This document shows positions 1 through 64,000 of a stretch of DNA of 64,000 bases, piece by piece. A program made the translations under genes and the position numbers. Position 1 is the first letter of the stretch. Each line of letters opens with the position of its first letter. The DNA is from Thermococcus paralvinellae (GTDB taxonomy: Archaea; Methanobacteriota_B; Thermococci; Thermococcales; Thermococcaceae), in NCBI RefSeq assembly GCF_000517445.1, contig NZ_CP006965.1:558001-622000 (forward strand), written 5' to 3'. Below the pieces are notes generated by a model. That model saw only the letters and a list, made by a program, of their open reading frames with translations, ran no database searches and was not told the DNA's origin.

Positions 1-790
1 ACAAGAGAGGGTCAAATGCTGAAAATATCAGTGCAATGAACGCTGCCAAGTAGCTTCTCGTAATTTTCAATGCAGCAAAAAATACAAGGAGATTAATTAT
101 TGCGTGAGCAATTAGGCCAGGTAGACGCCAGAATATTGGCTTATCTTGAATTAACATGCCCAGCATTATGAAATCTTTTGCCAAAAATGGATGCTCAGTG
201 TTGAGATAGTTTTGGATGTTCTCCTTATCGGGATACCAGAACCCCGGAATTACATCAACGCCTTCAAGTGTCTTTACATCTTTTAAGAATTCATCGAAAT
301 GCTCTTTTGGAATCTCATAGTATACAGCTGGAAAATTAGTATAGGGCATGTATTTTGTATAATTATATTCTTGGGCAATTTGCCAAACCTTAATCTTCAT
401 GAGATCAACGTTATATTCTCGAGAAAAATTGAATGGAATGTACTCAACCCTTATTCCAAGTTTTGAAGCAAAATCTGGGACTTTTGGTGGTTCGACTGCA
501 GTATAAGTTCTTAGAATTGTAAATCTCCAAAAAGAAACCTTTACTTCTCCCTTAACTTCAGGTTCAGTGAGAAATATTATATTAACGCCTTCACTTCTGG
601 TAGTTTCATTGATGTAATGCACATCAATCCCTAACCGATGTAAGACATTTCGAGAAGCAGAAACGTACCAAACTTCATCACCGATATAGTCGTATAAACC
701 CTCGCTTGAAGCTTGTTTATAAGTGTAGTAAAATGTTCCAACAATGATGAGAGCGAGCAGTGCAAAGTAGAGCTTTTCTCTTCTCTTCAT
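1..790 (-). CDS. PMT-like membrane glycosyltransferase (3' part missing, cut by window edge)
   Basis: The gene runs off the left edge, so only the N-terminal ~263 residues are seen. A short basic start is followed by a membrane helix (about residues 8-25), then an extracytoplasmic stretch holding DEVWY. Further on are an EHPFLAKD segment and WRLPG just before new membrane helices. In GT-C enzymes of the dolichyl-phosphate-mannose protein mannosyltransferase type, the acidic pair after helix 1 and the HP..K segment are typical. It probably moves a sugar from a lipid carrier on the outer face of the membrane. An in-frame ATG at 802 is an alternative start; 790 has GGGAG 5-8 bases upstream. Family call is from motifs only. 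Confidence 0.7.
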   Translation of the reverse strand, partial: MKRREKLYFALLALIIVGTFYYTYKQASSEGLYDYIGDEVWYVSASRNVLHRLGIDVHYINETTRSEGVNIIFLTEPEVKGEVKVSFWRFTILRTYTAVEPPKVPDFASKLGIRVEYIPFNFSREYNVDLMKIKVWQIAQEYNYTKYMPYTNFPAVYYEIPKEHFDEFLKDVKTLEGVDVIPGFWYPDKENIQNYLNTEHPFLAKDFIMLGMLIQDKPIFWRLPGLIAHAIINLLVFFAALKITRSYLAAFIALIFSAFDPLL

Positions 791-879
791 TTCTTCTCCC
801 ATCTCTTCTTTTCTTCTTTGCTTTAAACCTTTTCGCAAAAATTTAAAAGAATCCCTTCCTAGGGGATAGCGGTGAGAGA

Positions 880-2013
880 ATGGAGGAGTACATTGAACTT
901 GCAGTTGAGATGATAAAGAAAGGGTTTGATGAGAGAAAGATTAAGGCGAGGCTTCCAAGAGAGAATGCTGACGAGATAATTGAGATAGCGAGAGCTAGGA
1001 TTAGAGCTAAGGATAAATTTTCGAGAACAGATTTATGGATGGATTTAGAAGGTCTGAGGTATGCCACTCATGAGATAGTTGCTGAATATAGAGCTGAGAG
1101 GGTTAAGCCAGAGAGCATAGCCGATGTGACCTGTGGGATTGGTATACAGCTTATATTTTTCGCCAAATATGCGAGGGAAGCTTATGCAATTGATATTGAT
1201 GAGAGGAAGCTGTTTTATGCAATGAAAAATGCGGAGAAATATGGTGTTAAAGAGAAGATAAAATTCATTCATGGAGATTCTTTGAGTGAGGAAGTTATAA
1301 AGCAAGTAGATGCAGATGTAATATTCTCTGATCCTGCTCGTCCACCAGAAATGCCCGAAAGGAGACTGGAAGATTTACTTCCAAGCCCTCTCAAGATTTA
1401 TGAAGCTTACAAACATAAAACAGATGCATTCATATTTGACTTGCCTCCCCAAATTAGGCGAGAAAAAGTTCCTTGGAGAGGTGAATTTGAATATATTGAT
1501 CTGTATGGACAGCTGAACAGATTAACTTTTTACTTTGAGCCTCTAGCAAAAGCTGAACGTTCTGCAGTTCTTTTGCCAAAGGGTGTTAGGCTTGAAAGCA
1601 ATCCTAACCTTGAAAACATCATTGAGTGGAGCGAGCCTAAAAAATACCTCTACGAGATTCCCCAGAGCGTTGATTATGCTGATTTAATAAATGAGCTATT
1701 CCATGCAGTTAAAGGAAACCTCTATATGTTGCTGAGAGAGAAAAGAAGGATATTGGCAACAAGTGATGATGAAATCAAAAGCGAGTACTTCAAAAGAGCT
1801 TATGTTATTGCTGGAATCGTTAAGTTTCACCCTCTCAGAATTAATGAATTCTTGAGGAAAGAAGGATTTGGAAGGGCAACGCTTAGAATTTCAATCCCAG
1901 ACAGCGAATACTGGCGCTTTAGGAGAAAAGTTGAGAGTAACTTGAAGGGTGAAAAGAGGGCATATGTGTTCCAATATAAGGACAAAGCCATAATTGCTGA
2001 ATCTCTCGAGTAA
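880..2013 (+). CDS. Class I SAM-dependent methyltransferase with THUMP-like C-terminal region
   Basis: The 377-residue protein has a helical N-terminus, then a Rossmann methyltransferase core. The SAM loop reads DVTCGIGIQ (near residue 83) and the motif IV-like segment reads SDPARP (near residue 151). The C-terminal ~70 residues resemble the THUMP-like domain found in a family of predicted RNA methyltransferases. It is likely to act on RNA, but the target cannot be read from sequence. GGTGAGAGA precedes the ATG, and an AT-rich box (ATTTAAAAG, about 840-849) is a plausible TATA. It is divergent from the glycosyltransferase. Confidence 0.8.
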   Translation: MEEYIELAVEMIKKGFDERKIKARLPRENADEIIEIARARIRAKDKFSRTDLWMDLEGLRYATHEIVAEYRAERVKPESIADVTCGIGIQLIFFAKYAREAYAIDIDERKLFYAMKNAEKYGVKEKIKFIHGDSLSEEVIKQVDADVIFSDPARPPEMPERRLEDLLPSPLKIYEAYKHKTDAFIFDLPPQIRREKVPWRGEFEYIDLYGQLNRLTFYFEPLAKAERSAVLLPKGVRLESNPNLENIIEWSEPKKYLYEIPQSVDYADLINELFHAVKGNLYMLLREKRRILATSDDEIKSEYFKRAYVIAGIVKFHPLRINEFLRKEGFGRATLRISIPDSEYWRFRRKVESNLKGEKRAYVFQYKDKAIIAESLE

Positions 2014-2051
2014 GTTTTTATGAAATTTTCAAGCTAAAGAAGAAAAGAAAG

Positions 2052-2843
2052 CTAGATCACTCTCTTTGCAAACCTCTTGTAGTAGTGAAAGAGGTCAAGG
2101 GCCCATTTTCTAGCTTTTGGATCATAGCTAACCAAGTCCATGGTCATGTCGTACCTACCATCAGGGAATAACAAACCAAATGAAAGTACCGAATCTGTAA
2201 CTGTGAATGAAACTCTAGGATTCCAGTCTAAAGTATAAATGCGCATGTTTGGAAGCTCCTTTAAGGCTTCCACTTCCTTTGGATCAAGCATTTTGAGAAG
2301 CATTTCAAAAGTTTTCTCTGGTAATACTGCTTCAATATCTGCCTTTTTAAAAGCTAACTCTAAAAACGCTTTTGAATATTCTTCAAACACAACTGAAGAA
2401 ATTGCTCTGACCCATTTTGCGTTTCTAATAAGTTCCAGATAAACCTCATGAGGAGATTTCAGCTCATCAGGAGAAGCAATTATAAGCTTAGAGTTTTTAA
2501 GATCCCCAATTGTTTTGAGGAATTCTTCTGGAACAGACTTAACATCATGAGTTATCCAGAAGCTTTCAAATTTAACTATGGAATCAAATGAATCAATGAT
2601 GTTTCTAAGCTGAATGTACATTAGGTATCCAACATTTGTGAGTCCATACTCTTTTGTGTCCTCTTTTTGGTACACTATATTTTTGCTTTCTAATGATTTT
2701 AGAGCATGAAGTATTGAAGAAGGTGTTGATTTTAATTCGACTTGAAGATCTTTCAATAGTTTAGGACCATTCCCCAATGATAAAATCAGTTTGCGCCTTA
2801 AGTCTGAACTTATTATGAATTTCAATAGATTTTCAGCGTTCAT
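2052..2843 (-). CDS. FilR1-type winged-helix transcriptional regulator (DUF1724)
   Basis: This is a 263-residue protein. An N-terminal winged helix (about residues 1-75, with TPSSILHALKSLES as the recognition helix region) is joined to a C-terminal FilR1/DUF1724-like domain ending in a conserved aromatic-rich helix. Such regulators occur widely in methanogens and Thermococcales. The chosen start is preceded by GTGGGGGATAATA; an upstream in-frame ATG adds nine residues but lacks a ribosome site. A TATA box on the minus strand lies near 2899-2906. Convergent with the upstream methyltransferase. The regulated genes are unknown. Confidence 0.75.
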   Translation of the reverse strand: MNAENLLKFIISSDLRRKLILSLGNGPKLLKDLQVELKSTPSSILHALKSLESKNIVYQKEDTKEYGLTNVGYLMYIQLRNIIDSFDSIVKFESFWITHDVKSVPEEFLKTIGDLKNSKLIIASPDELKSPHEVYLELIRNAKWVRAISSVVFEEYSKAFLELAFKKADIEAVLPEKTFEMLLKMLDPKEVEALKELPNMRIYTLDWNPRVSFTVTDSVLSFGLLFPDGRYDMTMDLVSYDPKARKWALDLFHYYKRFAKRVI

Positions 2844-2994
2844 TATTATCCCCCACTTTTTATTTTTCAACAGTTTTATTTAATATTTTTTCAGGCTATA
2901 TAAAAATTAGTCTAATAAAATTTCGCATATGATGATAAAATAGAACCCAAGAATTTCTCAACAAGGCACAAATAATAGATTAAAATATCCCAGA

Positions 2995-3201
2995 TTATTC
3001 ATCCAAAGTTCCCTCACTAATTTTAACATTTCTTATCTTCTTTGAACCAATTCTAAGAGCTTTGAAATAATTTATGTGCTCCTCAGGAAGAAAACTGTCA
3101 AGCTTAGTTGGTCGAAGGCGCTTCTTTTTAATAGTTTTTGTACTCTTTTCCTTACTTATTTTCACTGAGGATGTAATGAATTCATCAAGTTTTTTGTCCA
3201 T
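2995..3201 (-). CDS. Small basic protein of unknown function
   Basis: This 68-residue protein is rich in Lys and Arg in its first half and has the segment [19 protein letters not shown] in the middle. No catalytic motif is seen. The start is well supported by GGTGAGGAG directly upstream, and by a TATA box (TATATAAG on the minus strand, about 3231-3239) at the right distance for a short leader. I recognise no named family; it has the look of a small conserved Thermococcales protein, possibly nucleic-acid binding given its charge. Confidence 0.6.
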
Positions 3202-3459
3202 CTCCTCACCCGAAGAAATTGAAGATTTCGCTTATATAGGTTTTTTGATAAATACTAAAATCCATGTACAGGATGGGGATACCAGAAGTAACAAGAATGA
3301 ACACTGTTTTTGCAGATGAAAGTATAATAAACAGTATTTTATCATATAAAACCTTGTGAAATGGTACTGAGCAAAATTTTGAAACGATTTTCAGAGAAAC
3401 TCTTTTAATTACTAACACTGTCTAACAAAAGATAGTAACCATAAAAATGGGGGATAAAA

Positions 3460-5270
3460 ATGTGTGGAATCATTGGATACATCGGTGAAAGAAAAGCCTG
3501 TCATGTCATCGTTGATGGCCTTAAACGATTGGAGTACAGAGGTTATGATTCTGTGGGAGTTGTAACAGAAGCAGATGGAAAGTTGCACATCAAGAAAGGT
3601 GCCGGAAAAATTGATGAGCTCAAAGAGAAGCTTAACCTCCTTGAAATGCCTGGAAAAAGAGGTATTGGGCACACAAGATGGGCAACGCACGGAATTCCAA
3701 ATGATGTAAATGCTCATCCCCATACTGATTGTACCGGAGAGATAGCTATTGTCCATAATGGTATAATTGAAAACTATCTCGAGCTTAAAGAAGAGCTTCT
3801 TCAAAAAGGACATAAATTTAAAAGTGACACTGATACTGAAGTCATTGCTCATTTAATAGAAGATGCTCTGAGAGACTTTAAGAACTTTGAAGACGCCCTT
3901 AGATACGCACTCCTCAAACTTAAAGGCTCTTTTGCACTTGGAATAATTTATACAAAGGATAAGGAGCATCTCTACTTTGTGAGAAATGAGAGCCCTCTTG
4001 TTCTTGGTATTGGAGAGGGTGAGATGTTTGCTGCTTCAGACATTCCAGCATTCCTCCCGTACACTAACAAAGCCGTATTTCTTGACGACGGTGAATATGC
4101 CATTGTAACCAAAAATTCATTTGTTGTTAAAGACCTGAAAACGGGAGAGATTAAAGATAAAAAAGTCCACGAAATTAGTTGGACGCTAGAAATGGCAGAG
4201 AAACAAGGATTCCCACACTTCATGCTCAAAGAGATTCATGAACAGCCAAAGGCAATAAAGGAAGCGATATATGGGAATGCTGAGATAATAAATAAAATTG
4301 CTAAAGAAATCTCAAATTACGAGAAAATATTCATTGTTGCCATGGGAACTTCGTATCATGCTGGAATTGTGGGTAAGTATCTTTTCCAGAGGCTTGCAAA
4401 AAAAAAGTTCCAGTGGTTGAAGATGCAAGTGAATTCAGGTATGAGTTTGAAGATTTAGTTGATGAAAATACACTTGTCATAGCAATTACACAAAGTGGAG
4501 AGACTGCTGACACTTTGGCAGCAATAAAGCTAGCTAAAAAGAAAGGTGCAAAAGTTCTGAGCATAGTGAACGTTGTGGGTAGCATGGCAACAAGAATCAG
4601 CGACCTTGTTCTTTACACTCATGCAGGACCAGAAATAGGCGTTGCTGCTACAAAGACGTATACAACACAATTAACAGTCTTAACGATGCTTGCAATTGCT
4701 CTGGCTAAGCATCTTAAAACAACTGAAGAAGAATACCTCAAAAAACTCGAAGCTCAGCTGTATGAGATGCCAAAATATGTTGAGGTAGCTTTGGGTTATG
4801 AAAGTAAGATAAGAGCACTTAGTGAGGAGCTTAAAGAGAAAAAAGATTTCTTCTACATAGGAAGGGGTATAAGCCTTGCTACTGCGCTTGAAGGCGCTCT
4901 TAAGCTTAAGGAGATAAGTTATATACATGCAGAAGGACTCTCAGCTGGAGAATTGAAACATGGCCCATTGGCTTTAATTGAAGAAGGTGTTCCAGTTGTA
5001 GCAGTTGCTCCAAGTGGGAAAACATTTGAGAAAATGATATCAAACATTCAAGAGGCTAAGGCCAGAGGAGCCTTAATCATAAGCCTCGGAGATAACGAAG
5101 AGTTAGAAAAAGTAAGTGATATCTGGATAAAAATGCCTAAAGTCGATGAGGTTTTGAGTCCTATAGTTTATATAGTTCCATTGCAATTATTAGCATATCA
5201 TTTGGCTGTCTTGAGAGGCAATGATCCAGATAAGCCGAGAAATCTAGCAAAATCTGTAACAGTCGAATGA
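3460..5270 (+). CDS. glmS: Glutamine--fructose-6-phosphate aminotransferase, with a -1 frameshift in an A9 tract
   Basis: GlmS makes glucosamine-6-phosphate from fructose-6-phosphate and glutamine, the entry to UDP-GlcNAc. Frame 1 (3460-4458) starts MCGIIGYIG with the catalytic Cys2 and holds the glutaminase domain and start of the first SIS domain. The rest ([22 protein letters not shown], the C-terminal [13 protein letters not shown]) is read in a second frame to 5270. The switch is at nine A residues (4398-4406): a -1 slip, or one extra A, gives an intact ~603-residue enzyme of normal length. No other damage is seen. It is followed 10 bp later by aglB, so sugar supply and protein glycosylation are coupled. 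The shift may be a sequencing error, slippage or a true mutation. Confidence 0.9.
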
Positions 5271-5280
5271 GGTGGTTTGA

Positions 5281-8118
5281 ATGGTGAAGACAAAAACCAA
5301 GAAAAAAATAGAAGAAAAATCCGAATCATCTTCTTTTAATTTTGCTAAAATTAGGAGATATGCGTTTCCAATTTTGGCACTGCTTGTGGCAGTCATAGGC
5401 TTCAAGATCAGATACCAAACAGCAAGCTACAAATATTTCATAGATCCGGATACATTTTATCACTTTGAAATTTACAAGCTCACGATAAAGGAATGGATAC
5501 CAAAATATTATATGATGGCAGATGCTCCATTTGGGGCTAAAATAGCCGAGCCCCTTGGACTTTACATCTTACCTGCCATACTGTATAAGATTCTCTCAGT
5601 GTTTGGATACAGTGAAATAGCAGTGTTCAAGCTCTGGCCTCCGTTAGTAGGATTTTTCAGCATTATTGCAATCTATTTACTCGGAAAGAAGTTTCACTCA
5701 GACTGGGCTGGGCTATGGGCTGCTACAATCATGATGTTTTCAACAGCCCACTTTGTCAGAACATTTTCAGGAAATAACAGAGGTGATGGACCATTCTTAA
5801 TGCTGTTCTTGTATGCAACGCTCTCGCTGTTCGCTTACCTCAAAACGAGAGATAAGAAAAGATACATCTGGGGGGTGCTTTTTATAGTTCTTTCAGTAGC
5901 TTCTCTAAGCGTCTGGAATGGTTCGCCGTTTGGCTTAATGGTTTTCCTTGGCTTTGCAAGTGTTTACGCGATTTTATTGTTCATTTTTGGAAATATTGAA
6001 AAGCTCAAAGAGTTCATCAGAGACTTTTACCCAGCGTATTTCGGAGTGTTAGTTTTAGGTTACCTCCTAACTTTCCAGAGCATCATCCAAGTTAGAGCGT
6101 TTATAAAATTTGCATTTGAAGTCTTCGTTGGCTTGGTGTTGTTGACTCTAATAATGCTCTACGGCGAGAGATTCAGGCTCAACTATTCAGACAAAAAGCA
6201 CAGATTTGCAGTAGTGGCAATAATAATTCTCATAGGATTTGCAGGGGCTTATGCCTACGTGGGTCCAAAGCTTTTCAGGCTCATGAGCGGTGCATATCAA
6301 TCAACTCAGATTTATGAGACAGTGCAGGAGCTGGCAAAGACAACATGGAGTGATGTCTCAACGTACTATGCAGTGAAGTCTTCCGATGGCATGATATTTC
6401 TTCTTTCACTTCTTGGCATTGGGACAGTGATAGTGCGCTTCTTAAACAGCTTACTTAGACATGGAGAAGTCAATGAAAAGCAACTGTTTGTACTGATTTA
6501 CTATGTAATGTCTCTTTATTTAATGTGGACTGCAGTAAGATTTTTGTTCTTGGCTTCGGGCGCTGTCATATTAGTATTTGGGATATTAATTGGAGAGCTG
6601 TTTAGCCTCGTTGAGAATATGAAAGAAAAAACATCTACAAAAGCTTTGTACGCAGTGCTTCTAATAATTTTGTTCATACCAATCCCAATAGTTGGTGCAA
6701 CCACTATGAATTCCCAGGCAAAAGCTATGGCAAAAGCAGGTTCAGTAACTCCTTCTTGGGAAGATGTCCTTAAGTGGCTCAATCAGAACACTCCAAAACT
6801 TTCAACCGCTACCTCATGGTGGGATTATGGATACTGGATTGAGAGTTCTCTGCTAGGAAACAGAAGATCTCCAGCAGATGGAGGTCACGCAAGGGATAGA
6901 GATTACATACTGGCGAGATTCCTTGCAAATGATGGACTAAAGAGTGAAGTTGATTTTGAGAGCTGGGAGCTTAACTATTTCATAATCTGGACATATGACT
7001 ATGCAAAGTTCAACGCAATAAGTTACCTTGGTGGAGCAATAAGCAGAAAGGAAAGGGATAATCTTGCCATGATTCTGCCTTTCCAGAAGTATGGAGACAA
7101 TCTCTATGCTCTAAGCCAGAACCAACTTATAAGGGTGCTTGAAGAAAATGGTAAAAAGAGAGTTGTAATTCAGATTGGAAATCAGCAACTTGAACCTATA
7201 CAGACGATATTTGCCCAGACAGGAGAAGTTGTCAAAGGACAAGGAACTTATCCTGGAATTGTGTGGATATTCCCCAATTATGCAATCTTAACATACCAAA
7301 AAGTTGCCCTCAGCAACTTCTTCAGAATGGCATTTCTAGGTGGGAATGGAGTTCCAAACTTCCAGCTTGTTAAGTCAACAGGAGATATCAATGTGTATGA
7401 GTTCCATCCATTCATAGTGTACAGGATAGACATATACAAAAACGGAACATGGACTCCAATCAAAAAGCTTGAACCAGGAGAATATAAAGCCAAACTCTAC
7501 ATCTCAGCATTTGGCAGAGATGTGAAGGATGCAACAATAAAGCTCAGAGCATACAAGGATGGAAAGCTGATAGCTGATGAAACAGTAGCAACCAATGTTA
7601 ACATAGACCACCTCAACGAAAAGCCAATTGAAGTAACATTAAATGTCCCAAATGCCACCAAATACGAGCTTGTGCTTACTCAAAAAGGTCCAGTGGGAGT
7701 ATTAGCTGGTATTCCAATGCTTAATGGGGAACCCGTTAATCCTATATATGTTGTAAAAGAAGGCCAGAGTGGAAAGCTTAAGCTCACAGCTGAATTTGAC
7801 AAAGATTACACAGTCAGCCTATACTTGAGGGCCACAATAATATATCTGGTCAGAACGCAAGGAACAAGTAATGAAGACGAAAATGCGGCATTTGAGCCCC
7901 ACATGGACATCATAAAGTATGTTCCAGTTAAAGAAGGTATCTCAGTTAAAGCTGGTGTGAACACAATAACGGCAGATGTAGAGATGCCCCAGGTCTTTGC
8001 TCAGTATATAGAACAGCTCAAGCAGAAATATGGAGCTGATAAAGTAATTGTTAGAGGCAAGAGAATTGAGCCAGTGTTTATAGCAGACAAAGAGTATGTG
8101 ATTTATAAGCAAGGTTAG
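5281..8118 (+). CDS. aglB: Dolichyl-phosphooligosaccharide--protein glycotransferase AglB (STT3)
   Basis: AglB transfers a lipid-linked oligosaccharide to Asn in N-X-S/T sequons on the outer face of the membrane. The 945-residue length matches the long Thermococcales form. The N-terminal half has about 13 hydrophobic helices. The DPDTFYHFE segment near residue 59 and RTFSGNNRGDG near residue 160 carry the acidic metal-binding residues. WWDYG is at residues 513-517. The C-terminal 400 residues form the soluble domain with beta-rich modules. GGTGG lies just upstream of the ATG. It follows glmS closely and is probably co-transcribed. Its 3' end overlaps the convergent ParB-like gene by 4 bp. Confidence 0.97.
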   Translation: MVKTKTKKKIEEKSESSSFNFAKIRRYAFPILALLVAVIGFKIRYQTASYKYFIDPDTFYHFEIYKLTIKEWIPKYYMMADAPFGAKIAEPLGLYILPAILYKILSVFGYSEIAVFKLWPPLVGFFSIIAIYLLGKKFHSDWAGLWAATIMMFSTAHFVRTFSGNNRGDGPFLMLFLYATLSLFAYLKTRDKKRYIWGVLFIVLSVASLSVWNGSPFGLMVFLGFASVYAILLFIFGNIEKLKEFIRDFYPAYFGVLVLGYLLTFQSIIQVRAFIKFAFEVFVGLVLLTLIMLYGERFRLNYSDKKHRFAVVAIIILIGFAGAYAYVGPKLFRLMSGAYQSTQIYETVQELAKTTWSDVSTYYAVKSSDGMIFLLSLLGIGTVIVRFLNSLLRHGEVNEKQLFVLIYYVMSLYLMWTAVRFLFLASGAVILVFGILIGELFSLVENMKEKTSTKALYAVLLIILFIPIPIVGATTMNSQAKAMAKAGSVTPSWEDVLKWLNQNTPKLSTATSWWDYGYWIESSLLGNRRSPADGGHARDRDYILARFLANDGLKSEVDFESWELNYFIIWTYDYAKFNAISYLGGAISRKERDNLAMILPFQKYGDNLYALSQNQLIRVLEENGKKRVVIQIGNQQLEPIQTIFAQTGEVVKGQGTYPGIVWIFPNYAILTYQKVALSNFFRMAFLGGNGVPNFQLVKSTGDINVYEFHPFIVYRIDIYKNGTWTPIKKLEPGEYKAKLYISAFGRDVKDATIKLRAYKDGKLIADETVATNVNIDHLNEKPIEVTLNVPNATKYELVLTQKGPVGVLAGIPMLNGEPVNPIYVVKEGQSGKLKLTAEFDKDYTVSLYLRATIIYLVRTQGTSNEDENAAFEPHMDIIKYVPVKEGISVKAGVNTITADVEMPQVFAQYIEQLKQKYGADKVIVRGKRIEPVFIADKEYVIYKQG

Positions 8119-8534
8119 CCCTTGTCTCTCACTATTTTTATATCGTCTAAACTTTTTAGTTTTGATCTTTGAACCGTTTCTTCAATTTTTGTCTCAATTT
8201 CTTCTCTTGGTTTTAGAATTAAGCATTCTACTTGGGAAAATCCAAGCTTTTTAAGTGCATAAGCTCTGTGGTGGCCATCAAGGATATAATACCCCTCTCG
8301 ATGTTCCAACACTATGATAGGAGCATCATAGCCATGCTTAATCTCTTGGAGAACAACCAGCAGCTTCGCTTCACTGAGTTCTCTCTGGGTTGGTATCAGA
8401 ATATCAAGCGGGAGATATTTGTGGTCTATGTTGAACTTAACGCCATAAATGAGTTCATTCTCCCGTTTGAGGTGCCTTGCTCTTTCAAATGCCTTCTCCC
8501 TTGTTATCAAAATGATCTCTTCTTTCTCTGTCAC
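8115..8534 (-). CDS. ParB/SerK-fold protein
   Basis: This 139-residue protein carries the ParB-like signature DGHHRAYALKKLG near residue 107, preceded by a PIIVLEHREGYYILDG strand pair. The fold is shared by ParB, sulfiredoxin and the ADP-dependent serine kinase SerK of Thermococcus, whose active site uses this kind of DGHHR segment. It is shorter than SerK as I recall that family, so a kinase role is only a possibility. The start is a GTG overlapping the TGA of the upstream methyltransferase (GTGA), with AGGGGAAT before it. That coupling indicates co-translation with the upstream gene. Confidence 0.7.
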   Translation of the reverse strand: MTEKEEIILITREKAFERARHLKRENELIYGVKFNIDHKYLPLDILIPTQRELSEAKLLVVLQEIKHGYDAPIIVLEHREGYYILDGHHRAYALKKLGFSQVECLILKPREEIETKIEETVQRSKLKSLDDIKIVRDKG

Positions 8535-9208
8535 TTTTTAATTCCCCTAACAGCTATGAAGGCTCCAATACTTTTCAAATTTTTGTTAAATTTCTGGTCA
8601 ACTTTTTCAGCAATTTCAACAAATGGAAAGAACGGTGGGAAAAATATAATACCTCTGCTCTCTACATTATCAAATCCTGTATTTGTCAAGAGTGTTTCTA
8701 ATTCTTTTGGAGTATAGAACCTTGCATATCTGTATGCTGTTTCGATAAAAATGCTTTTAAATCGTTTGAAAAGGAACCATAAACTTCTTCCATTCATAGT
8801 TCCAATGACAACTTCTCCTCCCGGCTTTAATACTCGATGTATCTCATTTAGAACTTTTTCAGGTTCATAGATAAACTCGAACATTGTAACGCTTAATACC
8901 AAATCAAAGACTTCTTTTTTGAATGGCAAGTTATATGCATTAGCTCGAATAAAGAGAACATTAGGAAGCTTGGACTTGGCAATTTTAAGCATCTCTTGAC
9001 TTAAATCGACTCCTATCACATCAAAGCCTCTCCTATAAAGTTCAGTGGTATAGTTTCCAGTACCGCAGCCCAAATCCAGAGCTTTTCCTCTCTTTGTTTT
9101 AATCATGGAGAAAATAAGTTTCTTTTCTGTTCTATCAACGTACTGGCCAACTTTTGTTTGATACCATGTATCGTAGCGGTGAGCAATTTTGTCGAAGTAT
9201 TGTACCAT
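8531..9208 (-). CDS. Class I SAM-dependent methyltransferase (UbiE/COQ5-like)
   Basis: The 225-residue protein opens with QYFDKIAHRYDTWY, a typical lead-in for small-molecule methyltransferases. The SAM loop ALDLGCGTGNYT is near residue 45, followed by VIGVDLSQEML and the post-II segment LVLSVTMFEF. The C-terminus is hydrophobic. The substrate is unknown. The start chosen (ATG at 9208) lies four bases after the MoaD stop and has GGTGGTGG upstream; the longer reading would overlap moaD. It forms a run moaD-methyltransferase-ParB-like in one transcript. Confidence 0.8.
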   Translation of the reverse strand: MVQYFDKIAHRYDTWYQTKVGQYVDRTEKKLIFSMIKTKRGKALDLGCGTGNYTTELYRRGFDVIGVDLSQEMLKIAKSKLPNVLFIRANAYNLPFKKEVFDLVLSVTMFEFIYEPEKVLNEIHRVLKPGGEVVIGTMNGRSLWFLFKRFKSIFIETAYRYARFYTPKELETLLTNTGFDNVESRGIIFFPPFFPFVEIAEKVDQKFNKNLKSIGAFIAVRGIKK

Positions 9209-9212
9209 CCCT

Positions 9213-9476
9213 TTATCCACCACCAGCTGGAGGGAATACATGAATTACATCCTCTTCCTTCAGCTCGGTATCCCAGAGCTTTAGGTGAACAATGTTATGC
9301 CCGTTCACAAGTATCATTCCGTTGACATCACCGTCTTCATCGATTAACTCTTTCTTAATCCCCGGAAACATCTTATCAAGCTTGTCTAGGAGTTCTCCTA
9401 CGGTTCTTACTCCACTGATTTCAATTTCCTTCTTTCCAGTTAAGTCTCTCAATGTGGCATAAAACTTCACCTTCAT
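9213..9476 (-). CDS. MoaD/ThiS-like ubiquitin-fold sulfur carrier
   Basis: An 87-residue beta-grasp protein with KFYATLRDLTGKKEIE at the start, LLDKLDKMFPG in the middle and VIHVFPPAGGG at the end. The exposed Gly-Gly tail is what E1-like enzymes adenylate and thiocarboxylate for molybdopterin/tungstopterin synthesis, or for SAMP-type protein conjugation. The tail here is three Gly, one more than the usual pair. GGTGAG is placed correctly before the ATG. Thermococcales depend on tungstopterin enzymes, so a pterin role is likely, but no partner gene is adjacent. Confidence 0.8.
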   Translation of the reverse strand: MKVKFYATLRDLTGKKEIEISGVRTVGELLDKLDKMFPGIKKELIDEDGDVNGMILVNGHNIVHLKLWDTELKEEDVIHVFPPAGGG

Positions 9477-9525
9477 TAGACTCACCAAAATCAAGTTTTA
9501 GAGTTTGGAAATAAAGATTTTTCTC

Positions 9526-10200
9526 TTACTCGTGCTCTTTTCTCTTTTTCTCTCTGTTATGGATGTAGTCCAATAGTGGTCTGATTCTTTCCCAAACTTC
9601 ATCAATTCCTCCGTGGCCATTAATTTGGACGTAGATTCCCTGCTTTTGGTAGAATTTTATTATAGGTTCCATGTTTTTAATATAAATGTCGTACCTTCTG
9701 TTGACTATCTCAGATTTATCATCCTTCCGTTGGATTAGTTCACCGCCACATACATCACACTTTCCTGAAACTTTTGGTGGTTTATATTTAACATGGTACA
9801 CAGCTCCACATCGGCTACATATTCTCCTTCCACTTATTCTTTCGATACTTTCCTCCTTTGAGATGAATATATCGATGGCAACATCGAGCCTTATGCCATG
9901 ATCATAAAGATAAGTCTCCAATGCCAAAACCTGTTCAGCTGTTCTTGGATATCCGTCAATAATGAAATTATTTCTCACCCTCCTAAGTTTTGAGAGGATT
10001 AGCGTATTAACGACAGTATCTGGTATTAATTCACCCTGTGCGAGATATCTCTCCATTTCTTTACCTAAAGCTGTTCCTTTCTGTATTTCTGCTCTAATTA
10101 TATCTCCAGAGGATATATACTCCAACTGATATCTTTCAACTATTTTTCGCGAATGAGTAGATTTTCCGCTTCCAGGTGGCCCAAAAATCAAGATATTCAT
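9526..10200 (-). CDS. adk: Adenylate kinase, zinc-LID type
   Basis: Catalyses ATP + AMP to 2 ADP. This 224-residue protein has the P-loop GPPGSGKST at residues 7-15, the AMP-site segment SSGDIIRAEI, the NMP-binding FIIDGYPRT, and a LID with two CxxC pairs (CSRC and CDVC) that would bind zinc. This long form is the bacterial-like type, different from the short archaeal AdkA. The start at 10200 has GGTGA six bases upstream; a longer in-frame start overlaps the divergent gene's leader. The lysine/glutamate-rich tail may be disordered. Confidence 0.92.
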   Translation of the reverse strand: MNILIFGPPGSGKSTHSRKIVERYQLEYISSGDIIRAEIQKGTALGKEMERYLAQGELIPDTVVNTLILSKLRRVRNNFIIDGYPRTAEQVLALETYLYDHGIRLDVAIDIFISKEESIERISGRRICSRCGAVYHVKYKPPKVSGKCDVCGGELIQRKDDKSEIVNRRYDIYIKNMEPIIKFYQKQGIYVQINGHGGIDEVWERIRPLLDYIHNREKKRKEHE

Positions 10201-10256
10201 GTAGGTCACCGATAGTGATTTATAATTCAAAGCATAAAAAGAATGTGGTGGTAAGC

Positions 10257-10718
10257 ATGCCCCGTCTCCTAACTGGTTTTGTTAGAGCAGCTGGCTATGC
10301 AAACAAAGTGAGGAAAGTTCTATTTGCCATTACGAGGGGAAAAGTTAATCCAGAAGAGGTTGTGAGAGCTGCAGCAGAACTCAATCAGTATCTCTTCAGC
10401 AAGTTCCAAGAGATAGGAGTGAAAAAGGAGGATGTGGTAAGAATTGAAGTGGAGTTTGAAATCAAAGACGGAAAAATTGAATGGAACTATGATAGTTTGA
10501 AGATTGAAATTTACAAGAAGGAAGAAGAAGAAAAGTTAGCAGAAGCTATGCGCGAGGTAGAAGAGAGTGAGAAAGCCCTTGAGCTTGTAATTGAAGAACT
10601 GAGTAAGCTGTCAGAAAAGCTGAGAGAGTTAAGTGATGATATTTCCCAACTTGTCGAGAAAATTAAGCAAGAGCACACAACATTAAAGCTTGAATTCGAA
10701 AAGGAAGAGGAAAGCTAA
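10257..10718 (+). CDS. DUF2258/ThermoDBP-related protein with C-terminal coiled coil (tentative)
   Basis: This 153-residue protein has a compact N-terminal part ([20 protein letters not shown], then a beta-rich region to about residue 85) and a charged heptad-like helix (residues 85-150) that should form a coiled coil. That layout fits the archaeal single-stranded-DNA-binding ThermoDBP-related proteins, which oligomerise through a C-terminal zipper; I make this link from memory of the architecture. The ATG at 10257 follows GGTGGTAAGC; upstream in-frame codons overlap the divergent adk leader. It ends 4 bp inside convergent trmY. Confidence 0.55.
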
Positions 10719-11320
10719 ATCCTCAGATTATCGAGGAATACGTTAACATAAACAATGACATGTGAGGTCAGATAACTCTTTCTACCAATGCTAACTTTTT
10801 CCGCAATGCTCTCAAGAAAAGCTTCATCTTCTTTAGGTAATCCAACGTGATCTCCGAGAACAAATGCAACGTTTCCTTTAAAGTTAACCTCAGCTATCGG
10901 TTTACCTTCTTCGTGAAGGTAGTAAAGCTTTGCAGTCTTGATAGTCTTTCTCACAATGTCTTCAAATGTTAAATTGCTGATGTAAATTCCAGGCAGAACC
11001 TGATGCTCTTTGCTGGGCTCCTTTATTTCCTCACCAACTTTTAATGCTTTAATTATCAGTTTTGCAATGCTTCTCTCATCTGGATTTATTGTCTTGGGTC
11101 TAATCTCGTTACCTTCGAATCGAATGGTTTTGGGTGGATTTGGTGGGCCGTTTAAGTTTAACCAGACTCTAACATTTTTGCGAAAACCATGAGAGAGCAG
11201 AAAAGCGGAGTTAATGCTTCGGCAAAGTAAGTCAATTCTGCCGCTTGTCCCTGGTAGGTCTTTCAGGCTGAAATCCGCTTTTGTATGAGCATGGTTTGCT
11301 TTGATGATGAAAATCCTCAT
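10715..11320 (-). CDS. trmY: tRNA pseudouridine-54 N1-methyltransferase TrmY
   Basis: TrmY methylates pseudouridine 54 of archaeal tRNA to m1-pseudouridine, a thermostabilising T-loop change. The 201-residue sequence is a SPOUT protein. The N-terminus reads [21 protein letters not shown], then [12 protein letters not shown]. The SAM knot shows [10 protein letters not shown] near residue 159, and the end [11 protein letters not shown] matches the family. The TATA box lies only about 20 bp upstream, so it is probably a leaderless transcript. An in-frame ATG at 11326 and a TTG at 11329 are alternatives. Confidence 0.92.
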
Positions 11321-11357
11321 TGTCATCAAAATTAAAATATAAAAAGAGCTTTAAAAA

Positions 11358-12032
11358 TCACTCGAGAGCTTCGAGGAGCTTCTCGAGGAACATCTTCTCT
11401 GGGTAAGCACCCTCAAACTCGACCTTGTCAACGCCATCAACTTGGATGACTATCTTTGGAACTGCCATGACTCTGTACTGGTCAGCCCACTCTGGGTATT
11501 CAATAGCCTCGACCATATCTCCAAGTATTTTACCCTTTCCAGCCAATGCGTTCTCAATAGCAAATTTGTGAGCCATTCTAACTGCCATTGGACAGTATGG
11601 ACAGGTTGGGGTTACAAAAACTAGTATTCTGACATCTTTGTCAATGCTCTTAAGTGTATCTTTTGTATCTGGCATTAAGTCAGTTGTACCATTTGATACA
11701 TCGACTATATCCTCAAGGAATGCTCCAAATTCATGTCCAGCTGGGAGTCCAAAGTATCTAACTCCCAAATCTTTTCCATCTTGAGTGATTATTGTCGCTG
11801 GAGCTCTATCAATCCTGTATTTTTCTGCAAGTTCCTTTTCAGTGTCAAAGTCATGAATCTCGTAACTCACTAAATCACTTAGCTCGCTAATCTCTTGAAC
11901 AAGTTGCTTAAGCTGCTCGCAATATTGACAGTGTTCTTTACCCACGAACACGATGAGCTTGACTGGGTTAGTTAGTTTTGAAAAGAATTCCTCTTTAATA
12001 ACTTTCTTGTCTCCATCGCTTATCAATCCCAT
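11358..12032 (-). CDS. pdo: Protein disulfide oxidoreductase (glutaredoxin-like, two thioredoxin folds)
   Basis: PDO forms and shuffles disulfides in cytosolic proteins of hyperthermophiles and links to thioredoxin reductase-like electron flow. Two fused thioredoxin units are visible: the first active site is CQYC at residues 35-38, the second CPYC in the C-terminal half, each followed by a cis-proline loop (APATI and VPKIV). Length (224) is close to the P. furiosus protein. GGAGGTGTTTGAA precedes the ATG. It is divergent from surR, as in Pyrococcus, and its TATA region sits inside an inverted repeat containing a SurR half site. Confidence 0.95.
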   Translation of the reverse strand: MGLISDGDKKVIKEEFFSKLTNPVKLIVFVGKEHCQYCEQLKQLVQEISELSDLVSYEIHDFDTEKELAEKYRIDRAPATIITQDGKDLGVRYFGLPAGHEFGAFLEDIVDVSNGTTDLMPDTKDTLKSIDKDVRILVFVTPTCPYCPMAVRMAHKFAIENALAGKGKILGDMVEAIEYPEWADQYRVMAVPKIVIQVDGVDKVEFEGAYPEKMFLEKLLEALE

Positions 12033-12052
12033 TTCAAACACCTCCAATCTTT

Positions 12053-12145
12053 AAGCTAAAGGTTTATAACCTTTAGAGTGCAACATTTTAACAAAGTTTG
12101 CAAATTTAAAGTTGTCAACCAAAGGTTGGATGCACACTATATAAG
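12053..12145. promoter_or_regulatory. Divergent pdo/surR control region with SurR sites
   Basis: A full match to the published SurR consensus GTTn3AACn5GTT is at 12111-12127 (GTTGTCAACCAAAGGTT), about 12 bp upstream of the surR TATA box (TATATAA, 12139-12145). A second half-type site, GTTTATAAC (12062-12070), overlaps the TATA of pdo. It forms the core of a 9-bp inverted repeat, CTAAAGGTT/AACCTTTAG with a 3-bp spacer. The positions suggest autoregulation of surR and control of pdo. Confidence 0.85.
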
Positions 12146-12177
12146 CTTTACGCTACAAATTTGAGTAGGTGGGGGAC

Positions 12178-12867
12178 ATGTCTGAGCCGGATATATTTTA
12201 CATTTTAGGGAATAAGGTGAGGAGAGATTTACTTAGTCATTTAACTTGTACTGAATGTTATTTTAGCCTATTAAGCAATAAAGTTAGTGTTTCATCAACA
12301 GCAGTATCAAAGCATCTCAAGATCATGGAAAGAGAGGGACTTTTGAAATCCTATGAAAAAGAGGGGAAGTTCATTGGTCCAGTAAGAAAATATTACAAAA
12401 TTACCTTATCTAACACCTACGTTGTCACTGTTACCCCCAATTTGTTCTGGTATAAAGGGATTAAATTAGAGGAAAAGCCAAGCCTCAGAAAATTTGAGAT
12501 TAATCTTGAAAATCTCGATGCTTCTCCTGATACATTGCAGTCAATGGTCATCAATTTTATCGATGCCAACAAAGAGCTGGGGAATCTTTTAGAGGCTCTT
12601 AAGACACTCGAAAGTTATAGAGATATGCTTGTCAGAAGCATAAAAGAGCGTTATTTAGATGAAATTGGAGACATGACTCAATTAGCAATATTACATTATT
12701 TACTGCTCTATGGGGAGGCTACAATTGAAGACCTTAGTGATCGCCTAAATCTCAAAGAGAGAGAGGTTATCAAAAAAGCTGAAGAGTTAAACAAGTTTGT
12801 ACCGTTAATAATAAAAGAAGATAGCATTAAAATAGACGAGGAAAAACTTAGAAAAATTGTGAAATAA
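12178..12867 (+). CDS. surR: SurR, redox-switch sulfur-response regulator
   Basis: SurR is the Thermococcales regulator that activates hydrogenase genes and represses sulfur-reduction genes until elemental sulfur oxidises its CxxC switch. Here the winged helix holds CTEC at residues 24-27, followed by SVSSTAVSKHLKIMEREG. The C-terminal half has the second winged helix with GDMTQLAILHYLLL. The sequence is clearly the counterpart of the P. furiosus protein. GGTGGGGGAC precedes the ATG at 12178. Neighbours (pdo upstream, ferredoxin and an FAD reductase downstream) fit a redox context. Confidence 0.95.
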   Translation: MSEPDIFYILGNKVRRDLLSHLTCTECYFSLLSNKVSVSSTAVSKHLKIMEREGLLKSYEKEGKFIGPVRKYYKITLSNTYVVTVTPNLFWYKGIKLEEKPSLRKFEINLENLDASPDTLQSMVINFIDANKELGNLLEALKTLESYRDMLVRSIKERYLDEIGDMTQLAILHYLLLYGEATIEDLSDRLNLKEREVIKKAEELNKFVPLIIKEDSIKIDEEKLRKIVK

Positions 12868-12882
12868 TAAGGGGGTTAAACT

Positions 12883-13080
12883 ATGACGCTTCCAAGGGTT
12901 AAAATACTGATTAACAGAGAAAAGTGCTATCTTTGCGGTTCTTGTGTAGCAGTATGTCCAAAAGAGGCAATAATAATTGAAAGCGAAGAATGGAGATTCT
13001 TCCAAGAAAAATGCATTGGGTGTAAGTTCTGCATTTTGGCTTGTCCAGTTGGAGCATTGACTGCTAAGGAGGTTGAGTGA
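12883..13080 (+). CDS. Ferredoxin, 2x[4Fe-4S]
   Basis: A 65-residue ferredoxin with two classic motifs: [12 protein letters not shown] near residues 15-26 and [12 protein letters not shown] near residues 46-57. All eight cysteines are present, so two [4Fe-4S] clusters are expected. It sits between surR and the geranylgeranyl-reductase-like gene, with only 1 bp to the latter. The simplest reading is that it passes electrons to that flavoprotein for lipid saturation. GGGGG lies upstream of the ATG. Confidence 0.92.
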
Positions 13081-13081
13081 A

Positions 13082-14275
13082 ATGGAGCTGCATTATGATG
13101 TTGTAGTCGTTGGAGCTGGCATTGCGGGGCCAATTTTATCAAGGAATTTAGCTAAAAAAGGATACAAAGTTCTCATGATTGATAAAAAAGCTGAAATAGG
13201 TTCACCAAAGAGATGTGGGGAAGGATTGGGCATCGCAAACTTTAAAAAATATGATATTCCCATGGATAAACGCTTTATAAATAGGGAAATTTATGGCGCT
13301 GCTATATATTCTCCAAGTGGCTACAAACTTGAAATCAGGTATGATAAAGTCGCTGGTGTAATCTTGGAGAGAAAGATTTTTGATAAAATGCTTGCTTATT
13401 ATGCAGCCAAAGCAGGAGCAGATGTCATGGCAAAAACAGAAGCAGTTGGTCTAATAAGGAAAGAAGGTAGGATAGCTGGAGTTAAGGCTAAGCACGAAGG
13501 AGAGTCTTTGGAGATTTACGCTGATGTAATTGTCGCAGCTGATGGTGTAGAAAGCAGGGTAGCAAGGTGGGCCGGAATAAACAGCTTTTTACCACCTCAC
13601 GAGCTTGATTCTGCCTATGAATACGAAATGATAATTGAGAATTTTGAGTTTGATCCTGATATAATTCATCTTTACTTTGGGAATGAAGTTGCTCCAAGAG
13701 GCTATGTCTGGATCTTTCCAAAAGACGAAGATAGAGCTAATGTTGGAATTGGAATTAATGGAGACAATCCAAAAACAGCAAAGTACTATCTAGAGAAGTG
13801 GCTTAAAGAGAACAACATAAAAGGAACCAAGATTCTAGAAGTCAATGTTGGAGGAGTCCCAGTCGGCGGCTTTTTGAAAGAGCTTGTCAAAGATAACGTT
13901 GTGGTTGTTGGTGATGCAGCAAGGCAAGTAAACCCAATGCACGGCGGAGGAATGGCTGAAGCTATGGAGGCAGCAACAATAGCAAGCAAATGGATTGATA
14001 AAGCTTTGAGCGAAGAAAACCTTGAACTGCTTAAGGGATATACGGATGAATGGTGGGCTGGAGAAGGTCAAAAGCTTCTTAGAATTCTAAAAGTTAGGCA
14101 GATAAGTGAAAAGCTCAGCGATGATGAGCTTGATGTGGCAGTCCAAGCGTTGAGTAGTGCAGATGCCGAGAAAATAGCTGCTGGAGATTACAAGGAAGTC
14201 TTCAAGGCTTTGATAAAGAACCCAAAAATCTTGCTCAAACCAAGGATGCTCAAACTTTTGAAAGAAGCCCTTTAA
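13082..14275 (+). CDS. Geranylgeranyl reductase family flavoprotein
   Basis: The 397-residue protein has the FAD-binding GAGIAG at residues 11-16. It also has the family signature around RCGEGLG (near residue 48), and the second FAD motif [18 protein letters not shown] near residue 280. Archaeal geranylgeranyl reductases saturate isoprenoid chains of membrane lipids and take electrons from ferredoxin or flavins. The preceding ferredoxin is probably its donor. The start at 13082 follows AGGAGGTT; the upstream TTG reading overlaps the ferredoxin stop. Confidence 0.88.
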
Positions 14276-14397
14276 TTTTATCAAGTTTCTATTTGTGATT
14301 TTTTGCTTTATACCTCATCTAAACCAAAGGTTTTAGAAAACTTCTTATATTTTAAGTACAAATATTTCTTAATTATTTGATTACTGGAGGGAGAAGT

Positions 14398-14664
14398 ATG
14401 GAACTTGCATATAAGCTTGCCATTCTTCCTCCAATTGGAGCTATTGCAACAAAGGGAATAATCTTGGCCTTAGGCTCAGAGAGCGAACTTACTGTCAAGA
14501 TTGCAGTGTTATTTTTTATTGTAGGTTTTTTAGCTTATTTTGGTTGGTTCCTGTACAAGATGATGATCGTGGGGGTTTATCCTGAAGAGAAGGGAACGGT
14601 GTTAAAGTCTCTCGTGCTATGGTTTGTGTGCTTAATCTTAAGCTTTTCAATAATTTTTGCCTGA
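14398..14664 (+). CDS. Small membrane protein, three predicted helices
   Basis: The 88-residue protein has three hydrophobic stretches (about residues 5-28, 33-55 and 69-88) with the charged loop [10 protein letters not shown] between the second and third. No motif identifies a function. GGAGGG is located eight bases before the ATG. A TATA-like AT-rich run lies around 14345-14360. It converges with the topoisomerase gene and overlaps its 3' end by 18 bp. Confidence 0.6.
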
Positions 14665-16836
14665 CCTTCTTTTCCATTTCTTACAGTTCATATTTAAGCA
14701 GACCTCATATTCCCTATTTCCCTCTCTAATCTTCACTATTGGAGCATTACCACATTCTGGACAAACTTTTCCCGTTGGAATTATTTCCCCTCTCTGGAGG
14801 AGAGGATACGTAACATCACAATTAGGCCAGTTAGAACAGCCGACAAACCTCTTTCCTGTTTTTCTGTTGTACCTCACAACTAAATCTCCACCACATTTAG
14901 GGCATTTTCCTACAATTATTTCATTATTATTTCTTTTTCCTTCTTCTTTTCCTTTTTCATTATCAGCAGCCCGCTTTATTGCTTCTTCCTCTTCTGCTGT
15001 CAGTTCTTTAGCAGTCTTTTTCTTTGATTTCTTTGTTTTCTTTTCTTCACTCTCAATAAGTTTTTCCATCAGTTCTCTGCCTATGTCAAGCTCTTTGGCT
15101 TTAAACTCCTTGAGAATTTTTATCAGCTGTTCCTTTGCTTCTTCAATAACCCTATCTTTGCTCAGTTTTCGCTTCATGATTTCTTCCATTTTTTCTTCGA
15201 ATTCTCTTGTAAGTTCAACGCTGACAATTTCCGGCACGTTCTTTTCCAAAGCTTCAACTACTTTCATGCCGAGAGGAGTTACCTTAATTTTCTTCTTCCC
15301 TTCAATGTAGCCTCTTTGATAGAGTGTCTCTAAAATTTGAGCTCTTGTCGCCTTTGTTCCTATTCCTAAATCTTCCATCTTCTTAATGACACTCGCTGGA
15401 GAGTATCTCGAAGGTGGCTTTGTCTTCTTTTTCTCACGCTTGATTTGAATAACCTTGACAGGTTCACCTTCTCTAAACTTGGGCAGAATAACTTCATCAA
15501 AGCTGACATATTTGCCGTAAATTTTAAGCCAGCCTTCCTTTACTGTTCTTGCTCCGCTTAAAATGAACCTGTGATTGTTTGAGTTTATTATGACCTTCAT
15601 TATCTCTCTAACTGCTGGGTCTGCAAATGCTGCCAAGAATCTTCTAACTATCAAATCGTAGATGTTCTTCTCCTCTTGAGTTAGCTCTCCAGGTTTTGGT
15701 AATTCACCAGTAGGATAAATTGCTGGATGAGCTGGGTCATCTTTTGGCCCTTCAACTGGTTTTAGCTGAGATTTACCCAAAAGCTCATGGGCAAAGGGCT
15801 TGTACTCTGTAATCTTTGCGAGGCTTTGAATTATGTATCTGTAGTTTAGGTTTTTAGGGAGTTTCTGGGAGGAGGTTCTGGGGTAGCTCGTAAATCCACG
15901 CTCATACAGCCTTTGTGCAATGTCTAAGGTCTTCTTTGGGGAATAACCAAAAGCAGAATACGCCTCTCTCTGGAGTGTTCCCAAGTCAAATGGATGGGGA
16001 GGATTCCTCTTCTGTTGCTTAACTTCAACTTTCTCGACAAAAGCTGGCCCTTTCTTGGCCTCTTGAACAATGCGCTTTGCTTCTTCTTCATCTAAGATGC
16101 GTTCTTTTTCGTAAGTAGCTGTATACTGTTTCCCGTTTTTCTCCAAAATCATCTTTATTACCCAGTATGGAGTCGGCTTGAAGTTTGCAATTTCCTTTTC
16201 TCGTTCAACTAAGAATTTGAGTGTCGGCCCTTGAACTCTACCCGTGCTTAAAATCATCCATTTGCCGCTTGCACGCTTTATGGCATGTGTTAGAGCTCTC
16301 GAAAGGTTGACACCCCAATACCAATCAAGAACATGTCTGGCTATTCCAGCATCAGCCATTCCAAAGTTTATTGTTGGCTCAATGTTGTACCATGCCTTAA
16401 GGATATCTCGTTTTGTTAAAGCTGAGAACTTCATACGCTTTGCTTTCTTTGGGTCAACACCGCAGGCGTATTTTAATGCTGTGTATCCAATGACCTCACC
16501 TTCGGTATCATAGTCACAAGCAACTACAAATTCATCAGCTCTCTTTGCGAGCTCTCTCAAAGCTTTGATATAATCTTTAGCATAACTTTTTCCTTTTTCA
16601 GCAACATAGACAGGAACCCACTCGATGTCAAAAATTGGATAACCATAAGTTTTAGTTTTTGGAGCTAGTGTATAAAGATGACCAACTGCTGGAGCTACAA
16701 TAATCTTTTTTCCATCTCTTGTTAGTTCGTAGTATGGAACACCATACAAAGTTTTTCGTACTGGTTTTCCTTCAGCTAAGGCATGTGCTATCTTTTTTGC
16801 AACATTAGGCTTCTCTGCTATGATGAGCGTGACCAT
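14647..16836 (-). CDS. topA: DNA topoisomerase I (type IA)
   Basis: Relaxes negatively supercoiled DNA through a 5'-phosphotyrosine. This 729-residue protein opens with the TOPRIM domain ([14 protein letters not shown], then [11 protein letters not shown]) and has the catalytic Tyr318 in FTSYPRTSS. The [16 protein letters not shown] segment completes the core. A Lys-rich linker near residue 620 leads to two C4-type zinc modules (CPKCGG...WPNC and CPECG...C). GGTGTTACT precedes the ATG. The upstream TATA (TTTTTATATC on the minus strand) is near 16869-16877. Confidence 0.93.
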
Positions 16837-16866
16837 AGTAACACCTTAGAGCAGTTGAAGGGAGAG

Positions 16867-16922
16867 ATATAAAAACACTGCGGAGCGCAGGATATTTATA
16901 TGTCACCGACGGAAGTTTATAA
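16867..16922. promoter_or_regulatory. Divergent promoter region topA/cupin with CTGCG hairpin
   Basis: The minus-strand TATA for topA is at 16869-16877. Plus-strand candidates for the cupin gene are GATATTTATATG (about 16890-16901) and GTTTATAAAGG (about 16913-16923). Between them is a GC-rich inverted repeat CTGCG-GAG-CGCAG (16879-16891). The repeat is placed where a regulator could act on both genes. Confidence 0.5.
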
Positions 16923-16935
16923 AGGTGACTTCAAA

Positions 16936-17256
16936 ATGAGCATAACTCCAGAAGTTAAAAAGCTGAAGGATATGGTGGAGTATCAAGAGAACTCAATAGT
17001 GAGCAGAACTATAATAGACAAAAAAACTGGTACCGTGACCATTTTTGCATTTGATAAAGGGCAGGGGCTGAGCGAGCATACTGCTCCTTTTGATGCCGTT
17101 GTGTATGTTTTAGATGGCGAAGCTGAAGTTATCATTTCAGGCAGGTCGTATTACCTCAAAGAAGGGGATATGATAGTGATGCCTGCCAACGAACCTCATG
17201 CGTTGAGAGCATTGGACAGATTTAAGATGCTCTTAATAATGATAAAGGAGGAATAG
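16936..17256 (+). CDS. Cupin-fold protein
   Basis: A 106-residue single-domain cupin. The first cupin motif (G...H......V.VL.G) is seen in the region QGLSEHTAPFDAVVYVLDGEAE, and the second as EGDMIVMPANEPHALRA. The metal ligands would be the histidine of SEHTAP and the histidine of EPHAL. Such small cupins bind Fe, Mn or Zn; many act as dioxygenases, isomerases or sensors, and the role here cannot be set. GGTGAC precedes the ATG, and upstream in-frame starts overlap the promoter. Confidence 0.8.
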   Translation: MSITPEVKKLKDMVEYQENSIVSRTIIDKKTGTVTIFAFDKGQGLSEHTAPFDAVVYVLDGEAEVIISGRSYYLKEGDMIVMPANEPHALRALDRFKMLLIMIKEE

Positions 17257-17360
17257 ATGAGCTTCTTTAGCTTCTTCAATTTTTAATCTGCCTCTCTTTT
17301 TCCTGAAGTCTTTTTATGACACAGTACGAAGTCGATGGATCAGGGAGAGATATAAATTTT

Positions 17361-17430
17361 GGGGGGCAGTAGGGATGTCGCCCCCCTGGGGGTCCCGAGG
17401 TCATCGCAACCCAATACTCCTCGGGCATAA
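17361..17430 (+). ncRNA. Candidate structured RNA, GC-rich double hairpin
   Basis: A GC-rich island in an AT-rich spacer. Hairpin 1 pairs GGGGGGC (17361-17367) with GCCCCCC (17380-17386) around a 12-base loop. Hairpin 2 pairs CCCGAGG (17394-17400) with CCTCGGG (17419-17425) around an 18-base loop. A TATA box (GATATAAATTTT, about 17349-17360) is at its front, though closer than the usual 25 bp if the RNA begins exactly at hairpin 1. GC-rich islands in hyperthermophile spacers usually mark structural RNAs. H/ACA guide RNA is possible but I see no clear ACA box. Confidence 0.5.
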
Positions 17431-17499
17431 TAATGTAGGAGCCAAAGGCTTATAACACTTAACCCTACATGAAGTATGAAAGTACAACAGGTGTGAGCA

Positions 17500-18003
17500 A
17501 TGGCAGGAACAATAAGCAAAATTGTGAGATTTGAGGATGAGGAAGAGTTTTTAATGGATATGGAAGATATCATGGAGCGCTTTACCTATTTGGCAAGTCG
17601 GTATGGAAGTGGAAGTGTTCTTGAAGGCTTTCTTCTGTGGGACTATGTGGGGGTTCAGGATGATGAGGGGATAAAGATATTCCGCATTGGAGAGTTTCCT
17701 TACATTGAAGGCACGCTTAAAATTGATTACGAAACATTAAGAACTTTAGAACAATATTTTGATGAAATTGAAAGCCGTTGGAGTGATTTAAGCGTTGAGG
17801 AAATTGACTACTTCATTGAGATGCTCAATGAAGCATTGGGGAAGGAAATTGTGTTCTATGAGGCTTATGATTTGGGCTTGAGCAGAAATGAAGCATATCT
17901 CATCTTAAACATTAAATCACTCCATTATCTTGATAATGTCGTGGATGCTGAGGATAGGGAAGTATTAGAAGGAGCTGTGAGGCTTTTGATGAAATATATA
18001 TGA
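17500..18003 (+). CDS. Acidic protein of unknown function
   Basis: A 167-residue, strongly acidic, alpha/beta-looking protein. The central part has LEGFLLWDYVGVQDDEG and the C-terminal third is helical (NEAYLILNIKSLHYLDNV). No catalytic motif or membrane segment is visible. It has its own promoter (CTTATAAC at about 17449-17456) and GGTGTGAG before the ATG. It is followed after 9 bp by another unknown gene and then queE, so it belongs to the same transcript. Conserved neighbours may hint at tRNA modification, but this is weak. Confidence 0.65.
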   Translation: MAGTISKIVRFEDEEEFLMDMEDIMERFTYLASRYGSGSVLEGFLLWDYVGVQDDEGIKIFRIGEFPYIEGTLKIDYETLRTLEQYFDEIESRWSDLSVEEIDYFIEMLNEALGKEIVFYEAYDLGLSRNEAYLILNIKSLHYLDNVVDAEDREVLEGAVRLLMKYI

Positions 18004-18012
18004 GGTGGTTTT

Positions 18013-18276
18013 ATGCTGTTCAAGAAGAAAGGACTCTTCACGGTTAGTGATGCAATGAAGGTAATTGAGATTGCGAGTAGGGAAAATGCAAAAGAGATCG
18101 TCGTAATGTGCGAGGCTATTGAGGAAGAAGCTAAGAGAAGGCTGTGGGACTATGCAAATGGAGTACGACTCCTGGCTGATTTGATGGGAGAGCAAAGAGA
18201 GGTTAGGGTTGAAATTCTTGAGGGCTATGTGAGTGATAAGGTGAAGGGAATTGATTTAAGTGAGGTGTCTCAATGA
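18013..18276 (+). CDS. Small helical protein of unknown function
   Basis: This 87-residue protein is predicted mostly helical (SDAMKVIEIASRENAKE, then AIEEEAKRRLWDYANGV), ending with a charged tail. No known motif. GAGGTGGTTTT precedes the ATG, and its 3' end overlaps the queE start by 4 bp (ATGA), so translation is coupled with queE. Confidence 0.6.
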   Translation: MLFKKKGLFTVSDAMKVIEIASRENAKEIVVMCEAIEEEAKRRLWDYANGVRLLADLMGEQREVRVEILEGYVSDKVKGIDLSEVSQ

Positions 18277-19034
18277 AGCTTGTCCTAGCAGAAATATTTA
18301 ACAGCTGGCAGGGCGAAGGTGGAAGTGTAGAGGGCTCAGCCTTTGGGAGGAGGCAGATTTTTGTCAGATTTGCTGGCTGTGATCTCAACTGTGTGTGGTG
18401 CGACTCAAGGCAGTTCATAGATGCCTCAAGAGTTTTACAGTGGCGCTACGAGGTTGAGCCTTTTTCTGGGAAATTTAAATATAAGTCCAATCCAGCCAGC
18501 TTAGATGAAGTTGTTGAGGTTATTTTGAGCCTTGACACTGGGGATATTCATTCAATCAGCTATACTGGAGGGGAGCCAACACTACAAATTAAACCTTTAA
18601 TGGCATTAATGGAAAGAATGAATGAGCTTGGCTTTAAGAATTTCCTCGAAACTCACGGAGGTTTTCCAGAGAAGATTGCCGAGATTGCTCATCTCGTTGA
18701 TTACGCAAGCGTTGACATAAAAGATGAAACTGCAAGGGCAACTGAGGACTGGAGGGATTTGATCCTAAGGGAAGTTGAGAGCATTAAAGTCTTGAAGAAG
18801 GCTGGTACAAAGGTTTATGCCAAACTTGTGGTTACAAAAGACACTAAACTTGAAAATGTTGAGTGGTATGCTTCTCTTCTCAAAAGCTTAGCTCCAATGG
18901 TAATTCAGCCAAAGGAACCAATTGATTTAACACAAAACCAGCTGATGGAGTTTTACGAAGCTGCTGCTAAGATTTTGGGGAGAGAAAACGTTGGATTGAG
19001 CTTTCAAGTTCATAAGTACTTGAATGTTTTGTGA
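18273..19034 (+). CDS. queE: 7-carboxy-7-deazaguanine synthase QueE (radical SAM)
   Basis: QueE contracts 6-carboxytetrahydropterin to 7-carboxy-7-deazaguanine, the precursor of preQ0 and of archaeosine in tRNA. In this 253-residue protein the radical SAM cysteines are C36, C40 and C43 (CDLNCVWC). The EIFNSWQGEGG opening, SYTGGEPTLQ segment and VDYASVDIKDE are family marks. The start overlaps the preceding stop (ATGA). Length is typical for the archaeal enzyme. No other archaeosine gene is in this window. Confidence 0.92.
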   Translation: MKLVLAEIFNSWQGEGGSVEGSAFGRRQIFVRFAGCDLNCVWCDSRQFIDASRVLQWRYEVEPFSGKFKYKSNPASLDEVVEVILSLDTGDIHSISYTGGEPTLQIKPLMALMERMNELGFKNFLETHGGFPEKIAEIAHLVDYASVDIKDETARATEDWRDLILREVESIKVLKKAGTKVYAKLVVTKDTKLENVEWYASLLKSLAPMVIQPKEPIDLTQNQLMEFYEAAAKILGRENVGLSFQVHKYLNVL

Positions 19035-19146
19035 GTGCTTTTCTCAAATATTATCATCCAGATTACTCCGAATAATTTAAAAGACTAGATTGTGCTATAG
19101 TGTCATGTGGATATGTTTGCCAAGAGTAAACAATTGGGTGATTCAT

Positions 19147-19734
19147 ATGGATCCATCGTCATTGCTAGCGGTACTGTTTGTGATAATCATCGTACTGCTG
19201 CTGTGGGATAGTGTTAAAAGGTATGAGTTTGAAAAGGACGAGGTAAGGACAGTTGTATTATTTGTGGCTGTGCTCTTTCCTTTGATTCTTGCATATATTT
19301 ATTTTGAAGAAAACGAACTTTTAAGTTTTGTAATCGCATTGCTTATCCTTGCAGCTCTGATTTGGAGCGTTTGGAAATCTTTAAAATCTATAAAGCTAGA
19401 AAGGATTGCTAAAAATCTTGACAAGTTCTACAGAACTAACACACTTAATGGGCTTATCTTTGGAGTTGCGATGCTCATTCAGTGGCATTTGATGGGTAGT
19501 CCGCTTTTCGCTGTTCTCGGTATACTGTGGTTTGCAGTTAGTGCTTTTGCCATGTTAAGGAAAGCTGAAGCAGTGATTGCTACTATTGGGGGCATGTTTA
19601 TAATTCTCGGCATCATTCTTCTTACCTTCCATGACCTTCTGATGAAAGTTTTCGGAGTTGGAATGATTATGTACAGTTTTGTATCCATTAAAACTGCTAA
19701 GGAGGTGAGGGAATGGAAAAGAAGAGAATTATAA
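19147..19734 (+). CDS. Multi-pass membrane protein
   Basis: A 195-residue protein with about six hydrophobic helices (first at residues 4-20, last near 170-188). A cytoplasmic-looking basic loop SVWKSLKSIKLERIAKN falls in the middle. No family motif is recognised. GGGTGATTCAT precedes the ATG at 19147; the longer upstream reading is not hydrophobic and lacks a ribosome site. TATA-like AATTTAAAAG is near 19073-19082. It overlaps the next membrane gene by 22 bp. Confidence 0.65.
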   Translation: MDPSSLLAVLFVIIIVLLLWDSVKRYEFEKDEVRTVVLFVAVLFPLILAYIYFEENELLSFVIALLILAALIWSVWKSLKSIKLERIAKNLDKFYRTNTLNGLIFGVAMLIQWHLMGSPLFAVLGILWFAVSAFAMLRKAEAVIATIGGMFIILGIILLTFHDLLMKVFGVGMIMYSFVSIKTAKEVREWKRREL

Positions 19735-20225
19735 TCGTGACAGGATGGATGTTGTTACTAATCTTGTTTGAGCTCCTCTCACTATATCTCCAAGATCAGG
19801 GAGAAGAGTTATTGGCAAAGCTTTTCGCTATAGCGATGCTTGTGGTAATGCTTGTTGGTGCTTATCTGTTAGCTAAAAGCGACGTAGAACTTCCACAAAT
19901 TCGGAATGAAAAAGCTAAGTCTATTTTAATAGCTCTACCGATTATTCTCGCTATATCTCTCGGACTTACAGAAGGCGACAAAATTTATGCTATAGTCGGG
20001 ATTTTAATTGTGCTCTCATTGATACTAGAAAGGTTTGAGAGCCCATTATTAGATAGCCTATCCTCAATTTTTGTAATGATTGGAGGCGCTCTTATAGCTT
20101 TTCAATGGATTACAGCTAGAGAATATGTGGCTAAGATAGCGGGGCTGTTTATGATTGGCATAGTAGGAATTGCAAGTGGAATATTGTTATACGTTACAAT
20201 AAGGGGGCACAGACATAGAAGTTAA
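19713..20225 (+). CDS. Multi-pass membrane protein
   Basis: A 170-residue protein with about five or six hydrophobic segments and a basic start and end (MEKKRIIIV; RGHRHRS). It looks like a diverged relative of the preceding protein in size and helix spacing. AAGGAGGTGAGGG inside the upstream gene gives a strong ribosome site. It is the second of three tandem membrane ORFs; the third is very small (20215-20391). Confidence 0.65.
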   Translation: MEKKRIIIVTGWMLLLILFELLSLYLQDQGEELLAKLFAIAMLVVMLVGAYLLAKSDVELPQIRNEKAKSILIALPIILAISLGLTEGDKIYAIVGILIVLSLILERFESPLLDSLSSIFVMIGGALIAFQWITAREYVAKIAGLFMIGIVGIASGILLYVTIRGHRHRS

Positions 20226-20391
20226 GAGAGTCTTAATAAAAATCGTGCTAGTTATATCACTATTGCTTCTAGTTGCAGGTTTGGTTAGTGTTTTCAACAC
20301 CTTTAATTCCTCCAGAGAGAGCGGGATTGCTAGGCAGTGTTATGGGGGTAAGCTCTGTCCAAGTATTGGTAGGACAGTTAAAATTTTATAA
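20215..20391 (+). CDS. Small single-pass membrane or secreted peptide, start uncertain
   Basis: An open frame of 58 codons starting inside the end of the previous gene. It has a basic N-terminus (VKRVLIK), one hydrophobic helix (IVLVISLLLLVAGLVSVF) and a short tail with two cysteines (QCYGGKLCPSIG). AAGGGGG lies seven bases before an ATA codon (20215); the first standard start is GTG at 20245, inside the helix. So either ATA is used, or the start has mutated. Its position as third gene of a membrane cluster supports reality. Confidence 0.4.
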   Translation: MEVKRVLIKIVLVISLLLLVAGLVSVFNTFNSSRESGIARQCYGGKLCPSIGRTVKIL

Positions 20392-20412
20392 TAGACAAAA
20401 TTAGCTCACCTT

Positions 20413-20472
20413 AGGCGATGATGTAGATTGGCCTTTGGGGTATTGATGCCCGGGATCGACGTAGCTGAGCCT
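20413..20472 (+). ncRNA. C/D box guide sRNA candidate
   Basis: A terminal stem AGGC (20413-20416)/GCCT (20469-20472) encloses a box C-like ATGATGT (20418-20424), a C'-like core TTGATGC (20443-20449) and box D CTGA (20465-20468). A TATA-like TTTTATAATA lies about 25 bp upstream. Box D' is not clear. The guide next to box D reads GATCGACGTAG. It ends just at the 3' end of the convergent aldolase gene. Confidence 0.55.
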
Positions 20473-21348
20473 TCACAATAATCCAACCTCTGCAAGTGCA
20501 AATTCAATCTCTTGAACAGCCTGCTCATCAAGTAGCAGGGAGGGCATCCTTGGATAACCAACGTTTAAGCCGAGCATGTTCATAGCTTCCTTTATTGCAC
20601 TTATCTGATTGTATTTTTTCACAAGAACTTCATTGAGGTAGTTTATCATCAATTGCAGACGTTTAGCTCTATCATATTTCTTTTCAAGAAAAGCAGTGTA
20701 AAGCTCAACACATAAGCGGGGAGCAACATTTGCAACAGCTATAACCGCACCATGAGCCCCTAATGCCAAGGCAGGATAAATTAAATCAGCTGTTCCAGCT
20801 AAGATGCTCATGTCTTCGCCAAGCCTTCTGATAAGCTCACCTATCCTCCCAATTGAGCCACTTGAATCTTTAATCCCCACTATGTTTGAATATTCTTCAA
20901 CTAAACGCTCAATAATTTTAATTGGAATGTTTATACCAGTAAATTTGGGAACATTGTAAATCAGAATTGGGGCTTCAACGCTCTGAGCTATTGCAGAATA
21001 GTGAGCAAAAAGTTCCTTTTCGTTGGGCTTGAAGTAGTAAGGTGGTGCTATCAAAAGGGCATCTACACCAAGATTCCAGGCTTCTTTTGCCAGTCTTATG
21101 GTCTCTCGCGTTGAATTTTCAGTCACACCAGCTATAACTGGCAGATTTGTCTCTTCACAAACTATTTTTAAAACTCTTAGCTTCTCTTCAAAATTCAGAT
21201 ATGGAAACTCACCATTGCTCCCTAGCGTTACAAAACCGCTCACCTTGGCATTTTCAAAGTAATGAATAAGATCTCTCAAAGCTTCTTCATTAATCTCCTC
21301 ATCTTCATCGAAAGGCGTTACATGGGGAACGTATATACCCTCAATCAA
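20473..21348 (-). CDS. DapA/NanA-family aldolase (dihydrodipicolinate synthase-like)
   Basis: Class I aldolase fold, about 291 residues. The Schiff-base lysine is in VGIKDSSGS, the conserved tyrosine in LIYNVPKFTG, and the pyruvate-binding loop is GSNGEFPYL near residue 46. Members make or cleave 2-keto acids: dihydrodipicolinate synthase, KDG aldolase, NAL. The exact substrate cannot be fixed by sequence alone. There is no ATG at the N-terminus. TTG at 21348 (MIEGIYVPHVTPF) has GGTG six bases upstream; TTG/GTG codons up to 21363 are alternatives. Confidence 0.82.
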   Translation of the reverse strand: MIEGIYVPHVTPFDEDEEINEEALRDLIHYFENAKVSGFVTLGSNGEFPYLNFEEKLRVLKIVCEETNLPVIAGVTENSTRETIRLAKEAWNLGVDALLIAPPYYFKPNEKELFAHYSAIAQSVEAPILIYNVPKFTGINIPIKIIERLVEEYSNIVGIKDSSGSIGRIGELIRRLGEDMSILAGTADLIYPALALGAHGAVIAVANVAPRLCVELYTAFLEKKYDRAKRLQLMINYLNEVLVKKYNQISAIKEAMNMLGLNVGYPRMPSLLLDEQAVQEIEFALAEVGLL

Positions 21349-21453
21349 ACGGAACACCAACAAAAGTTGGATTTTTAGGTAATAAATTTTTTGATAAATT
21401 TGATGAACAAGCTTTTAAGTTCAGTTGTATAAGAGCTGAAATGGGATTCGACA

Positions 21454-22299
21454 ATGAAATGCATTATAATAGGGCATTTAACTCACGATATAATAATAAG
21501 AGGAAACACCAAAACCGAGAGAATTGGAGGAGGGGCTTATTATTCTGCTCTTGTACTTTCGCCTTTCTGTGATGTGGAAGTTATAACTAAAATCAGCAAG
21601 AGCTTCCCAAGAAAATGGCTGAAAGAACTTGAAGAAAAAGGAATAAAGATTACAGTTCTACCATCGAAGGAAACAACAACTTACGAGCTTAGATATCTTG
21701 ATGAAAACACGAGGAGTCTTAAGCTGCTGGCTAAAGCTGAACCTTTCAAACCAGAGGAAATCCCTCATGAGAATTCTGATATAGTAATTTTAAATCCCGT
21801 TGCCAATGAAATTCCAATCGAAATAGTAAACAACCTAAAGAGCTTTATATCCCTTGATGTTCAAGGATTTGTGAGAGACTTTAAAGATGGAAAAGTCGAA
21901 TTCAAAAAGATTGATGCATCTTTTCTGAAAGGAGTTAAGGTCGCTCATGCCGATGTGAATGAATTTAGGATGTTAATTGATCCAAAGCTTCCAGATGTTA
22001 TGCTGATTTCCAATGGTGCTGACAGAGGAGAGGCAATATATAGGGGAAATAGATATCACTTTGAACCTCTAAAGATGCCCGTCGCTGAAACAACAGGAGC
22101 TGGAGACTCGTTTTTAGCTTATTTCTCATACTTTTACAAGCAGTGCCCATTCATGCAGGCTCTGAAAAAAGCAGTATCATTCACGGCGTTCTTCCTCAAA
22201 CACCGCACTCCGTTCTTTGATTTTGATGAAGCCATAGAAAACGCTAAAAACGTGGAAGTTGAGAAAATAATGACCGATGAAGAAACGTCAGCACGCTGA
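21454..22299 (+). CDS. PfkB-family sugar kinase, probable myo-inositol 3-kinase
   Basis: A 281-residue ribokinase-family protein. The N-terminal IIGHLTHDIIIRG, the GGGAYYSALVLS segment and the PfkB signature ETTGAGDSFLAYF (catalytic Asp) are present. The overall sequence closely resembles my memory of the Thermococcus kodakarensis myo-inositol 3-kinase TK2285. That enzyme acts in an inositol degradation or phosphoinositide-precursor route. The promoter CTTTTAAG lies near 21412-21419. Its last codons overlap a C/D box sRNA candidate. Confidence 0.8.
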   Translation: MKCIIIGHLTHDIIIRGNTKTERIGGGAYYSALVLSPFCDVEVITKISKSFPRKWLKELEEKGIKITVLPSKETTTYELRYLDENTRSLKLLAKAEPFKPEEIPHENSDIVILNPVANEIPIEIVNNLKSFISLDVQGFVRDFKDGKVEFKKIDASFLKGVKVAHADVNEFRMLIDPKLPDVMLISNGADRGEAIYRGNRYHFEPLKMPVAETTGAGDSFLAYFSYFYKQCPFMQALKKAVSFTAFFLKHRTPFFDFDEAIENAKNVEVEKIMTDEETSAR

Positions 22300-22328
22300 G
22301 AAGTGATGAGACGGGACTTCTCTGAGGT
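22273..22328 (+). ncRNA. C/D box guide sRNA overlapping the kinase 3' end
   Basis: The order is GATGA (22276-22280, C-like), guide, D' CTGA (22296-22299), 3-base spacer GAA, perfect box C' GTGATGA (22303-22309), 12-base guide (22310-22321), box D CTGA (22322-22325). Flanks ACC (22273-22275) and GGT (22326-22328) pair. Three of the four boxes are canonical and the spacer and guide lengths are those of Thermococcales sRNAs. The first half lies inside the kinase coding sequence and shares its stop codon. Confidence 0.62.
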
Positions 22329-22348
22329 GAAAATTCGAGGTGAGGGCT

Positions 22349-22873
22349 ATGGACAGATACGTTCTGCTAATTAAGGCTCCTAGAGGCTATAATATAACTG
22401 CGGTTAAAGAGGATATAAAAAAGCTCATTTCAGAAAAATATCCTGAGCTAAAAGCTGAGATTCATAGATGCATTGGATTGACGGTTGATTTGGTTATTGT
22501 ATATAAAAATGGGGTTGTTTTGATAAAACGCAGACATGAGCCTTTTAAAGATCACTGGGCTTTGCCAGGTGGCTTCGTTGATTACGGGGAAAGAGTAGAA
22601 GATGCAGCAATTAGAGAGGCAAAGGAGGAGACAGGGTTAGATGTTGAGCTGATAAAGCTCATTGGGGTTTACAGCGATCCTAACAGAGATCCAAGGGGAC
22701 ATACAGTTACAACAGCCTTCTTGGCCAAAGGGTATGGTGATCTGAAAGGTGGAGATGATGCCAAAGAGGCTAAAGTCTTCAGCTTTGATGAGATTAAAAG
22801 CTTAAAGCTGGCTTTTGACCATGCAAAGATAATGGAAGATGCTCTGAGGATTTTAAAGGAGGCGAGCCTATGA
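22349..22873 (+). CDS. Nudix hydrolase, ADP-ribose pyrophosphatase type
   Basis: A 174-residue protein with an N-terminal ~45-residue extension and a full Nudix box near residues 75-97 (GGFVDYGERVEDAAIREAKEE is the core). All metal-binding Glu residues are present. Nudix proteins hydrolyse nucleoside diphosphates linked to another group. The pattern best fits an ADP-ribose or NADH-type substrate, but this is not fixed by the motif. GAGGTGAGGGCT precedes the ATG. It overlaps the next gene by 4 bp. Confidence 0.85.
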   Translation: MDRYVLLIKAPRGYNITAVKEDIKKLISEKYPELKAEIHRCIGLTVDLVIVYKNGVVLIKRRHEPFKDHWALPGGFVDYGERVEDAAIREAKEETGLDVELIKLIGVYSDPNRDPRGHTVTTAFLAKGYGDLKGGDDAKEAKVFSFDEIKSLKLAFDHAKIMEDALRILKEASL

Positions 22874-23223
22874 TTGACTCTGTGAAGTTTGGCGAGATTA
22901 TTGTCGAAGGGAAGAGATACACCCACGACATCGTTATCTATCCTTCCGGAAAGATTGAGCACAGGAAGAAGGAGCTTTCAAAGAAAAAGCATGGGACAAG
23001 TCATAAGTTTGATCCAGATGAGCTGAAGGAGTATCTTACGGAGGATTTTGACGTTTTGATTGTAGGGACCGGGATTTATGGGGCTTTGAGGTTACTCCCA
23101 GAGGCTAAAGAGATTGTTAAGGACAAAGAGATCATTGAAAAGCCAACACCAGAGGCGATAAAGCTTTTCAATGAATTGAGGAAAGAAAAGAAGGTGCTGG
23201 GAGTTTTTCACATTACATGCTAA
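22870..23223 (+). CDS. Mth938-like domain protein
   Basis: A 117-residue protein of the Mth938/NDUFAF3-like family (formerly DUF498). It has FGEIIVEGKRYTHDIVIY at the start, and FDVLIVGTGIYG near residue 59. The EKPTPEAIKLFNEL helix follows. The fold is known from structure; in mitochondria a relative assists complex I assembly, while the archaeal role is unknown. It is coupled to the Nudix gene by an ATGA overlap and has AAGGAGGC upstream. Confidence 0.8.
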   Translation: MIDSVKFGEIIVEGKRYTHDIVIYPSGKIEHRKKELSKKKHGTSHKFDPDELKEYLTEDFDVLIVGTGIYGALRLLPEAKEIVKDKEIIEKPTPEAIKLFNELRKEKKVLGVFHITC

Positions 23224-23321
23224 TTCGAAGGTATGCTGGATTTTATTTAAATTTTTGACATGGGAATTCTTTTGTATCTTCTTCAACTCTCTCATCACGG
23301 AAATGTATTCAGTCTTTGGAA

Positions 23322-24803
23322 TCAAAGCATCTGATACAGCACAATCAGAGCCACTGCACTAATCACAAAGCTGACTGCATACTTGAAAGGATAGCTTAAG
23401 ACAAGGAGAGGCAACGCTATCACTCCGAAGAGAATTCCAACCAAAATCATCAGCACAATCATATGTCCAATGTTGAATTCCGGAATTCCAAGCTCAATCC
23501 CCTCGTATCGGAAGAAGTAGACCATCGTTAGGAATGAAGCATTCAGCGGGAGCAGAAATGTATAGGGAAGCAGAATGATAGCTTGTGGATTGTAATGAAC
23601 AGCAAGCGCTAAAATCAGCTCGGAAATCAGTATTGGGATTACAGACATTGAGAGGGCTTTGCTCAATGCATATTCTCTTTTGGTGAGCGGTAATGATTTT
23701 AGGAAGTCTAGGACTTTACCTTCTACCTTAAGCACTGCATCAGCTCCCGGAACTGTAAAGACTCCCAAAGTAATGAGGAAATAAACTGCCTTTGAAACTG
23801 GAAAGTTTCCACTCTGAAGAACCATAATTATCTGGGGAAAGAGCACATAGACAGGCATGAGAAAACCCGTTATCATTGCAGTCTTTCGGAATATTATCCT
23901 CAAATCCTTGAGCGTGAGGGCAAACATTTTTCCTCCAAGAGACGCTTTAAAGCCTGTAGCTCTGACTCTCTCAGATTCAAGCTTCGGCTCAAGAATCCCG
24001 CTCCAGACCCTCTTAAGGGCAAGCCTATACAGAGGAACAAACACACCTGCATAAATTAAAAGCAGGATGATGCTCTTTTTCGGCTCAAAAATTGAGGAAA
24101 TTGTGAATGGATACGCTATAGAGTATCTGCCGATGATTGCACCCACTTGCTTACTGTGCTCTTGAATGTACTCTTGCATGTAGCTTACTCCATAAAACAG
24201 TCCCATAAATGCAAATATTGCCAAAATCTTAAGGATGTTTTTTAGGCTTCCACTTTTGCTCTTTCTGTAGCTTATTCTAAGCCCAAAGGTAGAGTAGATT
24301 ATCAAGCCAAGTGTATGCCCAGTCAGCATTCCTATGAAAATCCACAGCAGAGCTAAGATCCCATTCAAAGGGTACTTTATGCCAACAACAGCTATGCTTG
24401 GTAAAATCATTGCTAAAGCCGGGATTTGGTCAATCATCAAAAGCTCGCTCAAGTAGAGTGCTCCAATTCTTATTGGCAGAGCTTTTATAGGTTCAAACAA
24501 ACCGAGCGAGACCACATAAGAGGATTGAACCGCAGTAACATAAAGCGAAAATATGAATGGAATTAATGCTAGAGAGGACAGCATCGCAACTATATAGGTT
24601 TTATCATCAGAGAAAGAAAGCCCTATAGCCATCATAATTCCAAAGAAAACGAAGGCAATGCTTTGAATTGTGACGTTTCTCTTTATGCTAATGGTATTCT
24701 TGAGGTGCTTTTTGAATTTCTTCTCGTCATTTGCTATCTGGGGATTTCTCTTCAAAATCTGGTAGTGAAGCTCGCGGTAGAGAATCTTAACAACTTCAAA
24801 CAT
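23322..24803 (-). CDS. ABC-2 type permease subunit
   Basis: A 493-residue polytopic membrane protein with about 12 hydrophobic helices and a charged N-terminal cytoplasmic helix (YRELHYQILKRNPQ). It is a paralogue of the next upstream gene: the same FEPIKALPI, SYPFTISSIFEPKKS and KDLRIIFRK-like segments recur in the same order. With the neighbouring permease and ATPase it should form an export ABC transporter. Substrate unknown. Only one base separates it from the upstream permease. Confidence 0.75.
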   Translation of the reverse strand: MFEVVKILYRELHYQILKRNPQIANDEKKFKKHLKNTISIKRNVTIQSIAFVFFGIMMAIGLSFSDDKTYIVAMLSSLALIPFIFSLYVTAVQSSYVVSLGLFEPIKALPIRIGALYLSELLMIDQIPALAMILPSIAVVGIKYPLNGILALLWIFIGMLTGHTLGLIIYSTFGLRISYRKSKSGSLKNILKILAIFAFMGLFYGVSYMQEYIQEHSKQVGAIIGRYSIAYPFTISSIFEPKKSIILLLIYAGVFVPLYRLALKRVWSGILEPKLESERVRATGFKASLGGKMFALTLKDLRIIFRKTAMITGFLMPVYVLFPQIIMVLQSGNFPVSKAVYFLITLGVFTVPGADAVLKVEGKVLDFLKSLPLTKREYALSKALSMSVIPILISELILALAVHYNPQAIILLPYTFLLPLNASFLTMVYFFRYEGIELGIPEFNIGHMIVLMILVGILFGVIALPLLVLSYPFKYAVSFVISAVALIVLYQML

Positions 24804-24804
24804 C

Positions 24805-26298
24805 TTACAGCCTCCTAGCTATGAACATTAAGACGAATAGCTCAACGAGGGCGATAATCCAGCTTGCGAAAGCCCACTTAAAGCCCCCAAACAGCAGAGG
24901 TAAACCAACAGGAATCAATGCCATCCCGATGAGGGCAATCATTATGATGTCGTGGTACCATTTCAGCTCTGGAAACCACAGCTCTTCGCTACCGTAGCGG
25001 AACACAAAGAGGAGAGAAACAAGTGCTCCTATGGGAGGAAGAAGGAGTGCAAAGAGCAAAAGATACAACCCCCTCAAGTCGTGAAGGCTAACAAACAACA
25101 CAATTGCAATGTTCACGAGTATCGGCACAATGCTCATGTCAATCGCTTTAGATATTATTAAATCGAATTTCCTCAGAGGTAAGGTCTTTAAAAACTGTAA
25201 GCCAGATCTCTCGAAGGAGTCAACTCCTATAAATGTCTCAATCTGAATTTCACCCGTCAAAGTCATCGAGAATATTATGAAGGTTCCATCCACAACAAAA
25301 GAGTCTTCGCTATCCATGAAGAAGAGGTATGCCATTATCAGAGCGTAAAATACTGGCATTATAAGATAACTCAAAATCATAGGCTTCCTAAATGCCAGCT
25401 TGAAGTCTTTTATGACCAATGCTAAGCTCTTTCTCGTTGGTGATGCCTTGAATGGCCTTACCTTAACTTTCTGAGAAATCACCGGTGGTTCTAATATCTT
25501 ATCCCACACTCTCTTTAGGAACACAAAGTAAACCGGTGTTAAAATGGCAAAATAGATAAAGAGCAGCGGAAAGCTTTTTTCTGGTTCGAATATCGTTAGA
25601 GCGGAAAAAGGATAAATGAGCTGATACCTAGCAACGACTGGATATACCCTTTCGAGGAAAGCTATAATTCTGCCCCTCAGCATAATCACCAAAACAAAGG
25701 CACCTCCAATGATGATTCCGAAAATGGATTCTGCAATTCTTGCAATTAGAAGTTCCTTGCCCGGTTTTGTGCTAACCTTTAAGGAAAAGACATCTGAGAT
25801 AGCTAGTCCTAAAGCATGACCGAAAAATAGGCTAAGAAACAACCATAGGAAGGACAAAACACCGGCAATGAAGTTCTTATATTCTATAACGACCAGCGTT
25901 GGAATGAAAATCATGAAAATTGGCAGTATCTCGAGAGTGGTTAGATGGGTTAGGTACTTTGAGCCAATCTTTATTGGAAGGGATTTGAGAGGTTCAAAGA
26001 GCTTGAGTGATATTAGGGCTGGAACGTTCAAGAGAGTTCCGTAGATAGCGAAGAGCATTGCAACGGTGGATATTATCATAAAGGACATCACCACAGCTTT
26101 TTCGCTTCTGATAAGGAGGAGGGGAATTGCTATAGGGATTCCAAATAACACTAGGAGCAAGTTCATCATTAACTGTCTCCTTAGGTTTGAGGCATTCTTT
26201 AGCCCCGCTATTATGTCCTTCTCCGTGAGCATGGGGTCTTCTTTGGCGAATCTGTAAAAGAGCTCCCTTTTGAGAATTTTTACAATCTCAGTATTCAT
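24805..26298 (-). CDS. ABC-2 type permease subunit (paralogue)
   Basis: A 497-residue polytopic membrane protein related to the downstream permease. Shared landmarks are KRELFYRF, FEPLKSLPIKIGSKYL, YQLIYPFSALTIFEPEKS and KDFKLAFRKP. A tandem pair of such half-transporters with one ATPase suggests a heterodimeric membrane unit. It overlaps the ATPase gene by 4 bp (ATGA). The exported compound cannot be told; such gene sets often handle peptides, lipids or toxic ions. Confidence 0.75.
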   Translation of the reverse strand: MNTEIVKILKRELFYRFAKEDPMLTEKDIIAGLKNASNLRRQLMMNLLLVLFGIPIAIPLLLIRSEKAVVMSFMIISTVAMLFAIYGTLLNVPALISLKLFEPLKSLPIKIGSKYLTHLTTLEILPIFMIFIPTLVVIEYKNFIAGVLSFLWLFLSLFFGHALGLAISDVFSLKVSTKPGKELLIARIAESIFGIIIGGAFVLVIMLRGRIIAFLERVYPVVARYQLIYPFSALTIFEPEKSFPLLFIYFAILTPVYFVFLKRVWDKILEPPVISQKVKVRPFKASPTRKSLALVIKDFKLAFRKPMILSYLIMPVFYALIMAYLFFMDSEDSFVVDGTFIIFSMTLTGEIQIETFIGVDSFERSGLQFLKTLPLRKFDLIISKAIDMSIVPILVNIAIVLFVSLHDLRGLYLLLFALLLPPIGALVSLLFVFRYGSEELWFPELKWYHDIIMIALIGMALIPVGLPLLFGGFKWAFASWIIALVELFVLMFIARRL

Positions 26299-27056
26299 AA
26301 GGCATCCCTAAGTGCTTGAACTATGTGTGCAATTTCATCTTTACTCTCCGTAAGTTTAAGGAAAACATCTTCAAGGCTTTCCTCATGGGCTTTTTCTTTA
26401 AGCTCTTCAATTGTTCCTTCTGCAATTATCTTCCCCTGATAGATGACACCAATTTTGTCACAGATTATTTCAGCTAGGGAAAGAATGTGGGTTGAGAAAA
26501 CTATGCTCTTCCCTTCATTCTTGAATTCGAGCAGAAGCTCTCTTAAAATTCTGGCTGATTTGGGATCTAAACCATTCATGGCTTCATCCAAGATGAGAAC
26601 TTTTGGGTCATGTAAAAGGGCGGTTATCAAAGAAACCTTTTGCTGGGTTCCAAAGCTGAGCGTTCCAATGAACTGCTCGAGATATTTTTCAATTCCAAAA
26701 GCTTTAACGAAATAATTCACCCTTTCCTCAAGCTTATCCTTTGGAATCCCCCTTATGCTCCCAACGAATTTGAAAAGTTCACTTGGGGTTAAGCTTTCAT
26801 ACAGAATTGGGGTCTCCGGGACATAACCAACTATCTTCTTAACTTCAATCGGATTTTTAGTAACGTTTATTCCTTCAACCAGAACCTTTCCGCTTGTAGG
26901 CTTTAAAATTCCAGCAAGGATTTTCATAGTGGTTGATTTACCACTCCCATTTGGTCCCAGAAGACCATAGATTTCGCCATCATGAACGCGAAAGCTGATT
27001 CCATCAACGGCAACCTTATCTCCGAACTTTTTAGTGAGGTTTCCAACTTCAATCAT
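26295..27056 (-). CDS. ABC transporter ATP-binding protein (ABC-2 exporter)
   Basis: The 253-residue ATPase has Walker A GPNGSGKSTT near residue 35 and Walker B VLILDEAMNGLDP, with the H-loop STHILSLAE. The signature is LSFGTQQK, with F in place of the usual serine-glycine pattern LSGG. The start at 27056 follows GGTGAGTTGG; the much longer upstream reading has no domain content. It heads the operon with both permeases. A minus-strand TATA (ATTTTATTAA) lies near 27094-27103. Confidence 0.88.
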   Translation of the reverse strand: MIEVGNLTKKFGDKVAVDGISFRVHDGEIYGLLGPNGSGKSTTMKILAGILKPTSGKVLVEGINVTKNPIEVKKIVGYVPETPILYESLTPSELFKFVGSIRGIPKDKLEERVNYFVKAFGIEKYLEQFIGTLSFGTQQKVSLITALLHDPKVLILDEAMNGLDPKSARILRELLLEFKNEGKSIVFSTHILSLAEIICDKIGVIYQGKIIAEGTIEELKEKAHEESLEDVFLKLTESKDEIAHIVQALRDAL

Positions 27057-27140
27057 CCAACTCACCTTAGTTAAAGAGGGAGCACTTGAGTTAATAAAAT
27101 TTTGGGAGAAGTTTATAATCTTAGAAGCAAATTTAAAAAC

Positions 27141-28661
27141 ATGAGAATCCTCCTTGTGACAGGAAGGCTGGCTGAGCCACTGGTAAGAAAATATGGCAAA
27201 GGCTGTGATGTATTTGTAGCTCCCGTTAGCGTAGCCGCTTTTCTCACTCCTAAGCTCATAGTCCATTACCTAAAAAAAGCTGGCATAAAAAGTGAAGATT
27301 ACGATTTAATTCTCATTCCTGGTCTCGTTAGGGGCTCAGCTCAGCAGATTGAAGATGAACTCAGCATTCCGGCGTTTAAGGGGCCAAGATATGCTTTTGA
27401 TCTGCCTCAGGTTCTTGAAGCTTTAAAGCAGGGCTTCAAGCTCAGTAAGGAAGTTCCAGCAGATGATTTGTTTCAGAGGGATGCACTCAAAAAGGTTGAA
27501 GATATCAAAAATAAGACGAAGAACAAAGCATATATTGAAAAAGCTCTGAAAAAGCCATACAACTTTCTCATCGGTAGCCTCCCCATTGGCTTTGACTTCC
27601 CACATAGAATTCTAGCTGAGATAGTTGATGCTCCAAAGATGAGCATTGACGGAATAGTGAGCAAAGCAGTTTACTACCTCAATAGTGGAGCTGACATCAT
27701 AGACATTGGAATGGTAAGCGGTGAAACAAATCTGGACTTTGTTGAGCTAATTCCAGAAATCAGAGATGCTCTAAAAGAAAGGGGGTATAATATTCCAATA
27801 AGCTTTGATTCCCTAAACACAAGGGAAATTAAGAGAGCTTTAGATTTTGCTGACTTATTCCTCAGTGTTGATGAGAGCAACCTTGAGGAGCTTGTAACAG
27901 AGAAACCAGTAGTTTTAATACCTACAAATCAGAAAAAGGGAATTTTTCCCAAGAATCCGGCAGAGAGGGTTGAATTTCTGGAAATGCTCAAAGAAAAAGC
28001 TCTTGATTTGGGTTATAAACGAATTATCTCCGACCTTATTCTTGAGCATATTCCACATCTGGCTCGTTCAATAACTGCTTTTCAACTTTATCGCGAGAGA
28101 AATCCCAATGACGTGCTTTTAGCTGGTGTTGGTAATGTGGTTGAGCTGATCGATGCTGATAGCGTTGGAATAAACGCAGTTATGGCAGGTTTTGCCAAAG
28201 AACTGAAAATTTCTCTGCTTTTAACTACAGAGGTCAGCCCAAAGTGCAGAGGCTCAGTTAAAGAGTTAAGGAGAGCTTTAGACATGATGCTCTTCGACAT
28301 GCCCAAGGATTTAGGTTTTGATCTGCTGATTTTGAAGGAGAAGAGAAGTGAGAAAGTTGAGTATGAAGTCAAATCCCCCATAATTGAAGCCAGAGAAAGG
28401 GAAGTTAGGCCGGAAAATATTTACTTCAGGATTTTTACAGAAGAGAACAAAATCTGGGTGATTGCTCACAAAGGAACTGGGCAGATTTTGACGATAGTAG
28501 GAGAAGAACCAAATGCAATAATTGACACAATTTTAGAGCACTTCAAAATCTCACCGAGGCACGCTTTTTACCTTGGAAGGGAACTTGAGAGGGCCAAAAC
28601 AGCTCTAAAGCTTAAACGCTCTTATATACAGGAGGTCGAGCTGTTCAAGGAGTTCTACTGA
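27141..28661 (+). CDS. Dihydropteroate-synthase-like archaeal protein
   Basis: A 506-residue protein whose middle holds a pterin-binding TIM barrel: SGADIIDIGMVSGET matches the DHPS/methyltransferase pattern, followed by PISFDSLNTREIKRAL. The N-terminal ~150 residues (MRILLVTGRLAEPLVRKYG) form a separate domain. The C-terminal 100 residues are a further alpha/beta unit. Archaeal proteins of this layout are thought to act in modified-folate (methanopterin-like) synthesis, but proof is limited. TATA at about 27111-27118 leaves almost no leader. The ORF extension upstream overlaps that TATA, so 27141 is the start. Confidence 0.78.
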   Translation: MRILLVTGRLAEPLVRKYGKGCDVFVAPVSVAAFLTPKLIVHYLKKAGIKSEDYDLILIPGLVRGSAQQIEDELSIPAFKGPRYAFDLPQVLEALKQGFKLSKEVPADDLFQRDALKKVEDIKNKTKNKAYIEKALKKPYNFLIGSLPIGFDFPHRILAEIVDAPKMSIDGIVSKAVYYLNSGADIIDIGMVSGETNLDFVELIPEIRDALKERGYNIPISFDSLNTREIKRALDFADLFLSVDESNLEELVTEKPVVLIPTNQKKGIFPKNPAERVEFLEMLKEKALDLGYKRIISDLILEHIPHLARSITAFQLYRERNPNDVLLAGVGNVVELIDADSVGINAVMAGFAKELKISLLLTTEVSPKCRGSVKELRRALDMMLFDMPKDLGFDLLILKEKRSEKVEYEVKSPIIEAREREVRPENIYFRIFTEENKIWVIAHKGTGQILTIVGEEPNAIIDTILEHFKISPRHAFYLGRELERAKTALKLKRSYIQEVELFKEFY

Positions 28662-28700
28662 AAAGCTTAAAAATTGAGAAATAAAACAATTTAATGGCGG

Positions 28701-28762
28701 GCATGTGATGACCTTTCTACGGTCTGAGCTCTGCGATGATGACTACAGCCAGGGCTGATTCA
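28701..28762 (+). ncRNA. C/D box guide sRNA (canonical)
   Basis: All four boxes are exact: C GTGATGA (28705-28711), D' CTGA (28724-28727), C' ATGATGA (28736-28742), D CTGA (28755-28758). Both guides are 12 bases, CCTTTCTACGGT and CTACAGCCAGGG. By the fifth-base rule the predicted target residues are a U in ACCGU and a G in CCCUG. An AT-rich TATA-like ATTTAATGG lies just upstream. The 3' end touches the convergent DUF3216 gene. Confidence 0.85.
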
Positions 28763-29047
28763 TTCCTCAAAAATCGGCGGCTTTGGTTTTCTGAACTTTG
28801 CGTCAAGCTCTTTTCTCTGAGTGCTTACTTTCTCAAGCAAACTCTTGACCTTTTCATTCTCAGGGTACTTGATCTTTAAAGTTGTCAGAATTCCCTCTGC
28901 AAAGCCCAATATGGAGACTTTAACAAATTCTTTGCCCTTTTTGGATTCGAACTCTTTGTTTAGGGTTATGAATGACTCAATTCTTGGGATTAAGTTCTCT
29001 TCTCCAAGCTCCTTACAAAGGGTTTTGAGCTCTTCTAAGACCTTCAT
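28760..29047 (-). CDS. DUF3216-like helical protein
   Basis: A 95-residue, mostly helical, highly charged protein (KVLEELKTLCKELGEENL, then FVKVSILGFAEGILTTLK). It fits the small Thermococcales family DUF3216, whose role is unknown. It is 4 bp downstream of the TatD-like gene and is probably translated from the same message. GGTGAGAAG is present before the ATG. Confidence 0.6.
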   Translation of the reverse strand: MKVLEELKTLCKELGEENLIPRIESFITLNKEFESKKGKEFVKVSILGFAEGILTTLKIKYPENEKVKSLLEKVSTQRKELDAKFRKPKPPIFEE

Positions 29048-29051
29048 CTTC

Positions 29052-29813
29052 TCACCTCAGCTTTAGATTGAAAAATTTAATAGCGTTCTCCTCAGTTATC
29101 CCCTCTACTTCTTCAAAAGGCAGGCCTTTAAGCTTTGCTATCTCCTCAATTGCTACCTTCACGTAGCAAGGTTTATTTCTCTGCCCTTTAAATGGACTCA
29201 TATAAGGAGAATCTGTCTCCACGAGAACTGCCTTAACGTCGAGAACTTCTGCCACAGCTTTAACTTCTGGGATAAAGACAATACCAGTGTTTATCCCGAT
29301 GTAATGTCCATTCTCTGCAATCTCCTTCGCCAGCTCTTTACTTCCAGCGAAAGAATGGAAGTAGGCGTTTACACCATAGCGCTGAACAATTTCATATGCC
29401 TCTTTTTCAGATTCTCTAGCATGAATGACTACAGGCTTCTTAATTTCAAGTGCTAGTTCAAGGAAGTGCTTGAAAATTTGCATCTGATTTTCTTTTTGCT
29501 TCTCATTTTCAGCGTAGTGATAGTCTAGACCTATCTCACCAACTGCCACTATCTCATCTTTATGCTCCCATATGAACTCCTCAACCTTCCTAACCTTCTC
29601 CCAATTCCCTCTTCTCGCTTCGTTTGGATGATAGCCAAGCGTTGGGAAGATAAAGCCGAAGTAAGGCTTTAGCATCTCCCAGCTTTTCCATACATGAGCT
29701 TTTCTGTACTCTGTTATTGAGTCAACAACGGCTTTAAGCTCAGCTTTGCACTCCTCTATAATTTTTGGTGCATCTCGCTTATAAAACTCGAAATGAGCGT
29801 GAGCATCTATCAT
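29052..29813 (-). CDS. TatD-related metal-dependent hydrolase
   Basis: Amidohydrolase-fold protein of 253 residues. The metal-binding start is MIDAHAHFEF, followed by TLGYHPNEA, the central VGEIGLDYHY glutamate and PVVIHARESEKEAY. The HSFAGSKE histidine and VETDSPYMSPFKG aspartate complete the site. TatD-family members are DNases or generic phosphodiesterases. All expected ligands are present, so it should be active. TGATAAA lies upstream; the ATG is the only sensible start. Confidence 0.88.
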   Translation of the reverse strand: MIDAHAHFEFYKRDAPKIIEECKAELKAVVDSITEYRKAHVWKSWEMLKPYFGFIFPTLGYHPNEARRGNWEKVRKVEEFIWEHKDEIVAVGEIGLDYHYAENEKQKENQMQIFKHFLELALEIKKPVVIHARESEKEAYEIVQRYGVNAYFHSFAGSKELAKEIAENGHYIGINTGIVFIPEVKAVAEVLDVKAVLVETDSPYMSPFKGQRNKPCYVKVAIEEIAKLKGLPFEEVEGITEENAIKFFNLKLR

Positions 29814-29885
29814 TTTATCACCAAATGAAGGGTGAGTTTGATTGATTAAAAACTTAACTTGATGAAAAACATAGTATAGGAAACT

Positions 29886-30149
29886 TCAGAATTTAGGCTC
29901 TCTGCTTAGTCCTCTTTTCTTCCATATTACTCTCCCATCTTTTCTAACGACAGCAAGAATTCTGTGGTAAGGAATCTGCGTTTCGCCAATAAAGAAATAA
30001 CCATGTCCAAGTTCAATAATTTCCACTGGGATTTTCTTCACATCACCATACGCCCCTCTATGCTCAATCACTATGTAGTAATCGCCCTCGTTTTCTCTTG
30101 GATCGTACTTTATCTTTGCCAATGCCTCTTTTACTGAGCCCTTTCTCAT
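29886..30149 (-). CDS. MJ1316 RNA cyclic-group end recognition domain protein (UPF0248)
   Basis: An 87-residue protein matching the old UPF0248/DUF504 group: KEALAKIKYDPREN, the central DYYIVIEHRGAYGD, and GETQIPYHRILAVVRKDG. The domain has been linked with recognition of cyclic-phosphate RNA ends in larger proteins. A role in RNA repair or decay is possible. It overlaps the upstream hydrolase by 4 bp (ATGA). Confidence 0.78.
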   Translation of the reverse strand: MRKGSVKEALAKIKYDPRENEGDYYIVIEHRGAYGDVKKIPVEIIELGHGYFFIGETQIPYHRILAVVRKDGRVIWKKRGLSREPKF

Positions 30150-30835
30150 TCGAAGTCCTCCAGAAGGTGTTTTACATACTCAAGGTTTTCTTTCCAGCTT
30201 TTAATTACCCTCCCATGCCCCGGTAGTCCGAGATAAACATCAAGCTTTTCAAGCTTTTGGAGAGATTTTTTAAGCATCTCTAAGCTTCCTGTAGGGAAAT
30301 CTGTTCTTCCAACTGTTCTGTTGAAAATCGTGTCTCCAGTAAAGAGCAGCTTTTCCTTTGGCTCATATAGGCAAGTACTTCCTCCCGTATGTCCAGGAGT
30401 GTGAATTACAATAAGCTCAAGATTTCCTACTTGTAATATGTCTCCATCACTCAGCTTTAGGTGGACTTCATGAGGAATGTAGTTCCTCCCATGGTAGAAT
30501 GAAAGTATCACATAGTCATCTCCGCTTTCCAATGCCTCAGCCGTATATTTATGGGCCGCAAAGTAAACTTCGATTCCTCTCTCCTCGAAATACCTCCCAA
30601 AAGCTAGGTTTCCACCAACATGGTCAAAATGCTCATGTGTGTTGAAGATTGTAATTTTTTCAACATCTTTCAGATAGTTCTCGTTGAGCCAGACATCTAT
30701 GTATTTGTGCCAGTAGACTCCAGTGCCAGTGTCTATTATCAGGGCTTCATTTTCGTCTTTAACTAGATATATGTTTGAGTCCCAGCCAAGGCCTTTGAGC
30801 ATTACAGTGTTTGGTGGAATTTCGATGGGAATCAT
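30146..30835 (-). CDS. Metallo-beta-lactamase fold hydrolase (glyoxalase II-like)
   Basis: A 229-residue MBL-fold protein. The zinc motif HEHFDHVGG is near residue 66, with the downstream histidine in IHTPGHTGGS, the bridging Asp in FTGDTIF, and the last His in LPGHGR. That pattern is the hydroxyacylglutathione hydrolase/persulfide dioxygenase type. Without glutathione in archaea the substrate is open. The ATG at 30835 has GAGGTG six bases before it. The leader contains a candidate structured RNA (30853-30926). Confidence 0.85.
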   Translation of the reverse strand: MIPIEIPPNTVMLKGLGWDSNIYLVKDENEALIIDTGTGVYWHKYIDVWLNENYLKDVEKITIFNTHEHFDHVGGNLAFGRYFEERGIEVYFAAHKYTAEALESGDDYVILSFYHGRNYIPHEVHLKLSDGDILQVGNLELIVIHTPGHTGGSTCLYEPKEKLLFTGDTIFNRTVGRTDFPTGSLEMLKKSLQKLEKLDVYLGLPGHGRVIKSWKENLEYVKHLLEDFE

Positions 30836-30852
30836 GTTCATCACCTCAAAAA

Positions 30853-30926
30853 GGGGCTCCAGGGGGGACCGCGTCCTCATCCGAGGGAGCGAATCTCGTC
30901 AGCAAGGGTAAAACTCTTCATCGCCC
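30853..30926 (-). ncRNA. Atypical C/D-box-like RNA candidate in the MBL gene leader
   Basis: Reading on the minus strand: GGGC, C-like GATGA, a 15-base stretch, D' CTGA, then CGAG...CTCG forming a short hairpin, C'-like GATGA, a GC-rich guide with CGCGGTCC, then CTGGA and GCCC. GGGC and GCCC pair as a closing stem. Box D deviates (CTGGA). A TATA-like CTTTTTAAACC (minus strand, about 30946-30956) is about 25 bp upstream. It could be an sRNA or a structured 5' leader. Confidence 0.42.
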
Positions 30927-31006
30927 ATTTGAAAATTAGCGCCAAGGTTTAAAAAGTTAGGGAGACTTTATAAAGGCTCACCACTACTAATGGTTAGGTG
31001 ATTTGA

Positions 31007-32059
31007 ATGAAAGCTGAGAGAGCCAAGGAAATTTTGATTAATCTGTTGAAAATTCCGTCTCCTTCTGGGAGAGAAGATAGATTGGCATTACATATCATGG
31101 AGTTCCTTCACAAACTCGGTTATGATGTCCACATAGAGAGCGATGGCGAGATAATAAACCTTATTGTTAATCCAGATGCTGAGCTCTTCTATGAGGTGCA
31201 CATGGATACAATTGACATTAGGGTTCAACCTTTCATAAGAGGTAACATTGTCTACGGAACTGGGGCGAGTGATGTAAAAGGAGGTCTAGCGAGCATTTTG
31301 CTTATGCTTGAGAGCCTAAAGAAGGAAGGTAAGGACTTAAACGTTGGAATTGTCTTTGTCAGTGATGAGGAAAAGGGAGGAAGAGGCTCTGCCCTGTTTA
31401 TGGAACGTTACAGACCAAAGATGGCAATTGTTTTAGAACCAACTGATCTTGAAGTTCACATAGCTCATGCTGGAAACATTGAGGCTTACTTTGAGGTTGA
31501 TGGAAAAGAAGCCCATGGAGCTTGTCCGGAGAGCGGAGAGAATGCTATTGAGCTGACTTATAAAATGTTAGATGAGCTTAAAGCTTTGGAACCGTTTAAG
31601 AAGAAGGGTAAGTACTTTGATCCCCACGTTGGACTTCAAGAACTTGTCTGCGAGAATCCATATTACCTAATTCCAGCCCTCTGTAGAGGCCGTCTTGAAG
31701 CTCGTCTGTTACCAGAGCAGGAAGTTGAGGACATTCTCGACCTATTTGACCCAATACTTGAGGAGTACACGCTAAGATATGAATACACAGAGATATGGGA
31801 CGGATATGAGCTTGATGAGAGCGAGGAGATTGTGCAGATAGCTAAGCGGGCAATGGATTTAACTGGCTTAGATGAATTTGGAGGAATGCGGAGCTGGACA
31901 GATGCAATAAACTTCATGTACAACGGAACAAAGACCATAGTCTTTGGACCCGGCAACTTGGATATCTCACACACGAAGAATGAGCATATAGATGTGAGAG
32001 ACGTCGTTAAAGCGAGCGAGTTCTTAACTGCCGTGAATGATATTTTTGGGAAGAGCTGA
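31007..32059 (+). CDS. M20-family metallopeptidase/deacylase
   Basis: A 350-residue di-zinc amidohydrolase of the ArgE/DapE/LysK type. The first metal His-Asp is in EVHMDTIDI near residue 66, then GTGASDVKGGLAS, the catalytic Glu-Glu in VSDEEKGG, and ligands in VLEPTD. The last His is in ISHTKNEHID. No LysW-pathway or arginine gene is adjacent, so the substrate is open. GGTGATTTGA precedes the ATG, and a TATA (CTTTATAAAG) is near 30969-30978. Confidence 0.85.
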   Translation: MKAERAKEILINLLKIPSPSGREDRLALHIMEFLHKLGYDVHIESDGEIINLIVNPDAELFYEVHMDTIDIRVQPFIRGNIVYGTGASDVKGGLASILLMLESLKKEGKDLNVGIVFVSDEEKGGRGSALFMERYRPKMAIVLEPTDLEVHIAHAGNIEAYFEVDGKEAHGACPESGENAIELTYKMLDELKALEPFKKKGKYFDPHVGLQELVCENPYYLIPALCRGRLEARLLPEQEVEDILDLFDPILEEYTLRYEYTEIWDGYELDESEEIVQIAKRAMDLTGLDEFGGMRSWTDAINFMYNGTKTIVFGPGNLDISHTKNEHIDVRDVVKASEFLTAVNDIFGKS

Positions 32060-32148
32060 GGTTTTTGTTTTTCTTTCTTTTCGTAGGAACTTCTCTGTCA
32101 GAGATTTTTGCAATTGTCCTGAGGAAGGAACGGTCAAAATTTCGAAAC

Positions 32149-32173
32149 CCTTAAATAGTTTACTTGCAAGTAA
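32149..32173. promoter_or_regulatory. TATA-like box plus 14-bp palindromic operator before the DUF234 ATPase
   Basis: TTACTTGCAAGTAA at 32160-32173 is a perfect 14-bp palindrome. It lies immediately after a TATA-like CTTAAATAG (about 32150-32158) and 20 bp before the ATPase start codon. This is the position of a repressor site over the transcription start. No second copy was noticed in the window. Confidence 0.6.
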
Positions 32174-32193
32174 TTTACTGGTGAGTATACAAT

Positions 32194-33591
32194 ATGTTCA
32201 TCGACAGAGAAACCGAGATGAGGCTGCTTGAGGAGAGGTTGAAAAGGGGGAGAGCAGAATTTGTAGTTGTATACGGAAGAAGGAGGATTGGAAAGACAGC
32301 TCTGTTGCTTGAGTTCATAAAGAAACATGGAGGGCTTTATCTTCTCGCAAGGGAAACGAGCGAATTCGAGAATCTGAAACGCTTCTCGGAAAAGTTAGCT
32401 GATTATTTTAACGATGAATTTCTGAGGAAAAATCCACTTCAGAGCTGGGACGCGTTTTTCGAGTATCTTCATCAAAAATCCCTCAAAGATAGGCTTATTA
32501 TCATTATTGATGAGTTCCCTCACCTCATGAAAGGGAACAAGGCTTTACCCTCGATATTGCAGGAATACTGGGATTTAAAGCTCTCGCAGGAGAAAATATT
32601 TCTCATAATCTGTGGCTCCAGCGTTTCCATGATGGAAAAGCTTCTCGACTATAAAAGCCCCCTTTACGGCAGAAGAACTGCACAGATGAAGCTTAAACCC
32701 CTGAATTTTTTCAGTGCGAAGGGATTCTTTCCGCGGCATCCACTTGAGGAGTTTGTAAAGGTCTACGGGATACTGGGAGGAACCCCAGCCTATCTTCTTG
32801 AGTTCAATGATGAAAAAAGCGTTGAAGAGAATCTGCTGGATTACTTCAGAGCAGATTCATTCCTCTATGGAGATGCACTTTTCATCCTAAGAGAGGAGCT
32901 CGAAGAACCGAGGAACTACTTTGCCATAATGGAAGCGATAGCAAGGGGAAAAACTACGCTCAATGAAATCGTAAACGAAACGGGTTTGGAGAGAGCTACT
33001 GTGGGGAAATACTTAAGTGTTCTCATTGACCTCGACTTAGTGCGGAGAGAAATTCCCGTAACGGCAAGCTGGAAGAGCAGGAAGGGGAGATACTATATAA
33101 CTGACCCGTATTTTGCCTTTTGGTTCCGCTATGTTTATCCCAACTCAGATTTAATAGAGACTGGACAGGGGAAAGAGCTCGTTGAACTCGTGATGGAGGA
33201 CTTCAACAACCACCTCGGCTGGGTTTTTGAGGAAATTGCAAAGCAGTTTCTTATTGAGCTGAATAAACGGAAAGAGTTGCCTTTCAGGTTCATGAAGATT
33301 GGAAGGTGGTGGCACCGCGGGGAGGAGATTGACCTCGTTGGATTAAACGAAAGGGAGAAGAAGGCTCTCTTCGTTGAGGTGAAGTGGAAAAGGCTGAAGG
33401 AGAGGGAGGCGCGGGGAATTTTGAAGGACTTGGAGAGGAAGGCGGAGCTGGTCGGCCTTGAAGGGTGGGAGAAGGCTTACGGACTGGTGGCGAAGAGAGT
33501 TGATGGAAAGGGGAAGCTTGGAGAGGAGGGCTACCTCGCCTGGGATTTGGGGGACTTCGAAAATCTTATTTCGGATGAGAGTGAAGTTTGA
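32194..33591 (+). CDS. Archaeal STAND-like ATPase with DUF234 nuclease-like C-terminus
   Basis: A 465-residue protein. The N-terminal P-loop is VYGRRRIGKTALL near residues 27-39 and Walker B is IIIIDEFPHLMK; CGSSVSMME is the sensor region. A winged helix follows (LNEIVNETGLERATVGKYL, near residue 270). The C-terminal DUF234 region shows EIDLVG...ALFVEVKWK, the core of a PD-(D/E)XK-type nuclease fold. These expanded archaeal ATPases are suspected mobile or defence-related genes, function unproven. The start follows GGTGAG-like sequence and a palindromic operator. Confidence 0.85.
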   Translation: MFIDRETEMRLLEERLKRGRAEFVVVYGRRRIGKTALLLEFIKKHGGLYLLARETSEFENLKRFSEKLADYFNDEFLRKNPLQSWDAFFEYLHQKSLKDRLIIIIDEFPHLMKGNKALPSILQEYWDLKLSQEKIFLIICGSSVSMMEKLLDYKSPLYGRRTAQMKLKPLNFFSAKGFFPRHPLEEFVKVYGILGGTPAYLLEFNDEKSVEENLLDYFRADSFLYGDALFILREELEEPRNYFAIMEAIARGKTTLNEIVNETGLERATVGKYLSVLIDLDLVRREIPVTASWKSRKGRYYITDPYFAFWFRYVYPNSDLIETGQGKELVELVMEDFNNHLGWVFEEIAKQFLIELNKRKELPFRFMKIGRWWHRGEEIDLVGLNEREKKALFVEVKWKRLKEREARGILKDLERKAELVGLEGWEKAYGLVAKRVDGKGKLGEEGYLAWDLGDFENLISDESEV

Positions 33592-33626
33592 GAGGTGGTG
33601 ACTTTGTCAATTCTCGCTTTGACAGG

Positions 33627-34595
33627 ATGTTCATATTCGGGGGGAAGAAGGAGGAGGAAAAGAAAACGGAAGACAAATGGATGAGAATGCTCAGAGAGGC
33701 CAGCGAGAAATATGGGATCCCCTTGGAAAAACTAAAAAAGGCGGGGCTGTTTAGAATCTACAACGGAGGACAAGTACGAATTCTTCAGAAAGCGCTGGGT
33801 ATTCCTGAAAAGAAATTATTTGAAGTGTTAGATGCAACGTATACGATCCCAGACAAGCATATATATCATCCCACATAGAAAAAATGGCATGACACATCGA
33901 GAGAGCCATATATTGCGCACCTCGCGCAGATTCACCCAATTCTCGCGGTAGCCGCCGCAGAACACACAAAAACGTACACTCGAGACGTTGGACACGCAGT
34001 AGGAGACGCAATAGATAGAATATACAGGGAAGGGATATACCTGGAATTGAAAAAGGATCCCACGCCACTAATAGATGTCATTTACGAAGAGCTGGCAGAG
34101 AGGGGCATCCCGATTCCCAACAGCGAGAAATTCTATGAAGATATGGAAAAAGCGTTCAACGTTGCATCCAAAATCGTAGATAAGATCGTAATTATGGATA
34201 AAGATTCGCAAACGATTGAAACAGCAGCTGAAATCATGGCCGGACACGTAGAGGATCCTGTTTCAAAACTAAAAGAGGTAGGCATAGATATCACCCCTGA
34301 ATTAGAAGAGCTAAAGCAAGTGTTCGCTGAGATCAGCGGGAAGAAGATAGAACCAAAGAAACCTTCCAAGGCACCAAACATTCAACCGGAGCTCCTCGCC
34401 ATAGCCAAGGCCCTCCAGTTCTCGGACTTCTCCGAGAGTGCCATGAGGAAGGCCGAGGATGAGTTGATAAAGTTGATAGATGAACTCACTGATGACGAAG
34501 CCAATGCCCTCCAAGTCTTCTACGCAGTCAAACTCCTCAGGCTCGTGCAGAAGAGAGATAGGGAAGGAATCGTGGAGTTTTCCAAGAATATGTGA
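33627..34595 (+). pseudogene. Unknown protein gene interrupted by one in-frame TAG
   Basis: One frame of 323 codons is broken only by TAG at 33876-33878; on both sides the sequence reads as normal protein (KHIYHPT before, KKWHDTSREPYIAHLAQ after). The N-terminal part has a basic-acidic tail and LRIYNGG-like helices. The C-terminal part is helical (AKALQFSDFSESAMRK). No family is recognised. Base use after the stop is richer in GC (for example CTCGCGGTAGCCGCCGC) than in neighbours, suggesting foreign origin. Translation could restart at 34047 (ATG-like start) giving 182 residues. Start is uncertain; GAGGTGG upstream is poorly spaced. Confidence 0.6.
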
Positions 34596-34596
34596 G

Positions 34597-37380
34597 CTAC
34601 TTCTCCCCCTCAGCTTCCTTTTCCTCCTTCCTATCCACCCAGAATCTCCTAGTCCTTATGAACTCCCTCTCACGTTCCATCAAAGCCACAAGCAGAGCTT
34701 CACCTCTGTATTGGCTCAAAAGTCTAGCTGCGGTATCTGGCCCCGTTCCGTAGCTCGCTAAAGCCAAAACTGCATCGAAGCTGTAACTCTGAACTAAATC
34801 CGCTGCCTTTATTAGCTTTCTGTAGGCTCTCTCCTCACTTTTTTCCAGCTTTTTACTGTGTTTGAGTTTTTTAAAAGCTTTGAGGAATTCTTCTGCATCA
34901 ATTGGATGAGCAACGGCAATCATTTTTGAAGAACACTTGGGACACTCCAGATACTTTAAGCGCTCCCTTAAGCGGGAAACTTTCGTTCTTGAGCTCCAGC
35001 CACAGTTTATACAGACCAGCATAACTTCAGTATCCAGTAGCCTCTCTTTGAACAGCTCAAGGATTTCGTCTTTTTCAAGCTCTCCGCTGATTAAGAACTC
35101 TCCGCCAATGTTTATATTCAGCTGAGCCAATGGTGACGGTTCAGAATTTAAGGTGGTTTTAATTCTAATCATGCCGCTTTTTATTTTGTCCAAAATTTTA
35201 GTTGCATTCTCGATATCGAGCTTGTCATGGAAAATCTCATTTAGAGTTTCCTTCTCAATTATCGTACCCTCAAAAAGCCTCTCAACTCTTCTGATTTTAG
35301 CTTCTCTCCTCAAAGCACCGATCCTTTTCGCAACGTTCAGCATTCTCCATCTGTAAACCGTGCTCTCCCTTAAGCTTTTTGAAATCACAAAGGGCAAAAC
35401 CCTGCCGTCTTGGAGGAGATAACTTTTCACTTCACTCGGATTGAGCTGGAATGGAGTTTTAAACACAATTGCATGGGCTTGTGCTCTCATTGTGAAAACT
35501 TTCCCATATCTCATTGAGAGAAAACTCCATACAAATCTTCCAATGGCTTCATTAACCTGATTTCCAAAGTCTGCATGGATTACAAGAGCCTTTGGCAGGG
35601 ATTCAATGCCAACATCTCTATCTGTGCTTAAAGGCTCTTGCCTTTCGAGAATTTCCTTGGCTTTTCTCAGCTCTTTCTCGTTAAATTCAACATCCTTAAT
35701 AATCCTTTTCGCTCTCTCATGGTCAAACAGCAATTCCCTTTTCAGTCTTCCAACATCCAAAGTAACTTCCAAAGGAACAGGAATCATCTCACCTTCCCAA
35801 CTCGGAATTGCGCTCTCAAGGCTTTTGCTCTCCCTTACTTTGAGCAGCTTTGCTTCTTCATCAATACCGAGAAGAATCCAGCTTCTACCGTGCATTATGA
35901 ACTCCATTCCCTCCTCCAAGTCCATGACAAAGCTCTCATCCAAACGACCTATTATATGCCCGCTTGAAACGTCAAAAACTCTGTAAGATATCTCATCAGG
36001 AATTGTTGAAAGATTCTCGTAGTAATAAGAATAAGTTCCTCTCCTCAAGAATAGAACACCTTTATCTTCATCGTAACCTATCAGATGCGCCTCTTGTAAG
36101 AGATTTAAAACTCCTTCATAATCTTCCCATTTCAAGTTTCTATATGGGTAGGCTCTCTTGGCAATTTCAAACGGTTTATCCTTTGGCAGATGCCTGTATT
36201 CAATCAGCAAACCGACAACAAAGTGCGCCAAGACATCGAGAGCATTTTCGTACGGCTTAACTCTCTCAAGCTTCCCTTCAATAGCTCTTTGTGCTATAAC
36301 TAGGCTCTCAAGGTAGTCCTCAACATTGGCTGTGATTATATATCCCTTGCTGACTTCTCCTAATCTATGTCTTGCTCTCCCTATGCGCTGAATTAATCTA
36401 TTTACTTGTCTTGGACTCATGTACTGAATAACAACATCAACATCTCCAATGTCTATACCAAGCTCCATTGAGGAAGTGCACACTAAAGCCTTGATTTTTC
36501 CTTCTTTTAGAGATTTCTCAGCCTGTATCCTTGCATCTTTTGACAAACTTCCATGGTGAACTTCAACTGGTTTGCCCCAAGCTTTTAAACGGTGGGCCAA
36601 GATTTCAGCAAACTGCCTTGTATTTGTGAAAATCAAAGCCCTCTCATGCTTCTCAACAATATCCCAGAGAACCCTCAAACGAGCTGCCACATCTACGGGA
36701 AGCTTTAACTTTTCAGCAAGCTTTAAATCTCTTTCATCAGGAGAGGGGAAGAGGACTTTTACTGAATACTCCTTTTTGAGTGAAGGCTTTACAATGACAT
36801 CAGCTTTTAACCACTCCTTTATCTCCTCCTCATTTCCAATTGTTGCACTTAATCCGATTCTCTGGAATTCTGCAATCTCAGCTAAGCGCTCAAGACCCAA
36901 AATTAACTGTACTCCCCTCTTATTGTCAACAAGCTCCGCTATCTCGTCAACTATAACGAATTTCACATTCTTTAAATAAGCTCTAAGCGATTTCATTGCT
37001 AAGATTACTCCCAACGTTTCGGGAGTGATTATCAAAAGGTGTGGAGGGTTTTTTGTCTGCTTTGCTTTTTTGTAAGCCGAAGTGTCGCCGTGTCTCACTT
37101 CAACTCTAATTCCAGTTTTAGCCTCCCACCATTCCAAACGCTCGAGCAGATCCCTGTTCAGAGCTTTGATGGGAGCGATGTATAGGGCGGAGATTGGTTT
37201 TAACTCATTCTTCAAAATTGCATCTAAAACAGGCAGAACAGCAGCTTCAGTTTTTCCGCTTCCCGTGGGAGCAATAATTAAAACACTCTTTCCCGAGCTA
37301 ATCTCACTAAAAGCTCTAAGCTGGAGTTCATTAAGTCTGCCAAACTTTTCTTCAATGGCTTTTCTGAGGAGGATGTGCAT
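34597..37380 (-). CDS. Lhr-type superfamily 2 helicase
   Basis: A 927-residue helicase. Motif I is APTGSGKTEAAVLP near residue 37, motif II VDEIAEL near residue 143, motif III GLSATIGN, then ALIFTNTRQFAE, CTSSMELGIDIGDVD and QRIGRARHR (motif VI). The C-terminal Lhr-core follows, ending with a CxxC...CxxC zinc module near residue 800. Archaeal Lhr proteins unwind or anneal DNA and RNA and act in repair or RNA metabolism. Motif II has A where Lhr usually has H (DEIH). It overlaps nothing and follows Fe-ADH by 41 bp. Confidence 0.88.
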   Translation of the reverse strand: MHILLRKAIEEKFGRLNELQLRAFSEISSGKSVLIIAPTGSGKTEAAVLPVLDAILKNELKPISALYIAPIKALNRDLLERLEWWEAKTGIRVEVRHGDTSAYKKAKQTKNPPHLLIITPETLGVILAMKSLRAYLKNVKFVIVDEIAELVDNKRGVQLILGLERLAEIAEFQRIGLSATIGNEEEIKEWLKADVIVKPSLKKEYSVKVLFPSPDERDLKLAEKLKLPVDVAARLRVLWDIVEKHERALIFTNTRQFAEILAHRLKAWGKPVEVHHGSLSKDARIQAEKSLKEGKIKALVCTSSMELGIDIGDVDVVIQYMSPRQVNRLIQRIGRARHRLGEVSKGYIITANVEDYLESLVIAQRAIEGKLERVKPYENALDVLAHFVVGLLIEYRHLPKDKPFEIAKRAYPYRNLKWEDYEGVLNLLQEAHLIGYDEDKGVLFLRRGTYSYYYENLSTIPDEISYRVFDVSSGHIIGRLDESFVMDLEEGMEFIMHGRSWILLGIDEEAKLLKVRESKSLESAIPSWEGEMIPVPLEVTLDVGRLKRELLFDHERAKRIIKDVEFNEKELRKAKEILERQEPLSTDRDVGIESLPKALVIHADFGNQVNEAIGRFVWSFLSMRYGKVFTMRAQAHAIVFKTPFQLNPSEVKSYLLQDGRVLPFVISKSLRESTVYRWRMLNVAKRIGALRREAKIRRVERLFEGTIIEKETLNEIFHDKLDIENATKILDKIKSGMIRIKTTLNSEPSPLAQLNINIGGEFLISGELEKDEILELFKERLLDTEVMLVCINCGWSSRTKVSRLRERLKYLECPKCSSKMIAVAHPIDAEEFLKAFKKLKHSKKLEKSEERAYRKLIKAADLVQSYSFDAVLALASYGTGPDTAARLLSQYRGEALLVALMEREREFIRTRRFWVDRKEEKEAEGEK

Positions 37381-37421
37381 AGTATAAAATTAGAAAGAGA
37401 ATTAAAAGAGTTTTGCAAAAG

Positions 37422-38561
37422 TTACTCACCATAGAAGGCTCTCTTATACAGCTCTTTTATTTCCTCAACGCTTGGCTCAACTGGGTTGAAGTTTATCAGC
37501 GGATCGTGATAAGCTTTTTCGCTCATTTCGTCAAGCTTTGAAAGGAATTCTTCTTCACTTACAAGTTCACTCAGCTTTGGAACTCCAAGCATCTCATTGA
37601 ACTCTTTGATGACTTCAATCAGCTCTTGAGCAGTGTTAAAGCCAAGCTCTCTTGCTATCTCTGCATAGCGTTTTCTTGCATATTCGCTCCTCATGTTGAA
37701 CTCCATAACATAGGGCAAGAATATCGCATTTAACAAGCCGTGAGGAGCAATCCAAGCTGCTTTATGGCTTAAGCTGTGACACAAGCCTAAGCGGGCATTA
37801 AGAAAAGCTATTCCAGCCATTGTTGCTGCGTAGTGGACTTCCTCTCTTGCCTTTTCATCGCCTTGAACTGAAAGTGGCAGCCACTTGTAGACGAGCTTTA
37901 TGGCTTTGATTGCCATTGCATCGCTGAAAGGTGTCGCTGCGGTTGTTGTATAAGCTTCAATTCCGTGCACTAGAACATCCAGTCCACTGTTCCTTGCAAC
38001 TTCTTTTGGCATTGTCCTCGGTAACCTTGGATCGAGAATTGCAAACTCTGGAGCAATTTCAAAGCTTACCAAGTTGTATTTAATATCTCCTTTTTTAAGA
38101 ACACTCGCTGCTGAAACCTCACTCCCAGCTCCGCTCGTTGAAGGGATTGCTATTAATGGAGTCTTAAGCTTAGGGATTGGCTTTGGCTTCTCAAAGCGGC
38201 TTATGAATGCAACCTCCTCAAACTTAAGCTCTGGGGCATCATAGAAAACCTTAACTGCCTTTGCCACGTCAATTACACTCCCTCCACCAAGAGCAATGAT
38301 TAAATCAGGCTGGAACTCTCTGACCTTTGGCATTATACTCTCGACGTATTCATAGCTCGGCTCTGCTGGAACTCCTGTTATTGCTTTAACCTCTGCATTT
38401 GCATCTTCCACATAGTTCATTGCCTCATTTAAAAACCCGTGAACTCTCATTGATTTGCTTGAGAATATCAAAATTCTGCTGTGCTTTTTTGCAACGCTCT
38501 TTATGTAGCTTAAGCTCCCTTCCCCTAAAACTATCCTCGTCTTTAAGCTAAAGAACTGCAT
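37422..38561 (-). CDS. Iron-containing alcohol dehydrogenase
   Basis: A 379-residue group III alcohol dehydrogenase. The nucleotide-binding GGGSVIDVAKAV is near residue 78, with STSGAGSEVSA next. Metal ligands are the Asp/His of GLDVLVHGIEAY and the His residues of HSLSHKAAW and APHGLLNA. It probably reduces aldehydes with NADPH, removing reductant during sugar or peptide fermentation. Start at 38561 follows GGTGATGTTC; an in-frame ATG at 38567 is an alternative. The longer upstream reading overlaps mtnA. Confidence 0.92.
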   Translation of the reverse strand: MQFFSLKTRIVLGEGSLSYIKSVAKKHSRILIFSSKSMRVHGFLNEAMNYVEDANAEVKAITGVPAEPSYEYVESIMPKVREFQPDLIIALGGGSVIDVAKAVKVFYDAPELKFEEVAFISRFEKPKPIPKLKTPLIAIPSTSGAGSEVSAASVLKKGDIKYNLVSFEIAPEFAILDPRLPRTMPKEVARNSGLDVLVHGIEAYTTTAATPFSDAMAIKAIKLVYKWLPLSVQGDEKAREEVHYAATMAGIAFLNARLGLCHSLSHKAAWIAPHGLLNAIFLPYVMEFNMRSEYARKRYAEIARELGFNTAQELIEVIKEFNEMLGVPKLSELVSEEEFLSKLDEMSEKAYHDPLINFNPVEPSVEEIKELYKRAFYGE

Positions 38562-38595
38562 GAACATCACCAGAATAAAGAAAGATGTAGGGGAA

Positions 38596-39684
38596 TTAAA
38601 GTTTATCCTCCAAAGCCAAATCCTCAAACAGCTTTTTCAAGTTCCTCTCGAATGGAGGATAAACAACGCCTCTGTCTGTTATTATTGCCGTCAGATACTT
38701 GTGAGGCGTAACATCAAAAGCTGGATTATAGACATCAACGTCTGGAGCAATCTTACAGCCGCCGCATGTCAGCACTTCCTCCCTGCTGCGCTCTTCAATT
38801 GGTATCTCCTTGCCGCTCTTAAGGCTCATATCAATCGTTGATAGCGGTGCAACTGTAAAGAATGGAATCCCGTGCTCCTTAGCTAATACAGCCAAAGTAT
38901 AAGTTCCAATCTTGTTTGCAAAGTCACCGTTTGCAACGATTCTATCAGCGCCAACAATTATAGCGTCAACTTTTCCCTGCTGCATCACAAAGCCAGCCAT
39001 ATTGTCGGCAATGAGCTTGAGTGGAATACCGTCATAGTGATATTCCCATGCAGATAAGCGAGCGCCCTGCAGAACCGGTCTTGTTTCATCAACCCAAAGT
39101 AAGTTGAGCTTTCCTTCTTTGTGCATAACTCTTAAAACAGCGCCAACAGTGCCGAGATGAACAGTTGCTAGGCTTCCAGCGTTACAGTGCGTCAATACAT
39201 TCCCTTCTGGCAGAATTTCAGCTCCAATGTGTCCCATCCTCAGGTTTGCCTCAACATCCTCATCCGCTATTCTCTGAGCTTCTTCGACTATCAAACGTTT
39301 TATTTCATCTAAGCTATCCTCTCTGTGTTCTTCGACAAGATTTTTTATTCTATTCAACGCCCAGAAAAGGTTCACCGCTGTTGGGCGGGTGTTTTTCAGA
39401 ATTTCATATGCCCTGTAAAAGCCATCAAAAAACTCATCCTTTGTCTCTGCCTTGCTCCTCTCGGCATATAAGGCTAAACCAAAAGCAGCTGCCGCTCCTA
39501 TAGCGGGAGCGCCTCTCACCTGCATTGTCTTTATGGCTTTTGCAACTTGCTCAACAGTGCTTAGATGTATGACCTTAAATTCCCAAGGTAAAAGCTTTTG
39601 GTCGATGAGGTAAACTTTTTTATCCTTATACTCAACGCTTCTCGGGAGTTTTGTAAGTTCTTCTGGTTTGTACTTAAGCTTCAT
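38596..39684 (-). CDS. mtnA: S-methyl-5-thioribose-1-phosphate isomerase
   Basis: A 362-residue eIF2B-related isomerase. Family marks are VRGAPAIGAAAAFGLAL, LTHCNAGSLATV (catalytic Cys) and IVGADRIVANGD (catalytic Asp). It ends with CGGCKIAPDVDVYNPAFD-like substrate loops. It converts methylthioribose-1-phosphate to methylthioribulose-1-phosphate in methionine salvage; in archaea it may also use other 5-deoxypentose phosphates. GGTGGTAGA precedes ATG at 39684. TATA (GCTTAAATC, minus) is near 39717-39725. Confidence 0.9.
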   Translation of the reverse strand: MKLKYKPEELTKLPRSVEYKDKKVYLIDQKLLPWEFKVIHLSTVEQVAKAIKTMQVRGAPAIGAAAAFGLALYAERSKAETKDEFFDGFYRAYEILKNTRPTAVNLFWALNRIKNLVEEHREDSLDEIKRLIVEEAQRIADEDVEANLRMGHIGAEILPEGNVLTHCNAGSLATVHLGTVGAVLRVMHKEGKLNLLWVDETRPVLQGARLSAWEYHYDGIPLKLIADNMAGFVMQQGKVDAIIVGADRIVANGDFANKIGTYTLAVLAKEHGIPFFTVAPLSTIDMSLKSGKEIPIEERSREEVLTCGGCKIAPDVDVYNPAFDVTPHKYLTAIITDRGVVYPPFERNLKKLFEDLALEDKL

Positions 39685-39977
39685 TTCTACCACCTAATGA
39701 ACTTCTCAAATTTCTGATTTAAGCTTTATCCATAGTCTCAGAGCTTTCATAGTGCTTTTAATCTAAATTTGTTATGTTATTTTTACCTTATTGACTCTGT
39801 ACTGACGTCTCAAATGAGCTTAAACAATAATAAACGATCAAAAACGGCTATTAACGATAAAACGGACAAAAAGTAATATATGAGCTTTTTTGTAAACAAA
39901 CATGAATGTTAACTGACGATTTCGTGAAAAAAGCTTAAATATCTCTTTTTCATTAGAAATAAGTGAGGTGAAGACAT
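39685..39977. other. Divergent intergenic region mtnA/secreted protein
   Basis: About 290 bp without a gene. It holds the mtnA promoter on the left. On the right, GCTTAAATATC (about 39932-39942) serves the secreted protein. Between them is an imperfect direct repeat, AACGATCAAAAACGG then AACGATAAAACGG (about 39833-39865). I see no RNA gene. Confidence 0.45.
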
Positions 39978-41228
39978 ATGATGTTGAAAAAAACACTTGC
40001 TTTGTTGTTTGGATTTTTGATTTTAGCGAGTGCAGTGCCCCTTTCGAGAGCACAGACTGAGACAACCACCAGCTTAAATTTAGTGATTTTAGTAAGCGAT
40101 AATGAAGCTGACTATGCATTAGCCCAGAAAGTTGCTGAATACTTAAACGCGTCAATAATTGTGACACCTTGGGGAGTTTATGACCCAAATGTTACATCTC
40201 AAATAGTTGCCAGAGCCCCAGATTTGGTGCTCATAATAGGAGGTCCAGCAGCAGTTTCAGAGGAGTATGAGAATGATCTTCAAGATCTTGGGATTCCCTA
40301 TGTTAGAAGATGGGGAGCAAACAGATATGAGACAAACTTGGCGGTGCTCCAATACTTGTTTGAGAACTACTCAGAGCTCTTGAAAAATGTTAAAGTTGTT
40401 ATTGTCTATGGTGAAGATATAACAGCAATCAGAAAGGCTGAGAACATAACTGGAAGAGCTATCATAATATATGTTGACGAAGATTATCTCGAAAACCAGA
40501 CACAAATATTACAGTTGCTAAATGCTACAACGGTTCTCATAATTAACACTCCCTATTCCGAAAACATTACAGAAAGAGTTAGAGAAAGAGTGCGTGAAAA
40601 GATCAAGGCTAATGTGACATATGAAAACACAACAATAACTGCAGAAGATGCTCTACTCGCTATTCAGATCGCAGAGAACAAGACAATGCTTGCAGAATCA
40701 TTGGTTGCAAACATCTCAATTCCAGCTGCTGAAAAACTGCTTGAAAATGCAAAAGAGCACTTGGAGGAGGCAAAAGAAGCCTACAACGAAACCAAATATG
40801 GAAGGGCATATGGGCTTGCAATTGCGGCTAAGTCCATTGCTGAAGTCGTAATTAGAATGGCTAGCGAAGAAAAACAGATAATGCTCCACAATAATGAGAC
40901 AATGAAAATAGAAATTAAACTTGAGAAACTTGAAGATATCGTCGAGAGACTTGAAGAACTTGGGTTTAATGTTACAGAGGAGAAAGCACTGTTAGAACAA
41001 GCAGAACAAGCTTATGAAAACGGAGATTATGCATTAGCTAAGCAACTGCTAGAGCAACTTAAGGAGCTTATAAGAACAAAATATCACAATGAAAAAGAAC
41101 TTATACGTGCAAGATGGGAAGAAAAGGAAAAGCACCACAGAGAAGACAAAGAGCACAAGGAAAAGAACTGCCATGGAGAATGTCACCATGAAGATGAAAA
41201 TGAGAAAGAGGAAGAAGAAAACAGCTGA
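39978..41228 (+). CDS. Secreted cell-surface protein with CWB2-like repeats and metal-binding tail
   Basis: A 416-residue secreted protein. Signal peptide: MMLKKT followed by a hydrophobic run ending SRAQ near residue 26. The next ~170 residues look like cell-wall-binding-repeat-2 modules (LVSDNEADYALAQKVAEYL, VLIIGGPAAVSEEY, RRWGANRYETN). There are several N-X-S/T sequons, likely AglB targets. A long helical region (residues 230-380) follows. The last ~35 residues are rich in His, Glu, Lys and Cys (CHGECHH), a likely metal-binding tail. GAGGTGAAGACAT precedes the ATG. Confidence 0.75.
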   Translation: MMLKKTLALLFGFLILASAVPLSRAQTETTTSLNLVILVSDNEADYALAQKVAEYLNASIIVTPWGVYDPNVTSQIVARAPDLVLIIGGPAAVSEEYENDLQDLGIPYVRRWGANRYETNLAVLQYLFENYSELLKNVKVVIVYGEDITAIRKAENITGRAIIIYVDEDYLENQTQILQLLNATTVLIINTPYSENITERVRERVREKIKANVTYENTTITAEDALLAIQIAENKTMLAESLVANISIPAAEKLLENAKEHLEEAKEAYNETKYGRAYGLAIAAKSIAEVVIRMASEEKQIMLHNNETMKIEIKLEKLEDIVERLEELGFNVTEEKALLEQAEQAYENGDYALAKQLLEQLKELIRTKYHNEKELIRARWEEKEKHHREDKEHKEKNCHGECHHEDENEKEEEENS

Positions 41229-41265
41229 TGTTTCTTTTCTTTTATGTCTTTTCTCATTTTCGTAA
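41229..41265 (+). terminator. Oligo-T terminator after the secreted protein gene
   Basis: T-rich runs (TTTCTTTTCTTTTATGTCTTTTCTC) begin right after the stop codon, with no stem, as expected of archaeal terminators. Confidence 0.5.
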
Positions 41266-41310
41266 TTGTTAAATTTCTTCAAAGGTATCATTTCTTGATG
41301 GGTGGTATCT

Positions 41311-41826
41311 ATGAAAATCTTTGTAACAGGAATGCCAGGTATTGGAAAAACAACCCTCGTTCTCAAAATTGCTGAAGAACTCCAAAAGAGAGGTTTTAAA
41401 GTTGGAGGCATGATAACACAGGAAGTTAGAAAGAATGGAAAAAGGGTTGGATTTAAGATTAAAGCGCTTGATATTAACGAGGAGGGCATTTTAGCATGGG
41501 TTGGTGAGGGTTTTCCGAGGGTTGGGAAGTATGTTGTGAACGTTGAAGATTTGAATAGGATTGGTGTTTCTGCAATAGGGAGGGCGATTCAGAATGCAGA
41601 TATTATAATCATTGACGAAATTGGTGCAATGGAATTTAAGAGCAGAGAGTTTGCAAAAGCTGTGGAAGAAGCATTAAAAAGTGAAAAACCCTTACTGGCA
41701 ACTCTGCATAGGAGATGGGTGGATAAATTCAGAGACAAAGGGGAGCTCTATGTCTTAACAGTGGAGAATAGGGAAAAGATAAGAGAGGAAATTCTACATG
41801 AGCTCTTAAAAGTCCTAGAATCCTAG
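41311..41826 (+). CDS. THEP1-family nucleoside-triphosphatase
   Basis: A 171-residue P-loop NTPase: Walker A VTGMPGIGKTTLV near residues 5-17, Walker B IIIIDEIGAMEF near residue 96. LATLHRRWVDKFRD matches the THEP1/NTPCR family, which hydrolyses NTPs slowly and may act in nucleotide or RNA control. ATG at 41311 is preceded by GGGTGGTATCT; the GTG at 41302 is less likely. The 3' end overlaps the convergent ABC ATPase by 4 bp. Confidence 0.85.
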   Translation: MKIFVTGMPGIGKTTLVLKIAEELQKRGFKVGGMITQEVRKNGKRVGFKIKALDINEEGILAWVGEGFPRVGKYVVNVEDLNRIGVSAIGRAIQNADIIIIDEIGAMEFKSREFAKAVEEALKSEKPLLATLHRRWVDKFRDKGELYVLTVENREKIREEILHELLKVLES

Positions 41827-42539
41827 ACTTCTGCCAGAACTACTGGTTTGCCTCCAATTTCAATTATCTTAGCTTTAACCCTATAGACCTTTTCTAAAAT
41901 TTTCGGGTTGAGTTCCTGAACATTCCCTTTCCACTCAACTTTCCCCTCATTCAGCAGAATAATTTCATCAGAGTACTGCAATGCCAAATTTAAGTCGTGC
42001 ATAACAGCAATAACAATTTTTTCTCTTTTGAGCTCTTCTAATAAATCCATTATGAGGAGTGCATGATTGATATCTAAGTGAGAAGTTGGTTCATCCAAAA
42101 GGATAACTTCGCTTCCCTGTGCTAGGGCTCTCGCTATGAGTACGAGCTGATACTCACCCCCGCTTAGGTTCGTCACAAACTCCTTTCTCCTTTCCCACAT
42201 TCCGATTTTCTCTAGGGCCTCTCTTACACTACCTCTTGTAGCATAAGCCCCCATCTCAACGAATTCCTCAATCGTGAAGGCAAATTCAGGAACAGAGCTT
42301 TGAGGGACATACGTTATGAATTTTGCTCTATCTTTGGGTTTTAGCTCAAGCAAATTGACTTTATCAAGTTTTACGTATCCTCTTGGATTGAGAATTCCAA
42401 CCATACATTTAAGCAGAGTTGATTTTCCCGCCCCATTAGGTCCGATAACTGCTAAAAGACGTTCCTTTTGAGTGGAAAATTTTACATCTTTCAAAACTTC
42501 TCGCCTTCCATATGAGAAAGTTATCTTGACTTCAAGCAT
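41823..42539 (-). CDS. btuD: ABC transporter ATPase, cobalamin/iron-siderophore type
   Basis: A 238-residue ATPase with Walker A GPNGAGKST near residue 32, signature LSGGEYQLVLIA, Walker B VILLDEPTSHLD and the H-loop VMHDLNLAL. The closest group is the FecE/BtuD type that powers uptake of cobalamin, haem or siderophores. Start at 42539 follows GAGGTGAGCTTT and overlaps the permease end by 8 bp, so the two are coupled. Gene symbol is by type, not proven substrate. Confidence 0.8.
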   Translation of the reverse strand: MLEVKITFSYGRREVLKDVKFSTQKERLLAVIGPNGAGKSTLLKCMVGILNPRGYVKLDKVNLLELKPKDRAKFITYVPQSSVPEFAFTIEEFVEMGAYATRGSVREALEKIGMWERRKEFVTNLSGGEYQLVLIARALAQGSEVILLDEPTSHLDINHALLIMDLLEELKREKIVIAVMHDLNLALQYSDEIILLNEGKVEWKGNVQELNPKILEKVYRVKAKIIEIGGKPVVLAEV

Positions 42540-43530
42540 AAAGCTCACCTCTCTTGCGCTTCATAAGGAGATAGATAAAGAAAGGTGCTCCGAATAGAGC
42601 AGTAACGATTCCTACTGGAATTTCAGCTGGTTTTAGGATTATTCTCGCAAGCAAATCTGCAAAAACCATTAACGAGCCTCCAAATAGGGCTGCTGCTGGC
42701 AAAAGCTTCTTGTGATTTGGCCCAAACACTAAACGCATAGCATGAGGACTTACAAGCCCAACGAATCCAATTATTCCACTTGTTGCAACAGCAAATGCTG
42801 TCAGCAGAGAAATCACGAATATTATTACCTTCCTATAGAAATTCAAATCTAATCCAAGTGCTATGCTCTCTTCTCCAAAGAGCAAGAGGTTCAGTTCTTT
42901 CCACTTGAACATTAAGAATGAAACCCCAACGACAGAGGATATGAGAACGAGCTTGACATCATCCCACGTTGCTCCGTTAAAAGTTCCCATGAGCCAGAAT
43001 ATTGCGAGATGAATTCTCTCTCTTCCAACATAGAGAAGATAGGAAGTAACAGCATGTGCAAAAAACCCAAAAGCTATTCCCGCTAATAGGAGCGTATCTA
43101 CCGGGATATGCCCATTAATTTTTGAGATGTTATACACGATGGTAACTGAAATTAAAGCCCCAATTAGGGCAAAAGCTCCCATATGCATTGGGGAGTATAA
43201 AGCAGCCAAAGCTGCACCCACAGCGGCTCCTCCGCTTATTCCTAAAATATAGGGGTCTGCGAGGGGATTTTTAAAGAGGGCTTGTGAAGCTGTTCCAGCT
43301 GAAGCTAAGCTTAAACCCACCAAATATGCAAGCAACACACGAGGCAGTCTTATTTGAAGTATTATTGTCTCGGTTGTGCCAAGTTTTTCAGGGCTATATA
43401 CTGCCAATTTTAAATTTTCAAGCGTGAATGCACTGAGGATTTGAGAAAAGGACAAACTAACTGATCCAAAAGTTATTCCAATGAGAATAAGCACAATTGA
43501 TGAGAAAATTAATGGTATGAATTTTTTCAT
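42532..43530 (-). CDS. btuC: FecCD/BtuC-family permease
   Basis: A 332-residue permease with about ten helices. Family marks: LRLPRVL-like RLPRVLLAYLVG near residue 62, GTASQALFKNPLADPYILGISGGAAVGA, and GFVGLVSPHAMRLV near residue 252, which carries the coupling helix for the ATPase. With the ATPase it makes a cobalamin- or iron-type importer; no substrate-binding lipoprotein is adjacent. GAGGGGGAAC precedes the ATG. Confidence 0.85.
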   Translation of the reverse strand: MKKFIPLIFSSIVLILIGITFGSVSLSFSQILSAFTLENLKLAVYSPEKLGTTETIILQIRLPRVLLAYLVGLSLASAGTASQALFKNPLADPYILGISGGAAVGAALAALYSPMHMGAFALIGALISVTIVYNISKINGHIPVDTLLLAGIAFGFFAHAVTSYLLYVGRERIHLAIFWLMGTFNGATWDDVKLVLISSVVGVSFLMFKWKELNLLLFGEESIALGLDLNFYRKVIIFVISLLTAFAVATSGIIGFVGLVSPHAMRLVFGPNHKKLLPAAALFGGSLMVFADLLARIILKPAEIPVGIVTALFGAPFFIYLLMKRKRGELYA

Positions 43531-43627
43531 GTTCCCCCTCTGGATTATTTGTCCATCCTTATCTTAAAAACCTAACCCAGCAAAATGCTAAATACTGTGA
43601 GAACTAATAATTTTATTGGTGGTGAGA

Positions 43628-45673
43628 ATGAGAAAGCGATATGTCTTATTTTTGTTGATGATAATAGTGTTGAGCGTTATCCCCTCTGCAAGCGCTCAGG
43701 TGCTCGCTCTTGTAAAAAATCCACGCCCTCCAATTGTAATTGTAGGAAATCCATATCCAAAATTCTTCACAATCCATCCAAATAACTCTTATACAGTTTA
43801 CCTTTATGGCATTGATGATGTTAGTATTGCAAAAATTGGAATTTACTACAGAGTTAACAGAGGGGAATGGAAGTGGCTCTATGCTACAAGAGCCACGATA
43901 AACGAGAATGAGGCTATATACAATGAAATAACAAGCAAGTTCTTAACTCAAGATTTCGACTTCACTACTTTTTATGGAAAAGTCACACTACCCCCTCAGC
44001 CTGCGGGGACACTGGTTGAGTTCAAAGTAGTTGTTGAAGATGAGGAAGGCCATATAGTTGAGAGTCCTATAGGGTTCTACTTTGTCGCAAATCCCAATGG
44101 GAAAAAGATTCTCATTGTTGATCCCTCTTTGAAGTTCTGGGCAATGATAAAGAATCTCAAAGATTTAGAGATGATGGTTAATCTCTCGTCTGAAAGATAT
44201 GATTACAATATGAGTGATTATGAAAAGCTCATTTCCCTGCTTAAGCCATTTGTAAATCATTCAAGCTTTTTAGACTTTCATAACTGGCAGTATTTAGCTG
44301 AAGATTATAATATTGCAATAATACCTCCTGAGGAATTGTCAAGTGCTTTAGAAGATTTTAAGCCGGATGTGGTTATCCTATCCAATTTGTGGATGAGTGA
44401 GTGGGGCATTTCAAAAGAAAGCATGAGTAAGCTTTTGAAGTATTTGAGAGAAAACAACGCGGGGCTGATAGTTACCCATGGAACTCTTTACGACGGCATG
44501 GTGCTTGATGATAAGCCGATCTACCTAGGGCCAACTGCTCACATTGGAGGATTTGGGGCTTATGAAAATGGCAGCATAGCCACAGCCTTGGGACTGGAGT
44601 TGCTACCTTTTATTGAGGAGGTTAAGCTTAGTGCCATTGAATTTGGAAAGCCTTATTTGGTTGAGACACCATCAATTCTGCCATTTATACCCTCAACTGC
44701 TAAGCTGGGGATAAAGAATAAGGAAATTATCAAGAGTGCCTCACTTCTTGAATTTACAGACAGAACAAGAGCCGCTTTTGGATGGGAGTATCTGCTGCCT
44801 TCCGAAAGTCTGAAGTTTGCAAAGGGCAAGATCCGGAGTTTAAAGCTTGAGGTGAAAGATGATATTAAGGAGTTTGCTGAACTCCAAGAAGAACTTTTTG
44901 GGTATTCAAACTATTTCAGGAGTATATCTGCACTTGATTTCACACTGGTTGACAAAATAGTTAATTCAAAAATCTTGGACGACAAAATTGTTGTTCCTGT
45001 GGGATTTGAAACTCTCAGCTTAACCGCAACCCAAGATGTCATTGAAAGGGTTAGGCTGTTAAAGGCAATTAATCGTGACATAATCAACATAGCAGCCCTC
45101 TCAACTGATTACATGGGAGCAATAATCACTAGAGATCAAAAGCACAGAGGCGATGGGTTTAGGAGTGCATACATTTCGTTTGAAATTGAAGCGGGAGGAA
45201 AGAAAGAATTTGAGGTTTTGAAAGATTTGATTGAGTGGACCTCACAATTCAAGCCTATTCAGACGTTTGCCCCAATTGTACAGGCAGTTGTTCTTGCCAA
45301 TGACATTGATTGGAAAATAAAGGGAGAGAATCTTAAAGAACATTTGGAAAATCTTGGGGCGACAGTTGTCAGAGTAAAACCTGAAGAATTCGAGAAGTAC
45401 AAAGATTCAAAGCTTATAATAATCCTTGGAGGCCCGAAAGCATACGGTGGGGTAGGAGATTATGTAAAGCAAGCATTAAGCTCAGAAGAGCAGGAAAGGA
45501 TAATCAAAGGAGAGCAGGGAATATTCATTAAAAGAAATGTCTGGACAGAAAAGCAAATTGTAATAGTCCTTGCCGGAAAAGACAGGTATCAAACTGGAGA
45601 AAAAGTGACCAGATACATGAGTGGGGTAAATGAAAGATACATAGACCTTCTCGCAGAGTTCTTTGTTAGCTGA
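43628..45673 (+). CDS. Large secreted protein with S-layer-like C-terminal segment
   Basis: A 681-residue exported protein: signal peptide MRKRYVLFLLMIIVLSV with a probable cut after SASA. An Ig-like region (residues 30-150) is followed by a Rossmann-like middle (NGKKILIVDPSLKFW...FKPDVVILSNLW, LIVTHGTLYDG). The final ~90 residues (LIIILGGPKAYGG, IFIKRNVWTEKQIVIVLAG) resemble the C-terminal part of archaeal S-layer proteins. Sequons suggest glycosylation. The function is unknown. ATG at 43628 follows GGTGGTGAGA. It is divergent from the BtuC-like permease. Confidence 0.7.
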   Translation: MRKRYVLFLLMIIVLSVIPSASAQVLALVKNPRPPIVIVGNPYPKFFTIHPNNSYTVYLYGIDDVSIAKIGIYYRVNRGEWKWLYATRATINENEAIYNEITSKFLTQDFDFTTFYGKVTLPPQPAGTLVEFKVVVEDEEGHIVESPIGFYFVANPNGKKILIVDPSLKFWAMIKNLKDLEMMVNLSSERYDYNMSDYEKLISLLKPFVNHSSFLDFHNWQYLAEDYNIAIIPPEELSSALEDFKPDVVILSNLWMSEWGISKESMSKLLKYLRENNAGLIVTHGTLYDGMVLDDKPIYLGPTAHIGGFGAYENGSIATALGLELLPFIEEVKLSAIEFGKPYLVETPSILPFIPSTAKLGIKNKEIIKSASLLEFTDRTRAAFGWEYLLPSESLKFAKGKIRSLKLEVKDDIKEFAELQEELFGYSNYFRSISALDFTLVDKIVNSKILDDKIVVPVGFETLSLTATQDVIERVRLLKAINRDIINIAALSTDYMGAIITRDQKHRGDGFRSAYISFEIEAGGKKEFEVLKDLIEWTSQFKPIQTFAPIVQAVVLANDIDWKIKGENLKEHLENLGATVVRVKPEEFEKYKDSKLIIILGGPKAYGGVGDYVKQALSSEEQERIIKGEQGIFIKRNVWTEKQIVIVLAGKDRYQTGEKVTRYMSGVNERYIDLLAEFFVS

Positions 45674-45712
45674 ATATTTTTTCATTATTTTCTGTTTCTC
45701 TTTTTAGTCTTC
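45674..45712 (+). terminator. Oligo-T terminator
   Basis: Runs of T (ATATTTTTTCATTATTTTC, TCTCTTTTTAG) directly follow the stop codon of the large secreted protein. No stem is seen. Confidence 0.5.
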
Positions 45713-45721
45713 CACTTCTGA

Positions 45722-45859
45722 AGAGGCAACATAGAAGAACTTGATAAAGCTGGTGTAGTAAGGTCTCGTTTTATAAACAGCCTCTTAAGGTGGGCTCTTT
45801 TTGGAGAAGAGCCTTCTAGAATAGTGAAGTTGCTTGTAAAACAGCAGATAGAAGGTTTT
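45722..45859 (+). pseudogene. Relic int(N) of an older SSV-type integrase
   Basis: An open frame without a start codon reads straight into the tRNA-Glu-derived repeat, which is how int(N) pieces of SSV-type integrases sit. It encodes GNIEELDKAGVVRSRFINSL then LRWALFGEEPSRIVKLLVKQ. The first part has a ribbon-helix-helix look (helix, turn, R-S-x-F helix), like the N-terminus of the element's own int(N) at 55561. The sequence is unrelated in detail and enters the repeat in another frame. A stop codon (45719-45721) cuts it upstream. Confidence 0.5.
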
Positions 45860-45903
45860 TGGTGCCCCGGCCGGGATTTGAACCCGGGGCGCGGGCTCGA
45901 AAG
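45860..45903. repeat. Left attachment repeat (tRNA-Glu 3' fragment)
   Basis: Forty-four bases identical to 55757-55800. It contains the T-arm, acceptor 3' strand and CCA of tRNA-Glu but no 5' half, so it is not a working tRNA. The base after the repeat differs on the two sides (C here, G at the right). Confidence 0.95.
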
Positions 45904-46797
45904 CGGTTTTTGGAGAATTTAGAGAGTTTGTCATCGGCTATTGAGCTAATAGACCCAGCAGAAGGCTTGTTCCCCTCTACAAACCCTCTATCATCTCAGG
46001 GATGGGTGAGAAACTCAAAGAAATTCCAGCGATACTTGAGGTCGAAAGTCACTGAAGAGACAGTGCAGCAATATATGAGTGGGCTCACAAGATTTTTTGC
46101 CAAATACAAAAAGATTGAAGGATCTCTTGATCTAAAAGAGAAAATTAGCGATGCTACAAAACCAACCCAATTAGCAATGCGTAACTACATTCACTTTTTG
46201 TATTATGACAAACAGATAACAAGACTAGAGAGAGATGAACTACTTGAAGTCATTAAAATTAAAAAGACAGGAATTAGGACAATATTCATTTCAGATGATG
46301 ACATTATCGAAGCATTTAAAGTTATTACAACTCGTCGGGCAGAGAAATACAGACCAATATTTTTGCTAACACTATATAGTGGTGCTAGACTACGTACGAT
46401 CATTAGGGCAGTAAACAATTTTGACGTCACAAAAATAGTGAAAATAGACAATGAACTGGGGAGATACGAAATAAATAACATTAACTCTAACAAAAAAGAA
46501 TTCTACATTTATGCACCAATTGAATTGTTTTTAGAAGCATCAAAATATCAATATGATTACAAACTCGCAAGAAAGAGGATAACGTATGGAAATGTTTCCG
46601 CAAATACCTTGAGAAAATACTTCTATACAAAAGCAACAGAGTTAGGGATTCCTGAGGGAGTAATAGACTTCATACAATCACGATCCACAAAATCAGTAGG
46701 GGTACTGCATTATCTCGACAAAGTAAAACTCGCGGACAAATATTACCCAAAAATTTTTAATGCAATCAGAGAAGTGCTTCGCGAAGCAAAAAAGTAG
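45904..46797 (+). CDS. Int(C), catalytic part of split SSV-type tyrosine integrase
   Basis: The coding frame continues from the repeat (VPRPGFEPG...) with 297 residues. An alpha-helical core-binding region (EETVQQYMSGLTRFFAKY) is followed by the catalytic domain: the first Arg is in LYSGARLRTI, a Lys-rich beta segment follows, then VSANTLRKYFYTK, FIQSRSTKSVGVLHYLD, and the nucleophile is most likely in DKYYPKI near the C-terminus. The fragment has no start of its own apart from a fortuitous TTG at the repeat. The complete enzyme exists only in the excised circle. Confidence 0.88.
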   Translation, partial: RFLENLESLSSAIELIDPAEGLFPSTNPLSSQGWVRNSKKFQRYLRSKVTEETVQQYMSGLTRFFAKYKKIEGSLDLKEKISDATKPTQLAMRNYIHFLYYDKQITRLERDELLEVIKIKKTGIRTIFISDDDIIEAFKVITTRRAEKYRPIFLLTLYSGARLRTIIRAVNNFDVTKIVKIDNELGRYEINNINSNKKEFYIYAPIELFLEASKYQYDYKLARKRITYGNVSANTLRKYFYTKATELGIPEGVIDFIQSRSTKSVGVLHYLDKVKLADKYYPKIFNAIREVLREAKK

Positions 46798-46813
46798 CAA
46801 TACCTCTTTCCAG

Positions 46814-47746
46814 TTATTTTTCACTAATTTTCGATCCAATTGCATTAATCTGCTTGGACAGTTTTTCCAAAAACTTTTTGAAATCTTCGGCATTAAACGG
46901 AATATTTAGCAAAAATAGCTCTTCTCCTGTTGCAGTAGCTTCAAGGAATGAAATTGACTGTATAATCTTTTGAAAGTTAATAGAGTACCTTTCAAATTTT
47001 AGTGCAAATCGAAGCTTTTGAGTTATCTCCCCAATATAATCTTCGATGCTCAGACCTGCTTCTTTTTCGAGATAGTACAAATCGTAAATGTCTCTAAATT
47101 TCACCTTCTTTCGAGTTAAAAGTGCTCTAACTTTTTCTGTTAGAATCTCCCGCAGATCATATGCAGAAACAGGGACATCAGAGTAATCCTCAAGGAATTC
47201 TGAGAAATATGCCTTCTCCTCCTCACTCACTTGAACATCTGAAAGCAGGGATTTAGCACTAACATTTTTGGGCCCAAAAAGGAGCGTTTCTACGAAGTTA
47301 ACTTGAATCTTTATCATCTCACGCATGAGTCCTTCAGGATAATACAGCTTGAAAGTAATCATTCTAGATCCTCCGCCAAATTCTACATAATTCCTATCCC
47401 CCAAATCTGCTTTAAATTCTAGATCCCTTTTACTGGCAATGCTCTCAATTAGCTCTGCAAGTTTTATAGCTTCAGCTTTGAGTTCCCTTTCTCGGCTTCG
47501 TCTTGAAAGCTCTATCCATGTTTGAGGATTTCTACTTGTAAAGTCCAAATCAACACTGAAGCGATAGTAACCGAGATAACATTTAATCAAGCATGTCCCT
47601 CCTTTGAAGAGATAGTTGGTAGAAAAGTACTCATTTGAGTATAATTCTCTCAAAATGGAATGCAGAATGATGTCTTTTCGTATGAGATTTCCCTTTTTAA
47701 TTCCTGTTTTTTGGATTATAAACTCAACAAATTCCCTCTCGTTCAT
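46814..47746 (-). CDS. AbiEii-family nucleotidyltransferase toxin
   Basis: A 310-residue protein with the DNA polymerase beta-like motif LFKGGTCLIK followed by RFSVDLDF near residue 69. That is the GG-S/T...D-x-D active site of type IV toxin AbiEii. The C-terminal half is helical with LTEKVRALLTRKKVKFRDIYDL, a family landmark. AbiEii toxins are reported to act as (GTP-preferring) nucleotidyltransferases on tRNA or related targets. Its start overlaps the antitoxin gene by 23 bp and has GGGAGGTTTTAAAGC upstream. Confidence 0.85.
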   Translation of the reverse strand: MNEREFVEFIIQKTGIKKGNLIRKDIILHSILRELYSNEYFSTNYLFKGGTCLIKCYLGYYRFSVDLDFTSRNPQTWIELSRRSRERELKAEAIKLAELIESIASKRDLEFKADLGDRNYVEFGGGSRMITFKLYYPEGLMREMIKIQVNFVETLLFGPKNVSAKSLLSDVQVSEEEKAYFSEFLEDYSDVPVSAYDLREILTEKVRALLTRKKVKFRDIYDLYYLEKEAGLSIEDYIGEITQKLRFALKFERYSINFQKIIQSISFLEATATGEELFLLNIPFNAEDFKKFLEKLSKQINAIGSKISEK

Positions 47747-48365
47747 GCTTTAAAACCTCCCTCTGTACACTTTTTGGGTATTTCTCTATGTAGCTACATA
47801 AAATAGCCCAGTTAATCTTGTCTCCGTATTCTACTAAAATCTCCTCTGCATGTGGTTTGAGCCGTTTGTTGTACCTTGAGAGGTATATGAAGTCTAGGAT
47901 TGTTTTTTCAGGATCTGAAAACTTTATTTCGTCACTTTTGATTATTCCAAAAGTGGCTAAAGCTGGTTTTATTTTTACAAATTTGACATTCTCTCCAAGA
48001 ATTTTAACTGTTTTTGATCGGATTACTTTGTCATTGAGGATGAATATCATGTTGAAATATTCGTGAGTCATGCCATTGAGCCTCAAGGCTGTAAATAGCC
48101 CATAGTACCATATCAAATTGAGCTTGTTGAGCCCTTTTGCAATTACTCTAAATACATCAGGAGCCCGTTTTAATCCAATTTCTTCAATCGTTTTAACGTA
48201 ATATACCCCTCTGAGAACTCTAATTATATAGCCTCGGGATAGCAGGTAATTGACAAAATAATTAATGTCAATATTAAACCTCTCACTAACCTCTTTCAGC
48301 TCATCTTTTGTAACGGCACTACCTCCAAATCTTGAGATTATGTACCTAATTGCGAGTCGTCTCAT
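47724..48365 (-). CDS. AbiEi-family antitoxin / transcriptional regulator
   Basis: A 213-residue protein. An N-terminal winged helix (AIRYIISRFGGSAVTKDELKE, then YLLSRGYIIRVLRGVYYV) is followed by the AbiEi C-terminal domain (NLIWYYGLFTALRLNG; FSDPEKTILDFIYL). AbiEi antitoxins both neutralise the toxin and repress their own promoter. The start has no ribosome site, and the TATA is about 25 bp upstream, so the message is leaderless. A pair of inverted repeats flanks that TATA. Confidence 0.82.
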   Translation of the reverse strand: MRRLAIRYIISRFGGSAVTKDELKEVSERFNIDINYFVNYLLSRGYIIRVLRGVYYVKTIEEIGLKRAPDVFRVIAKGLNKLNLIWYYGLFTALRLNGMTHEYFNMIFILNDKVIRSKTVKILGENVKFVKIKPALATFGIIKSDEIKFSDPEKTILDFIYLSRYNKRLKPHAEEILVEYGDKINWAILCSYIEKYPKSVQREVLKHEREGIC

Positions 48366-48373
48366 GTTTCAAG

Positions 48374-48414
48374 TTGTTGAACAATCATATAAAAAATTAT
48401 TGGTTGTTCAACAA
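48374..48414. promoter_or_regulatory. Twin-repeat operator around the abiE promoter
   Basis: TTGTTGAACAA (48374-48384) and its exact reverse complement TTGTTCAACAA (48404-48414) are separated by 19 bp that contain the minus-strand TATA (TTTTATATG, about 48388-48396). Each arm is itself nearly palindromic. This matches the known use of inverted repeats by AbiEi repressors. Confidence 0.8.
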
Positions 48415-48843
48415 AACATGGATTGATTACTATATAAAGTTTAAACAATGGGAATAATATCTAAAAACAACAACCTCAAACTCTAAACTGCGAGAAGTGA
48501 AGTACAGCCTCTGTGTCCTGTTTGTTGTGTCTTTTTAATAAAAACATAAAACATATAGTTTTAAAACCTTGAATTATCGAATCATATAATAAACAAGAAC
48601 CGTAAAAAATAAATATTTCTACACATATCATAGCATATCGATAGAAATTTTATGATGCTTGAGGTGTATCCCTATGACAAAAGACTCAATAATTCAAGAA
48701 CAAGAATATAGGAAAGTTTGGAGCTCCCATTGGAGGCGGGAAGATGACTAATCTGACATTGTTCTATAATGCTGATGTGCTAGGGGATAGAACTCCAAGA
48801 GCTTTGTCATTATCTAATAGTATTGAAGACAAAGGGAGGGAGT
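48415..48843. other. AT-rich gene-poor spacer
   Basis: About 430 bp with low coding content. It has plus-strand TATA-like boxes (CTATATAAAG, about 48429-48438). A small ORF with a good ribosome site (48674-48751) lies near its right end. A second one (48744-48878, GGAGGCGGG upstream) runs into the DUF835 gene in another frame and is less convincing. No repeats or RNA genes were recognised. Confidence 0.5.
48674..48751 (+). CDS. Possible 25-residue peptide ORF
   Basis: MTKDSIIQEQEYRKVW followed by SSHWRREDD; GAGGTG is seven bases before the ATG. Too short to classify; could be a leader peptide for the downstream DUF835 gene or chance. Confidence 0.3.
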   Translation: MTKDSIIQEQEYRKVWSSHWRREDD

Positions 48844-49644
48844 ATGCAGGGAGTTGTTCAAATTCTTGGAGTTATTGAGCATTTCTTGTTAACAATTGCT
48901 CTTTTTGCTACTCTGTACATTTTCTATATTTCCATGAAAAATGAGCGGACTAGGGAATTTTACTTGATTCTAGTGGCAATATTGTCAATTTTTACAAGTA
49001 TTGTCAGTGAAGTTTTATTGACTCTTTTCAATTCAATATCTTCAGCTATGAGAATCATCGTGGAAGGAAATGCTATTCTGGCATCACTTTTGTTATTAAT
49101 TAGTCTTCTAAAAATAAAACAAAAATGCACCATAATTAAATTTGAATTTCCAGCTATAACTCTTGGGGGGAAAGAGATCAATATTACTCCGGGTTTGTTG
49201 TTGTTAGAGGCGAATGAGAATAATGCAGTGCTTGTTTGTAAATTGTCCAAAGACAGGAAAAGTTTGATTATTAGTAGGAGGAGAGAAGGTTATTGGAAGT
49301 CTCTAGGGTGTAATGCCCTAGTGATTTGGCTGAGCAAAATTGAGAATGTTAGAAATGTCGTCAATCCTAGAAATCTAGAGTATTTGAACCATCTCATTGT
49401 TCAGTTCATGAAAGAAGAGGGAGAGAAGTTCGTCTTTTTGGATGGGCTTGAGTACTTGATTCTTGAAAATGGTTTTGAAAGAGTTTTCAAATTTTTGACA
49501 ACACTAAAAGACTATTCGCTCCTCAACAACACCATGATTGTAATAGAGGTTAGTTCAGATACTCTAGATAAAAAAGAAGTAGCATTATTAACTAGAGAGT
49601 TTCATAGACTTCATGAAAATATACAGCAAAAAAGAGGAGCATAA
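48844..49644 (+). CDS. Membrane-anchored DUF835 protein
   Basis: A 266-residue protein with three hydrophobic helices at residues 8-30, 36-60 and 66-87, then a cytosolic domain of about 165 residues. The domain shows ITPGLLLLEANENNAV and FVFLDGLEYLILENGFERVF, the marks of DUF835. This Thermococcales family resembles a KaiC/RecA-like core without a working P-loop. It may be a membrane sensor or scaffold. GGGAGGGAGT precedes the ATG at 48844; the upstream TTG reading is weaker. Confidence 0.72.
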   Translation: MQGVVQILGVIEHFLLTIALFATLYIFYISMKNERTREFYLILVAILSIFTSIVSEVLLTLFNSISSAMRIIVEGNAILASLLLLISLLKIKQKCTIIKFEFPAITLGGKEINITPGLLLLEANENNAVLVCKLSKDRKSLIISRRREGYWKSLGCNALVIWLSKIENVRNVVNPRNLEYLNHLIVQFMKEEGEKFVFLDGLEYLILENGFERVFKFLTTLKDYSLLNNTMIVIEVSSDTLDKKEVALLTREFHRLHENIQQKRGA

Positions 49645-49678
49645 AAACACAATACTAAAAAGCTATTTACGATGAGTA

Positions 49679-50365
49679 TCATCTTGCCAAGTATTCTTGA
49701 AGTTCTTGGGCTTTAACTTTAATTTCCCGTCCATACTCACTAAAGTCTACAGATTTGGTGATTCTGAGTGTTATCTCTCCTTCTTTGAGTTCAACGTCAA
49801 AAACTCTACTTGCAATTTCTGTCCATTCTAAAACTGTTTTTTTGTCCAATAGGGAAGTATTCAAGAATATGACCCCAGTCGTATTTTTATCGCCTAAAAA
49901 CGGGCGAACTACCATTCCAAAAAAGTTCCCAGTTTCAAGAGGGTTCCTCTCATACAGCTTTAGCAATTTTTCAGTACCTATGACTATTCTCATAACATAA
50001 CCTTTCTCTTCTTGGATTTTTCTGAAGGTTTCAATGTAATGTTGCCTCCAAATTGGAAGGTCTTCTTCTAGATCAACTCTCCTGATAATATTCCCTGTAT
50101 GTAGAACACCGCCAAGTTTTATTACTTGAGCCTCATCAATAATACTTGTGTCTATCCCCACAAGTTCCAGATGAGCTTTAAAGACATGAAGCTGGTCTAC
50201 TGCATCAATTATTACGAATGGAATGTTGCTTTGTTTTAGATATTTCAGGAAAATGTAGAAAATTAGATGTATTGGCTCATTTGAAGTATATTCAACAAGG
50301 AGTATCTCTCCTCTCTGGATGGTTTTTGCATAGTCAAATATTGAAGACTCAAATCTCTCACTCAT
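49679..50365 (-). CDS. DUF257-family protein
   Basis: A 228-residue soluble protein matching the Pyrococcus/Thermococcus family DUF257. GEILLVEYTSNEPIHLIF stands where a RecA-like P-loop would be but lacks GKT; then FVIIDAVDQLHVF and TTGVIFLNTSLLD follow. It is likely a degenerate RecA-like fold with an unknown role. It converges on the DUF835 gene, another P-loop-lacking family, 34 bp away. GGTGGTGACTCT precedes the ATG. Confidence 0.75.
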   Translation of the reverse strand: MSERFESSIFDYAKTIQRGEILLVEYTSNEPIHLIFYIFLKYLKQSNIPFVIIDAVDQLHVFKAHLELVGIDTSIIDEAQVIKLGGVLHTGNIIRRVDLEEDLPIWRQHYIETFRKIQEEKGYVMRIVIGTEKLLKLYERNPLETGNFFGMVVRPFLGDKNTTGVIFLNTSLLDKKTVLEWTEIASRVFDVELKEGEITLRITKSVDFSEYGREIKVKAQELQEYLAR

Positions 50366-50462
50366 AGAGTCACCACCTCTCGCTGGGGTTTAGCCTTTTG
50401 AAAAAATTAGTTGCTTGATGTTAAAAAAAGTTTTTAGAAAAGTTTTTCAGGATTCTGAAATT

Positions 50463-50646
50463 TGTGCAATTTTTAAAAGATATATCAGTTTTCTTGATAT
50501 AATCATTTGGTTTTAATTTTGGGATAATGTTATTCCTGTGCAATTTTGCTTGCACAGCACACACATGCAATATATCAAAAAATTTGATATTTAGGAGACA
50601 CATTCGCAAACCACAACTCAAACCCCATATCAAAAAATTTATAAAC
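50463..50646. repeat. Cluster of inverted and direct repeats, possible origin or operator
   Basis: Within 185 bp of non-coding AT-rich DNA: TATATCA/TGATATA (50481-50487 and 50495-50501), CTGTGCAA/TTGCACAG (50536-50543 and 50550-50557), ATATCAAA-AAA-TTTGATAT (50572-50590), and a further copy ATATCAAAAAATTT (50627-50640). TGTGCAATTTT occurs twice (50463-50473 and 50537-50547). The next gene's TATA (AATTTATAAAC) abuts the last copy. This could be the element's replication origin or a multi-site operator. Confidence 0.6.
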
Positions 50647-50718
50647 AGTTTTGACATTATTAATATTGCGTGAGGCGCACTCAATAAAGTACTTCTCAAA
50701 ACACCCGAAGGTGGGTGT

Positions 50719-51288
50719 ATGCTCGGAACAAAAATGAAAAATTCTAAATCTAAAAAGAAAATATGGAAGCCCCGCGCAGCTATATATTTTGATAGAAACT
50801 ACACCCCAAACACTTTCGAAGATATTTTAGAACAAATCTTTCCAAACCACAAAAGAAGACAAGCTATAGCATTGTTCCTAATAAACAAACTCAAAAAAAC
50901 TCCAATTCCAGCAGAAGAATGGATTTTAACAGAATGTGAGTATCTAATTTGGGAAGCAGATAATATACCATACAGCACAATAAACAAAGAGAAAGCAGAA
51001 GAACTCTTTGAGTATGCCCAAGATGTTTATAACGACCTTGAAATCAGCAACACCAAAAGAAATAAACTCATCATGGCGAAAGCAGAAGAGCTGGATTTAA
51101 ACCTCTCTGGAATAAACACACAATTTTGGATAGTCAAGAGAGTTCTAAATGATTTGAGAATAATTTACAAGAAAGATAGAGTGTACTATTTGAGTAAAAA
51201 GGGTTTTTCCAAACTCCTCAAAAGAATAGCCGACATTACAGAGGATTATTTGCTCGACATTGAGGAGGAGTACGAGGAGGAGTTTTGA
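50719..51288 (+). CDS. Unknown helical protein, possible DNA-binding (element operon gene 1)
   Basis: A 189-residue protein, basic at the N-terminus (KMKNSKSKKKIWKPR) and acidic at the end. The C-terminal third (FWIVKRVLNDLRIIYKK, then RVYYLSKKGFSKLL) reads like a winged helix with its wing. It follows the repeat cluster and leads the operon, so a replication or repressor role is likely but not shown. GAAGGTGGGTGT precedes the ATG. Its stop overlaps the PrsW gene start (TGATG). Confidence 0.6.
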   Translation: MLGTKMKNSKSKKKIWKPRAAIYFDRNYTPNTFEDILEQIFPNHKRRQAIALFLINKLKKTPIPAEEWILTECEYLIWEADNIPYSTINKEKAEELFEYAQDVYNDLEISNTKRNKLIMAKAEELDLNLSGINTQFWIVKRVLNDLRIIYKKDRVYYLSKKGFSKLLKRIADITEDYLLDIEEEYEEEF

Positions 51289-51773
51289 TGAGTACTGCTA
51301 TAGTGCTCGAATCTAAAAATCGAAACAATTTTGATTTTGTCATGCTATTCCACATGCTAATAATATTTGGAGTATTTATTGACCCAAAGATCGCTGCAGC
51401 TATAAACACGAGAGTACTAATGCATTTTGGCGAACTAGTGGTCGGAATTACTGCAGGATTCGTCGAGGAGTTTTTAAAAATTTTTAGTGCTTTATTGCTC
51501 TATTACATGTTCAAAAACTCGATAAACGCCCCAGCAGTGCTTTATGGTATTGCAATTGCTTCACTATTCGCTATGTATGAAGGCCTAATGGTATACTATA
51601 ATACGTTTGACACACTCACTTTGAGAATAATAACGCACACTCTCTATACGGGTGTCTATTTTGAAATCGTACACTCAAGAAATAAACACCCTCTCATGGG
51701 GTATCTAGCAAGCGCATTGCTGCATGCCCTCTACAACACGAGAGCCTATCTAATAACAGTGGGGGGAACTTGA
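51288..51773 (+). CDS. PrsW-family intramembrane protease
   Basis: A 161-residue protein with about five membrane helices. Four PrsW motifs occur in order: GFVEEFLK (Glu60, Glu61, Lys64), LYGIAIASLFAMYEG (Glu98), RIITHTLY (His117) and ASALLHALYN (His146, Asn150). In Bacillus the matching protein cuts the anti-sigma factor RsiW in the membrane. All predicted active-site residues are here, so activity is likely. GGAGGAGTTTTG precedes the ATG. It directly precedes a degenerate relative in the same operon. Confidence 0.82.
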   Translation: MSTAIVLESKNRNNFDFVMLFHMLIIFGVFIDPKIAAAINTRVLMHFGELVVGITAGFVEEFLKIFSALLLYYMFKNSINAPAVLYGIAIASLFAMYEGLMVYYNTFDTLTLRIITHTLYTGVYFEIVHSRNKHPLMGYLASALLHALYNTRAYLITVGGT

Positions 51774-52244
51774 ATGTTCTTGGGTATTCCCCACTCTTCT
51801 CTAAAAATACGGCTTCCGACATCCCTGATCGTATTATTTGCCTCTTTAGTTTTAATATTTGTAGGATTCGGTGTTGATACTGTCCTAATACATTTTTTGA
51901 GTGACAGTGGCAAACCAACACTCTTGCTATTGCTTTTAGTGGGTCCATACATGGAAAACCTAGAGCTCTTCGAAATCCTCGGTAAAATCTTCATGAAGAA
52001 TAACTTCAGCAAACAAAAGGCAAGCATCATCTTGCTGAGTGTTACGACAGTTGAAAGTCTTGTCATAGCAAAATATTTTTCAGTCACTCCCCTGTATAGT
52101 TTATTGAACATTTTGGCTACGTGGTATTTTATAGAATACCTCTATACTTTCAGAGATACTAGGATTATCGATGCAGCAGCAAATGCAATACACTTTCGCT
52201 GTATTGTTCAATTCCCACTGGTATTATATTTAACATATGGGTGA
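51774..52244 (+). CDS. Membrane protein, degenerate PrsW-like partner
   Basis: A 156-residue membrane protein. Helix order and spacing follow the preceding PrsW protein: VGPYMENLELFEILGK stands for the EExxK segment, SVTTVESLVI keeps a Glu (94) at the motif 2 place, ILATWYFIEYLY replaces motif 3 without the His, and ANAIHFRCIV keeps a His (140). It probably lost catalytic activity and serves as a partner or regulator. The ATG directly follows the PrsW stop. GGGGGAACTTGA is upstream. Confidence 0.55.
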   Translation: MFLGIPHSSLKIRLPTSLIVLFASLVLIFVGFGVDTVLIHFLSDSGKPTLLLLLLVGPYMENLELFEILGKIFMKNNFSKQKASIILLSVTTVESLVIAKYFSVTPLYSLLNILATWYFIEYLYTFRDTRIIDAAANAIHFRCIVQFPLVLYLTYG

Positions 52245-52249
52245 GCAGA

Positions 52250-52573
52250 ATGATTAGAGGCGAGTTGTACGTGAAATACTCAAAGGAGAAAATATTAGGG
52301 GGTTATTTCAGAAACAAAAAACATCTACTCGAGCATTTTGTTAAAGTCCTCTCTGCAATTACTCCACAGGTAGTCACAAAAGGGGAAATCATTTCCTTTG
52401 AGGTTTCTAAACAAGACAAATATTTCATGAGAGACATTCTGAAAGAGCGTTTTAAAAGCAATGAGTTCAAGGACAAGATCGAGAAAGCAGACGACTTCGT
52501 ACTGTTTTATGACAACAAAAACCATAACGTCTTTGCAGTAGTCCTAATTTTTCAAGATAAAGTCAATAGGTAG
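52250..52573 (+). CDS. Small protein of unknown function (element operon gene 4)
   Basis: A 107-residue soluble, charged alpha/beta protein (MIRGELYVKYSKEKILGG, FEVSKQDKYFMRDILKE, VLFYDNKNHNVFAVVLIF). No family is recognised. Start at ATG 52250 with GGGTGAGCAGA; the upstream GTG (52241) overlaps the previous stop. It completes the four-gene operon with the PrsW pair and ends by overlapping the convergent gene by 11 bp. Confidence 0.55.
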   Translation: MIRGELYVKYSKEKILGGYFRNKKHLLEHFVKVLSAITPQVVTKGEIISFEVSKQDKYFMRDILKERFKSNEFKDKIEKADDFVLFYDNKNHNVFAVVLIFQDKVNR

Positions 52574-53030
52574 AAGAGTAGCGTGAAGAGCTTGTATAAA
52601 GTGATAACAGCACATCAAGTGCTTTATCCTTTAATTCTTCATCTTTAATATAATTTTTTATGAGATTGTATACCCCCTCATAGTCATAATACCACGCACG
52701 TATATACCTGACGTTTTCTCCAACCCAATCTTTGGAAGTTAGTGTTGGCTTTTTTCTCAGCTCTTCATCCTTCAAAATCTTCACAGAGCGTGAATATAGA
52801 GCAACTCCTGCATTCTGTAATAGGGCGTTAAATTTGTGATATTCTTTTTTTGTGTTAAATCTCTTGTAAATCAGCCTTGATGGGACAACTAAACACTTTT
52901 TCTTTTTCCATTTTAGCATGAAAATTGTGTTCTCTGTCCTCGTCCTTGGCTCAAAGCTTTTTGCTTCTTCAATTAGGATTAAAGCAAGAATGGTTGCAGC
53001 CTTCTCAAGGTTCCTCTCGAGCGCCTCCAT
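52563..53030 (-). CDS. Unknown protein, 155 residues
   Basis: A basic, mostly helical protein. Segments such as MLKWKKKKCLVVPSRLIYKR and YYDYEGVYNLIKNYI are visible but no motif is. It may bind nucleic acids judging by charge. It is the only minus-strand gene in this part of the element and converges with the PrsW operon. Its start is the only ATG with the full domain; no strong ribosome site is seen. Confidence 0.5.
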   Translation of the reverse strand: MEALERNLEKAATILALILIEEAKSFEPRTRTENTIFMLKWKKKKCLVVPSRLIYKRFNTKKEYHKFNALLQNAGVALYSRSVKILKDEELRKKPTLTSKDWVGENVRYIRAWYYDYEGVYNLIKNYIKDEELKDKALDVLLSLYTSSSRYSSTY

Positions 53031-53119
53031 TCTATGGCACCTTGTTACTTTTTGTCGTGTAGATAGTTAAACTTTATTGAAAAAACATTATTAATGTTCT
53101 GCGCGCTTTCTATATTGCT

Positions 53120-53476
53120 ATGATTGTTAATGATGCCATAAATTCTAAAAAGTTCATACTTTATGCCTTGCCGGATACGGATAATAATGAAATAGTGGCA
53201 AAGAAAGTTTTTGAGATCAAGACGGGCGACATCATAAAAACAGCACGCGATGCAAGAAATGTTCTTCAGGTGTTCTATAACACTGACTACAGTATTTGTG
53301 TGCATTTTTGTTCAAAGGAAGACCCAACGTTTCAAAAACTCAAATCCACCCTCTTTAGAATTTCTAAAGTTAGAGAGGTGCTGAAGGGAGATATGATAAT
53401 ACTGTATTGTATAAAATATTGGGTGGTTGGATTTGGCATTGTTGTTGGGGAACAGAAATTCATTTCTAATATGTGA
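53120..53476 (+). CDS. Unknown protein, 118 residues
   Basis: An alpha/beta protein with KKFILYALPDTDNNEIVAKK at the start and a beta-rich second half (GDMIILYCIKYWVVGFGIVVG). No family is recognised. No ribosome site precedes the ATG, so it would be leaderless. Base use matches its neighbours in the element. Confidence 0.45.
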   Translation: MIVNDAINSKKFILYALPDTDNNEIVAKKVFEIKTGDIIKTARDARNVLQVFYNTDYSICVHFCSKEDPTFQKLKSTLFRISKVREVLKGDMIILYCIKYWVVGFGIVVGEQKFISNM

Positions 53477-53529
53477 CAATTCTCGTAACTTTTAATTTTT
53501 AACAGTGTCATCAATGGTATAGTGCTTCT

Positions 53530-53757
53530 GTGATTGTTGTGGGGCTACTTTATGCCTTTAGTTCTAAACAACTTGGATATGTGGAGAAGATGTCCAAGAC
53601 GAAGAATAAGAATATCAAAAAGATAAAATTGTCAGATATTATGAGAGATTTTGAGGCTTTTGAGCAGTATAAAGATGAAATCTGGGATTTAATCAAAAAA
53701 GGAGAAATAGAAGTAGACGAGCCACTTCTGTTGTTAGTGTTGAAAGCATATTTGTAG
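53530..53757 (+). CDS. Small unknown protein, start uncertain
   Basis: Up to 75 residues. The C-terminal half reads DIMRDFEAFEQYKDEIWDLI then KKGEIEVDEPLLLLVLKAYL, a plausible folded helix pair. The start may be GTG 53530 or an internal ATG after a basic stretch. No motif. Confidence 0.4.
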   Translation: MIVVGLLYAFSSKQLGYVEKMSKTKNKNIKKIKLSDIMRDFEAFEQYKDEIWDLIKKGEIEVDEPLLLLVLKAYL

Positions 53758-53791
53758 TGTTCCTGTTTTAATTTTTACAAAGCTTTTCAAG

Positions 53792-54064
53792 ATGTCTTGG
53801 AGTTATACAGTGATTATTTGCAAAGAAAAAACAATAGAAGGTAAAGAACTTGAGGAATATCAAAAATGGATTGAAATAGACTGTACCATTATTATAGCAT
53901 ACAAGATGCGTGGATATTTGTTTTGGCATCCTCACTTTAGAAGATGGTACCAATGGTGTGAAGCAATGCGAGCCCATGCAAGACAATACTTTGACTTTAC
54001 ACCTATTTCAAGACAGTTTAGGGGGTCATTAAAAGATACTAATGAATTACATAATGTCGATTGA
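53792..54064 (+). CDS. Small Trp/His-rich unknown protein
   Basis: A 90-residue protein with an unusual aromatic and histidine-rich centre (LFWHPHFRRWYQWCEAMRAH). The first half is a beta-helix pattern (SYTVIICKEKTIEGKELEEY). No family is known to me. No good ribosome site; the start ATG at 53792 is tentative. The 3' end overlaps a tiny ORF. Confidence 0.4.
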   Translation: MSWSYTVIICKEKTIEGKELEEYQKWIEIDCTIIIAYKMRGYLFWHPHFRRWYQWCEAMRAHARQYFDFTPISRQFRGSLKDTNELHNVD

Positions 54065-54170
54065 CTCTTTGAACAAGCTTGATAATGCTATTATTTTAAA
54101 GCGCTTGAGTGAGAATGAAAAATCATGTCCTCACATGGACAGTAAACGTTATCTTTTGAAAACTATTTAG
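54054..54170 (+). pseudogene. Short open frame, probable gene remnant
   Basis: Thirty-eight codons ending at TAG 54168-54170. The sequence includes NEKSCPHMDSKRYLLKTI. After the stop another frame reads VVNGEKYCLVHSHTTF, which could be its continuation after a frameshift. Together the Cys/His residues hint at a small zinc-binding protein that has decayed. Confidence 0.3.
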
Positions 54171-54216
54171 TTGTGAATGGTGAGAAGTACTGCTTGGTGC
54201 ATTCTCATACAACTTT

Positions 54217-54678
54217 TTGCACAATATACTATCGGATAATCTTGCAAAAATAAATTTTAGAAATAATGAGATTATTATCAAGAAAGAAGACTTTGAGAAA
54301 GTTGTAAAACGTTATTTTGAGGATGTTGAGCCCTTTGAAGAAGAGTTTATAGAGGACATTAAAAGGGAAGGTTTGTTAAAGGAGTATCGTGAGAATGAGT
54401 ATGTACTCTTTGCCGATCGAGTGTTTAAAACTCTGGTTCCAGATTTGGAAAACATACTTCTTTTTCTCAAGAATGCTCTTTCAGGTACAAGTGGAAGTGT
54501 TGTCATAGAGAGTGATGAGGAGAGCATGGTGGGTTTTATGTACTATATCAATGCGGTTAAAGAAGTAGCATTTAAAAAAAGAGAGGGAATGCCTGTGAGT
54601 TATGAGATAACTATTGATGTTAATGAGGTCAAAAAAGCAATAAATGAGCTTTATCCATTTTTAAAACATAGGAACTAA
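54217..54678 (+). CDS. Unknown acidic protein, 153 residues
   Basis: The protein opens with NLAKINFRNNEIIIKKEDF and continues with an acidic helical part (FEDVEPFEEEFIEDIKREG), then a second alpha/beta half (SGSVVIESDEESMVGFMYYI). No family is recognised. The first codon in frame is TTG at 54217; no better start is present, so the 5' end may be truncated by the remnant upstream. Confidence 0.5.
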   Translation: MHNILSDNLAKINFRNNEIIIKKEDFEKVVKRYFEDVEPFEEEFIEDIKREGLLKEYRENEYVLFADRVFKTLVPDLENILLFLKNALSGTSGSVVIESDEESMVGFMYYINAVKEVAFKKREGMPVSYEITIDVNEVKKAINELYPFLKHRN

Positions 54679-54742
54679 TTCTCAAAATCTCAAAGATACT
54701 GTAGAAAATGTGTTATTAACGGAATATCTTGTCTTTGTTGAA

Positions 54743-54770
54743 TTAATATTGTTGTGTGGGTGAATATTAA
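54743..54770. promoter_or_regulatory. Inverted repeat upstream of the 145-residue gene
   Basis: TTAATATT (54743-54750) and AATATTAA (54763-54770) with a 12-bp spacer, about 40-70 bp before the ATG at 54812. Could be an operator; an AT-rich TATA-like stretch overlaps the right arm. Confidence 0.4.
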
Positions 54771-54811
54771 TAAACAATAAACACTAAAATTCCTAGACAA
54801 GGTGGTGAATC

Positions 54812-55249
54812 ATGAGCAAACGCTCTGTTCTCCCTAAAATGGAATCTGAAATGTGGAGACCTTTAGCATACATCTATAGAGAAAATAAAGCAATGGTGGA
54901 GTATATAATAATTGGGAATACTAGGCCAAAATTAGAAGAAGTTGTGCATTTGGGGATGAAGTTTGCAAGGAAGATACTAGAACTCGAAGATCTCGAAGGA
55001 ATGCCAATTCATGTTGGCAAATATTTATATTTAATTCCCGAAAGCGACCAAAAAAGAGATGGAGATCATAAATATATTCTCTATACCCATGTGATTCTTC
55101 TAAACGATGATGAGCTCCTTCTTGAAGATGTTTATGCTACACTGGACATAATCCCTGTCGAGAGTGGAAAAAGAATACGTTTGATTTTCACGACTCCCGT
55201 AGGGTTAATATTTGACTTGCATATTATAAAAGAGAAGGATTCATGGTAG
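54812..55249 (+). CDS. Unknown protein, 145 residues
   Basis: Soluble alpha/beta protein: MSKRSVLPKMESEMWRPL at the start, a helix KLEEVVHLGMKFARKILE in the centre, and beta strands to the end (IRLIFTTPVGLIFDLHIIK). No motif or family is recognised. AAGGTGGTGAATC precedes the ATG, the best ribosome site in this part of the element, so the gene is real. Confidence 0.55.
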   Translation: MSKRSVLPKMESEMWRPLAYIYRENKAMVEYIIIGNTRPKLEEVVHLGMKFARKILELEDLEGMPIHVGKYLYLIPESDQKRDGDHKYILYTHVILLNDDELLLEDVYATLDIIPVESGKRIRLIFTTPVGLIFDLHIIKEKDSW

Positions 55250-55560
55250 TGTGTTTGAAGTAGGGTACTCGAATAGAGTTGTGAAATCTTTGGAAAGTGA
55301 TGTTGTTAATTTGTTCTCTAAAGATATTCGCTTTAATTAAATAATTACGTAATTACATAATTAAATAGTTTTTGATTATAAATTTTGATTTTCTCAAGTT
55401 CATCGCAAAATCTCGTTAATTTCATTGTGGAGGAGTGGTTGATTTTGGTTAACTCTTTATTGGCTTGTAATTTACTTGGCATCTGTTTTTGTAGATTACT
55501 AAAGTTTTAAATAATTTAATGTTCAATTTTTGTTCAAGAATTGTACAAAAGGTGTTCAAA
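55250..55560. other. AT-rich spacer with palindromes before int(N)
   Basis: Three AT-rich palindromes lie side by side: TTTAATTAAA (55332-55341), TAATTACGTAATTA (55342-55355) and a partial copy of the first (ATAATTAAAT, 55357-55366). They lie about 200 bp upstream of the integrase. The rest shows no gene. They could be an integrase operator or part of an origin. Confidence 0.5.
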
Positions 55561-55800
55561 ATGCGGCGAAGAAAATGGGGTGGAGAGTTTGTCGATGTCC
55601 ATGTGCAGCTCCCGAAGTGGCTTGTTCGCAAAATAAAGGACAGTGGGTTTTATTTGGGTGAGTTTCTAGAAAATGCGGCTATTTTATTGCTTGAAAGTCT
55701 TTATAATGGGGCAGTTTCCAGAAATGGAGGCTCAGAATTCTCTATTAACGAAATTATGGTGCCCCGGCCGGGATTTGAACCCGGGGCGCGGGCTCGAAAG
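55561..55800 (+). CDS. Int(N), N-terminal part of split SSV-type integrase
   Basis: Eighty codons ending inside the right repeat. RKWGGEFVDVHVQLPKWLVR, then KIKDSGFYLGEFLENAAILL, looks like a ribbon-helix-helix DNA-binding unit, followed by a linker and the repeat-encoded VPRPGFEPGARARK. The frame joins int(C) exactly. AGGTGTTCAAA precedes the ATG. On the chromosome it runs on antisense through the tRNA to a stop near 55848, a meaningless tail. Confidence 0.85.
55757..55800. repeat. Right attachment repeat
   Basis: The 44-bp copy that is part of the intact tRNA-Glu gene. The recombination point lies somewhere inside these identical bases, most likely in the anticodon-stem part, as in other SSV-type elements. 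Confidence 0.95.
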
Positions 55801-55834
55801 GCCCGCATGTTTGACCGGGCTACACCACCGGGGC
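55757..55834 (-). tRNA. tRNA-Glu (anticodon TTC)
   Basis: The acceptor GCCCCGG pairs with CCGGGGC, followed by the discriminator A and an encoded CCA. The anticodon stem CGGGC/GCCCG holds the loop CTTTCGA with anticodon TTC. The T arm has GGGTTCAAATCCC. A TATA (TTTTTAAATG, minus strand) lies about 30 bp upstream. The gene is regenerated by the integrated element and no intron is seen. Confidence 0.96.
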
Positions 55835-55921
55835 GTCCAATATCTTAAGCCTTAAGTCCATTTAAAAAGTTTTCGTTCACAATTCTTTTAAATTCACATT
55901 TCCCTCTGGATTTGATGGAAA

Positions 55922-56914
55922 ATGTTTGGAGTTAAAGTTCACAAACTTGAGGGCGAAAAAGTCAGGAGAAAGCTTATTGAGCTTGGTATTCTGGATAAAG
56001 AACACAAAGTTAAGCGAGATGGAGAGTTTCTGATTTTCCCTGTAAAAGAGAAAGTCGAAGGATTTGAAATTGTTGAGACAGAATTTGAGCTAGTTGAAAA
56101 GAGACCCCACAGCTATCGGGAAGTCGTTAATGTTCCGGAACACCTGAAGCTTCTCTTGCCCTCTTCTTTTGACATAATTGGTGATATAGCAGTAATTGAA
56201 CTTCCAAAGGAGCTCATGCAGTATGGAAATCAAATTGGAGAGGCAATTTTAAAAGTTCATAAGCATATAAAAGCTGTTTTTGCAAAAGGAAGTGCTGTTT
56301 CTGGAGAGTTTAGAGTTAGAGAGCTTATTCATTTAGCGGGGGAAGAGAGGACAGAGACCCTGCATAAAGAAAATGGAATAAAGCTTAGACTGGATATTGC
56401 GAAAGTTTATTTTTCCCCTCGTTTGGCCACAGAAAGAATGAGAGTCTTTAAGAAAGCTAAAGAAGGAGAAATAGTCTTCGATATGTTTGCTGGTGTCGGC
56501 CCTTATTCAATTTTGCTTGCAAAAAAAGTTAGACTTGTTTTTGCATGCGACATCAATCCTTGGGCGATAAAATATTTAGAAGAAAACAAGAGGCTAAATA
56601 AAACGCCCAATATAATTCCAATCCTGGGAGATGTAAGAAAAGTTGCTGAACAAATTAAAGCTGATAGAGTAATTATGAACCTCCCAAAGTTCGCACATGA
56701 ATTTTTAAGAGAGGCTATGCTGAGTGTAAAGAGCGGAGGAATAATTCACTATTATGGATTTTCCCATGAAGATAACTTGTTTGATGAACATGAAGAGAAA
56801 ATCAAAACTGTTGCAAGAGAGCTTGGAAAGAGCGTTGAATTCTTGGAGAGAAGAAAAGTAAGACCCTATGCTCCCTATCAGTATAATATTGCTATTGATT
56901 TTAGGGTGTTCTAA
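55922..56914 (+). CDS. trm5b: tRNA (guanine-37-N1)-methyltransferase Trm5b
   Basis: Makes m1G37 next to the anticodon, preventing frameshifts. The 330-residue protein shows a D1-like N-terminal region and D2 (DIIGDIAVIELPKEL). The catalytic domain follows with TERMRVFKKAKEGE, SAM loop DMFAGVGPYSI near residue 189, and the NLPKFAHEFL motif IV. Its archaeal b-type length fits. GATGGAAA is upstream of the ATG. It ends 4 bp inside the convergent nucleotidyltransferase gene. Confidence 0.92.
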   Translation: MFGVKVHKLEGEKVRRKLIELGILDKEHKVKRDGEFLIFPVKEKVEGFEIVETEFELVEKRPHSYREVVNVPEHLKLLLPSSFDIIGDIAVIELPKELMQYGNQIGEAILKVHKHIKAVFAKGSAVSGEFRVRELIHLAGEERTETLHKENGIKLRLDIAKVYFSPRLATERMRVFKKAKEGEIVFDMFAGVGPYSILLAKKVRLVFACDINPWAIKYLEENKRLNKTPNIIPILGDVRKVAEQIKADRVIMNLPKFAHEFLREAMLSVKSGGIIHYYGFSHEDNLFDEHEEKIKTVARELGKSVEFLERRKVRPYAPYQYNIAIDFRVF

Positions 56915-57615
56915 CGTAAAATGTCAAATTGCTCCAAGGGGGAGCCTGAAGAAGCTTTTTTAATTTTCTCGATCCTTGCTTCTATGAATTTTACTAGGGA
57001 TTCTTCATCAAACTTAAGCTTTCTCCCGTCTAGATAAGCCTTGTATATCTCAAGAACCTCTTCATCTTGAATTTTCTCAAGAGCATTTACAATATCCTCC
57101 TTTCTGAGACTTTTTGCTCCATTAATCAGAGCTAAAAGTCTTGCGGTTTCTCCAGCCAATATATGCATCATCTTTCTATTTTCCCTGAATTTCTCGCTCA
57201 GCTCTAGAATTCTACCGGCTCTCCAGCTCAAAAGCTCCCTGAACTCATATCTTGGCAAAATATTAGCTATGTCATTACCATAAACGACAACGTGGTTTTC
57301 AAGAAAATCCTGTTGATAGATTGTCAAAAACTTGAAAGGAATACCTTTTAACAATGGATCGCTTATGTTTTCCAGATATTCCCATGCTAGGTCAACTTCA
57401 ATAGCATTGGTCTTCTTGGCACAGTCTTCTAAGATTTGCCTGAGCTTTGGAATAACTGACTCATCTTTTAGTATCACAGCAAAAAAGTCCAAGTCACTTA
57501 CATTTTCGATGAAATCCCCTCTTACAAATGACCCATAGAGGATCAGGGAATAAAGTTCGTTTTTTAGTCTAGTATCTTGAGAAATCCGCTTTTTAATGCA
57601 CTCTAAAAACTCCAT
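56911..57615 (-). CDS. Nucleotidyltransferase-fold protein (MNT/Pol beta type)
   Basis: A 234-residue protein with the signature LILYGSFVRGDF...VSDLDFFAV (GS-x10-DxD) near residues 26-46 and a helical C-terminal half (ETARLLALINGAKSLRKED), as in two-domain nucleotidyltransferases. Substrate unknown; many paired HEPN/MNT systems are toxin-antitoxins, but this is a single long protein without a partner. ATG at 57615 follows GTGAGGGTT; it is 5 bp after the DUF192 stop. Confidence 0.8.
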   Translation of the reverse strand: MEFLECIKKRISQDTRLKNELYSLILYGSFVRGDFIENVSDLDFFAVILKDESVIPKLRQILEDCAKKTNAIEVDLAWEYLENISDPLLKGIPFKFLTIYQQDFLENHVVVYGNDIANILPRYEFRELLSWRAGRILELSEKFRENRKMMHILAGETARLLALINGAKSLRKEDIVNALEKIQDEEVLEIYKAYLDGRKLKFDEESLVKFIEARIEKIKKASSGSPLEQFDILR

Positions 57616-57620
57616 AACCC

Positions 57621-58088
57621 TCACGGCTCTTTAAGCTTTGGCTTTGGTTCAGCTAAACCTATCGTCCCGTTAATCTTTTTAAATGAGACTCCATTAATAA
57701 CGTTGCTTGGTGAGGGTACAGCTTTTTCCATTTCATTCTCCACTATCCAGCTTATTTTATCTCCGATTTCCACATCAAGAGCTTTGATAATCCCAATAGG
57801 TCCTTCAATGATATATTTTGCAGCGTCTCTGGGTATATAAACACGCCATGGTTTTGCTTTTTTGAAATCAACAACCTCTTTCGCTGAGTTCAGAAATATA
57901 ACGTCAATGGTTTGAAACATAAAGAACATGTGTATTGAGGCGTTTGTCCTTGTTTCAGCTGGCAGAATAAATACAAGGGCATAATTTACATTAGGAGTGA
58001 GCATTAATCCTTTAAACCGTTTGAAAAAGGTGTCTGCTAATTTAACTTTTCCGTGCCAGACTTTGTTCTTGGTTTCGTTGATCAGCAT
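57621..58088 (-). CDS. DUF192-family protein
   Basis: A 155-residue protein with [20 protein letters not shown] and [20 protein letters not shown], then [19 protein letters not shown], the standard DUF192 pattern. Members are small beta-rich proteins of unknown role, often exported in bacteria; no signal peptide is seen here. The message may be leaderless. The gene is upstream of the nucleotidyltransferase in one transcript. Confidence 0.8.
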
Positions 58089-58124
58089 GTTCTATTATTG
58101 AGAGCCAGGATTGATAAAGTTTCC

Positions 58125-58155
58125 GCGAAGGAGAATCAAAAAGAAAACAGAAAAA
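58125..58155 (-). terminator. Oligo-T terminator of the kor operon
   Basis: On the minus strand the sequence after the last kor gene carries runs TATTTTTCTG and TTTTCTTTTTG, a stemless archaeal-type stop signal. Confidence 0.5.
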
Positions 58156-58160
58156 TAGAA

Positions 58161-58727
58161 TTAAAGCTCCCCTTTCAAGGCTTTCTCTCCAAGTTCAAAG
58201 CCCTTATGGAGTGCTTTCAGATTTATCTGCTCTGTTCCTTTTGGAACAGCATCCAGAACGGCCTTTTCTATGGCTTCTTTGCTAACAATTCCAGTAAGCG
58301 CTACAAAAAGCCCTAATGTTAAAATGTTCATTGTTAAACTCAACCCAGTAGTTTCCTCTGCAATCTCAGTAAGCGGGAAAGCATAAACTTTGAGCTTGAG
58401 GTTTTTCTCAACTTCTTCATTTCTATGGGGAATTAAATCTCTTTCAAGGATCAGCACAGCTCCTTCTTTCAGCTGACTGAGATACTTGGAATAAGCCTCC
58501 TGAGAGAGGAATATTGCATAATCCGGGTGCAGAGTTTTCGGATAATCAATTGGCTCATCACTTATAACCACTTCAGCTCTGCTTGCTCCTCCTCTGGATT
58601 CTGGACCATAAGATTGGGTTTGCACAGCGTAAAGACCTTCATAAACTGCTGCAGCTCTTCCAAGGATTACACTTGCTAAAATGACACCTTGACCACCAAA
58701 ACCGCTGATGAGGACTTCTTTCCTCAT
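58161..58727 (-). CDS. 2-oxoacid:ferredoxin oxidoreductase, gamma subunit (second set)
   Basis: A 188-residue gamma subunit: EVLISGFGGQGVILASVILG near the start, then TQSYGPESRGGASRAEV and EIAEETTGLSLTMNIL. This subunit class binds CoA. It is a paralogue of KorC. ATG overlaps the beta stop (ATGA). Last gene of the long kor operon. Confidence 0.9.
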   Translation of the reverse strand: MRKEVLISGFGGQGVILASVILGRAAAVYEGLYAVQTQSYGPESRGGASRAEVVISDEPIDYPKTLHPDYAIFLSQEAYSKYLSQLKEGAVLILERDLIPHRNEEVEKNLKLKVYAFPLTEIAEETTGLSLTMNILTLGLFVALTGIVSKEAIEKAVLDAVPKGTEQINLKALHKGFELGEKALKGEL

Positions 58728-59569
58728 TCTTCCCACCCCATCATTTTCTTTGCCCTTTTCTTGTACTCTTCATATTCTTCATTCAAGCTCGGCCTGTCTC
58801 TGTCAACAAACTCGCCAATAACAATCTTGTCTTTAAGCTCTTCTGGACTCATGTTCTTTGCCTTGCTTATCGGTACTGTAATCTTGTTGTACCACTTTAT
58901 CAGCTCTGGAGCGGTTTTCATTCTGTTTCTCCTTCCAAAGCTGATTGGACATGGTGAGAGGAACTCAACCAAGCTAAAGCCTTTCTTTTGTAACGCTTTC
59001 TTTATGCTGTTTATCCCTTGGACATAATTAAAGACCGTCCATCTCGCGACATAGTTTGCCCCAGCAGCGACAGCTAGTTCAGCGATGTCAAAAGGATTCT
59101 CAAAGCTCCCATATGGAGCGGTTGTTCCCCTCAAACCCTTTAAGGTTGTTGGGGCTACTTGTCCTCCAGTCATTCCATAAGTGAAGTTGTTAATCAAAAT
59201 CACGGTAACATCAAGATTTCTTCTGATTGCATGAATGAAGTGGTTCCCACCAATTGCTGCCGTATCACCGTCACCCATAAATGCTATAACTTTCAGATCT
59301 GGATTTGCCATCTTTATTCCAGTAGCAAATGCTAAAGCTCTTCCGTGAGTTGTGTGAAGACCATCAAAGTCAACAAATCCAGGAACTCTCGATGAACATC
59401 CAATTCCACTCACCCAGACCACTTCATCTTTGCTCCAGCCAAGCTCATCAATTGCTCTAAGCGTATATTGTAAAACTGAACCAATACCACAACCGGGACA
59501 GAAAATCGTTGGAAGCATATCCTTTCTCAGATATTTGTCCCTTATCTCATAGCTAAGCTTAAAGCGCAT
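58724..59569 (-). CDS. 2-oxoacid:ferredoxin oxidoreductase, beta subunit (second set)
   Basis: A 281-residue beta subunit that binds thiamine diphosphate and an iron-sulfur cluster: FCPGCGIGSVLQYTL (Cys ligands), GIGCSSRVPGFVDFDGLHT, GDGDTAAIGGNHFIHA (TPP motif GDG..N) and NFTYGMTGGQ. A Cys near the C-terminal part (LSPCPISFGRRN) is the further ligand. GGGGTGTGAAGT precedes the ATG. Paralogous to korB in the same operon. Confidence 0.92.
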   Translation of the reverse strand: MRFKLSYEIRDKYLRKDMLPTIFCPGCGIGSVLQYTLRAIDELGWSKDEVVWVSGIGCSSRVPGFVDFDGLHTTHGRALAFATGIKMANPDLKVIAFMGDGDTAAIGGNHFIHAIRRNLDVTVILINNFTYGMTGGQVAPTTLKGLRGTTAPYGSFENPFDIAELAVAAGANYVARWTVFNYVQGINSIKKALQKKGFSLVEFLSPCPISFGRRNRMKTAPELIKWYNKITVPISKAKNMSPEELKDKIVIGEFVDRDRPSLNEEYEEYKKRAKKMMGWEE

Positions 59570-59572
59570 ACT

Positions 59573-60736
59573 TCACACCCCACATTCGCACTTTTTAACC
59601 TCTCTAACAATTTCTTGAGGTGTATGAACTTCTCCACCAATTTTTGGAATAAGATCAACTCTTGCCTTTCCATTTGCTCCCTCTTTAACAAGATGATATA
59701 ACTGACCAAGGTTCATCTCAGGAACGTAGATTGCATGAACCTGCTCTGCTATTCTTTCAATCATATCGAAGTCAAATGGCCAGACAACGTTGAGCTTAAG
59801 TAGTCCAGCTTTAATGCCCTCACTACGGAGTATTTTCACAGCCCTGACTGCAGAACGGGCAACTATTCCATAGCTTATTATAGCAACTTCGGCATCATCG
59901 AGTTCAAAAGTTTCATAATCAATTATGTCCTTCTTGTTCTTCTCAATCTTGTTTACGATTCTCTCAATAAGCTTGCGGTGAATTTCGGCATCAACTGTCT
60001 TTGGCCTCCCTTTCTCATCGTGGGTGAGTCCAGTGACATATGTGCGATATCCCTTTCCAAAGATTGGCATTGGAGGTATCAAATCGCCGTGAATATCGCC
60101 AAATGGATACTTTGCCTCTTCTTCATTTGCTGGTAACTTGCGGTAAACTAATTCTATATCTTCCGGATTTGGTATGTCAACTTTTTCACGCATGTGTCCA
60201 ACCTCAGCATCTGTAAGCAGAATAACAGGAGTCCTATATTTTTCAGCTAAGTTGAATGCTCTAATGGTCATATCAAAAGCTTCTTGAACTGTTGCTGGGG
60301 TTAACACTATTAAACTGTGGTCTCCGTGAGTTCCCCAAATTGCTTGCATGACATCTCCCTGTGCTGCTAAAGTGGGCTGACCAGTTGATGGTCCGCTTCT
60401 CTGGACATCAACAACAACTATTGGAGTTTCAGTCATGATTGCATAACCCAAGTTTTCCATCATCAAACTAAAGCCTGGACCACTTGTGGCAGTCATGGCT
60501 TTAGCCCCAGCCCATGAGGCACCAATAATAGCGGCGATGCTTGCTAACTCATCTTCCATTTGGATACTTACACCATCAACGAGAGGCATGTAGAGAGCCA
60601 TTGCTTCAAAAATCTCACTTGCAGGTGTTATTGGATAGCCAGCATAAAAACGACAGCCAGCTAAAATAGCTGCCCTTGCTATGGCTTCATCACCTTGTAT
60701 AAAATCACTTTTGCCAACGGGAAATGGATATCTCAT
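59573..60736 (-). CDS. 2-oxoacid:ferredoxin oxidoreductase, alpha subunit (second set)
   Basis: A 387-residue alpha subunit with FIQGDEAIARAAILAGCRFY, AGYPITPASEIFEAMA and SGPGFSLMMENLGYA, then SGPSTGQPTLAAQGDV. It lacks the extra N-terminal residues of KorA. Its C-terminus ends in CECGV, an unusual Cys pair. It likely uses an aryl, branched or 2-oxoglutarate-like acid; which one cannot be read. No own delta subunit is present, so it may share KorD. Start overlaps the gamma stop. Confidence 0.92.
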   Translation of the reverse strand: MRYPFPVGKSDFIQGDEAIARAAILAGCRFYAGYPITPASEIFEAMALYMPLVDGVSIQMEDELASIAAIIGASWAGAKAMTATSGPGFSLMMENLGYAIMTETPIVVVDVQRSGPSTGQPTLAAQGDVMQAIWGTHGDHSLIVLTPATVQEAFDMTIRAFNLAEKYRTPVILLTDAEVGHMREKVDIPNPEDIELVYRKLPANEEEAKYPFGDIHGDLIPPMPIFGKGYRTYVTGLTHDEKGRPKTVDAEIHRKLIERIVNKIEKNKKDIIDYETFELDDAEVAIISYGIVARSAVRAVKILRSEGIKAGLLKLNVVWPFDFDMIERIAEQVHAIYVPEMNLGQLYHLVKEGANGKARVDLIPKIGGEVHTPQEIVREVKKCECGV

Positions 60737-61245
60737 TTCAATCCCTCCTCATAACCAACTCTAAAAGCTTTCAAATTAATCTCTTCAGTCCCTTTCGGGA
60801 CTCTCCTCCTTATAGCTTCTTCAACGCTCTCGTTCTTAACAATCCCAGTCTTGGCAACTAAATATCCGAGAGCAACCATGTTTACGGTTAGAGCAATTCC
60901 TGTTGTTTCCTCAGCAATCCTCGTGAAAGGTGCACCTATAAACTCCCTATCAGGCTTAACTAAATCCGTGTCAATTATCAAAAGCCCATCTTCTTTAAGT
61001 GAGTCTTTTGTAGTATCATAGCCGAGCTGAGCCAAAGCCACAAGAACGTCAGCTTTTGTGACAATTATGTCATAAATAGGGTCTCTTGAGATAATTACAT
61101 CCGCCACAGAGTGTCCTCCTCTCGAAGCCGAGCTATAATCCTGAGTCTGAACAACGTTTAACCCCTCAATCGCAGCGGCTTCGCCCAAAATTACACCGGC
61201 CAAAACAACACCCTGTCCTCCTATACCTGCCAGCCTAATCTGCAT
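60733..61245 (-). CDS. korC: 2-oxoglutarate:ferredoxin oxidoreductase, gamma subunit
   Basis: A 170-residue gamma subunit: IRLAGIGGQGVVLAGVILGE, TQDYSSASRGGHSVAD and RIAEETTGIALTVNMVALGY. Part of the korDABC set that oxidises 2-oxoglutarate to succinyl-CoA with ferredoxin reduction. ATG at 61245 follows GGGTGATGAAG; in-frame codons upstream overlap korB further. The korB stop lies just inside this gene. Confidence 0.88.
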   Translation of the reverse strand: MQIRLAGIGGQGVVLAGVILGEAAAIEGLNVVQTQDYSSASRGGHSVADVIISRDPIYDIIVTKADVLVALAQLGYDTTKDSLKEDGLLIIDTDLVKPDREFIGAPFTRIAEETTGIALTVNMVALGYLVAKTGIVKNESVEEAIRRRVPKGTEEINLKAFRVGYEEGLK

Positions 61246-62098
61246 CTTCATCACCCAGACCAAACTGCTCGGCAACTTCATCAATCAGTTTGTTAAGCTC
61301 TTCCGTAAACTCCGGTCTTTGTCTGCTGACAAATTCACCGATGATAAATTTATCCTCAAGCTCTTCTGGACTCATGTTCTTGGCTTTACTTATTGGAACG
61401 CTGTTTTTCATAAACCATCTTAACATTTCAGATGGCTCTTTCATCTTATTCCTCCTTCCAAACTGAACTGGACACTGTGAGATGACCTCAACGAGTGAGA
61501 AGCCTTTCACTTGGAGAGCTTTCTTTATGCTCTCTATAAGCTGGTAAACGTGAGCTGTTGTCCATCTTGCAACATAGCTTGCTCCTGCTTCAGCTACAAC
61601 TTCAGCTATGTTTAAGGGATGCTCAATGTTTCTGTAAGGTGTTGTTGTCGTTTTGGCACCAAAGGGTGTTGTTGGAGCAACCTGACCACCAGTCATTCCA
61701 TAGATGAAATTGTTCACCAAGATGACTGTTATGTCAATATTTCTTCTCGCAGCGTGGATGAGATGATTCCCACCGATTCCAGCTAAGTCGCCGTCTCCAC
61801 TTATTACAACGACTTTTTTATCTGGTAGGCCAACTTTAACACCTGTTGCAAAGGCTATTGCTCTCCCGTGGGTTGTGTGAAGAGTATCAGCCAGGAAGTA
61901 TGGTGACGCAATCCAAGCTGAACAGCCAATTCCGCTCACAACAACCAAATCCCTTGGGTCAATCTTGAGCTGGTCAATTGCATTTGCAAAGGCATTAAGA
62001 ACAGTTCCACCACCACAGCCGGGGCATAGGGCTGTAGGTAAAGCCTCTTTTCTCAGATATTTTGCCATTTTATATCTGGTGTAAATCTCCTTGGCCAT
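61235..62098 (-). CDS. korB: 2-oxoglutarate:ferredoxin oxidoreductase, beta subunit
   Basis: A 287-residue beta subunit with LCPGCGGGTVLNAFANAI, the TPP motif GDGDLAGIGGNHLIHA and NFIYGMTGGQVAPTTPFG; SQCPVQFGRRNKM holds the extra Cys ligand. KorB carries TPP and the cluster that passes electrons to KorD. GGGGTGTGAG precedes the ATG at 62098; the GTG at 62107 would overlap korA. The two paralogous beta subunits share about half their residues by eye. Confidence 0.92.
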   Translation of the reverse strand: MAKEIYTRYKMAKYLRKEALPTALCPGCGGGTVLNAFANAIDQLKIDPRDLVVVSGIGCSAWIASPYFLADTLHTTHGRAIAFATGVKVGLPDKKVVVISGDGDLAGIGGNHLIHAARRNIDITVILVNNFIYGMTGGQVAPTTPFGAKTTTTPYRNIEHPLNIAEVVAEAGASYVARWTTAHVYQLIESIKKALQVKGFSLVEVISQCPVQFGRRNKMKEPSEMLRWFMKNSVPISKAKNMSPEELEDKFIIGEFVSRQRPEFTEELNKLIDEVAEQFGLGDEDAD

Positions 62099-62099
62099 C

Positions 62100-63287
62100 T
62101 CACACACCCCTTATCTCGCGGAGAATTTCTTCAACCGTTAAAGGAACTCCACCGATCTTGTTAACCCCTTTTAGAATTACATCATCATTTACATAGCGCT
62201 GCACTTCGAGGATTAGCTGTCCAAGGTTCATCTCTGGGACGATAATTGCTCTGACTTTCTTTGCAAGCTCTTTAACTTTTTTACCTGGGAACGGATGAAC
62301 AGTCTTTGGAATGAAGAGTCCAACTTTTATGCCCTCTTCTCTTGCCTTGAGAACAGCACCAAGGGATGGTCTTGCTGAGACCCCCCAGCTTATTACGAGG
62401 ATTTCCATATCATCGGTGAAATACTCTTCCCACTTCTCTATCTCCTTTTCGTGCTTCTTAATCTTCTTGTGCAAACGGTTTACAAGTTTTATATGTACTT
62501 CAGGTGTGTAAACGTCCCTCAGACCTGTCTCCTTGTGAGTTGAACCTGTTACATGAGTAAAATAACCGTGACCAAAGAGAGGCATCGGTGGAACAAGGGA
62601 GCCATCAACATCTCCAAATGGATATTTTGCTTCCTTCTCATTTTTGGGGAGCTTTCTGTAAACTATCTCAACTTCTTCTGGATCGGGAATTCTTATCTGC
62701 TCCCTTGTATGTCCAATTACGCCATCAGCGAGAAGAACAACTGGGATTCTGAGCTTTTCGGAAATATTAAATGCTCTTATCGTTTCCCAGAATGAGTCTT
62801 CAACACTTATTGGCGAAATAGCAACAATTGGATGGTCCCCATGAGTCCCCCATCTTGCTTGGAAAAAATCTCCCTGGGCACCTTTTGTTGCTTGTCCAGT
62901 TGATGGTCCGCTTCTCTGGACATCAACAACAACTATTGGAGTTTCAGTCATGATTGCATAGCCAAGATTTTCCTGCATTAGGCTGAATCCAGGGCCACTT
63001 GTTGCAGTCATTGATTTTAATCCGGTCCAAGATGCCCCTATAATAGCGGCAATACTTCCAATCTCGTCCTCCATTTGGATGTAATAACCTCTAACTTTTG
63101 GCAACTCTCTTGCCATTGTCTCGGCAATTTCACTTGCAGGTGTTATTGGATAGCCTGCGTAGAATCTACAGCCTGCGAAGATTGCTCCGTAGGCTATTGC
63201 CTCATCACCTTGCATGAAATAGTTCCCCTTAGGGTAAAGCTTTTTCAGAAGGGCAATTTGCTCTGGTTCATCGCCTCGAATAATCAT
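62100..63287 (-). CDS. korA: 2-oxoglutarate:ferredoxin oxidoreductase, alpha subunit
   Basis: A 395-residue alpha subunit with a longer N-terminus than its paralogue (IIRGDEPEQIALLKKLYPKG), then YFMQGDEAIAYGAIFAGCRF and AGYPITPASEIAETMA, SGPGFSLMQENLGYA and SGPSTGQATKGAQGDF. The alpha subunit forms the substrate pocket. Kor assignment follows the usual Thermococcales order D-A-B-C. GGTGGTAATT precedes the ATG, which lies 2 bp after the korD stop. Confidence 0.92.
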   Translation of the reverse strand: MIIRGDEPEQIALLKKLYPKGNYFMQGDEAIAYGAIFAGCRFYAGYPITPASEIAETMARELPKVRGYYIQMEDEIGSIAAIIGASWTGLKSMTATSGPGFSLMQENLGYAIMTETPIVVVDVQRSGPSTGQATKGAQGDFFQARWGTHGDHPIVAISPISVEDSFWETIRAFNISEKLRIPVVLLADGVIGHTREQIRIPDPEEVEIVYRKLPKNEKEAKYPFGDVDGSLVPPMPLFGHGYFTHVTGSTHKETGLRDVYTPEVHIKLVNRLHKKIKKHEKEIEKWEEYFTDDMEILVISWGVSARPSLGAVLKAREEGIKVGLFIPKTVHPFPGKKVKELAKKVRAIIVPEMNLGQLILEVQRYVNDDVILKGVNKIGGVPLTVEEILREIRGV

Positions 63288-63289
63288 AA

Positions 63290-63547
63290 TTACCACCTAA
63301 CAGCTATAGCAAAGTCAGGGCAAAGTAGTTCACAGAGTTTGCACCTTACACACTTGTCAGCGTGAACTGGAACCGGGTAATGCACACCCTTTTCGCTCAG
63401 CTCTTTGCTCCATTCAAAGACCTTTCTTGGGCAGAGCTCAACGCAGATTCCACAGCCTTTGCATAGAAAAGTGTCAACGTCAATTTCTACGTTTTCGGTC
63501 TTCCCTATCACAAGATAGTTTTCCTTTTTAATTTCGACATCTGCCAT
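63290..63547 (-). CDS. korD: 2-oxoglutarate:ferredoxin oxidoreductase, delta (ferredoxin) subunit
   Basis: An 85-residue ferredoxin-like subunit with CKGCGICVELCP near residues 29-40 and CVRCKLCELLCP near residues 66-77, holding two [4Fe-4S] clusters. It heads a seven-gene operon korD-korA-korB-korC-alpha2-beta2-gamma2. GGTGATGATT precedes the ATG; the longer reading overlaps the promoter. The single delta gene may serve both enzymes. Confidence 0.92.
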   Translation of the reverse strand: MADVEIKKENYLVIGKTENVEIDVDTFLCKGCGICVELCPRKVFEWSKELSEKGVHYPVPVHADKCVRCKLCELLCPDFAIAVRW

Positions 63548-63589
63548 AATCATCACCTGCAAATCGCTCAGAATTTTTACGTATGTAAA

Positions 63590-63604
63590 ACATTTAAAGC
63601 TTTC
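63590..63604 (-). promoter_or_regulatory. Kor operon promoter
   Basis: On the minus strand GAAAGCTTTAAATG forms a BRE/TATA about 45 bp before the korD start, so a TSS near 63567 and a short leader with GGTGATGATT are expected. GTCT-AGATC-AGAC (63627-63639) is a small inverted repeat just upstream of this TATA. Confidence 0.6.
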
Positions 63605-63784
63605 GAAAACCAAAAGTGTGGTATTGTCTAGATCAGACACTATTCATCCTTGTGCATTAAAAAAAGAATTTTAAGAGTTTATTTGGCAGTTTTGACAATG
63701 CAAATGAATACTTTTTAAAAAAGTTTTGTAATAAAGTTATTTTGCAAATGTAAAGGGCTAATCTAAATTTCTTCTTGAGAAACA

Positions 63785-64000
63785 TCAGTAAGTGATCAAC
63801 TGCCAATCTAGAATTCCTTCTTGGACTATATAACTCCACTCAGCTTTGCATTTGTGGTCAAGATTCTTAAGATATTTAAGTTCTTGAGTTGCCGAAAACT
63901 TTCTTATTGCATCAGCAATCATCTTATCGCATTCCCCACAATTGTGAGGACCCCTCTTTGAACCAGCACCTACTGGATCACTGAGGATTCTCTTTTTTGG
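63785..64000 (-). CDS. C-terminal part of an unknown protein (cut by window edge)
   Basis: Seventy-one residues to the stop are seen: PKKRILSDPVGAGSKRGPHN then CGECDKMIADAIRKFSATQE. The tail is charged and ends DWQLITY. CGEC and a nearby His suggest a metal or redox site. I do not recognise the family. It is upstream of, and on the same strand as, the kor operon. Confidence 0.5.
   Translation of the reverse strand, partial: PKKRILSDPVGAGSKRGPHNCGECDKMIADAIRKFSATQELKYLKNLDHKCKAEWSYIVQEGILDWQLITY

Follow-up and report, generated by a model that had tools for sequence, protein, structure and literature searches.

An integrated mobile element in the genome of Thermococcus paralvinellae carries a gene whose 161-residue product belongs, on profile and motif evidence, to the PrsW family of intramembrane proteases. 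The gene is the second of four tightly coupled genes (50719-52573), and it stands out by its small size, its location on an element and the orphan membrane protein encoded beside it. The four genes are read here, at a probability of about 45%, as a coupled accessory operon that would serve the element with a regulator, a probably active PrsW protease, a membrane partner and a soluble protein. The window analysed, the whole stretch of 64,000 nucleotides, is part of a 1.96-Mb single-contig Thermococcales genome.

The integrated element and its probable four-gene operon

The element, its integrase and the four genes have the following layout.

45857-55800, no strand assigned: integrated element of about 9.9 kb, between two 47-nt att repeats
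45857-45903 and 55754-55800: the two att repeat copies, a direct repeat with 46 of 47 positions identical (repeat search)
45859-46797, plus strand: int(C), the catalytic portion of a self-splitting ('suicidal') tyrosine integrase (Pfam PF16795)
50638-50645, plus strand: putative TATA-box-like site TTTATAAA, about 80 nt upstream of the operon, read directly from the sequence
50719-51288, plus strand: gene 1, 189-aa winged-helix-like protein with homologues on Thermococcales plasmids and at chromosomal loci (alignment)
51288-51773, plus strand: gene 2, predicted 161-aa compact PrsW-family intramembrane protease (E60 E61 K64 / E98 / H117 / H146 N150)
51774-52244, plus strand: gene 3, orphan membrane protein of 156 aa, about five helices predicted
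52250-52573, plus strand: gene 4, soluble orphan protein of 107 aa (110 aa if translation begins at a GTG at 52241)
55519-55848, plus strand: int(N), the integrase's N-terminal part, whose frame extends across the att site in the tRNA-Glu gene

The att repeat is the 3′ part of tRNA-Glu(TTC) (tRNA search, Rfam tRNA), and its right copy lies within an intact tRNA-Glu(TTC) gene (tRNA search). Rejoined across the repeat, int(C) and int(N) form a single in-frame ORF of 391 aa. The element is a suicidal integrase element of the SSV/pT26-2 type, its integrase gene split by the att site in a tRNA gene, an arrangement known for SSV, pTN3 and pT26-2 elements (PMC8371274). A sequence-only reading of this DNA had placed the genes on a mobile element, and the att repeat, the tRNA-Glu gene and the split integrase bear it out.

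As in the pT26-2-type elements of Thermococcales (PMC8371274), the PF16795 integrase is split at an att site inside a tRNA gene. In contrast to those elements, this element of about 9.9 kb carries mostly orphan genes, and the part matched here to pT26-2 is the integrase, where int(C) is 32% identical to t26-1p. Its other genes include AbiEii and AbiEi, a toxin-antitoxin/abortive-infection pair at 46814-48365 on the minus strand (PADLOC, 4.7e-133 and 7e-91), a DUF835 gene at 48823 and a DUF257 gene at 49679. Genes without family matches lie between 52563 and 55249, for example those encoding 155 aa at 52563 (minus strand), 153 aa at 54217 and 145 aa at 54812. For the last of these proteins, 60 other Thermococcales genomes yielded no relative.

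The four plus-strand genes are closely coupled. The ATG of gene 2 overlaps the TGA of gene 1, and the ATG of gene 3 (51774) abuts the TGA of gene 2 (51771-51773) in the same frame, so that the next ORF does begin right at the stop codon of the 161-residue protein, as had been noted. The start of gene 4 follows within 6 nt of the end of gene 3, and a G/purine-rich, ribosome-binding-like stretch precedes each start. The genes would constitute a single accessory operon, translationally coupled and probably cotranscribed, of this integrated Thermococcales element. No orthologue of gene 2, 3 or 4 turned up in 94 Thermococcales genomes, which leaves no other genome in which their linkage could be compared. 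Searches of plasmids and viral contigs found no orthologues of genes 2 and 3.

Gene 2 as a compact PrsW protein

Gene 2 scores 37 bits against Pfam PF13367 (curated cut-off 23.5; E = 3.4e-9), its sole Pfam match, and has no match in NCBIfam. A leave-one-out profile, built from 71 Thermococcales PrsW proteins with gene 2 left out, gives it 37.8 bits, while the best of 200 shuffles reaches 6.6. An hhalign comparison with the PrsW alignment A1 is circular, gene 2 being part of A1, and its result is not used. The closest relative, a Thermococcales PrsW protein, is 30% identical over 115 aa (9e-8), and two weak matches that were inspected, L004 and L005, proved to be PrsW genes on chromosomes. No gene 2 orthologue was found in phage records, in a wider phylum sample or in a pattern scan of genome contigs.

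Motif conservation was counted in an alignment with 41 Thermococcales PrsW relatives. E60, E61 and K64 (EExxK), E98, H117 and G138 are invariant (41 of 41), and H146 is kept in 40, with one gap (L067). Two positions depart from the family: position 150 is Asp in 40 of the 41 relatives and Asn in gene 2, which thus ends in HxxxN rather than HxxxD, and Asn also replaces the Glu that 39 of the 41 relatives have at position 40. The sequence-only reading had listed E60/E61/K64, E98, H117, H146 and N150 in the order of the PrsW motifs, with which the ORF, the PF13367 match and the conservation agree. A published model groups the PrsW EExxK and HxxxD residues and an extra His in the active site (PMC4602095). 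Judged by its residues, the active site of gene 2 is apparently complete, and the protein a shortened but apparently intact protease.

Most PrsW representatives have eight transmembrane helices (PMC3482391). About five are predicted for gene 2 (2-47, 49-74, 81-102, 107-132 and 135-157), in an AlphaFold2 model that treats the products of both genes, 2 and 3, as a continuous chain across the TGA, a modelling device that implies no readthrough. Mean pLDDT is about 70 for the gene 2 half, too weak for fold searches, and searches with the model gave no hit, PDB or viral, at E <= 0.001. Gene 2 is filed as a shortened PrsW because the core from EExxK to HxxxN is present and the curated Pfam cut-off is passed. 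It may be among the smaller full-motif PrsW proteins and help to define how small the core of such proteases can be.

PrsW is encoded in 93 of the 94 Thermococcales genomes, many of which have a second, divergent copy. The idea that a PrsW protein in an archaeon is itself a surprise was therefore dropped, and the earlier contrast with an archaeal lack of the PrsW-dependent sigma pathway carries no weight for the same reason. To our knowledge, the anti-sigma substrate is absent in archaea. Chromosomal divergent PrsW proteins of Thermococcales (for example L069 in G047) have the same EExxK, E, H and HxxxD/N set as gene 2, which differs from them in its length of 161 aa and about five helices (most others have 230-310 aa), in having Asn for Asp and in being carried by a mobile element. 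Bacillus subtilis PrsW, the site-1 protease for RsiW, has the Pfam family and the motif order in common with gene 2, but the gene 2 operon encodes no membrane-tethered regulator.

A plasmid search with chromosomal PrsW as the query found plasmid-borne PrsW in Staphylococcus, Priestia and Haladaptatus. There, as here, PrsW sits on a mobile element, although the host elements are unrelated and were reached from the chromosomal query, not from gene 2. PrsW is ordinary in archaea, and bacterial and haloarchaeal plasmids have it too. The PrsW alignments have no match in viral contigs.

Tandem PrsW genes occur at two chromosomal loci (L082, 1702-3188; L110, 2791-4274), with the motifs complete in both copies. 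At a third locus (L106, 1745-2496, in G028), a divergent PrsW gene is apparently split into two overlapping frames.

The possible membrane partner and the proposed role of the operon

In the operon reading, gene 2 would be a compact PrsW intramembrane protease, probably active. Gene 3 would be a small, fast-evolving membrane protein, most likely acting at gene 2 as a substrate, a substrate-presenting subunit or a regulator, and gene 4 a small soluble protein. The operon would most likely serve to cleave a membrane-embedded protein or peptide to the benefit of the element; a changed host envelope, exclusion of related elements or the release of a signal are examples of possible outcomes. Membrane proteolysis would thereby be added to the tools of Thermococcales mobile elements. 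Counted against the proposal are N150 and N40, the shortness of gene 2 and its missing NCBIfam match, the orphan status of genes 2-4 and the occurrence of gene 1 homologues without PrsW.

Gene 3 is a genuine gene product with no family match in Pfam, NCBIfam, PHROGs or PADLOC. Its strongest weak match (L009) was rejected, as the match contains a stop and overlaps ribosomal-protein genes.

One specific form of the partnership would make gene 3 the substrate of gene 2, an element membrane protein, perhaps toxic or signalling, that is destroyed or activated by cleavage. The immediate coupling of the two genes speaks for this, as does the fact that gene 3 is orphan and fast-evolving, like gene 2. 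RsiW, the known PrsW substrate, is a single-pass protein, whereas gene 3 with its five or so helices would be an unusual target. The substrate reading is somewhat unlikely.

An unlikely alternative to it is that gene 3 arose as a tandem duplicate of gene 2, lost its catalytic residues and now regulates the active copy or presents substrate to it. The tandem order, the in-frame adjacency and the similar lengths favour common origin. So does helix spacing: the predicted helices of gene 3 (16-44, 48-75, 80-101, 106-126 and 129-155) nearly match those of gene 2 in position. The sequence-only reading had noted this spacing; the near match stands, but any five-helix protein of about 158 aa would look much alike. 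Residues E61, E94 and H140 of gene 3 lie near PrsW positions, at a PrsW-like spacing that has P = 0.03-0.2 against shuffles at the tolerance needed. Global alignment of genes 2 and 3 gives P = 0.04-0.22 depending on the matrix, the lowest value with PAM250, and BLASTP gives E = 4.9.

Profile comparisons point the other way. Gene 3 scores 0.6 bits against the PrsW profile, equalled or exceeded by 302 of the 1975 reported shuffles, and -1.1 bits against the leave-one-out profile, inside the shuffle range; hhalign against PrsW returns a probability of 0.1%. Gene 2 given the gene 3 residues at four motif positions still scores 17 bits. Stripped of all motif residues, gene 2 falls to -2.3 bits, and a motif-less PrsW as divergent as gene 2 would therefore be indistinguishable from noise. 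The real tandem at L082 is a further contrast: that pair is 29% identical (1e-10), with both copies motif-complete, although it and L110 do establish that tandem PrsW genes exist on Thermococcus chromosomes. A single-sequence AlphaFold2 model of gene 3 (pLDDT 51.5, pTM 0.31) is too weak for a fold search and gave no fold match.

The earlier description of gene 3 as a degenerate PrsW thus finds no sound support in profile scores near 0 bits, like those of shuffles, in alignments near chance or in the hhalign result, and a PrsW-derived pseudoprotease is unsupported by sequence. An 'active/inactive protease pair' is a guess, because the sequence tests are at or near chance and both structure predictions are too poor. 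APH-1, a member of the PrsW/CPBP superfamily that sits in gamma-secretase, offers a parallel for such a pair. By that analogy, a two-subunit protease would combine a minimal, active PrsW with a catalytically dead partner derived from PrsW, under a regulator encoded by the element, a prokaryotic counterpart that is decidedly unlikely. If genes 2 and 3 were such a pair, they would provide a simple model of pseudoenzyme control over intramembrane proteases.

Equally improbable is that the genes are decaying passengers of an element trapped by its split integrase, with genes 2-4 no longer functional. The split integrase, the orphan state of genes 2-4 and the shortened PrsW would fit decay, but no frame of the four is interrupted, all are coupled and have ribosome-binding-like sites, and gene 2 retains its motifs. 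Very unlikely, finally, is a function of gene 2 in the manner of type II CAAX (CPBP/Abi) proteases, for example immunity against a membrane-active peptide, in place of PrsW-type regulatory proteolysis. Its HxxxN ending is the form found in type II CAAX proteases, PrsW having HxxxD (PMC4602095). Against this, it has EExxK and not EExxxR, its His one helix ahead of the final motif is a PrsW feature, and PF13367 is its only Pfam match.

The winged-helix gene and related chromosomal clusters

Gene 1 belongs, by alignment, to a winged-helix family represented on the Pyrococcus plasmids pP12-1 (36%, 1e-9) and pRT1 (26%, 6e-4), whose proteins align over 81% of its length. Homologues occur in seven Thermococcales genomes at E <= 6e-6, its own included. 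The plasmid-family homologues and the alignment thus agree with the earlier description of the first gene as winged-helix-like. On pP12-1, 'gene 7' encodes a winged-helix regulator like PAV1 ORF180a (PMC3543421), and the pP12-1 homologue of gene 1 is probably this protein, judging from the accession order; PAV1 itself was not matched by gene 1 in the phage collection. In the operon reading, gene 1 would be a plasmid-type winged-helix DNA-binding protein that probably controls its own promoter.

At the loci whose neighbourhood was read, a PrsW gene never follows a gene 1 homologue. The gene 2 operon differs in this from the winged-helix loci of pP12-1 and pRT1, where no PrsW is annotated beside the homologue. 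Regulated proteolysis of a membrane-tethered regulator was also considered for gene 1 but set aside, since no transmembrane helix is predicted in its product.

Elsewhere in the same genome, at about 1917386-1920754 (L057, 7386-10754), a chromosomal cluster combines a DUF257-like gene with winged-helix genes related to gene 1, close to tRNA-Glu(CTC). Similar clusters are present at L059 and L062. L057 and L059 each have two gene 1-related proteins and a DUF835-like membrane protein, L062 has one gene 1-related protein, and the DUF labels at all three loci are given by resemblance and not by profile search. The L057-type cluster may be the relic of a related element, since the element carries the same kinds of genes (DUF835 and DUF257).
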